In this document: positions 1-34,985 of the stretch, piece after piece | Layout: every line of letters starts with the position of its first letter | Numbering within the stretch: position 1 is the first letter of the stretch | NCBI GenBank assembly: GCA_017856985.1 | Contig: JAFMEA010000021.1 | Coordinates: 1-34,985, forward strand | Length of the DNA: 34,985 nucleotides | DNA from: Planktomarina sp. | GTDB taxonomy: Bacteria; Pseudomonadota; Alphaproteobacteria; Rhodobacterales; Rhodobacteraceae | Direction of reading: 5' to 3' | Translations under genes and position numbers: made by a program | Notes under the pieces: generated by a model | The model's input: only the letters and a program-made list of their open reading frames with translations | What the model was told of the DNA's origin: nothing | Database searches by the model: none

Positions 1-368
1 GCCTTTCTGCTATTATTTGTACAAACACAACTATTGATCGAAAAAATCTATTTTCACAGCACAGAAAACAATCTGGAGGTCTCTCAGGGCGACCATTGTT
101 TGAAAAATCTACGCGAATTTTGGCTCAGATGAGAAGTGCCACCAAAGGCCAAATTGATTTGATAGGGGTCGGAGGCGTAAGCTCTGCAGAGGACGCCTAC
201 ACAAAAATTCAAGCAGGTGCCAGCGCCGTTCAGCTTTATTCAGCCCTAATCTACGAAGGGCTGTCGCTGATACCAAGAATTGCAGATGGCCTAGATAAAA
301 TATTAATTTCCGAGGGAATTGACAGGCTCGATACAGCTGTCGGAGTTAGTACGGAGAAGTGGCTGTGA
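1..368 (+). CDS. pyrD: Dihydroorotate dehydrogenase (quinone), C-terminal part
   Basis: This is the 3' end of a gene that begins before the window. Read in frame from base 3 it gives 121 residues. They contain ICTNTT, then GLSGRPL, then a GVGGVSSAEDA stretch and QLYSALIYEG near the end, which is the substrate- and FMN-phosphate-binding order of class 2 (membrane-associated) dihydroorotate dehydrogenases. The enzyme oxidises dihydroorotate to orotate in pyrimidine synthesis and passes electrons to quinone. An apparent start at base 96 is a TTG leucine codon inside the GLSGRPLF motif, not a real start. The gene ends 9 bp from the convergent MATE transporter gene. Function is confident; only about the last third of the protein is visible. 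Confidence 0.93.
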   Translation, partial: LSAIICTNTTIDRKNLFSQHRKQSGGLSGRPLFEKSTRILAQMRSATKGQIDLIGVGGVSSAEDAYTKIQAGASAVQLYSALIYEGLSLIPRIADGLDKILISEGIDRLDTAVGVSTEKWL

Positions 369-377
369 TACCAATCC

Positions 378-1697
378 TCAATTAGTTACGGAACGCTCCA
401 ATGCTGGATACCTGAAAGCCAAAGTTAATCCCCGCAGAATGAAAAACCCATTCATTGCCATCCAGAGCCCATGATTGCCAAATGAGGGCAATAGCAGCGC
501 TATAAAAATGCAGTAGCCTAAAAATGAGACGATCATCATGTTGCGCATATCTTTCGTCCGGGTCGCTCCGATAAATACACCATCCAGCATCCAGGCCATC
601 GCACCCAAGATTGGTACCAACGCGACATGCGGGATGTAAAGCCTTGCGGCGGCCTGCACATTTTCATCTTTAGCCATTAAGTCGATAAAAAATGGCCCTG
701 CAAACCAAACTATCAACGCGATTATGATACCCGCACTAAATGCCCAAACTGCCGTAACTATTGCGGCCCGTCGAAGCTCCGCCAAGGCTCGCGCTCCTAC
801 GGCTTGACCGACCAGTGCCTCACCCGCAAAGACAAACCCATCCATGCTGTGGGATGCCACATGTACAAATTGTAGTAGAACTTGGTTTGCGGCAAGAGTT
901 ACGTCACCCAAGTTCGCACCAAAGAATAAAAAGCTTACAAACCCAGCCTGTAATAAAACTGAACGAATTAAAATATCGCCATTGACTTGCGCCATCCTGA
1001 CAAGACGACTTTGATCCATAATTTGCTGCCACATTTTCCACGCAAAGTTACTGAAAACAGAGCGGCAAAGATATAATCCCAACGCGAGCCCAAACCATTC
1101 TGCAATTAAAGTGGCTATCGCGACACCCTCGACACCAAGACCAAGGCCAAGCACAAACCAAATGTCCAATATTATATTGCCCAAATTCATTAGCAATTGA
1201 ATAGCCAAGACGGCACCAGTTCGCTCCTGCGCTATTAACCAACCACTAAGGCCATAGATGGCAATTGCAGCTGGTGCGGACCAAATACGGATACTCATGT
1301 ATTCACGTGCAAGTAGTTCAACTTCGCCAGATGCCGGAGAAATCCAAAAGGCTGCAGCAAAAAGTGGCCACTGAAATAGAATGAAGCCAACACCTGCAAT
1401 CAGGCCAATGCCCGTTACACGAAAAAAGAGAGCCGCCACCTCACTGTGATCTTTGGCGCCAAGGGCCTGACTAGTGAGGCCCACCGTTCCCATCCGCAGA
1501 AATCCAAAAATCCAATACAGAGCCCCTAGAATTATAGCCCCTATGCCAACTGCACCAATTGGGGCTGCCAGCCCCATTTGACCAATAACACCTGTATCCA
1601 CCAAACCTAGAATGGGTACAGATGCATTAGATATTACAATTGGGAAAGCAATAGTCAAAACCCTGCGGTGGGTAATCCCATTAGTTTGTTCAGCCAT
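378..1697 (-). CDS. MATE family efflux transporter (DinF-like)
   Basis: A 439-residue, very hydrophobic protein with about 12 predicted membrane segments in two related halves, the usual MATE length and layout. The N-terminal RRVLTIAFPIVISNASVPILGLVDTGVIG stretch, given here only as a landmark at residues 12-40, is typical of the DinF branch. MATE proteins export cationic or organic compounds in exchange for Na+ or H+; the substrate here cannot be read. The ATG lies 8 bp inside the 3' end of the upstream thioesterase gene, so the two are probably co-transcribed and translationally coupled. The gene is convergent with pyrD. Confidence 0.9.
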   Translation of the reverse strand: MAEQTNGITHRRVLTIAFPIVISNASVPILGLVDTGVIGQMGLAAPIGAVGIGAIILGALYWIFGFLRMGTVGLTSQALGAKDHSEVAALFFRVTGIGLIAGVGFILFQWPLFAAAFWISPASGEVELLAREYMSIRIWSAPAAIAIYGLSGWLIAQERTGAVLAIQLLMNLGNIILDIWFVLGLGLGVEGVAIATLIAEWFGLALGLYLCRSVFSNFAWKMWQQIMDQSRLVRMAQVNGDILIRSVLLQAGFVSFLFFGANLGDVTLAANQVLLQFVHVASHSMDGFVFAGEALVGQAVGARALAELRRAAIVTAVWAFSAGIIIALIVWFAGPFFIDLMAKDENVQAAARLYIPHVALVPILGAMAWMLDGVFIGATRTKDMRNMMIVSFLGYCIFIALLLPSFGNHGLWMAMNGFFILRGLTLAFRYPALERSVTN

Positions 1698-2190
1698 CTC
1701 GTTGTGGCATCAAAAAATGGCCAGATGCCTGTGCAAAAAGCCGATCTCGATTGTCCTGCCAACCCTCCACATGTACGGAGGCGTATCGCCGCCCTGAGCG
1801 ATTAACTCTAGCGCGCGCGTAGGCATCACGTGGGAGACCTGATCGCAGATAGTCCACCGTAAAGTCGATAGTTTTAGGTAGGGCTAATTCCCCAGCTTGT
1901 AATGACTTAACATTCAAGCGCTCCGTTTCTATCTCATCCCAAAGTGAAGTCCATGCCAATCCAACTATTGAGGTAATTTCTAAAAAGGCTGCAGTGGCTC
2001 CACCATGCAATGCAGGCAATTCAGGATTTCCAATTAAATTCTCATGAAACCTCATAGTCGCAGTGAGCTCGTCGCCGTGCCTATCAAAAGTAACGCCAAG
2101 GAAATTGATGTATGGGACTTGGTTGACGATGACACTAAGGGCCAGGTCCCGTCTGCGCTTCACCTGAGTAACTGGTTCAGGCTTTTTCAT
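1690..2190 (-). CDS. PaaI-type hotdog thioesterase (second of a pair)
   Basis: A 166-residue protein. The open frame extends to 2304, but the ATG at 2190 (MKKPEPV) is preferred because it overlaps the TGA stop of the upstream thioesterase as ATGA, a normal coupled arrangement; the extension is cysteine-rich and does not look like protein. The core has the hotdog pattern: a PELPALHGGATAAFLE stretch (helix with the active-site HGG) and FTVDYLRSG. Such enzymes hydrolyse acyl-CoA thioesters, often aryl or medium-chain ones. It shares the HGGA/DYLR layout with its neighbour at 2187-2615 but is divergent. The substrate is unknown. Confidence 0.8.
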   Translation of the reverse strand: MKKPEPVTQVKRRRDLALSVIVNQVPYINFLGVTFDRHGDELTATMRFHENLIGNPELPALHGGATAAFLEITSIVGLAWTSLWDEIETERLNVKSLQAGELALPKTIDFTVDYLRSGLPRDAYARARVNRSGRRYASVHVEGWQDNRDRLFAQASGHFLMPQRDG

Positions 2191-2615
2191 TTCAGCGCCG
2201 TGGGTACAGTGAAAGTCCCAGTCGCAGTAGCGACTGGACGATCCATATCTGCATCGCAGGCAGTAGCGCGAACAAACGCAACCGTCCTGGTAACGTGATA
2301 ACATTCGGCTGATGCAGTGATTGCCTGCCCAGGAGTGGCTGGACGCATGTAGTCAATCCTCAAGCCAAGCGTGGCTGTGCCCACGCCTGCTGCGTGATGG
2401 GACACAACAGCGGCGCCACTTGCTGTATCCATAAGTGCAGATACAGCACCACCGTGAAGTACCTTTGTAACTGGGTCACCTATTAGGGCTGGATCATAGG
2501 GCATTTCAACAACCGCTTTACCATCCCCTATTTCAACAACTCTCATCCCCATCTTACGGGAGTGCGGGATTGATTCAATAAATTGGCGTGCTTTGCCTAA
2601 AACTATATTATTCAT
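2187..2615 (-). CDS. PaaI-type hotdog thioesterase (first of a pair)
   Basis: A 142-residue protein starting at MNNIVLGKARQF. The frame stays open to 2726, but that extension would run through a palindromic control site and into the divergent permease gene, so the ATG at 2615 (weak upstream AGAAG) is preferred. Motifs include VLHGGAVSALMDTASG, the usual PaaI active-site helix with its Asp, and LRIDYMRPATPG. The expected activity is hydrolysis of small or aromatic acyl-CoA esters. It is the first gene of a minus-strand run thioesterase-thioesterase-MATE whose members overlap by 4 and 8 bp. Confidence 0.85.
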   Translation of the reverse strand: MNNIVLGKARQFIESIPHSRKMGMRVVEIGDGKAVVEMPYDPALIGDPVTKVLHGGAVSALMDTASGAAVVSHHAAGVGTATLGLRIDYMRPATPGQAITASAECYHVTRTVAFVRATACDADMDRPVATATGTFTVPTALK

Positions 2616-2661
2616 ACTTCTGGTTATTGGACTTACGCCGTAAAATTCCAAGCAGTTTATT

Positions 2662-2688
2662 TGCACTTGCGAACTATTCTCAATTGCA
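2662..2688. promoter_or_regulatory. 27-bp imperfect palindrome, candidate Mur/Fur-family operator
   Basis: The 27 bases form an inverted repeat in which 10 of 13 symmetric pairs match. It has TGCA at both ends and, read on the minus strand, an inner TTGAGAATAGTTCGCAA. It lies in the 87-bp divergent gap, 14 bp before the ATG of the MntX-like permease and 46 bp before the thioesterase start. Manganese-responsive Mur (Fur family) sites in alphaproteobacteria are TGCA-bounded imperfect palindromes of this general form. Assignment to Mur is an inference from position and symmetry. An iron regulator such as RirA or Irr, or another Fur-family protein, is possible. Confidence 0.55.
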
Positions 2689-2702
2689 ATAGGGGTATCT
2701 AA

Positions 2703-3845
2703 ATGAATACAAATCCAAAAATACAAACTTTTATTGCCACAGATATGCTTGGTCCGTTTCGAAGCAGACGGCTCTTTGTTTTATGCGTTGTCTTAGCTCT
2801 AGCTCTGGCCCCAGGGTATTTAGGAACGCTTACCCGTGAGCTAATGGTAGACGCGTATGTACAGGTTTCGTCATTTGTTGCGGCAACCCTGCTGCTTTTT
2901 TACGGTGCAGAACGTTTATTTAATTTTGACATTGGGTCAGCTTTGAAAAAAGCCCGCGGCCTGCAGGTCCCATTAGCCGCACTGCTGGGTGCAACACCTG
3001 GATGTGGCGGTGCTGTTATAGTTGTGGCCGCCTATTCTTCAGGCAACGTTGGGTTTGGGGCGGTCGTGGCTACCTTAACTGCAACAATGGGAGACGCTGC
3101 ATTTCTGCTAATCGCAATTCGTCCAGAAGCAGCACTTGTAGTACTTCCACTATCGTTCACTGTAGGAATAGTCGCTGGTTGGATTGTTGATCGCTTTAAT
3201 AAAATCGATCTCACCCCAGATCCGTCTAAGCATTGTGAGATTGCCCCTGTCATTGGAAAGGTTCGCTGGCAAGACTACGGCTATGCGCTTATTGCTGCGC
3301 CCGGACTTATAATTGGTATCACTCAACTCAGTGGAGCCAACATTTTCGCAATATATAATCCATCTCTAATTTTCATTATTGCCTTAACAGGCACTTTCCT
3401 TGGGATCTTTATATGGGCAACATCACCATTAAAAGCGATGACCAACCTGGCGGATCATCCGTTAACGCGTATGGCAGAGGAAACTTCTTTTATTTCAATA
3501 TGGGTTATTGGAGCATACTTAGCATATGATTACGCCGATGCATTTGCAGGTTTGGATTTAGAAGCAGCATTTAGATCTGTTGGTCCGTTACTACCTTTAC
3601 TGGGCGTCCTTGTTGGCTTCATTCCAGGATGTGGTCCACAGGTTTTAATCGCAACACTATACATAAATGGGGTGGTTCCATTTGCGGCTTTGATCGGGAA
3701 TGCAATCTCCAATGACGGAGACGCATTGTTTCCGGCAATCGCGCTTAACCCTAAGGCCGCCATCGTAGCTACAGCATACTCTGCCATTCCAGCACTGGTG
3801 GTTGGGTATGGATTTTACCTCCTTGCACCCGAATTCATGAACTGA
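2703..3845 (+). CDS. mntX: MntX-like putative manganese permease (10-TM metal permease family)
   Basis: A 380-residue polytopic membrane protein with about 10 segments. It has a clear internal duplication: PGCGG at residues 99-103 followed by GDA at 130-132, and PGCG at 309-312 followed by GDA at 339-341. This matches my recollection of the putative 10-TM metal permease family that includes MntX, reported as the manganese uptake system of many roseobacters and SAR11 that lack SitABCD. The start has AGGGG seven bases upstream. A candidate Mur-type palindrome directly precedes it, which supports metal control. The alternative is a heavy-metal exporter of the ArsP_2 group; import versus export cannot be read from sequence. 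Confidence 0.65.
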   Translation: MNTNPKIQTFIATDMLGPFRSRRLFVLCVVLALALAPGYLGTLTRELMVDAYVQVSSFVAATLLLFYGAERLFNFDIGSALKKARGLQVPLAALLGATPGCGGAVIVVAAYSSGNVGFGAVVATLTATMGDAAFLLIAIRPEAALVVLPLSFTVGIVAGWIVDRFNKIDLTPDPSKHCEIAPVIGKVRWQDYGYALIAAPGLIIGITQLSGANIFAIYNPSLIFIIALTGTFLGIFIWATSPLKAMTNLADHPLTRMAEETSFISIWVIGAYLAYDYADAFAGLDLEAAFRSVGPLLPLLGVLVGFIPGCGPQVLIATLYINGVVPFAALIGNAISNDGDALFPAIALNPKAAIVATAYSAIPALVVGYGFYLLAPEFMN

Positions 3846-3893
3846 GACCTTGACCCCAACGCCTAGTGTAATAACTTCCAATCAGGGGAAGTC

Positions 3894-4268
3894 ATGGATA
3901 AAGAACAATTATCTTTCAAAGAAATGTGTGCACACTTTGAGGTAACTCCTCGGACCTTGCGATATTATGAATATATAGAATTACTGCAACCAGAGCGTGA
4001 CGGTCGGTCAAGATTTTATAATTCGCGAGACGTGGCGCGAATGACCCTAATCATGCGGGGCCGACGCTTTGGCTTTAGTCTCGAAGAATTGCGCCAATGG
4101 TTGATGATCTATGATAAAGAGGGGAACGAAGCTCAGATGCAAGCTTGGGTTCCAATAGCTCAGGGAAAGCTTGTCGAGCTTCAAAAGCAGCAAAAAGAAA
4201 TTTCAGAGGCTGTTTTAGACCTATCTGAAATGATTGATTCAGTATCCTCAGATTTAAATCAAAGCTAA
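3894..4268 (+). CDS. MerR family transcriptional regulator
   Basis: A 124-residue protein with an N-terminal winged helix-turn-helix (about residues 6-70, including EVTPRTLRYYE and FGFSLEELR), then a coiled coil to about residue 120. The only cysteine is in the HTH region, so it is not a metal-sensing MerR; it resembles the short MerR proteins that control acyl-CoA degradation genes (LiuR-like). The ATG follows a good AGGGGAAG ribosome site. It is the first of two tandem MerR paralogs upstream of a beta-oxidation cluster, and likely regulates that cluster. The ligand (perhaps an acyl-CoA) is inferred. Confidence 0.85.
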   Translation: MDKEQLSFKEMCAHFEVTPRTLRYYEYIELLQPERDGRSRFYNSRDVARMTLIMRGRRFGFSLEELRQWLMIYDKEGNEAQMQAWVPIAQGKLVELQKQQKEISEAVLDLSEMIDSVSSDLNQS

Positions 4269-4382
4269 AAGTTACCTCTGATAGTGGCCGTTATAATTCG
4301 CCAAACGTAAATCAAAAAAATTAAATTTTAAAAATAGAACTAAAACTACTGTTTTCTTGTCATTGTCCTAATTAATCTTAAG

Positions 4383-4398
4383 TTGACGTTAACGTTAA
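4383..4398. promoter_or_regulatory. Candidate MerR operator TTGACGTTAACGTTAA
   Basis: A 16-bp inverted repeat with 7 of 8 pairs matching and a perfect ACGTTAACGT core, lying in the AT-rich gap between the two MerR genes, 54 bp before the preferred start of the second. LiuR-type MerR regulators are known to bind short palindromes with an ACGT-containing core of similar form, so autoregulation of the MerR-acyl-CoA dehydrogenase unit is a reasonable guess. No second copy was noticed upstream of the thiolase or the FadB-like gene. Confidence 0.45.
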
Positions 4399-4452
4399 GC
4401 ATTGGTTAAATTAAAAAAGCAGTATTTGGATCCTATCTTTGAAATGAGAAAG

Positions 4453-4869
4453 ATGACTGAAGTCACAAAAACCATTCAACAAATGTGCGAGATCTTTAAG
4501 GTCACTCCGCGCACTTTGCGCTTTTATGAATCCAAAGAGCTTTTGTTTCCAGAACGGCAGGGAACGCACCGCCTATTTACTCGCAGAGATTCAGCACGCT
4601 TAAAACTGATTTTACGTGGTAAAAAATTTGGCTTCAGCCTAGAAGAAATTCGTCAACTTCTCAACATGTACGATCTGGACGATGCGCAAACAACACAGCT
4701 ACAGGAAACTTATCGGATAGGTTGCGAGCGCTTAACTTACATGAAGCACCAGCAAGGTGAGCTAAAGGATGCGATCAGCGACCTTAAATCTCAGTTAAAG
4801 CAAATCCAAAATATTTTAAAAAACCCGACACCTGCGCATTCAACCATTCATAACCAGAGGAAGTATTAA
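4453..4869 (+). CDS. MerR family transcriptional regulator (paralog of the preceding gene)
   Basis: The preferred start at [11 protein letters not shown] gives 138 residues and aligns exactly with the start of the MerR paralog at 3894: both have ten residues before the shared MC. The open frame extends to a TTG at 4402, and an ATG at 4444 is also possible. The N-terminal winged HTH includes [11 protein letters not shown] and [13 protein letters not shown]; a coiled coil follows. The stop overlaps the next gene by one base (TAATG), so it is translationally coupled to the acyl-CoA dehydrogenase. Role inferred: regulator of the adjacent fatty acyl-CoA oxidation genes. Confidence 0.85.
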
Positions 4870-6644
4870 TGCCCACCTATTTTGCACCCGTTAAAGACCA
4901 GCAATTTGTTTTACATGATGTTCTAAAATTAAGTACTTCCAATATTCCTGGATACTCGGATCTTGACCACGCATTCACAGCCGCAATTTTAGAGGAATCT
5001 GGAAAGCTGGCAAATGAAGTTATGGCACCACTAAATGTGGTTGGCGATAGGGAAGGCTGTCATCTCGAAAATGGTGTTGTCCGCACTCCAGACGGTTTCA
5101 AGGAAGCTTTTGAGCAGTTTAAAGCTGGCGGTTGGGCTGGCATTGATATGCCTGAAAAGTACGGTGGCCAGTATATACCAGGCGTTCTGGCTTCAGCAGT
5201 TAATGAACATTTTTTAGCCTCCAACCAATCGTTCTCTATGTTTCATGGACTAACACACGGCGCTGCATCAGCCATTTTGGCCCATGGGACAGAGGGCCAG
5301 AAAGATATGTACTTGCCTAAAATGGCGTCATGCGAATGGACTGGAACTATGAATCTGACAGAGCCACAGTGCGGCACAGATTTGGGCCTGATGCGTACGA
5401 AAGCGGAACCAAATACAGACGGTAGCTTTTCTATTACTGGCCAGAAAATTTTTATTTCTTCAGGCGAGCACGACATGGCTGAAAACATTATTCACCTTGT
5501 GCTAGCGAAAATTCCTGGAGGTCCAGACGGAATAAAAGGTGTCTCGTTGTTTATTGTACCCAAATTTATGGTAAAATCTGACAGTAAGCTGGGTGAACGG
5601 AACCGTCTATCATGCGGCGCGCTTGAACATAAAATGGGCATTCATGGCAATCCAACTTGTGTCATGAATTATGATGGCGCCACCGGCTTTCTATTGGGTG
5701 AAGCACACAAGGGAATGCGGGCGATGTTTACCATGATGAACGAAGCGAGGCTAGGTGTAGGAATGCAGGGCCTCGGTCAAGCAAGCATCGCATACCAAAA
5801 CGCTGCTATTTATGCCAAGGACCGTTTACAGGGACGCGACGTGACTGGTACAAAAAATCCTGACGGCCCTGCCGATCCTCTTATAGTTCACCCAGATATA
5901 CGCCGCAGTTTAATGGACCAGAAAAGTTTTGTTGAAGGTGCCCGCGCACTGATTTTATGGGGCTCCACCTGGATTGACCAAGCTCATCGGCAGAACGACG
6001 CTGAAGCGGATGGTATAATCTCACTAATAACGCCCGTAATAAAGGGGTTCCTGACAGATCAGGGATACGCAATGACCATACAGGCCCAGCAAATTTATGG
6101 TGGGCACGGCTACATAGAGGAATGGGGGATGTCACAGTTCACCCGTGACGCAAGAATTGCAATGATATACGAAGGAGCAAACGGTGTTCAGGCTCTTGAT
6201 TTAGTTGGCCGCAAGCTGGGGCAAAATGGAGGCAAGCATGCGTTAGCTTTTTTTGATTTGATCAAGACGTTCTGTAAAGAAAATTCTGATATCGAGCCCA
6301 TGGATGCCTTTGTAACGCCACTCAAGAAAGCTTCCAAAGATTTACAGGCTGCAGCCATGTATTTCATGCAAAACGGATTGAAAAACCCAAATGATGCTTT
6401 GGCAGGCTCTAATGACTTTATGCACATGTTTGGCCACGTCTGCCTTGGTTTAATGTGGGCCAAAATGGCCAAGGCGGCACTGTTCGCCCTAGACAACAAA
6501 GCTACGGATACCGAATTTTATCTAACTAAATTAACAACAGGGCGCTATTACATGGCTCGCCAATTACCAGCTACAGCACTACACCTTGAGCGCATCACAT
6601 CAGGTTCAGATACAGTCATGGAGTTAGAAGCCAGTGCGTTTTAA
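4869..6644 (+). CDS. Acyl-CoA dehydrogenase with C-terminal extension (FadE-like)
   Basis: A 591-residue flavoenzyme longer than the classical 380-residue family, as expected for the form with an extra C-terminal domain found in proteobacterial fatty-acid clusters. It has [13 protein letters not shown] and a [10 protein letters not shown] flavin-binding stretch, and the likely catalytic base E435 in [13 protein letters not shown]. It oxidises acyl-CoA to trans-2-enoyl-CoA and passes electrons to ETF. The start has an AGAGGAAG site and overlaps the MerR stop. The next genes, thiolase and hydratase/dehydrogenase, complete the beta-oxidation cycle. Chain-length preference is not readable. Confidence 0.92.
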
Positions 6645-6665
6645 CTCCTGCGATTTAAAAGCTGT

Positions 6666-6684
6666 AAAGGCTGTTGACCTTTTT
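6666..6684 (+). terminator. Weak hairpin with T run after the acyl-CoA dehydrogenase
   Basis: AAAGG, a 7-base loop and CCTTT followed by more T residues form a short stem 22 bp after the dehydrogenase stop, with a GTA/TAC pair possible outside it. It may attenuate transcription into the thiolase gene 130 bp downstream. The 5-bp stem makes this a low-confidence call. Confidence 0.3.
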
Positions 6685-6813
6685 ACGTTATGGAGACGAA
6701 AAGATTAGCCCAATATTGATGAGTATTTAAAGTAAATTGAATAAATGCCACTTTGAGAACCCCTTCGATTTAATACCAGGCAAACCCTCAGGCCAGGAAT
6801 AAAGGAACACACT

Positions 6814-8025
6814 ATGAACGACGCTTACATTTATGACTCAGTTCGTACGCCACGAGGTAAGGGACGGACGGACGGTAGCTTGCACGAAGTAACTGCACCC
6901 TACCTATCCGCAACGATTCTCAACGCCTTAAAAAAACGTAACAACCTAGAGGGTCACGCTGTTGAAGATGTGATCTGGGGGAATGCAACTCAAGTGATGG
7001 AACAGGGCGGTTGCCTTGCTAGGACTGCAGTTCTCGCATCAGAACTTGATCAAAGCATACCCGGGCTATCCATAAATCGATTTTGTGCAAGCGGAATGGA
7101 GGCGGTTAATCTTGCTGCCAATCAAATAAATGGTGGCGCAGGTTCAGCGTACATTGCTGGCGGCGTTGAGATGATGAGCAGAATTCCAATGGGCAGCGAT
7201 GGTGCGGCAATTGCAGTAGATCCGTCTATTGCAATGGAGCAGTATTTTGTTCCTCAAGGAATATCTGCAGATATCATTGCAACCGAATACGGCTTTTCCC
7301 GTGATGATGCGGATAGCCTTGCAGTAGAAAGTCAAAAACGCGCTGCCAATGCCTGGGCTGATCATCGTTTTGATGGCTCAGTCATATCAGTAAATGACTT
7401 AAACGGTCTGTCTATTTTAAACCGTGATGAATATCCACGACCGGACACAAACATGCAAACACTTGGCGGATTAAAACCAGCTTTCAAAGATATGGGGGAG
7501 GCAATGCCAGGCTTTGATAAAATCGCCCTAATGAAGTATCCCCATCTAGAAAAAATTAATCATGTGCACCATGCCGGCAATTCGTCCGGTATTGTTGATG
7601 GGGCAGCTGGTTTGTTAATCGGCTCAAAAGAATATGGAAAACATTTCGGCTTGAAGCCCCGTGCGGTTATACGAGCAACAGCCAAGATAGGCACAGACCC
7701 TACAATTATGTTAACTGGCCCAGTTCCAGTGACAGAGAAAATCCTAGCCGATAGTGGAATGTCAATTTCTGATATTGACCTCTTTGAAGTAAATGAAGCG
7801 TTTGCGGCAGTTGTACTTCGCTTCATGCAAGCATTTAATGTGACCGATGACAGGGTCAACGTAAACGGCGGCTCAATAGCTATGGGTCATCCACTAGGTG
7901 CGACTGGAGCTATCATCATTGGTACATTACTTGACGAGTTGGAGCGTAGTGGAAAAGGAACGGGACTAGCCACACTTTGCGTCGCCTCAGGTATGGGCGC
8001 CGCCACTATAATTGAACGTATTTAA
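6814..8025 (+). CDS. fadA: Acetyl-CoA C-acyltransferase (thiolase)
   Basis: A 403-residue thiolase of normal length with all catalytic residues: C91 in NRFCASGMEAV (acyl-enzyme nucleophile), NEAFA, H359 in GGSIAMGHPLGATGA, and C389 in CVASGMGAA. It cleaves 3-ketoacyl-CoA to acetyl-CoA and a shortened acyl-CoA. Located between the acyl-CoA dehydrogenase and the bifunctional hydratase/dehydrogenase, it is the last-step enzyme of the same pathway. The ATG follows an AAGGAAC ribosome site. The symbol is assigned by context; a biosynthetic acetoacetyl-CoA thiolase would look similar, but the neighbours favour degradation. Confidence 0.92.
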   Translation: MNDAYIYDSVRTPRGKGRTDGSLHEVTAPYLSATILNALKKRNNLEGHAVEDVIWGNATQVMEQGGCLARTAVLASELDQSIPGLSINRFCASGMEAVNLAANQINGGAGSAYIAGGVEMMSRIPMGSDGAAIAVDPSIAMEQYFVPQGISADIIATEYGFSRDDADSLAVESQKRAANAWADHRFDGSVISVNDLNGLSILNRDEYPRPDTNMQTLGGLKPAFKDMGEAMPGFDKIALMKYPHLEKINHVHHAGNSSGIVDGAAGLLIGSKEYGKHFGLKPRAVIRATAKIGTDPTIMLTGPVPVTEKILADSGMSISDIDLFEVNEAFAAVVLRFMQAFNVTDDRVNVNGGSIAMGHPLGATGAIIIGTLLDELERSGKGTGLATLCVASGMGAATIIERI

Positions 8026-8117
8026 ACGCGAAAAAAATTCGTCAGATTTACCAAACTAAAAATAGATGCGCCAATTGATGGAACGGTGCAGCAAGATCTA
8101 ATTTGAAGGGACCTAAG

Positions 8118-10298
8118 ATGTCTGATTTTATAAAAACTCAAGATGATGATGGCGTTGCAACTATTACCTGGAATTGCGTTGACCGGCCAATGAACGTTAT
8201 GAGCGAACAGGGGTTTTCTGATCTCAACGCCCTAGTCGATGACTGTATTGCTGACGATACAATTTCTGGTGTAATTATCACCTCTGCCAAGAAAGATTTT
8301 GCAGCAGGAATGGACTTGGGGGTAATAGCCAAAACTAAAGAGAAAAATCCAGAAAATCCTGCTCAAGGCTGCTTTGAGATGGTGATGCAAATTCATCAAA
8401 TCCTTCGAAAAATTGAACTCGCTGGGATGGATTTCAAGTCAAAGAAGGGTGGCAAACCTTTTGTGGCAGTTCTTCCAGGCACAGCACTCGGGATAGGTTT
8501 TGAAATACCACTCGCCTGCCACCACATTATTGCTTCAAACAACTCAAAAGCAAAAATAGGTCTTCCTGAAATTAAAGTTGGAATTTTTCCAGGAGCTGGT
8601 GGTACCACCCGATTGGTACGAAAAATGGGCGCAATGGGTGCCAGTCCTTTTCTTTTGGAAGGCAAGCTGAGCAATCCTTCAGCGGCAAAGGCTGCCGGTT
8701 TGATCGATGCGGTTAGCGACCAGCCTCTGGCAGATGCTAAATCATGGATATTGGCGGCAACAGATGCAGATCTAGTTAAGCTTTGGGATGCAAAAGGATA
8801 TAAAATGCCCGGCGGGGCTCCCTATCATCCCGCAGGTTTTATGACATTTGTTGGCGCCTCTGCCATGGTGAATGGCAACACTCTGGGCGTTTACCCCGCT
8901 GCCAAAGCTCTCCTGAGTGCAGTCTATGAAGGTGCATTGGTACCATTCGACACAGCCTTAAAAATAGAAGCACGCTATTTCACTTCAGTTTTAGTAAATC
9001 CATCTTCTTCCAATATGATACGCAGCTTATTTATAAACAAAGGAGCATTAGAAAAAGGAGCTGTCCGTCCAGATGGCATTCCTGATCAATCTGTACAAAA
9101 AGTGGGAATTATGGGTGCTGGAATGATGGGTGCTGGTATCGCACTAGTGACCGCACAGGCCGGAATTGACGTTGTACTGATCGACCAAGTTCAAGATAGC
9201 GCAGATAAAGGTAAAGCCTATATTGCATCCTATTGTGACAAAGGCATTAAGCGCAAAAAAACAACTTTAGAACAAAAAACAGCGCTTCTTGACCGGATAA
9301 ACGCGACTACAAATTATGCAGCTTTGGCAGATTGTGATTTAATTATTGAAGCCGTATTTGAAGATCCAGACGTCAAAGCTGAAGTAACTAAAAACGTAGA
9401 AGCTGTAATTAATTCAGATTGTATTTTTGCTACAAACACCTCAACCCTTCCAATATCCGATCTAGCGAAAGCCAGTAGTCGCCCAGAGCAGTTCATCGGT
9501 ATTCACTTCTTTAGCCCAGTAGAAAAAATGTTGTTGGTAGAAATTATCAAAGGCCAAAGTACCGGTGATCGTGCTGTAGCAAAAGCTTTGGATTACGTAC
9601 GACAAATAAGAAAAACGCCAATTGTAGTGAGCGATGCACGCTTTTTTTATGCAAACCGGTGTATAATTCCATACATCAACGAAGGTATACGTATGGTCAA
9701 AGAGGGCATTGAGCCAGCCTTGATTGAGAATGCTGCTAAACTGATGGGTATGCCGCTTGGCCCTCTACAACTAAACGACGAAACGTCCATTGACCTAGGG
9801 GTAAAAATTGCAAAGGCCACGAAGGCGGCTATCGGCGATGCCTATGATAATGAGGATGCTGACGAGGTAATGTTCTGGTTGTTTGATCAAGGTAGATTAG
9901 GCCGCAAGTCAGCGGCTGGCTTCTATGAATATGACGATCGGGGCAAAAGGATTGGCATATGGCAGGGCCTTCGAGAACAATACATAAAAGAGGATGCTAA
10001 TCTGGATCTACTTGACGTCCAACATCGACTTATGTTCGCTCAGGTTTTAGAGGCAGTCCGCGCTTTAGAGGAGGGCGTTTTACTAGATGTCCGCGAGGGC
10101 GATGTGGGCGCTATTTTAGGCTGGGGCTTTGCTCCTTGGTCAGGCGGACCGTTATCGTGGTTTGACATGCTAGGTTCAGGATATGCCACTGCTAGATGTG
10201 ATGAATTGGAAGCAGCATATGGGGTCAGGTTTACTGCACCTAACCTTTTACGGGAAATGGCGAAGGAGGGCGAAGCCTTTTATGATCGGTTTTCATGA
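8118..10298 (+). CDS. fadJ: Enoyl-CoA hydratase / 3-hydroxyacyl-CoA dehydrogenase, FadB/FadJ type
   Basis: A 726-residue fusion enzyme. The ATG at 8118 with GAAGGG seven bases upstream is preferred over the TTG at 8103. Residues 1-190 are a crotonase domain with likely catalytic E129 and E151 (GLPEIKVGIFPGAGGT). A Rossmann domain follows, with GAGMMG at 333-338 and H463 in IGIHFFSPVEKM of the dehydrogenase, and a C-terminal helical domain. It converts enoyl-CoA to 3-ketoacyl-CoA in two steps with NAD+. It works with the thiolase and acyl-CoA dehydrogenase immediately upstream. Whether it should be called fadB or fadJ cannot be settled here. Confidence 0.92.
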   Translation: MSDFIKTQDDDGVATITWNCVDRPMNVMSEQGFSDLNALVDDCIADDTISGVIITSAKKDFAAGMDLGVIAKTKEKNPENPAQGCFEMVMQIHQILRKIELAGMDFKSKKGGKPFVAVLPGTALGIGFEIPLACHHIIASNNSKAKIGLPEIKVGIFPGAGGTTRLVRKMGAMGASPFLLEGKLSNPSAAKAAGLIDAVSDQPLADAKSWILAATDADLVKLWDAKGYKMPGGAPYHPAGFMTFVGASAMVNGNTLGVYPAAKALLSAVYEGALVPFDTALKIEARYFTSVLVNPSSSNMIRSLFINKGALEKGAVRPDGIPDQSVQKVGIMGAGMMGAGIALVTAQAGIDVVLIDQVQDSADKGKAYIASYCDKGIKRKKTTLEQKTALLDRINATTNYAALADCDLIIEAVFEDPDVKAEVTKNVEAVINSDCIFATNTSTLPISDLAKASSRPEQFIGIHFFSPVEKMLLVEIIKGQSTGDRAVAKALDYVRQIRKTPIVVSDARFFYANRCIIPYINEGIRMVKEGIEPALIENAAKLMGMPLGPLQLNDETSIDLGVKIAKATKAAIGDAYDNEDADEVMFWLFDQGRLGRKSAAGFYEYDDRGKRIGIWQGLREQYIKEDANLDLLDVQHRLMFAQVLEAVRALEEGVLLDVREGDVGAILGWGFAPWSGGPLSWFDMLGSGYATARCDELEAAYGVRFTAPNLLREMAKEGEAFYDRFS

Positions 10299-10349
10299 AG
10301 GCATAAGGGTGCTGACGCAGGAAACGTTTCATTAGGTTTATAACATCAC

Positions 10350-11246
10350 TCAGCGTTCCTTAGAACGAATAAGTACTACTGTCCCAGTAATAATTATTAA
10401 CCCAATGCCTAGAACTCCTAGAACGCCTACCTTATCACCAAATACAAACCACGCAGTTAGAGTAGCAAAAATTAACATCGAATATTCAAAAATTGACACG
10501 TAGGTAACTTCACCAATTAAATAAGCTTTCATAATAAATCCAAGGCCAATAAGCGAAAATACTGCCTGAACCCATACCCACAACCAGACCTGAAGGGATG
10601 GCCAAGCCCAGCCTCGAGAAAGATAATTTGTCGGATCACCAGGGAAAAAGTATAAATAGAGAACCCCCAACCCACCAAAAATTAACATTAAAAATTTATA
10701 AGACCACAATAGTGCAGTGGCACTTTCTCCTTCACACCATTTCCTAGTAGCTACATTGCCGAATGCGTACATAAGGCCAGCTAAAACTGGAATTAAATTA
10801 ACCCAACTAAAACTACCGACGTCGGGCTTAAGAACTAGAATAGTTCCAAAAAATCCAAGTAAAGCGGTTATAATTCGTACCGGACCTATTCGCCGTCCAG
10901 ACCAAATCGCATCTATTACGAGAACCAAAACAGGAGCTGTGAACAACCCAGCAGCAACCGCGGCAATTGGAAAAAATCCCAGACACCCAAAGTAGATGAA
11001 CATTGCCCCAGATAAAAACATGTTGCGCCCAAGAACGGGCCAAAGCCGTTTTGGTTTCAGATCCCACCCTACGACCAATCCAAAAACTACAATGACAGGG
11101 ACGGCAATCAAGCTCCTTAAGAAGTGAAACTGCCAGAGACTGATTTCGACAGCGATGAACTTTATAAAGTTATCAATAATGCCGACAATAGCCATTCCAG
11201 TAACCATAAAAATTATTGACATCGCTGTATTCGAATTTTGATCCAT
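10350..11246 (-). CDS. EamA/DMT family permease
   Basis: About 298 residues from M25 of the longer frame, with about 10 membrane segments in two EamA repeats. The frame continues to an ATG at 11318, but that codon lies on the opposite strand of the start of the divergent ligase gene and adds a poorly hydrophobic 24-residue leader, so an internal ATG is more likely; the start remains uncertain. The drug/metabolite transporter superfamily moves amino acids, nucleotide-sugars or other small metabolites. The gene is convergent with the FadB-like gene. No substrate can be inferred. Confidence 0.8.
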   Translation of the reverse strand: MDQNSNTAMSIIFMVTGMAIVGIIDNFIKFIAVEISLWQFHFLRSLIAVPVIVVFGLVVGWDLKPKRLWPVLGRNMFLSGAMFIYFGCLGFFPIAAVAAGLFTAPVLVLVIDAIWSGRRIGPVRIITALLGFFGTILVLKPDVGSFSWVNLIPVLAGLMYAFGNVATRKWCEGESATALLWSYKFLMLIFGGLGVLYLYFFPGDPTNYLSRGWAWPSLQVWLWVWVQAVFSLIGLGFIMKAYLIGEVTYVSIFEYSMLIFATLTAWFVFGDKVGVLGVLGIGLIIITGTVVLIRSKER

Positions 11247-11316
11247 CACGTATGCATGAACTCTTGAAATCTCCCACGCAAGCACGATACTGCGCATTAA
11301 AAGGGAGGATTGCGAC

Positions 11317-12942
11317 ATGGGATGGATGACTAACGAGACCGGGTTAGATAAATGTCAGGCAAATTATGTGCCCCTGACCCCACTTTCACACTTGCAGCGA
11401 GCTGCAAGTGTGTTTGCAGATCAAACAGCGGTAGTTTATGGGGCGCATCGCGCAAGCTATCGTCAATATCATGCTCGAGTTAGTCAGTTAGCGAGTGCAC
11501 TGGCTGGCATTGGAGTTGAACCTGGTCAGGTTGTAGCAACACTCATCCCAAACATTACGGCACAGATTGAATCAAGTTTTGGAGTGCCCGCCTGTGGGGC
11601 TGTTTTGAACACCATCAATACTCGGCTCGATCCAGATACAATTGCATATATTTTTGAACATGGCGAAGCAAAGGTAGCTTTAGTTGATACTCAGTTTCTT
11701 CCATCTGTTGAAGTGGCAATCGCCAAAATGACGGGAGCAACTCCAGTTATTGTCGAAGTATGTGATCCTGAAGTTAATTTCAGTGCAAGTGGTAAATACC
11801 CAGAATATGAGGACTTCATCGCTACTGGAGATCCAGACTATCAATGGCTTATGCCCCAAGATGAATGGGAAAGTCTTGCACTTAATTATACATCGGGCAC
11901 CACTGGAAGACCTAAAGGGGTAGTGTACCATCATCGCGGCGCATATTTGATGACAATGGGAACACCAGTGAGTTGGCGAATGACTATGAAGCCAGTATTT
12001 ATGGCAGTTGTTCCTTTATTTCATTGTAATGGCTGGAACCACACGTGGATGATGCCATTATTAGGAGGTACTGTTGTTGGGTGCCGGGATATCTCAGCTC
12101 AGGCCATTTACGATGGCATTGCTATCGAGGGCGTCAGTCATTTTGGTGGTGCCCCCATCGTGTTAAACATGATCATAAACGCGAACGATACCGATCGTAG
12201 GCGCTTTGATCATACTGTTGAATTATTCACAGCAGGTGCGCCACCGGCACCTGCCACATTAGCTGGGATTAGTAAGCTGGGGTTCAATGTGACCCAAGTT
12301 TACGGATTAACAGAAACCTATGGGCACGTCGTTGAATGTTTATGGAACAGTGCGTGGGATGACATTCCAAAAGAGGAACAATCTAGTATTAAAGCGCGTC
12401 AAGGGGTAGCAATGCCCATGATGGAAGCCACTACTGTTGTGGACAAAAACTGCAAACAAATTCCAATGGATGGAACCACGCAGGGTGAAATTGTGATGCG
12501 TGGCAATTCAGTAATGAAAGGCTATTTCAAAAACCCAGAGGCCACAGCAAAAGCTTTTGAAAACGGATATTTTCATTCAGAAGATATAGCAGTCCAGCAT
12601 CCAGATGGAATGATGCAAATTGCTGATCGGATGAAGGATATTATTATCTCGGGTGGCGAAAATATTTCAAGTATAGAAGTTGAAGGTGCTATTATGGGCC
12701 ACCCAGCGGTGTCACTTTGTGCAGTTGTAGCTAAGCCCGACGAAAAATGGGGGGAAGTTCCTTGCGCTTTTGTCGAACTCTTACCAGGCCAATCAACCAA
12801 TGAGGCTGAAATAATAAAATTCGTGCGCAGTAAGCTAGCTGGGTTTAAAACTCCTAAGCAGGTGATTTTTCAAGAACTCCCAAAAACATCAACTGGTAAA
12901 ATTCAGAAATTTGAATTACGCGCTATTGCTAAGACAGGATGA
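11317..12942 (+). CDS. Medium-chain or methylmercaptopropionyl-type acyl-CoA ligase
   Basis: A 541-residue AMP-forming ligase. It has the P-loop-like TSGTTGRPKG motif, VYGLTETYG, the YFHSEDIA/DRMKDIIISGGENIS hinge, and catalytic K528 in PKTSTGKIQKFELR. The ATG has a strong AAGGGAGGA site upstream. It activates a carboxylic acid to acyl-CoA with ATP. Length and motif spelling fit the AlkK/DmdB branch, which includes the 3-methylmercaptopropionyl-CoA ligases of marine roseobacters, but also ordinary medium-chain fatty-acid ligases; no dmdA, dmdC or dmdD gene is seen nearby. The stop overlaps the next gene by 4 bp. Confidence 0.88.
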   Translation: MGWMTNETGLDKCQANYVPLTPLSHLQRAASVFADQTAVVYGAHRASYRQYHARVSQLASALAGIGVEPGQVVATLIPNITAQIESSFGVPACGAVLNTINTRLDPDTIAYIFEHGEAKVALVDTQFLPSVEVAIAKMTGATPVIVEVCDPEVNFSASGKYPEYEDFIATGDPDYQWLMPQDEWESLALNYTSGTTGRPKGVVYHHRGAYLMTMGTPVSWRMTMKPVFMAVVPLFHCNGWNHTWMMPLLGGTVVGCRDISAQAIYDGIAIEGVSHFGGAPIVLNMIINANDTDRRRFDHTVELFTAGAPPAPATLAGISKLGFNVTQVYGLTETYGHVVECLWNSAWDDIPKEEQSSIKARQGVAMPMMEATTVVDKNCKQIPMDGTTQGEIVMRGNSVMKGYFKNPEATAKAFENGYFHSEDIAVQHPDGMMQIADRMKDIIISGGENISSIEVEGAIMGHPAVSLCAVVAKPDEKWGEVPCAFVELLPGQSTNEAEIIKFVRSKLAGFKTPKQVIFQELPKTSTGKIQKFELRAIAKTG

Positions 12943-13952
12943 CCGCACTCAAGAAATATCAACGCCTAGAGTGTATAGGTCTCTGGCGCAGTGATCTATC
13001 TGCCCAACGACGTGAAGTTATTTTATCATTTGGCAAAGCCACCCTCGTACTAACTGACTCCCAAAACCGTGTTCTATCCCATTGGTCATTGGCTGCAGTT
13101 GAAGTTCAAAAAGGAAAAATGGGGGAAGCCACTTTGAGGCCAGGCGCAGAAGCCGAGGAAACAATTGAAATAAAAGATAAAATAATGCTCGAGGCACTCC
13201 TAAAGGTTAGGAAAGAAATCAACCAAACTGGGCCCCACCCTGGAAAATTGCGCCTAATCATAGCGATCGTAACATTAATAGCTATAAGTTCAGTTACTAT
13301 ATTTTTAGGCCCTCCAGCACTTGTAAGTTATGCAAGTAAAGTTTTACCGACTGCCAAGCGATTGCAATTGGGACAAGCAATAAGGCAACACATTGGCCAA
13401 TTAGCTGGCCCTTATTGTGAAAACCCAGAGGGCACTATTGCAGTACAAAAACTAGCAAAACGCCTGAACTCCAAAAACCTAAAACAGATATTAGTACTAC
13501 CGGGTTATCGTGAAAAAGCGATTGTAATACCTGGAGGCATAGTTATCCTCTCTGAAAATATGATTAAAACTACTAGTAACCCTGAGGTAACAGCGGGATA
13601 TATTTTGTCCGCTCTTGCAGATTATGAAAATGAAGAACCCATACAATTACATTTATCAAAAGTTGGTTTCCCCATTTCGTTAAGCCTAATTATCTCAAAT
13701 GAGCTCTCAGAAACGCAAATCGACAAGCTCGCCAAAAACGCTTTGGCCCTCTCACCGCATCCAGCGTCTAATTCATCAATCTTAAATAAATTTCGTACTA
13801 CCCAAGTAAGCAGTACCCCATTTGCTCGCATATTAAGTAACAAAAATTCTGAGTATTTAATTAATAATGACCCATATCCAGAAAATTCACCAAATTTGGT
13901 TCTACCAGATGGTGCGTGGCTTGGCCTCCAAGCTATTTGTTTAAAAATGTAG
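12939..13952 (+). CDS. Membrane protein with degenerate M48 peptidase-like domain
   Basis: A 337-residue protein I cannot name. Residues 1-95 look like a small beta-rich domain (WRSDLSAQRREVILSFG, then ATLVLTDSQNRVLSHWSL), residues 104-128 are one membrane segment, and the rest is probably periplasmic. The IPGGIVILSENMI stretch at 197-209, followed by PEVTAGYILSALADYEN, resembles the PGG-x-I-x-GLL ... ELAAVLAHEIAH region of M48 metallopeptidases, but the HExxH zinc motif is replaced, so it would be catalytically dead. The start overlaps the acyl-CoA ligase (ATGA), suggesting co-translation and a shared role. The M48 resemblance is my reading, not a search result. Confidence 0.6.
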   Translation: MTALKKYQRLECIGLWRSDLSAQRREVILSFGKATLVLTDSQNRVLSHWSLAAVEVQKGKMGEATLRPGAEAEETIEIKDKIMLEALLKVRKEINQTGPHPGKLRLIIAIVTLIAISSVTIFLGPPALVSYASKVLPTAKRLQLGQAIRQHIGQLAGPYCENPEGTIAVQKLAKRLNSKNLKQILVLPGYREKAIVIPGGIVILSENMIKTTSNPEVTAGYILSALADYENEEPIQLHLSKVGFPISLSLIISNELSETQIDKLAKNALALSPHPASNSSILNKFRTTQVSSTPFARILSNKNSEYLINNDPYPENSPNLVLPDGAWLGLQAICLKM

Positions 13953-13978
13953 GGTCACACTGAAGATCTAGGTTTATC

Positions 13979-13997
13979 AAACTAAAAAATTAGTTTT
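13979..13997. terminator. AT-rich bidirectional hairpin between convergent genes
   Basis: AAACTAA, a 4-base A loop and TTAGTTT form a 7-bp perfect stem with a T run on either strand. It sits between the pseudoprotease gene and upp, which are convergent. The stem is almost all A-T, so strength is doubtful. Confidence 0.4.
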
Positions 13998-14033
13998 AGA
14001 ACCCAAAGTAATTCATGCAGCCTATCGACTTTT

Positions 14034-14660
14034 TTATTTAGTGCCAAACATGCGGTCACCCGCATCACCTAAACCAGGCAGTATGTAGCCAATTTCACTA
14101 AGCTTTTCATCGACAGCGGCAGTTACAATATCTACGTCTGGATGAGCCTCTTGCATTCTAGCTATCCCCTCAGGAGCAGCAAGCAGACATAAGAACTTAA
14201 TATCACGCGCTCCTGCATTTTTCAGGAGATCTATTGCCGCCACACTAGAGTTCCCCGTTGCGAGCATAGGGTCAACAGCGATTACTACGCGATCTTCCAT
14301 CCCATCAGGAACTTTAAAATAATACTGAACAGGCTGAAGTGTTTTCTCATCACGGTACAAGCCTACAAAGCCTACCCTAGCTGAAGGAATTAACTCCAAC
14401 ACCCCGTCCAATAGTCCATTGCCCGCCCTTAAGATTGATACAAGGGCAAGTTTCTTTCCCGCCAAAACCGGTGCCTGCATAGAGGTCATGGGTGTCTCAA
14501 TAGATTTATTTTCGACAGGCAAATCCCTAGTTACCTCATAAGCTATTAAATGACTTATCTCACGCAGTAACTGTCTAAACTGATTAGTTGGGGTGGACTT
14601 ACTCCTCATTAAAGTCAGCTTGTGCTGCACAAGCGGATGATCGACGACAGTTAGGGTCAT
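14034..14660 (-). CDS. upp: Uracil phosphoribosyltransferase
   Basis: A 208-residue protein of exactly the family length. The PRPP-binding DPMLATG loop is at residues 130-136 and the uracil-binding [16 protein letters not shown] at 192-207. It converts uracil and PRPP to UMP, salvaging the base released by thymidine/pyrimidine phosphorylase action. It is the last gene of the minus-strand salvage operon and overlaps the stop of add by 4 bp (ATGA). Confidence 0.97.
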
Positions 14661-15628
14661 AAGGCTTCCAATCTTTTTGAAATAACTTCTTTTGTATCCA
14701 AATCGCAGAATGCAACTTCAAGCGCGGTTTCATTTAGGACTTTGAAATCTTCAGCACCCCAGCCGTATGCAGACTCCAACTCTTCAAATTCACGGGTCAT
14801 TGTAGTGTTAAAAAATGGAGGATCATCAGTGCTTACAGTCACCTTAACACCGGCATCCCTCAATCTTTTTATGGGATGGTCTATCCAACTTGGATATACA
14901 CCAAGTGCTACATTTGAACCTGGGTTGATCTCAAGGGCGACCCCTGTTTCAGCAAGGTGCTCTACTAATTTGGGATCATTTATAGAGTGAACTCCATGGC
15001 CTATGCGTTCTACCCGAAGGTCTCTTAACGTCTCCCAAACGGACTCCGCCCCACACCACTCACCAGCGTGACTTGTCAGCCGTAACCCTGCCTCACGAGC
15101 CATATCAAATGAATAAGAGTAATCTTTAGCACGACCAACATTTTCAGCACCGGCCATCCCAAAACCAACCACCCAATCTCCCGCAGTTTCAGCTGCACAA
15201 AACGCAGCTTCACGGGCTTTTTCAGGACCAAGGTGGCGAATACAAGTCACTATTCCTCTCAGGGTAACCCCCTCAACATGTGCTTCCCGCATGGCAGCCA
15301 AGTATTCACGCCAGGCTCCCAAATCCCGGTCACCACAAAAATCAGGAGATATAAATGTCTCTGCATAAACCACATTATTTTCAGCCAAGTTTTCTAAAAC
15401 TGATTGCGTAAGCCGTTTAAAATCTTCAGGGCTTTTTAAGGCCTGCGTCGCATTTTCATAGGTAGTCAAAAATTCATTAAAACCATCAAATTTATATTTC
15501 CCATTTTCATCAAATATTCCACTAATATCCAAAGATTTTTCAGCAGCTAAACCACGTATAAAGGCTGGGTCCGCAGCGCCCTCAAGGTGCAGATGCAATT
15601 CAATTTTTGGAAATGACTTCCAGCTCAT
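14657..15628 (-). CDS. add: Adenosine deaminase
   Basis: A 323-residue zinc enzyme with the expected motifs: [11 protein letters not shown] (H12 and H14 as metal ligands, then E16 and G17), SHAGEW with the third histidine, RIGHGVHS, and STDDPPFF with the catalytic aspartates. It deaminates adenosine or deoxyadenosine to inosine. Adenine and 6-aminodeoxyfutalosine deaminases are relatives, but the salvage operon context favours adenosine. Its ATG overlaps the deoB stop, and its stop overlaps the upp start, by 4 bp each. Confidence 0.92.
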
Positions 15629-16809
15629 AAAAAATTCCTACCACTGCCTCTTGCGGGTATACGCAAATGTGCCGCGACGCTAGCAGCTACATCTTGAAAT
15701 TGTATATCACCAATCGTCCCAATCTCTGTCTTCATTTTTTTATAATAAATTAGGACAGGTACTTGTTCACGCGTATGATCTGTTCCAGGCCAGGTTGGGT
15801 CATTGCCATGGTCCGCAGTAAAAACAATTAAATCATTAGGGCGGGCCTTCTTTAAAATCGTACCAATTTCATAATCAAACCACTCTAAGGCTTTGGCATA
15901 GCCCTCTGGATCACGTCGGTGTCCGTACAGACTATCAAACTCAACAAAGTTGGCGAAAGTCAGACTGCCCTCGAGCGCATTTTCCATCCGATCATCAAGA
16001 TGTTTCATGAGTTGTTGATCGCTACCTTTCTGGCAAGAAGTAATACCACGCATCGAAAAAATATCACCAATCTTTCCAATTCCAAAAACACTTCTACCTG
16101 CGTCAGTAACCCAGTCACATAGTGTTGGAGACGGCGGGTCTATAGAAAAATCTTTACGATTTAGGGTGCGTTGGAAGCCCTGCTCAGCGTTGCCAACAAA
16201 TGGGCGCGCAATAACACGCCCAACCTTCATCTCGTGCAACATCGGTGCCATTTTAGAACATAGGTCGTAAAGTCTTTGTAAACCAAACGTATCTTCATGC
16301 GCAGCAATTTGAAAAACACTGTCGACAGATGTGTAACAAATTGGAAATCCAGTTTTCAAATGTTGATCCGCAAATACGTCAATCACTTCAATTCCAGAGG
16401 CATGACAATTAGCCAAACTACCACCCACAAATTCAGCAACAGATTGTATGATTTTAGTTGGGAAAGCTGGAGTTTCATTTTGAAAGTAATGCCAATCCCA
16501 AGGGACCGGAACACCTGCGAGCTCCCAATGGCCTGATGGGGTATCCTTACCTTTAGAAATCTCACGTGCCACAGCCCAGCCACCATGTCTCGGTTTGGGC
16601 CATGGAGAGGGCAAACCACTGGAGTGTTTCAACGCCTCCCCCAAGCCCAGCCCAGCTAAATTTGGCATATTGAGAGTTCCGTTTCTCTCTTTTAAGATAT
16701 GACCCAGAGTGTTTGAACCCGCATCTCCAAAAGCCTCTGCGTCAGGTGCGCCCCCACATCCAAGAGAGTCTAATACAATTAAAAACGCACGGCTCAACGC
16801 GATATCCAT
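15625..16809 (-). CDS. deoB: Phosphopentomutase
   Basis: A 394-residue member of the alkaline-phosphatase-like mutases. The metal-binding LIVLDSLGCGG is at the N-terminus, and NFVEFDSLYGHRRDPEGYA and FTADHGNDPTWPGTDHTREQVP supply the remaining metal ligands. It interconverts (deoxy)ribose-1-phosphate and -5-phosphate, so it takes the sugar phosphate made by DeoA into central metabolism. The start lies 16 bp inside deoA. The deoxyribose-phosphate aldolase gene (deoC) that would act next is not in the window. Confidence 0.96.
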   Translation of the reverse strand: MDIALSRAFLIVLDSLGCGGAPDAEAFGDAGSNTLGHILKERNGTLNMPNLAGLGLGEALKHSSGLPSPWPKPRHGGWAVAREISKGKDTPSGHWELAGVPVPWDWHYFQNETPAFPTKIIQSVAEFVGGSLANCHASGIEVIDVFADQHLKTGFPICYTSVDSVFQIAAHEDTFGLQRLYDLCSKMAPMLHEMKVGRVIARPFVGNAEQGFQRTLNRKDFSIDPPSPTLCDWVTDAGRSVFGIGKIGDIFSMRGITSCQKGSDQQLMKHLDDRMENALEGSLTFANFVEFDSLYGHRRDPEGYAKALEWFDYEIGTILKKARPNDLIVFTADHGNDPTWPGTDHTREQVPVLIYYKKMKTEIGTIGDIQFQDVAASVAAHLRIPARGSGRNFL

Positions 16810-18095
16810 TCAATGATTAATGGCGAGGACTTGGGAGGCTTGGGACCTATTAGGATTGCCTTCCGGACTAATTCTGCAGCGCGAGCAGCCACATTAGCAT
16901 CGTGACAATGTACCAAGGCCATACATTGACCTCGTTCAAGTTTTTTTCCAATTGGTGAAATCTCAGACAGTCCAACCGAGTGATCAATTTGATCATTTTC
17001 GCGTTGCCGTCCACCCCCAATATCCACCACTACTTTACCTAATGCAGTGCCATCCATCGATTGTATATATCCACCAATTGGCGCCAGGATTTCAAAACCA
17101 GGCGCTATATTGAGGTAATCCTCCCAGCGGTCCGCAAAGTTTTTAGGACCGCCTTGGGCTAAAATCATCTGGCCAAATTTTGCCTTAGCGCGACCATCCT
17201 CAAGGCATTTCATCAGCTCAGAGCGGGCACCTTGCTCTGTGTAAAATACATTGGCCTGTTCAAGAAGCTTAACCCCAAGTTCAATCACAACATCTAAAAT
17301 CGGTCCACTCTTGCTGTCGAATGAGCGCATTACATCAGCAAGCTCAACAGCATTCCCAATGCTGGGTAATAACGGTTGGCTCATATCTGTAATGACTGCG
17401 CTGGTTGGGCATCCCGCACCATTTGCGGTGGCAACCAAAGCCTTTGCCAGCGCACGAGCCTCATTAATATCCTGCGTTACGGCTCCAGAACCTGTTTTTA
17501 CGTCAAGAACTAAGGCCTGCAAACCAGCAGCTAACTTTTTTGCTAAAATAGAGGATGTAATTAAATCAAGAGAACGCACTGTACCTGTTACGTCACGGAC
17601 TGCATAGAGCCGTTGGTCCGCTGGTGCTATATCAGAGCTAGGGGCCACAATAGCGCAACCAACGTCCACAACCACTTTACGAAATTGCTCTTCTGAAAAC
17701 TGGGTTCTTACTCCTGGAATTGATTCTAATTTGTCCAAAGTCCCACCAGTATGCCCGAGACCTCTTCCCGAAATCATCGGGACAAACACGCCAACGCAAG
17801 CAAGTAATGGCGCCAATATAAGTGAAACTGCATCGCCAACGCCACCAGTTGAATGTTTATCAACTACTTTACCTGGAAGGTCCCATGAAAGCACTTTCCC
17901 ACTGTCACGCATTCCTAAAGTTAGAGCCACTCGCCCATCATCATCCAAACCTTGCAGGCATACCGCCATGGCAAAAGCTCCAGCTTGCGCGTCGCTCACG
18001 GAATCACCGCCAAGACCACTGCCAAACGCACTGATGGCTTTTGGAGAGACCGCTCGGCCTTCACGTAAGCAGAGAATTAAATCACGCGCATTCAT
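16794..18095 (-). CDS. deoA: Thymidine phosphorylase
   Basis: A 433-residue protein of usual length. KHSTGGVGD at 80-88 and SGRGLGHTGGTLDKLES at 109-125 are the nucleoside-phosphorylase phosphate- and base-binding signatures. It splits thymidine or deoxyuridine with phosphate to base and deoxyribose-1-phosphate, feeding DeoB (sugar) and, for uracil, Upp (base). The ATG overlaps the cdd stop by one base (TAATG). A pyrimidine-nucleoside phosphorylase with broader substrate range is possible. Confidence 0.95.
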   Translation of the reverse strand: MNARDLILCLREGRAVSPKAISAFGSGLGGDSVSDAQAGAFAMAVCLQGLDDDGRVALTLGMRDSGKVLSWDLPGKVVDKHSTGGVGDAVSLILAPLLACVGVFVPMISGRGLGHTGGTLDKLESIPGVRTQFSEEQFRKVVVDVGCAIVAPSSDIAPADQRLYAVRDVTGTVRSLDLITSSILAKKLAAGLQALVLDVKTGSGAVTQDINEARALAKALVATANGAGCPTSAVITDMSQPLLPSIGNAVELADVMRSFDSKSGPILDVVIELGVKLLEQANVFYTEQGARSELMKCLEDGRAKAKFGQMILAQGGPKNFADRWEDYLNIAPGFEILAPIGGYIQSMDGTALGKVVVDIGGGRQRENDQIDHSVGLSEISPIGKKLERGQCMALVHCHDANVAARAAELVRKAILIGPKPPKSSPLIIEWISR

Positions 18096-18511
18096 TACGA
18101 ACCTGTAGCTGTGACACCAGCGTTAAGGCGCTCCAAATCAAAAGCGCCCGGCAAGAGATCCGCTACCGTGGTAGTTTTTCTACTGCCACCAGCCGCTACC
18201 ATGGTCACCAATACATTTCCTTTGGCAAATTCTGAAATTTTCTGTCGACAACCCCCACAAGGCGAGGAAGGTTCATCACCACCGGACGCTACCGCCACTT
18301 CTGTTATCTCATATTCTCCCGCTAAACACATCGCCGCAATTGCACCCGCTTCAGCACAAGTACCCTCGGGATAAGCGACATTTTCCACATTACAACCAGC
18401 GAATATTGCGCCACTGGGTGTGCGTATTGCCGCGCCAACGTAAAACTTTGAATATGGGGCATGCGCGTTATTACGTGCAGACTTTGCAGCCTCAATTAAA
18501 TCTTCGTTCAT
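18095..18511 (-). CDS. cdd: Cytidine deaminase
   Basis: A 138-residue enzyme with the zinc site C52-A-E54 (in GTCAEAGA) and PC85GGC88RQ, and the substrate-binding NVENVAYPEG stretch. It converts (deoxy)cytidine to (deoxy)uridine, the entry step for pyrimidines in the operon cdd-deoA-deoB-add-upp. The start has a strong AGAGGT ribosome site seven bases upstream, and it is the promoter-proximal gene of the operon. Confidence 0.96.
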   Translation of the reverse strand: MNEDLIEAAKSARNNAHAPYSKFYVGAAIRTPSGAIFAGCNVENVAYPEGTCAEAGAIAAMCLAGEYEITEVAVASGGDEPSSPCGGCRQKISEFAKGNVLVTMVAAGGSRKTTTVADLLPGAFDLERLNAGVTATGS

Positions 18512-18536
18512 ATTAGTACCTCTAAATATTTTGTTA

Positions 18537-18554
18537 AAAAGCGTAAGACACGCT
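18537..18554 (-). terminator. Small hairpin with T run, end of the cupin transcript or cdd leader attenuator
   Basis: On the minus strand AGCGT, a 5-base loop and ACGCT are followed directly by TTTT. It lies about 60 bp after the cupin-protein stop and 28 bp before the cdd start, so it could end the cupin transcript or lie in the cdd leader. The stem has only 5 bp. Confidence 0.4.
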
Positions 18555-18612
18555 AAAGCGAATTATTTCTTCTAAAACGGATACTTCACCCTACGTCTGT
18601 TTAATTACAACC

Positions 18613-19698
18613 TTAATTCACTTGCGTTTTAAAATCACCGGGCAAACTCACTTCTAGTAATTCGATATCATTTGAGGGGTTTGCATAACGCACCTTCATT
18701 TGGGGGGGGATTACAAAAGCATCTCCTGATTTCAATTCTTGAGCCGGTTGGTTTTCTCCCTCCAATGTAAGGCTTCCTTCCAGCACAAAACTGAAGTGAA
18801 TATCACTTGTATGCGAAGCCCAGACAGGAATACCTTTACCGCGCTTGATCACATGAACTGAAGCAACGCCCTGTGTGTTTTCACAAATCGTTGTATCGCG
18901 TGAGATAAATCCTGGTAGCCGCGATTGAGCCCAATCGGCATCTAAAGCCTTTGAGTGGACAAATTTCTGCCTGCTAAATTCTCGCTCTGGCAGGAAGTTT
19001 GGAGTTGGAAGCTCCAAATCATGATCAATTGTGGTAACGTGTTCAGCTGGAACTCCAATCTCTATTACCTCAATATTATCGCTGGCAAAAAGGACCCTAT
19101 GTCTTATTTCTGGTGGCTGTATTACACAGTTGCCAGCGTGTAACCTAAATGGTGGGCCCTGATCTTCGTATACAAGGTCGACCCAACCCCGGTAACAATA
19201 AATCAGTTGAAATCCAACTGAATGAAAATGCACCATGTCAGGTACAGGACCACCATCTGGGATCCGGATATGACTTGCTATTATTGAACCACCAAGGCGA
19301 CTAGGAACTAAATCACGATAATGCATTCCCGCCCGGCCAATTACCCAAGACGCCTGGTCAGTCATTTTGCGTACGACAAACTCGTGTGAAGTTGGCGGCA
19401 TCACCACAGGTGCTGCCAGTGGCAAAATCTCTATGCGAGTACCATTTGGGGCCAAAAGGCTAGTCTCTCCACCTGCTATTAGAATGGGGTCATCACACAT
19501 AATCCGTAAGACGCCCGGCCCTACATCTGCTCCGTTTTGAATTCGCACTCGAAGACCAAAACCAGAAAAAACGGCAACTTTAGGGTCATCCGCTGGAAAT
19601 ATTTCGTCCATCCGCATACCTAAAACTTTAGTAAAAAACGGAATGTCGTCCCTTAATTCTTTAGTAGACAAGAGCACTTCGGCACGGATGTTCTGCAT
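18613..19698 (-). CDS. VOC domain plus tandem cupin domains, function unknown
   Basis: About 361 residues from the ATG at 19698, preceded by AGGGTG; a GTG at 19710 would add four residues. Three parts can be seen: an N-terminal vicinal-oxygen-chelate (glyoxalase-like) module over about residues 4-100, then a cupin near 150-230 with VHFHSVGFQLIY and IRHRV (HxH, Q and H possible metal ligands), and a second cupin near 285-360 (SHTSDIHFSFVLEG) lacking the last histidine. This looks like a metal-dependent dioxygenase or isomerase with one live and one degenerate cupin. I do not recognise the substrate. It is divergent from propionyl-CoA synthetase. Confidence 0.75.
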   Translation of the reverse strand: MQNIRAEVLLSTKELRDDIPFFTKVLGMRMDEIFPADDPKVAVFSGFGLRVRIQNGADVGPGVLRIMCDDPILIAGGETSLLAPNGTRIEILPLAAPVVMPPTSHEFVVRKMTDQASWVIGRAGMHYRDLVPSRLGGSIIASHIRIPDGGPVPDMVHFHSVGFQLIYCYRGWVDLVYEDQGPPFRLHAGNCVIQPPEIRHRVLFASDNIEVIEIGVPAEHVTTIDHDLELPTPNFLPEREFSRQKFVHSKALDADWAQSRLPGFISRDTTICENTQGVASVHVIKRGKGIPVWASHTSDIHFSFVLEGSLTLEGENQPAQELKSGDAFVIPPQMKVRYANPSNDIELLEVSLPGDFKTQVN

Positions 19699-19725
19699 AG
19701 TTTGGTTCACCCTATTAACAAGTAG

Positions 19726-19743
19726 ATAAAATATACATTTTAT
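19726..19743. promoter_or_regulatory. Perfect inverted repeat ATAAAAT-N4-ATTTTAT
   Basis: An 18-bp palindrome with 7-bp perfect arms around ATAC, 27 bp upstream of the VOC-cupin start in the divergent gap to prpE. Position and symmetry suggest an operator (for example for a GntR-type regulator), but AT-rich repeats arise by chance in this genome. Confidence 0.35.
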
Positions 19744-19881
19744 GAGTTTGACATCTGTTATGATAGCACATCAGTTACTTAAATAAACCCGTGGCCATAA
19801 CCTGTTTCGATCATGCAAAACTGCGAAACATGCACCAGAATTAGCCCAAGAATAAAAATAAAAACTGAGGGGATCCAATAA

Positions 19882-21768
19882 GTGTCATTTAAAGATGTTT
19901 ACGAAGGTTGGAAATCTAACCCTGAAGGTTTTTGGATGAAAGCCGCAGAGAGTATAGATTGGATAAAGCCACCCTCTAAGGCACTTTGGGATGATGACGC
20001 TCCTTTTTATGAGTGGTTTAAAGATGCAAAGGTTAACACCTGCTATAACGCTGTGGATCGACATGTCATATCAGGGTGCGGGGACCAAATAGCTATTATT
20101 TATGATAGTCCTCTAACCAATAAAAAAAGTAAAACTACATATTCAGAGTTAAAATCCCAAGTAGCGGCATTCGCAGGGGGCTTGGCCGCCAAGGGAATCA
20201 CTGTAGGGGACCGAGTAATAATATATATGCCTATGGTACCAGAGGCTCTGATAGCTATGCTTGCCTGTGCTCGAATAGGTGCAATTCATTCAGTTGTATT
20301 CGGTGGCTTCGCAGCCAATGAACTCGCCGTCCGAATTGATGATGCCACACCCAAGGCAATAATTTCAGGATCTTGTGGAGTGGAGCCTGATCGTATCGTT
20401 GAATACAAACCACTTCTAGACAGCGCTATCGAAATAGCTCACCACAAACCTGAATTTAACGTAATTTTCCAACGACCTGAATGTATAGCTGATCTTGGGA
20501 CAATTGATGTGGAATGGAATGCGTTGCAGGCAGGTACAAAACCTGCGCCATGCGTACCAGTTTCCGGTGACCATCCTGTTTATATTTTGTACACGTCAGG
20601 TACAACGGGAGCACCTAAGGGTGTGGTGCGTCCCACAGCTGGACATTTAGTTGCCCTGCATTGGACCATGAAAAATATTTACAATGTTAACCCTGGTGAA
20701 GTTTTTTGGGCCGCTTCCGACGTGGGTTGGGTGGTGGGTCACTCCTATATTTGTTACGCTCCCCTAATTCATGGAAACACAACTGTTGTATTTGAGGGCA
20801 AGCCAGTGGGTACGCCAGATGCTAGTACATTTTGGCGCGTCATTCAGGAGCACAATGTGCGCAGTTTTTTCACGGCACCAACAGCGTTCCGAGCAATCAA
20901 GCGCGATGATCCAACCGGCGCAATGATCAAAAAATTTGATATGGCAGGTCTGCGCGCGCTCTATCTTGCCGGGGAAAGGGCAGATCCTGACACTATTGCT
21001 TGGGCCCAGAGCGTCATGGGTGTCCCAGTATATGACCATTGGTGGCAAACAGAAACTGGCTATACAATTGCGGGTAATCCAGCTGGGATAGAAAAAATGC
21101 CCGTTAAGATTGGATCTGCAACTGTTGCAATGCCCGGATATGATGTTCGAATTTTAGATGAAGGTGGTCAGCAAGTTAAGCCAGGCGAATTGGGTTCGAT
21201 AGCTATAAAGCTTCCACTCCCACCCGGCACCTTGCCCACACTTTGGAATGCACCAGAGCGAATGCTAAAATCATACCTAACTACCTTCCCGGGTTATTAC
21301 GAAACCGGTGACGCTGGCAGCATAGATAATGATGGGTATCTTTACATAATGTCTCGCACTGATGATGTCATTAATGTTGCCGGCCACCGCCTCTCTACCG
21401 GTGCCATAGAGGAAGTTTTAGCGAACCATCCTGACGTGGCAGAATGCGCGGTAATTGGCGTTGCAGATGAATTGAAAGGGCAACTGCCTCTTGGCTTTGT
21501 ATGCCTCAACAATGGGTGTAATCGTTCCCAAGCTGACATAGTCTTAGAAGTTATCGGCCTTGTTCGGAAAAAAATTGGCCCAGTTGCTGCATTTAAATTG
21601 GCCTGTGTCGTCGATCGACTTCCCAAAACACGTTCAGGGAAGATCCTCCGCGCAACAATGGCAAGCATCGCGGACAGCAAACCCTTCAAGGCACCCGCAA
21701 CAATTGACGATCCAATAATTTTGGATGAAATACGAAGTGCACTTCAATCGCTAGGTTTTGCTAAATAA
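19882..21768 (+). CDS. prpE: Propionyl-CoA synthetase
   Basis: A 628-residue AMP-forming ligase of PrpE length, beginning at a GTG with GAGGGGA upstream; SFKDVYEGW is a typical PrpE N-terminus. Motifs include TSGTTGAPKGV, DHWWQTETGYTI, YYETGDAG and catalytic K587 in PKTRSGKILRATM. It makes propionyl-CoA from propionate, CoA and ATP. Acetyl-CoA synthetase is close, but the length and the KDVYEGW opening favour PrpE. The 2-methylcitrate cycle genes prpB and prpC, and the propionyl-CoA carboxylase genes, are not in the window. Confidence 0.9.
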   Translation: MSFKDVYEGWKSNPEGFWMKAAESIDWIKPPSKALWDDDAPFYEWFKDAKVNTCYNAVDRHVISGCGDQIAIIYDSPLTNKKSKTTYSELKSQVAAFAGGLAAKGITVGDRVIIYMPMVPEALIAMLACARIGAIHSVVFGGFAANELAVRIDDATPKAIISGSCGVEPDRIVEYKPLLDSAIEIAHHKPEFNVIFQRPECIADLGTIDVEWNALQAGTKPAPCVPVSGDHPVYILYTSGTTGAPKGVVRPTAGHLVALHWTMKNIYNVNPGEVFWAASDVGWVVGHSYICYAPLIHGNTTVVFEGKPVGTPDASTFWRVIQEHNVRSFFTAPTAFRAIKRDDPTGAMIKKFDMAGLRALYLAGERADPDTIAWAQSVMGVPVYDHWWQTETGYTIAGNPAGIEKMPVKIGSATVAMPGYDVRILDEGGQQVKPGELGSIAIKLPLPPGTLPTLWNAPERMLKSYLTTFPGYYETGDAGSIDNDGYLYIMSRTDDVINVAGHRLSTGAIEEVLANHPDVAECAVIGVADELKGQLPLGFVCLNNGCNRSQADIVLEVIGLVRKKIGPVAAFKLACVVDRLPKTRSGKILRATMASIADSKPFKAPATIDDPIILDEIRSALQSLGFAK

Positions 21769-21782
21769 GTTGTCGCCGTTAC

Positions 21783-22556
21783 TTAAGCAAACTGCTCCTG
21801 GATGAGCCTCTCTTCCAAGCCATGTCCAGGATCAAACAAAAGACGATGCTCAATATCTCCAGCACTCTCGATCTCAACAGTGACCACGTCCTGAACAGAT
21901 CGACTGTCCGCATCTGCCATAACGGGTCTCTTTTGAGGTTCAATTATTTCAAATCTCACTTTTGCATTTTTTGGTAGGACGGCACCTCGCCACCTTCGAG
22001 GCCGAAACGCAGCCATGGCCGTGATGGCCAAAACTTCGCAGCCAATCGGCAAGATCGGCCCGTGCGCTGAATAATTGTAGGCCGTTGAACCTGCGGGCGT
22101 TGCAACCAAAGCTCCATCACAGTGCAGCTCACTGAGCCGCAGTCGATCATCAACAAAGATTTTTAATTTTGCTGCCTGAGGGCCCTGCCTTAAAAGTGAA
22201 ACTTCGTTGATGGCAAGCTCTGTGTGGGTAATGCCATCGGCACATGTAGCATGCATACGCAGAGGATTAATTACTGCCTCTTCTGCATCAGCCAGTCGAT
22301 CTGTCAGATGCTCCAGTGAAAATTCATTCATCAGAAACCCAACAGTACCCCGGTTCATCCCATATACTGGAATATTTAGATGCTGAGTTGAATTTAACGT
22401 CTCCAACATAAAGCCATCACCACCTAGGGCGACAATAACATCAGCTTTGCCTAACTCACAGTCACCAAATTGGTTTACAAATGTACTCTTTGCTGACTGA
22501 GCAACCTCTGTACTGCTGGCTAAAAAAGAAATACGTTTACGGTCTGTCGCAGGCAT
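21783..22556 (-). CDS. nadK: NAD kinase
   Basis: A 257-residue protein with GGDGFMLETL (GGDG at 45-48), NRGTVGFLMNEF and the CDGALVATPAGSTAYNYSAHGPILP region, shown here as landmarks of the NADK fold. It phosphorylates NAD+ to NADP+. It is convergent with prpE (14 bp apart) and divergent from glyA. Length is typical of alphaproteobacterial enzymes. Confidence 0.95.
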   Translation of the reverse strand: MPATDRKRISFLASSTEVAQSAKSTFVNQFGDCELGKADVIVALGGDGFMLETLNSTQHLNIPVYGMNRGTVGFLMNEFSLEHLTDRLADAEEAVINPLRMHATCADGITHTELAINEVSLLRQGPQAAKLKIFVDDRLRLSELHCDGALVATPAGSTAYNYSAHGPILPIGCEVLAITAMAAFRPRRWRGAVLPKNAKVRFEIIEPQKRPVMADADSRSVQDVVTVEIESAGDIEHRLLFDPGHGLEERLIQEQFA

Positions 22557-22656
22557 TTTGGAAACTCCATTTCTGCACCCTATGCCAGTGCAGCATTAAA
22601 ACGCAAGTGAGGCCCAGGGACAAGAAATTTAGGTCAATAAGTCGCGCTACTAATCT

Positions 22657-22686
22657 TTGACATTTCTTATCGGAAACAAGCATAAG
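22657..22686 (+). promoter_or_regulatory. Candidate sigma-70 promoter of glyA
   Basis: A perfect TTGACA is followed after 18 bp by CATAAG, about 28 bp before the glyA ATG, which itself has AAGGA nine bases upstream. The -35 is convincing and the -10 poor. No glycine or SAM riboswitch was recognised in this leader. Confidence 0.35.
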
Positions 22687-22714
22687 CAACTAACAGAGCT
22701 AAGGAAACAAGAAA

Positions 22715-23995
22715 ATGACAGTCAGCAATCACAACTTTTTTAATGCAGATTTGGCAAATACTGATGCAGCTCTAGCAAAGGCAATTGACCAAGAGCTTGA
22801 GCGTCAGCGCGATGAAATTGAGCTTATAGCTTCTGAAAACATTGTATCCAAAGCTGTTTTGCAGGCGCAGGGGTCAGTTATGACCAACAAATATGCTGAA
22901 GGATATGCCGGGCGTCGTTATTACGGCGGTTGTGAATATGTGGACATTGCAGAAACTCTTGCGATAGAGCGTGCCTGCCAGCTTTTCAATTGTGGGTTCG
23001 CGAACGTCCAACCTAACTCTGGCAGCCAGGCCAACCAAGGCGTTTTTCAAGCACTTTTGCAACCAGGCGATACCATCCTGGGAATGTCCCTTGATGCCGG
23101 CGGCCACCTATCCCACGGTGCCGCACCAAACCAATCAGGCAAATGGTTTAATGCAATACAATATGGCGTACGTCGACAAGATAATCGCCTCGACTATGAT
23201 CAAGCTCAAGCGCTCGCTACAGAACATAAGCCCAAGCTGATTATTGCGGGGGGATCTGCAGTTCCACGACAAATTGACTTAAAGCGTATGCGCGAAATTG
23301 CTGACAGTGTGGGTGCCTATTTGCATGTCGACATGGCGCACTTTGCAGGTCTCGTCGCCGGTGGTGAGCATCCAAGTCCGTTCCCCCATGCCCACGTGGC
23401 AACAACCACAACACACAAGACACTACGCGGACCACGCGGTGGAATGATTTTGACTGACGATGAAACATTGGCGAAAAAGTTTAATTCTGCCATTTTTCCA
23501 GGCATACAAGGCGGGCCCTTAATGCATGTTATTGCCGCAAAGGCGGTTGCATTTGGTGAGGCACTACAGCCTGAATTTAAAATATACATTCAAAATGTGA
23601 TTAAAAATGCACAGGCACTCTCCGATCAGTTGATAAAAGGTGGCTTAGATACAGTTACTCACGGTACAGATACACATGTCGTACTTGTAGATTTGCGCCC
23701 CAAAGGCGTGAAGGGGAATGCAACTGAAAAAGCTCTTGGTCGCGCCCGTATTACTTGTAATAAGAATGGTGTTCCATTTGATCCTGAGAAGCCGATGGTC
23801 ACGAGCGGAATTAGATTGGGTAGTCCAGCGGGAACAACTCGTGGTTTTGGTGAAGAGGAATTTCGTCAAATTGCCGACTGGATTATAGAAGTTGTTGATG
23901 GGTTGGCAAAAAACGGTGAAGACGCAAATCATGCCGTGGAAGAAAAAGTTAAAGCTGAAGTTGGTTTATTATGTGCAAAGTTCCCACTCTACTAA
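22715..23995 (+). CDS. glyA: Serine hydroxymethyltransferase
   Basis: A 426-residue PLP enzyme of usual length. The PLP lysine is K235 in [37 protein letters not shown] and [19 protein letters not shown] are signature stretches, and the C-terminal [15 protein letters not shown] is present. It interconverts serine and glycine with tetrahydrofolate, the main one-carbon source. The gene stands alone between nadK and a convergent VOC gene. Confidence 0.97.
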
Positions 23996-24012
23996 ATAAA
24001 ACTACATTTCTG

Positions 24013-24042
24013 GGCTGGACTTAAAAAAAAGTTCATCCAGCC
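24013..24042. terminator. Bidirectional terminator hairpin after glyA
   Basis: GGCTGGA and TCCAGCC give a 7-bp GC-rich stem around an A-rich loop in which ACTT/AAGT can pair further. It is 18 bp past the glyA stop and just before the stop of the convergent VOC gene, so it can serve both. Confidence 0.55.
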
Positions 24043-24049
24043 AAAAGCA

Positions 24050-24634
24050 TTACTTTTCCGTTTTGGGGTTTGACAGGCTTGGTACATCTCTATGTGCTAG
24101 TTTAGCTAATGCATCAGCGACATGAATATCGGAAATAGATAAATCACCATTCGCCACGCGAATACGGTGCGCTTCAAATAAAACTCGTGCACGACTTACA
24201 CCTTGGGGAGATGTAAATTTGTATGCAGCCAGTTCAATCAATAGCCCCAACGGTTCTCGAAAATAAATAGAAGTCATAAAACCTCTATCCTTCAAACCTG
24301 AGTGCCCAATGCCCAGGCTATCTAGCTTTTCTGGCAGATGAATTGATACAGCCTGGCTCACCTCGAATGCTAAGTGGTGCACCGCACCAGGCACCATTGG
24401 TGTGTTTCCTTTTCGAGGTTCTCTCGTCTCATCACAGAAAACAGTAATTAAGCGATCATCACCCGGATCAAAATAAAGATGGCTTTCCTCTGGGTTATCA
24501 AGATTGGGCTGCTCAAAAATAAAAGGCATTCCAAGTACACCTTCCCAGAAATCTAAAGTAATCTGCCTTCCCGCACCGGTAAGTGTGATGTGATGAAGCC
24601 CCTGCGTGGGGATGGTGTGTTTATGAGTAACCAT
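24050..24634 (-). CDS. VOC family (extradiol dioxygenase/glyoxalase-like) protein
   Basis: A 194-residue protein starting at MVTHKHTIPT, chosen because AAGG lies eight bases upstream (the longer frame to 24667 lacks a site). Two beta-alpha-beta-beta-beta modules are visible; H15 (GLHHITL), H87 (AVHHLAFEV) and E134 (LLIELA) match the 2-His-1-carboxylate metal triad of type I extradiol dioxygenases and ring-cleaving relatives. The C-terminal 50 residues are an extra helical tail. Reaction and substrate cannot be read. It is divergent from an alpha/beta hydrolase, 76 bp apart. Confidence 0.75.
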   Translation of the reverse strand: MVTHKHTIPTQGLHHITLTGAGRQITLDFWEGVLGMPFIFEQPNLDNPEESHLYFDPGDDRLITVFCDETREPRKGNTPMVPGAVHHLAFEVSQAVSIHLPEKLDSLGIGHSGLKDRGFMTSIYFREPLGLLIELAAYKFTSPQGVSRARVLFEAHRIRVANGDLSISDIHVADALAKLAHRDVPSLSNPKTEK

Positions 24635-24710
24635 CGTTATTACCTTAATAAGATTTTTCACTCTCATAACTGGGCTAGCCAGTCATTGAAAGCCATCATA
24701 AGTTATCACC

Positions 24711-25463
24711 ATGTTAAATATGATTTCGCACGGAAACCATTCAGGTACACCACTGGTTATTGCCCACGGCTTATTTGGTTCAGGACGAAATTGGGGTGTA
24801 ATTGCCAGGCGACTGTCCGATAAGCGGCGAGTTTTTACCCTCGACATGCGCAATCATGGCAGCAGTCCATGGCTACCGGATCACAGTTACGCGGCAATGG
24901 CCGCTGACCTATCTGAGGTTATCACTAAGATCGACGAACCCATCGACCTACTCGGCCACTCGATGGGAGGAAAAGCTTCAATGCTGGCCGCCCTGACAAA
25001 TGCACCCATTCGACGTTTAATTGTCGCTGATATTGCGCCTGTGGCATACGCACATACCCAACAAACCTTAATTGATGCAATGCAAGCGTTGCCCATAGCC
25101 AACCTCAGTTCACGCCGAGACGCTGACGCAGCGCTCGAAAAGACAGTCAACGATCCGAATGTTCGCAGCTTTTTATTGCAAAGCTTGAACTTAAGAGAGT
25201 GCAAATGGCTACTAAACCTTGATGTTTTAACAGAATTCATGCCGCAAATCATTGGCTTCCCTGAAATATCTGGGAAATTCAATAGGCCAACATTATTCCT
25301 AGCGGGTGGGAATTCTGATTATGTCCAAAGAGACCACCGGTCAAAAATTAAAACCTTGTTTCCAAATGCCCATTTTGCCAAAATTCCTAATGCAGGGCAC
25401 TGGTTGCACGCCGAACGGCCTAGGGCATTTGAAGCGGCGGTTAGGGTGTTCTTGGCGGAATAG
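24711..25463 (+). CDS. Alpha/beta hydrolase, YbfF-like esterase
   Basis: A 250-residue protein of the short esterase group. It has the oxyanion HGLFGSGRNW (H19-G20), nucleophile S84 in GHSMGG, a likely acid D203 and catalytic H230 in NAGHWLHAE. DMRNHGSSPW is typical of the YbfF/acyl-CoA esterase branch. It hydrolyses small esters or acyl-CoA thioesters; substrate unknown. Its start has no strong ribosome site. It is convergent with the downstream permease. Confidence 0.88.
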   Translation: MLNMISHGNHSGTPLVIAHGLFGSGRNWGVIARRLSDKRRVFTLDMRNHGSSPWLPDHSYAAMAADLSEVITKIDEPIDLLGHSMGGKASMLAALTNAPIRRLIVADIAPVAYAHTQQTLIDAMQALPIANLSSRRDADAALEKTVNDPNVRSFLLQSLNLRECKWLLNLDVLTEFMPQIIGFPEISGKFNRPTLFLAGGNSDYVQRDHRSKIKTLFPNAHFAKIPNAGHWLHAERPRAFEAAVRVFLAE

Positions 25464-25467
25464 CACT

Positions 25468-25484
25468 AAGACTGCAAAGTCTTT
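25468..25484. terminator. Hairpin between convergent hydrolase and permease genes
   Basis: AAGACT, GCAA loop and AGTCTT form a perfect 6-bp stem followed by T on the plus strand, in the 34-bp gap between convergent stops. Short but well placed. Confidence 0.4.
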
Positions 25485-25497
25485 ATGCAACGATTAA

Positions 25498-26406
25498 TCA
25501 GTTGTGAACCTGCTCTCTTAGGAAGATGTAGTAAGTTGAGGCTATAATAATAAAAGTACCAATCAGAAATTTTACCGTAATAACTTCACCAAAGAATAAT
25601 ATACCCACACACACAGCAAACGGAATGGATAAGTAGTGAAGAGGTGCAAGGACTGAGGCCTCAGCGTACATATGACTTTGGGCCAAAAAGAATTGCTGGA
25701 AACTCGCTATTACGCCCAGGGTAATAAAAACGTAAATAGCCTGGGAACCATCTAAATTTATAAGTGGCGTAAACCCACCAAAAATATAGGTTAAAATACC
25801 AGCCAAAACTATACCTACCGAGTTATACCAGATTGCTGTGGAAACTGGCGGGTCACTGCGCCCCAGTATTCTTAAATAGACGAACATTAAGGCAGCAAAC
25901 AGGGCGCCAAGGAGAGCAAATATAGCACCCCAAATATTAAGCTCAGGATTGATCGGTAGCAATAACACTAGAACACCAAAAAATCCAAGGATAACAGAAC
26001 CCAACCGTCTTACCCCTACCTGCTCTTTAGCAATCACAACTGAGAGGCCAGTGATGAAGATTGGCATTGTCATTAATAGCGCAGTAGCAAGACTAATATC
26101 GATTTTAGTTATTGCTAAAAACCACATTAATAGGCCAAGAAATCCAAAGCTAGACCTCAGAGCTAGCCCCTTAATATTTTGAATTTTTAGGAAGTTATAT
26201 CCTCTAGTATAAACCGCATACGCGACAAGCAGTGGAAGACAAAATAAGTACCTAAAAAACAAAATCAGAAATACTGAAAAGTCAGGCTGAAGAATTTTTA
26301 CTATACTTGCGAGGACAAAGGTGACAAAAATTTCTGCAATAAGGTAAAGCCCGCCCACCTTATTATTTTTCTGAGTTAAATCAGGCATCACCAAAAGTAT
26401 TTCCAC
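25498..26406 (-). CDS. EamA/DMT family permease
   Basis: A 302-residue protein with about 10 membrane segments and two EamA repeats; it is the second DMT permease in the window and not closely similar to the one at 10350-11246. Substrate unknown. The start is 232 bp from the stop of the photolyase-like gene on the same strand; that gap (26407-26638) is AT-rich and shows no gene, clear promoter or terminator. Confidence 0.85.
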   Translation of the reverse strand: MEILLVMPDLTQKNNKVGGLYLIAEIFVTFVLASIVKILQPDFSVFLILFFRYLFCLPLLVAYAVYTRGYNFLKIQNIKGLALRSSFGFLGLLMWFLAITKIDISLATALLMTMPIFITGLSVVIAKEQVGVRRLGSVILGFFGVLVLLLPINPELNIWGAIFALLGALFAALMFVYLRILGRSDPPVSTAIWYNSVGIVLAGILTYIFGGFTPLINLDGSQAIYVFITLGVIASFQQFFLAQSHMYAEASVLAPLHYLSIPFAVCVGILFFGEVITVKFLIGTFIIIASTYYIFLREQVHN

Positions 26407-26638
26407 TTTTTATTTAAACAAAGCGACCTGGTGATTGATGTCAGATAATCAATATCACTGTAAGCCAGCATAAAACTCTACAATTCAGTTAAACAGGACC
26501 ACAAGAATACAACACATACAATGTTTTACTCTTTTATTAACAACCCAAAATACTCGAAGTTAAATAGTCATTATAAATATCTAAGCCCAGCTGTGATATG
26601 CTGTAATCATAGTAATAAAAAAATATTTGGATTTTAAA

Positions 26639-27889
26639 TTACGGGGCGTATGGTGCTAATTCCTGCACCAGCTTATTTGTACTCTTCTTGAAGGCAAAGA
26701 AGCCTTTTGTGGCGTGGGGCCAAAAAGTTTGATCATATTTTTGCCGCAAAAATGACAGTTCAATACCAGCATTTTTTAATAAAGGTTTAATACCCTGTAG
26801 CTTAGTGTTTACCGGACCAATTGGAGTATATGCGGTAACAATATTTTTCACCTTTTTTGAGCGTGCCAGTTCGATTATCGGCTCAGCCCATTCTTCACAA
26901 ATCAAGACCTCGCCAGTGCTACTAATGCGCTCCACCCCATCCGTTACCGCACCATGTGAAAAGTTGAAGACAGCATCACTCCTTTCAAAAACTTCAGATT
27001 TTTCTGGAAGAATTAATCCAAGGGCAGCCACTGGAAATTGTCCAGTCAAATCCACGCTATTGCAATCTTCCTCTGTGACTAACAATAGAAAGTCATCACT
27101 TGGCAGATTTTCCAAACGCGGTAGTGATTGGATTGGGTGTTCGGTCAGTTCGGTTAATGGATTAGCAGCTTCATTTAGATGTGCCTCTATCCTAAATCTA
27201 CCCAATGTAAATTTATCAATATTACTTGATGTGGCTAGATAATTTTTGCCTTTTGTGTGCAAGCCCGACACCCATCTCCAGCTCAAAGTGTTTGAGGCAG
27301 GATCTCCATCCAATAGATATTTCATGAAGAAGTTAGCGCCAAGTTCCCATGGCAATTTGAGCGTGAATATCCAGATAGAGGCGAACCACAATCTGGCATG
27401 ATTATGTAGGTATGAATGTTCCATCAGTTCGGTTGCCCAACTATCAAAACAGTCTATCCCAGTTTGGCCTGTAATTGCTTTTTCATACACACGGGCCCTG
27501 CTTTGGTCGGATGAAACTTCATTTAGGCCACTCATAACCCCCTCGTTGTAGGCATTCCAAACAGTTGGGTGCTGCTCTAGCCAGCCCTTAAAATAGGTTC
27601 TCCAGATAACTTGCTGTATGTATTTATCGGCAGCACCATGGGAATTAGTCTTAAATAACTTTTCAATTATTTCCTGTTCAGAGATTAACCGGCGCCTAAT
27701 CCACGGTGATAGGGCAGAAATATTGGATCGGTCTTCTGGCCCGTAATCGTAATTACGCCCATCTGTGTATAATTTAAGCCCTGTTGACGTAAAGTTGCTA
27801 AGCCTCTCCAGACCTGCGGCCCGAGTTGGGGTGGCTTTTGCAAGCCGGGAAGACCCTGTGTTATTTGAAGTCACTAGTTCTTCACTCAT
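26639..27889 (-). CDS. Cryptochrome/photolyase-like FAD protein, apparently circularly permuted
   Basis: A 416-residue protein. Residues 25-235 are the photolyase FAD-binding helical domain: ISALSPWIRRRLIS, YIQQVIWRTYF, HNHARLWFASIW and LLDGDPASNTLSWRW (194-206; WxW matches the electron-transfer Trp region). The usual N-terminal alpha/beta antenna domain is absent in front; residues 265-400 instead form an alpha/beta region (LLLVTEEDCN, then IIELARSKKVKNIVTAYTPIG and LLKNAGIELSFLRQ) that resembles it, now placed after the FAD domain. Expected role: flavin-based light sensing or DNA repair. The start overlaps the DUF2256 stop by 4 bp. FAD domain is certain; permutation is my interpretation. 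Confidence 0.8.
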   Translation of the reverse strand: MSEELVTSNNTGSSRLAKATPTRAAGLERLSNFTSTGLKLYTDGRNYDYGPEDRSNISALSPWIRRRLISEQEIIEKLFKTNSHGAADKYIQQVIWRTYFKGWLEQHPTVWNAYNEGVMSGLNEVSSDQSRARVYEKAITGQTGIDCFDSWATELMEHSYLHNHARLWFASIWIFTLKLPWELGANFFMKYLLDGDPASNTLSWRWVSGLHTKGKNYLATSSNIDKFTLGRFRIEAHLNEAANPLTELTEHPIQSLPRLENLPSDDFLLLVTEEDCNSVDLTGQFPVAALGLILPEKSEVFERSDAVFNFSHGAVTDGVERISSTGEVLICEEWAEPIIELARSKKVKNIVTAYTPIGPVNTKLQGIKPLLKNAGIELSFLRQKYDQTFWPHATKGFFAFKKSTNKLVQELAPYAP

Positions 27890-28023
27890 CTTGAGCCACT
27901 ACATTTTTTGGAGCAGTACAAAACTTCATCCCAAACTTTGGCCCATTTTTTTCTCCATGTAAAAGGCCGTGCACAAGTTAAACAAATCTTTGTTGGAAGA
28001 TTAGATTTCTTAACTGTCTTCAC
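27886..28023 (-). CDS. DUF2256 family small zinc-finger-like protein
   Basis: A 45-residue protein that starts at GTG overlapping the TIGR03643 stop (GTGA) and ends overlapping the photolyase-like start (ATGA). The sequence carries LPTKICLTCARPFTWRKK, then a YCSKKC pair, that is CxxC and CxxxC, spaced like a small zinc ribbon, which matches DUF2256 proteins. These are commonly found beside photolyase-type genes; their function is not known. It is too short for usual ORF calling. Confidence 0.85.
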   Translation of the reverse strand: MKTVKKSNLPTKICLTCARPFTWRKKWAKVWDEVLYCSKKCSGSR

Positions 28024-28238
28024 TTGTAGAATTCCCGACGAGTGCCAAACTCATGAACCCTCTTTCGCCAAGCCCGGTAGCTCCCAGTCTTTAAGTTAGA
28101 GCGCATTAGACGTACAACCTGACTTTCTTTCAGCCCATAAATTTTTTCAATATTGGTAAATGAGACATGGTCAGACAGCGCCATTTGAATAATATCGCTT
28201 ACTTCCTCGGGTTGTAGGTCTACAGTTGTCTTCTTCAT
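28020..28238 (-). CDS. TIGR03643 family protein (DUF2805)
   Basis: A 72-residue basic protein with an HTH-like middle (FTNIEKIYGLKESQVVRLMR) and a conserved tail SYRAWRKRVHEFGTRREF. It matches the TIGR03643/DUF2805 family, which occurs next to DUF2256 and photolyase genes; function unknown, perhaps nucleic-acid binding. The ATG has TAAGG just upstream. It leads the overlapping minus-strand trio and is divergent from the FeS photolyase. Confidence 0.85.
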   Translation of the reverse strand: MKKTTVDLQPEEVSDIIQMALSDHVSFTNIEKIYGLKESQVVRLMRSNLKTGSYRAWRKRVHEFGTRREFYK

Positions 28239-28242
28239 TTAC

Positions 28243-28257
28243 CTTAGCCTATCTAAG
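28243..28257 (-). promoter_or_regulatory. Small hairpin overlapping the TIGR03643 ribosome site
   Basis: CTTAG, 5 bases, CTAAG: the 3' arm on the minus strand (CTAAG) overlaps the TAAGG ribosome-binding sequence of the gene starting at 28238, so folding could hide it. Stem only 5 bp; suggestive, not proven. Confidence 0.3.
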
Positions 28258-28412
28258 TGGATATAGATGGAACTAGCAGGCTACCATGAAACTAAAAGAC
28301 CAGCACCAAAGTTTTATTTTGTAATACATCGCCACGCAGTCATCAAATGCTTGAATTTTCAGGTCTCTGGCCTAATTACAAGAAGTCATGAAAGCGACGG
28401 GGGAGAGTTTCA

Positions 28413-29960
28413 TTGCCGGCATTACGGGTAGTCCTAGGCGATCAACTCAGCAATGAGATTTCAAGTCTAAACAACATAGACGCAGAAAATGACATTGTCT
28501 TAATTTGCGAAGTCTTTGCTGAGGCGACATATGTAAAACATCACAAGAAAAAAATCGCATTTTTGTTTTCTGCTATGCGGCATTTTTCTGAAGAGTTACG
28601 CAATAAGAAAAAATACCAAGTTGAGTATTTTAGACTGAGTGACCCAGAGCCAATGAGCTCTTTTACTCAAGCAGTAGAAAAAACCCTGGCGAACCATAAA
28701 ATTGATGAAATAATTGTAACCTCACCGGGAGAGTATCGAGTTCTAACCGAAATCAACGGCTGGCAAGAACTCTTCGGGGTTCCAGTTGATATCAGAGAGG
28801 ACGATCGTTTTTTATGTAATCAATTTGAATTCAGAAAATGGAGTAAGGATCGGAAAAACCTCCGAATGGAGTATTTCTACCGTGAGATGCGCAAGAAATA
28901 CTCAATATTAATGGATGGCGATCAGCCCGTTGGCGGCAAGTGGAATTTTGATATTGAAAATAGAAAGTCACCCAATTCAAATTTTGATGTACCCGAAACT
29001 TTTTCTTCTGAGCCAGACAAAGTAACTTTAGATGTCATGAAATTGGTTGAAGATAAATTTTCAGATCACATGGGCGTGCTCTCCGGCTTTCATTTCGCCG
29101 TCAATGCAACCCAAGCGAAGCTAGCATTGACACAATTTATAGACGAGCGGCTTAAATATTTTGGTGACTTTCAAGATGCCATGATCCAGGGCGAGCCGTG
29201 GATGTATCACTCACATATTGGATTATATTTAAATTGTGGATTGCTCTCACCATTGGAGTGTATCCAAGCGGCAGAGCAGGCCTACCACGACAATCACGCC
29301 CCCCTAAATGCTGTCGAGGGTTTCATTCGTCAAATTCTGGGCTGGCGGGAGTTTGTTCGTGGGATTTATTGGAGTGAGATGCCAGACTATGCGGCACTGA
29401 ACTTCTTTGAGGCCAAACGTGAGTTGCCTGCGTTTTATTGGGACGCAGACACAAAAATGAATTGTCTGCATCAGTCAGTTAAAGAGACATCACAAAACGC
29501 CTATGCACATCACATTCAGCGCCTGATGGTTCTAGGAAATTTTGCTCTATTGACGGGAATTAATCCAGCGCAGGTGAACGCTTGGTTCTTATCCGTTTAC
29601 GTAGACGCATTTGAGTGGGTGGAATTGCCAAATGTATCTGGAATGGCTTTATTTGCAGATGGCGGGTATTTGGCAAGTAAACCATACGCCGCCGGTGGCG
29701 GCTACATTAATAAAATGTCAAACTACTGCAAAGGTTGCAGCTACAACGTAACCAAAAAAAATGGTCCAGACGCCTGTCCCTTTAATTATCTCTACTGGGA
29801 CTTCCTCAAACGCAACCGCAACAAATTGGGTAACAATCACAGAGTAGGTATGATGTACAAAGTTTATGACCGTATGAGTGACGAAAAAAAAGAATTGATT
29901 GCAGAAGACAGCGACAAATTTCTGGCAAGCCTAGACGATAACACTAATCCAAAACACTAA
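28413..29960 (+). CDS. phrB: FeS-type bacterial (6-4) photolyase, PhrB/CryB group
   Basis: A 515-residue photolyase of the iron-sulfur bacterial group (DUF523/PhrB-type). It begins at TTG with GGGGGAGA six bases upstream; MPALRVVLGDQL is the normal family start. Four cysteines, C351, C439, C442 and C455, fall one residue from the cluster ligands reported for Agrobacterium PhrB. H366-H367 in AYAHHIQRLM lie at the place of the PhrB active-site histidine. It should bind FAD and a 4Fe-4S cluster and repair (6-4) photoproducts with light. It is followed 12 bp later by a DUF3429 gene and is divergent from the TIGR03643 trio. Confidence 0.92.
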   Translation: MPALRVVLGDQLSNEISSLNNIDAENDIVLICEVFAEATYVKHHKKKIAFLFSAMRHFSEELRNKKKYQVEYFRLSDPEPMSSFTQAVEKTLANHKIDEIIVTSPGEYRVLTEINGWQELFGVPVDIREDDRFLCNQFEFRKWSKDRKNLRMEYFYREMRKKYSILMDGDQPVGGKWNFDIENRKSPNSNFDVPETFSSEPDKVTLDVMKLVEDKFSDHMGVLSGFHFAVNATQAKLALTQFIDERLKYFGDFQDAMIQGEPWMYHSHIGLYLNCGLLSPLECIQAAEQAYHDNHAPLNAVEGFIRQILGWREFVRGIYWSEMPDYAALNFFEAKRELPAFYWDADTKMNCLHQSVKETSQNAYAHHIQRLMVLGNFALLTGINPAQVNAWFLSVYVDAFEWVELPNVSGMALFADGGYLASKPYAAGGGYINKMSNYCKGCSYNVTKKNGPDACPFNYLYWDFLKRNRNKLGNNHRVGMMYKVYDRMSDEKKELIAEDSDKFLASLDDNTNPKH

Positions 29961-29972
29961 TCCGAGATTAAT

Positions 29973-30431
29973 TTGAACAAACCCATTCCCAATGCTCCCC
30001 TTTTATTAAGCCTTGCAGGACTGGCACCTTTTTTTTGGGGAGCGCTGACCCTAGCAAATACGGACTTAATGGCGTGGAGCCAAATGTGGCTTGGGAAAGG
30101 GTTTGTGGGAGCTCAAGTTCAGATAACTTATAGCGTTGTAATAATGAGTTTTATGTCTGGAGTTCTTTGGGGCTTCTCTACAAAAACGACACAGTTAAAA
30201 GCTGCTATCTGTTATACTTTATCAGTGCTGCCAGCACTGGCGGTATTCTTTTTAATTTCAACTAATTCTGAAAATAAAATAGAGTTTCTTATGGTCGGGT
30301 TTTGTTTGTTAATTGTTCTAGACCTTATATTTTTTAGACTTGACCTCACCCCGCCCTGGTGGCTCCACTTGCGGATTGGTATAACATTTCTGGTACTCCT
30401 CTGCTTATCGGCGAAGTTTGCCCTGGCCTAA
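29973..30431 (+). CDS. DUF3429 membrane protein
   Basis: A 152-residue membrane protein with about five segments (for example LLLSLAGLAPFFWGALTLA near the N-terminus and SVVIMSFMSGVLWGFS). It matches the DUF3429 family, function unknown. The start is TTG, 12 bp after the photolyase stop, with a weak CGAGA site, so it probably belongs to the photolyase transcript. Confidence 0.8.
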   Translation: MNKPIPNAPLLLSLAGLAPFFWGALTLANTDLMAWSQMWLGKGFVGAQVQITYSVVIMSFMSGVLWGFSTKTTQLKAAICYTLSVLPALAVFFLISTNSENKIEFLMVGFCLLIVLDLIFFRLDLTPPWWLHLRIGITFLVLLCLSAKFALA

Positions 30432-30544
30432 TTTGAATGTCCCAAGGTCAGTCTAGGTGATAAGATAAACCATCTGAATGTTGAAGTCAGACAACTCCGT
30501 GGCTTTGAGTAACAACTGGACAACTGCGCCCACCATAACTACCT

Positions 30545-30573
30545 AGTGTATAGCGCAATCTTGGTCTTACACT
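30545..30573. promoter_or_regulatory. Inverted repeat AGTGTA-N17-TACACT upstream of xylB
   Basis: Two 6-bp arms 17 bp apart in the 177-bp gap before xylB, ending 35 bp before its start. No xylR gene is seen in the window, so the regulator, if any, is elsewhere. The arms may be an operator or chance. Confidence 0.3.
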
Positions 30574-30608
30574 GACAATCATAAAGATAAGAATACGTAA
30601 GGAAATAG

Positions 30609-32060
30609 ATGTATTTAGGTTTAGACTTAGGAACTTCTGGGCTCCGGGGACTTCTTGTTCAAGAAGATGGGCGCATTGTTGCATCCGCTCAAGAAACCTA
30701 TGGCGTAAATCATCCCCAAGCCTCCTGGAGCGAGCAAGACCCTACCGACTGGACTACGGCATGTGAGGGCGTCATCAATTCACTGCGAACAAAATATACG
30801 GATGCGTTTTCTGACCTAAAGGGCATCGGCGTCTCAGGCCATATGCACGGAGCCACATTGATTGACAGTAATGGCAGTGTACTACGACCCTGCATGCTTT
30901 GGAATGATACCCGCGCCCACCTTGAGGCGGAGCACCTAGACGCCCTTGAAGGTTTTCAGGAGATATCAGGAAATATAGTTTTTCCAGGTTTTACTGCGCC
31001 AAAAGTTTTATGGGTCGCAAATAATGAACCCGAGATCTTTGCTAAGATTGCCAAAATCCTACTGCCAAAAGATTACATGAATTTCTGGCTTACTGGAAAT
31101 TACGTGTCAGATATGTCTGACGCCGCCGGGACTTCATGGCTCGACTGTGGGGCCAGAGAATGGTCGCCAGATCTCTTGTCAAAGTCCGGGATGCGGCAAG
31201 ACCAAGTTCCTGACTTATTTGAAGGATCAGCCCCGATTGGAAACTTGCGCTCCGAACTAGCTGAACGCTGGGGGGTTGGGCGTAACGTAATAGTGGTTGG
31301 CGGCGGCGGCGACAATGCAGCTGCAGCCTGCGGGGTCGGCGCTCTCAGAGAGGGAGACGCCTTCGTCTCACTTGGGACCTCCGGAGTTCTGCTAGCGGCA
31401 AAGGATAGTTTTGCACCAATGCCCTCCTCAGCAGTACACACCTTTTGCCACGCCGTTCCAAATCGGTGGTATCAAATGGGCGTCATCTTAGCTGCAACCG
31501 ACAGTTTGAATTGGCTGTCACAGATCCTTGACGCAGACGCAGCAGACCTTGCTGGAATTGTTGGCACAAGTATAAATGGACCAAATGATATGCAGTTTCT
31601 GCCTTACCTGTCGGGTGAGCGTACGCCCCACAACGACAGCGCTATTAGGGGGGCGATGTTAAATATCGATATCGCATCAACCCGCGGCGATATGGTTCAG
31701 GCAGTTATGGAGGGCGTAAGCTTTGCATTGCGCGATAATCTTGAGGCATTAAAATCAACAGGGACCAATCTCTCGCGAGCGCTTGGGATCGGCGGTGGGG
31801 CCCAGTCACCTTTTTGGGTTGAGCTTGTTGCGACCGTATTGGACATGCCGATTGACTTACCCGAGAAGGGTGAGTTTGGTGCGGCACTTGGCGCTGCACG
31901 CCTGGCAATTGTTGGGAAAACAGGGCGCACCCCTCAAACTGTAATGACACCTCCAAAAGTAGCGAAGACGATTTTACCACGCAGTGAATTAACAGCAAAA
32001 TATCAATTGGCGTACGAACGCTACAAGATGACATATCCAGCATTAAAGGCTCTCGTATGA
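30609..32060 (+). CDS. xylB: Xylulokinase
   Basis: A 483-residue FGGY kinase. The N-terminal phosphate-binding [14 protein letters not shown], then MLWNDTRAH and GGGAQSPFW near the C-terminus, fit XylB. It phosphorylates D-xylulose to xylulose-5-phosphate. It is the first gene of a two-gene unit; the xylA start overlaps its stop by 4 bp, and the pairing with xylose isomerase supports the specificity. Confidence 0.96.
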
Positions 32061-33361
32061 CACAATTTTTTCAAGGCATTGATAAGGCATCTTTTGAGGG
32101 GCCAGACAGCAATAACCCAATGGCCTTCCACCACTATAATCCCGATGAGATTCTTATGGGTAAAAGAATGGAAGAGCACCTGCGTTTTGCAGTGGCTTAC
32201 TGGCACTCCTTCGCCTGGGAGGGTGGTGACCCCTTCGGTGGCCAGACCTTTGAGCGGCCGTGGCACCCACAAGACAATATGGAGCGCGCTCGTATAAAGG
32301 CGGACGTGGCCTTTGAAATGTTTGAGTTGCTGAATGTCCCATACTTCTGCTGGCATGATGCAGATATACGGCCCGAGACGGGGCATTTTGATACCAACCG
32401 CAGCACGCTGGATGAAATTACCGATTACTTTGGTGAGAAAATGCAATCCACGGGAACTAAGCTCCTTTGGGGAACGGCTAATATGTTTACCCACCGCCGC
32501 TGGATGAGTGGGGCTTCAACTAATCCGGATCCCGATGTTTTTGCGTTCGCCGCAGCCACCGTTAAAAGTTGCCTCGACGCTACCCATAAACTCAGCGGTG
32601 AAAATTATGTCCTCTGGGGAGGGCGCGAGGGATATGAGACATTACTCAACACCAACATGGGGCTTGAGTTGGATCATATGGGCCGCTTCCTATCGATGGT
32701 GGTCGATTACAAACATAAAATTGGCTTCAAGGGACAGATATTAGTTGAGCCAAAGCCACAGGAACCATCAAAACACCAATACGACTATGATGCGGCGACT
32801 TGCTTTGGCTTCCTACAGAAATACGGTCTGGAAAAAGATATAAAATTAAATCTTGAGCAGGGTCACGCCATTTTAGCCGGCCACTCATTTGAGCATGAGA
32901 TAGCGACGGCAGCATCATTGGGGGTCCTCGGCTCAATCGACATGAACCGCAATGACTACCAATCAGGTTGGGACACTGACCAGTTCCCCAACAACGTTCC
33001 CGAAGTCGCCTTGGCTTATTACCATATTCTAAAAAATGGAGGCCTGGGCTCGGGCGGCACTAATTTTGATGCAAAACTCAGACGCCAGTCACTCGACCCA
33101 AAAGACCTGATTGCCGCCCATATAGGCGGCATGGACGTCTGCGCGCGCGGGATCAAAGCTGCGGCTAAGATGCTAGAAGATGGCGGCCTAGAGGAGGCTC
33201 TTAGGGGTCGCTATGCAGGCTGGGAAACTCCAAAAGCGCAAGAAATGCTAAACAGTGACCTCGCCAGTATTGCCAAATCTGTCACCGACAGTAAGATTTC
33301 TCCTACACCAGTATCCGGAAGACAGGAAATCCTAGAAAACTACGTAAATAGATTTGTGTAA
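32057..33361 (+). CDS. xylA: Xylose isomerase
   Basis: A 434-residue class II enzyme. H100 and D103 lie in [11 protein letters not shown], and E231 and K233 in LVEPKPQEP are the metal and catalytic residues, at almost the numbering of E. coli XylA. It converts D-xylose to D-xylulose, the substrate of the overlapping xylB product. No xylose transporter gene is in the window. The 119-bp gap to katG holds a GTTGG/CCAAC pair but no clear terminator. Confidence 0.97.
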
Positions 33362-33375
33362 AAAAATAAAAATAA

Positions 33376-34985
<1,610 letters not shown>

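Follow-up and report, generated by a model that had tools for sequence, protein, structure and literature searches.

Domain order and a rare lesion-pocket variant of a predicted NewPHL-class photolyase in Planktomarina sp.

Introduction

Work by Emmerich in 2020 reportedly presented the NewPHL proteins as single-strand CPD photolyases with inverted topology, and the NewPHL abstract reportedly describes a C-terminal domain that serves to close off the flavin site and does not clearly bind an antenna pigment. An "inverted domain topology" is described for NewPHL and SPL (PMC13274461), and Phr7 is composed of an N-terminal FAD domain and a C-terminal atypical short photolyase "Z-domain" (PMC9426592). 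The paper on Phr7 gives it as being without Fe-S cysteines, implies that Phr4/Phr6 carry them, and reports split as well as fused inverted photolyases in cyanobacteria (PMC9426592). Other papers state that the NewPHL of D. shibae has a "mere Trp dyad" (PMC8948257), that NewPHL is among the groups with a conserved Asn facing the flavin N5 (PMC12083526), and that SPL carries an Fe-S cluster (PMC9649867). The last paper also summarises Xu 2021 as calling such proteins antenna-less ancestors, a label that needs care because the examples examined in the present study have an antenna domain, either moved or located in the next gene. Regarding the lesion pocket, a paper on the Drosophila (6-4) photolyase describes a Gln (Gln299), three residues before Trp302, that is hydrogen-bonded to the lesion, and a His365 that also forms a hydrogen bond with it in the animal enzyme (PMC4264169).

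In the present study, we analysed P0001, a predicted photolyase-like protein encoded in a 34,985-nucleotide stretch of DNA from Planktomarina sp. (contig JAFMEA010000021.1), which is hereafter called the window. The original prediction for this gene held that a permuted domain order would be a different architecture; this order has already been published as NewPHL and Phr7 (PMC13274461, PMC9426592), and the features of the protein point to a NewPHL whose pocket is of a rare type.

Results

Gene, domains, and relatives

The P0001 gene occupies 26639..27889 on the minus strand, for which the original prediction had named no strand, and encodes 416 aa from an ATG start without an internal stop. 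The motifs quoted previously were all present, namely, SPWIRRR (residues 61-67), IWRTYF (95-100), DGDPASN (194-200), and WRW (204-206), followed by IIELARSKKVKNIV (338-351) and LLKNAGIELSF (370-380). With approximate boundaries, the N-terminal helical FAD domain covers residues 20-235 (27185..27832, minus strand) and the alpha/beta domain at the C-terminal end, which profile comparisons suggest to be of the antenna type in a permuted position, covers residues 265-410 (26660..27097, minus strand) and ends in a conserved motif, D-x3-WP(H/Y)AT-x-GFF.

When the window's own genome and those of 40 relatives were searched, 33 of the 41 gave a match to P0001 at E<=1e-3, ordinary photolyases included. 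In the named collection, at least 588 stretches encode a relative, and the best 80 (40-52% identity in the best segment) were kept; since these loci are those most like P0001, counts based on them are an unfair sample of the whole class. By title, they are mostly from Alphaproteobacteria, with some from Gamma- and Betaproteobacteria, a few from Actinomycetota, and one Eremiobacterota MAG; Rhodobacterales are well represented among the relatives, and there is a single Methylobacterium MAG. A search for relatives in viral contigs found none. The A2 alignment comprised P0001 and 64 of the 80 loci, 16 being omitted for an early frame break (L047) or for size or as near copies; the A3 alignment comprised 49 of the 65 A2 members, and a tree of 100 rows took in 79 of the 80 loci.

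The FAD domain comes first

The sole Pfam match of P0001 at E<=1 was FAD_binding_7 (PF03441) at residues 91-218 (E=7e-21), and because this match spans profile positions 2-127 of 203, it leaves out the final third of a typical FAD domain. Photolyases in the PDB aligned with residues of approximately 20-230, residue 231 being reached by none of the 44 matches listed, and hhalign of the N-terminal domain against full photolyases gave P=8.8e-35. The original prediction, which had the FAD domain begin near residue 25 and come first, was right as to what is and is not FAD domain, because the Pfam and PDB matches stop by residue 230.

Homologs with an N-terminal antenna domain, which would have spoken against a permuted order, were not found: PF00875 matched none of the 65 aligned members, including P0001, at E<=10, and PF03441 matched all 65. 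The next gene upstream on the same strand stops 130 bases before P0001, and in-frame open sequence of at least 130 codons was present upstream at two of the 80 loci (L038 and L101). All 80 loci, the best 80 of at least 588, match P0001 from residue 23 or earlier to residue 402 or later, and the inverted order is not a matter of chance because these matches run across both domains.

Comparison with known photolyases

P0001 was placed by features described for NewPHL/Phr7 rather than by sequence grouping with the reference proteins A8LJA9, M7YZC8, Q2N8F4, and B6IPR5. In common with the NewPHLs of D. shibae and M. mesophilicum and with Phr7 of Prochlorococcus, it has the catalytic FAD domain followed by a short second domain, no antenna domain at the N terminus (PF00875 in 0 of 65), no Fe-S motif, a Trp dyad, and the FAD Asn; NewPHL/Phr7 are, like P0001, present in Alphaproteobacteria. 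A scan for the CxxC..CPF motif found it neither in P0001 nor in any of 80 records, among them a 15-aa fragment (L047), and P0001 has Cys at residues 147, 276, and 331 only. Equivalences to E. coli photolyase were read off manually from the alignment with 1dnp. The inner Trp of the electron-transfer chain, W204 (E. coli W382; 27278..27280, minus strand), was present in 65 of 65 members and the second, W181 (W359; 27347..27349, minus strand), in 64 of 65, and none had Trp at the W306 position (eight gaps). N200, the counterpart of N378 and the Asn facing the flavin (27290..27292, minus strand), was conserved in 65 of 65, and the equivalents of W277 and W384 were also conserved among A2 members. 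Considering these features, we place high confidence in P0001 being a NewPHL-class photolyase with a FAD domain followed by a relocated antenna-type domain.

Other identities were discarded. SPL/Phr6 and the split pair Phr4-Phr5 share the inverted order (PMC9426592, PMC9649867) and, in the Deinococcus examples, a homologous C-terminal domain; however, SPL/Phr6 is of the Fe-S type, whereas P0001 and 79 usable relatives are without the CxxC..CPF motif, and P0001 has no Fe-S cysteine cluster after its FAD domain. A class I CPD photolyase, such as E. coli PhrB, has the FAD domain and most of the lesion and flavin residues in common with P0001, but has the antenna domain first, a full FAD domain, three Trp, and E274 and M345, and this identity was ruled out by the lack of an N-terminal PF00875 domain in P0001. 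The prokaryotic (6-4) photolyases (FeS-BCP) were ruled out because P0001 has no DPRP domain (PF04244), which is found in the product of the neighbouring gene at 28413-29960.

The Gln/Leu pocket variant

P0001 has Gln at residue 93 (27611..27613, minus strand) and Leu at residue 167 (27389..27391, minus strand), which on the 1dnp alignment correspond to E274 and M345 of E. coli photolyase, positions that we take to be contacts with the CPD lesion. Among the 100 tree rows, 93 had Glu/Met, five Gln/Leu, and one (L256) Glu/Leu, and one was a piece without position 93 but with Leu; Glu was thus found in 94 of the 99 rows with a letter at that position and Met in 93 of 100. The other NewPHLs examined therefore nearly all differ from the P0001 subgroup in having Glu and Met.

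P0001, L006, L007, L037, and the L146 piece formed a clade (SH-aLRT 98), and the first piece of this interrupted L146 copy, which is outside the tree, contained Gln. The remaining Gln/Leu row, L062 from a gammaproteobacterial MAG, grouped with L071, a Glu/Met row (SH-aLRT 98). The tree separates the marine clade and L062, and the Gln/Leu change may have arisen on more than one occasion; a single origin of all six rows (the five of this clade and L062) was also compatible with the data (AU p=0.348). The 91-row comparison set of this test, from which L004 and L022 were omitted as long branches, was chosen for Glu and Met and is therefore no measure of Glu/Met conservation, which is given instead by the 93 of 100 tree rows. 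Positions 38, 90, and 186 further separated the first Gln/Leu group from the Glu/Met rows.

Among 394 family genomes, a DNA pattern for HNHxRLWFA was found in two, namely, that of the window and G415, which has the Glu/Leu copy, and it was found in one of 398 genomes drawn from the phylum, whereas the same pattern with Met was found in 29 of 100 family genomes, and the Leu form is rare on this basis. In addition to Glu with Leu at the M345 place, the G415 copy (L256) has Asp for Asn in DGDPASN, which is otherwise Asn in 65 of 65 A2 members.

The window's own genome carries both forms, Gln/Leu on contig C113 and Glu/Met on contig C52; the latter is a second NewPHL-type gene (L004/L263) that runs off the contig end and forms a long branch. 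Genome G009 has an intact Glu/Met copy (L009) and a Gln/Leu copy (L260) that is interrupted in frame. A NewPHL-like copy in genome G018 (L023) is also interrupted in frame.

Regarding previous reports, no usable literature on E274/M345 or E283/M353 was found, and no paper on the Gln/Leu group was found in the literature on NewPHL, inverted-topology, and short photolyase-like proteins; as far as this literature was searched, the group appears to be new.

Selection and gene neighbourhood

The Gln/Leu group is under purifying selection. NG86 dN/dS among the three closest Gln/Leu genes (P0001, L258, and L259) was 0.11-0.17 (YN00 0.15-0.23), with both domains constrained; the values were 0.07-0.15 for three Glu/Met NewPHL pairs, two of which were close to saturation at synonymous sites, and 0.08-0.12 for the neighbouring FeS-BCP and EamA genes. 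At L259, the NewPHL gene was 78% identical, versus 83-98% for its neighbours. An intact Gln/Leu-type ORF was present in four genomes (G000, G016, G010, and G015).

Immediately upstream of P0001 is a DUF2805/TIGR03643 gene on the same strand (28020..28238, minus strand), followed by the divergent prokaryotic (6-4)-type photolyase gene (FeS-BCP with a DPRP domain; 28413..29960, plus strand; PF04244, E=8.6e-79, and synteny). DUF2805 adjoins NewPHL also in the Gln/Leu loci L258, L259, L260, and L037/L262, and was found in eight of the 80 named loci. Ten of 10 tested genes are kept at L258 and L259, and L260 keeps the interrupted NewPHL, DUF2805, and FeS-BCP. Another photolyase-type gene was located in the flank (5 kb or less, and shorter on short contigs) at 24 of the 80 loci; these genes were cryptochrome-like and related to L002 at 19 loci, FeS-BCP-like at 16, some with only 31-35% identity, and class I at one, the first two types occurring together at 12. 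In a sizeable minority of these loci, NewPHL is thus clustered with other photolyase genes, and this arrangement speaks for a role in repair.

The C-terminal domain

The original prediction had read the region after the FAD domain as antenna-like. A profile of residues 240-416 from 65 members aligned with that of the N-terminal domains of 40 ordinary photolyases at P=6.1e-4, with 92 columns matched (query 52-148 of 184, template 34-128 of 218), and at P=1.9e-3 when query and template were exchanged, and the best place within full-length photolyases was again the antenna domain (P=0.002). The best of 12 neighbour families used as controls scored P=0.046, a 13th profile holding photolyases and NewPHL themselves being left uncounted; five reversed profiles scored 0.09-0.48, and response regulator and flavoprotein 0.11. 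Usp, which presumably belongs to the same fold superfamily, scored 1.4e-3 against this domain; its scores were 2.4e-4 with the antenna domain and 2e-4 with the C-domains from Deinococcus. DPRP, the antenna-type domain of FeS-BCP, gave P=0.32 (0.18 when exchanged), a non-match that says little because the antenna domain and DPRP, which we take to be true relatives, also scored only 0.046-0.15. Against the PDB, the P0001 domain gave two chance-level matches as a sequence, and its profile gave eight weak matches up to E=10 with no photolyase among them. Taken alone, this weak direct match is suggestive of a relationship between this domain and the antenna domain.

The connection by sequence is clearest via Deinococcus proteins. 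A profile of four C-domains, three from plasmid-borne inverted relatives (L266, L267, and L268) and one a separate downstream ORF at L265 of strain QL22 (P0003), matched the antenna profile at P=5.3e-11 over 136 columns and also that of the NewPHL C-domain, at P=3.4e-6 over 112 columns; the values for others were 3.9e-5 for DPRP, 0.16 for response regulator/flavoprotein, and 0.6 for the reversed antenna profile. PF00875 matched three of the four (P0003 at E=2.3e-4, P0004 at 7.2e-4, and P0005 at 1e-3), in each case with a score under the curated threshold of 26.6 bits, and did not match the L267 protein. A profile comparison with the Persicobacter C-domain as a single sequence gave no clear match. 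With this bridge, the earlier reading gains support, and we hold with very high confidence that the antenna domain has moved to the C-terminal end.

Discussion

If P0001 functions as a member of its predicted class, its bound FAD would be photoreduced to FADH- via the two-tryptophan chain of W204 and W181, and the excited FADH- would split a UV-induced pyrimidine dimer by electron transfer. The substrate, as in the NewPHL class, would be a CPD in single-stranded DNA, and the C-terminal domain would close the flavin site rather than clearly bear an antenna pigment.

The replacement of Glu/Met by Gln/Leu in the pocket probably means a changed efficiency or substrate, and the Gln/Leu group may have undergone a shift in its lesion, its efficiency, or its role; since Q93 and L167 occupy the presumed lesion contacts, CPD repair itself may have been lost. 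In an alternative reading, which we regard as less likely than not, this subgroup diverged functionally from a duplicated NewPHL and now either senses light in the manner of a cryptochrome or acts on a different lesion. This would be consistent with the co-occurrence of Gln93 and Leu167 in the window clade (five rows, one a piece without position 93) and in L062, with Glu/Met in 93 of 100 rows, and with the Glu/Met copies in the window's own genome and in G009. The NewPHL gene also outpaces its neighbours at L259, its dN/dS is somewhat above that of the two neighbours, and (6-4) photolyase has Gln299 at the corresponding position (PMC4264169). However, W96, N163, N200, W204, and W206 are all kept, dN/dS is near that of the three Glu/Met pairs, the Gln/Leu copy is interrupted in G009, and Gln and Leu are mild replacements that could preserve CPD repair. 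The pocket change leaves room for a shifted role, and no signalling role would be demonstrated by it. That the Gln/Leu proteins form a distinct functional subclass, retained in the same cell as a Glu/Met NewPHL and redirected from CPDs in single strands to a different lesion or to light sensing by the coordinated loss of lesion contacts, is possible, though we regard it as doubtful.

The C-terminal domain may alternatively be an unrelated alpha/beta lid, a new domain fused to the FAD domain with nothing permuted. PF00875 matches none of the 65 members, the profile search of the PDB yielded no photolyase, and the Usp scores indicate that the signal may partly be that of the wider fold. Nevertheless, the antenna domain was the best of the profiles compared and the best place in full photolyases, neighbour families and reversed profiles reached only P=0.046 and 0.09, and the Deinococcus C-domains bridge to both sides with PF00875 matches in three of four; an unrelated lid is thus unlikely.

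It is very improbable that P0001 is a (6-4) photolyase by convergence, with Gln93 used in the manner of the animal Gln299. Gln replaces the pocket Glu in the Drosophila enzyme as in P0001, and the counterparts of Gln299 and Trp302 are Q93 and W96, with the same spacing of three; however, the Drosophila enzyme has the ordinary domain order, its His365 presumably corresponds to Asn (N163) in P0001, and a (6-4)-type photolyase gene already adjoins P0001. Equally hard to sustain is a decaying gene with residues changed by neutral drift after the loss of function, for which faster divergence than the neighbours and the interrupted copies in G009 and G018 may be cited, but against which stand the constraint on both domains (dN/dS 0.11-0.17) and the intact ORFs in four genomes.

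The Gln/Leu group, whose role is proposed here as possibly shifted, is a natural case in which both lesion-contact residues have been exchanged, and the Glu/Met paralogue of the same genome would provide its control; the group may thus be used to ask what the pocket residues do in the single-strand class.

Two further observations concern related proteins. The L002 protein, encoded on contig C74 of the window's own genome, is of the photolyase/cryptochrome type with the usual domain order, and relatives of it lie near NewPHL at 19 of 80 loci; the flavin/Trp motif of L002, at the place of the W382, W384, and N378 region of class I enzymes, is TDYEPGIHYSQLQMQSG, and a gene similar to L002 comes after the Persicobacter inverted photolyase. 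On a plasmid of Deinococcus sp. QL22 (NZ_CP097153.1; L265:2926-4217), a gene for the FAD domain (257 aa, with the CxxC..CPF motif) is followed by an antenna-type gene (173 aa; PF00875, E=2.3e-4) annotated as a hypothetical protein. We dropped this pair as a novelty because split and fused inverted photolyases have already been described in cyanobacteria (PMC9426592). It is a further split inverted photolyase, outside cyanobacteria and in another phylum; the two genes overlap by ATGA and lack the linker seen in the fused relatives, and at E<=0.01 the second gene is matched by four plasmid records, one of them that of QL22.
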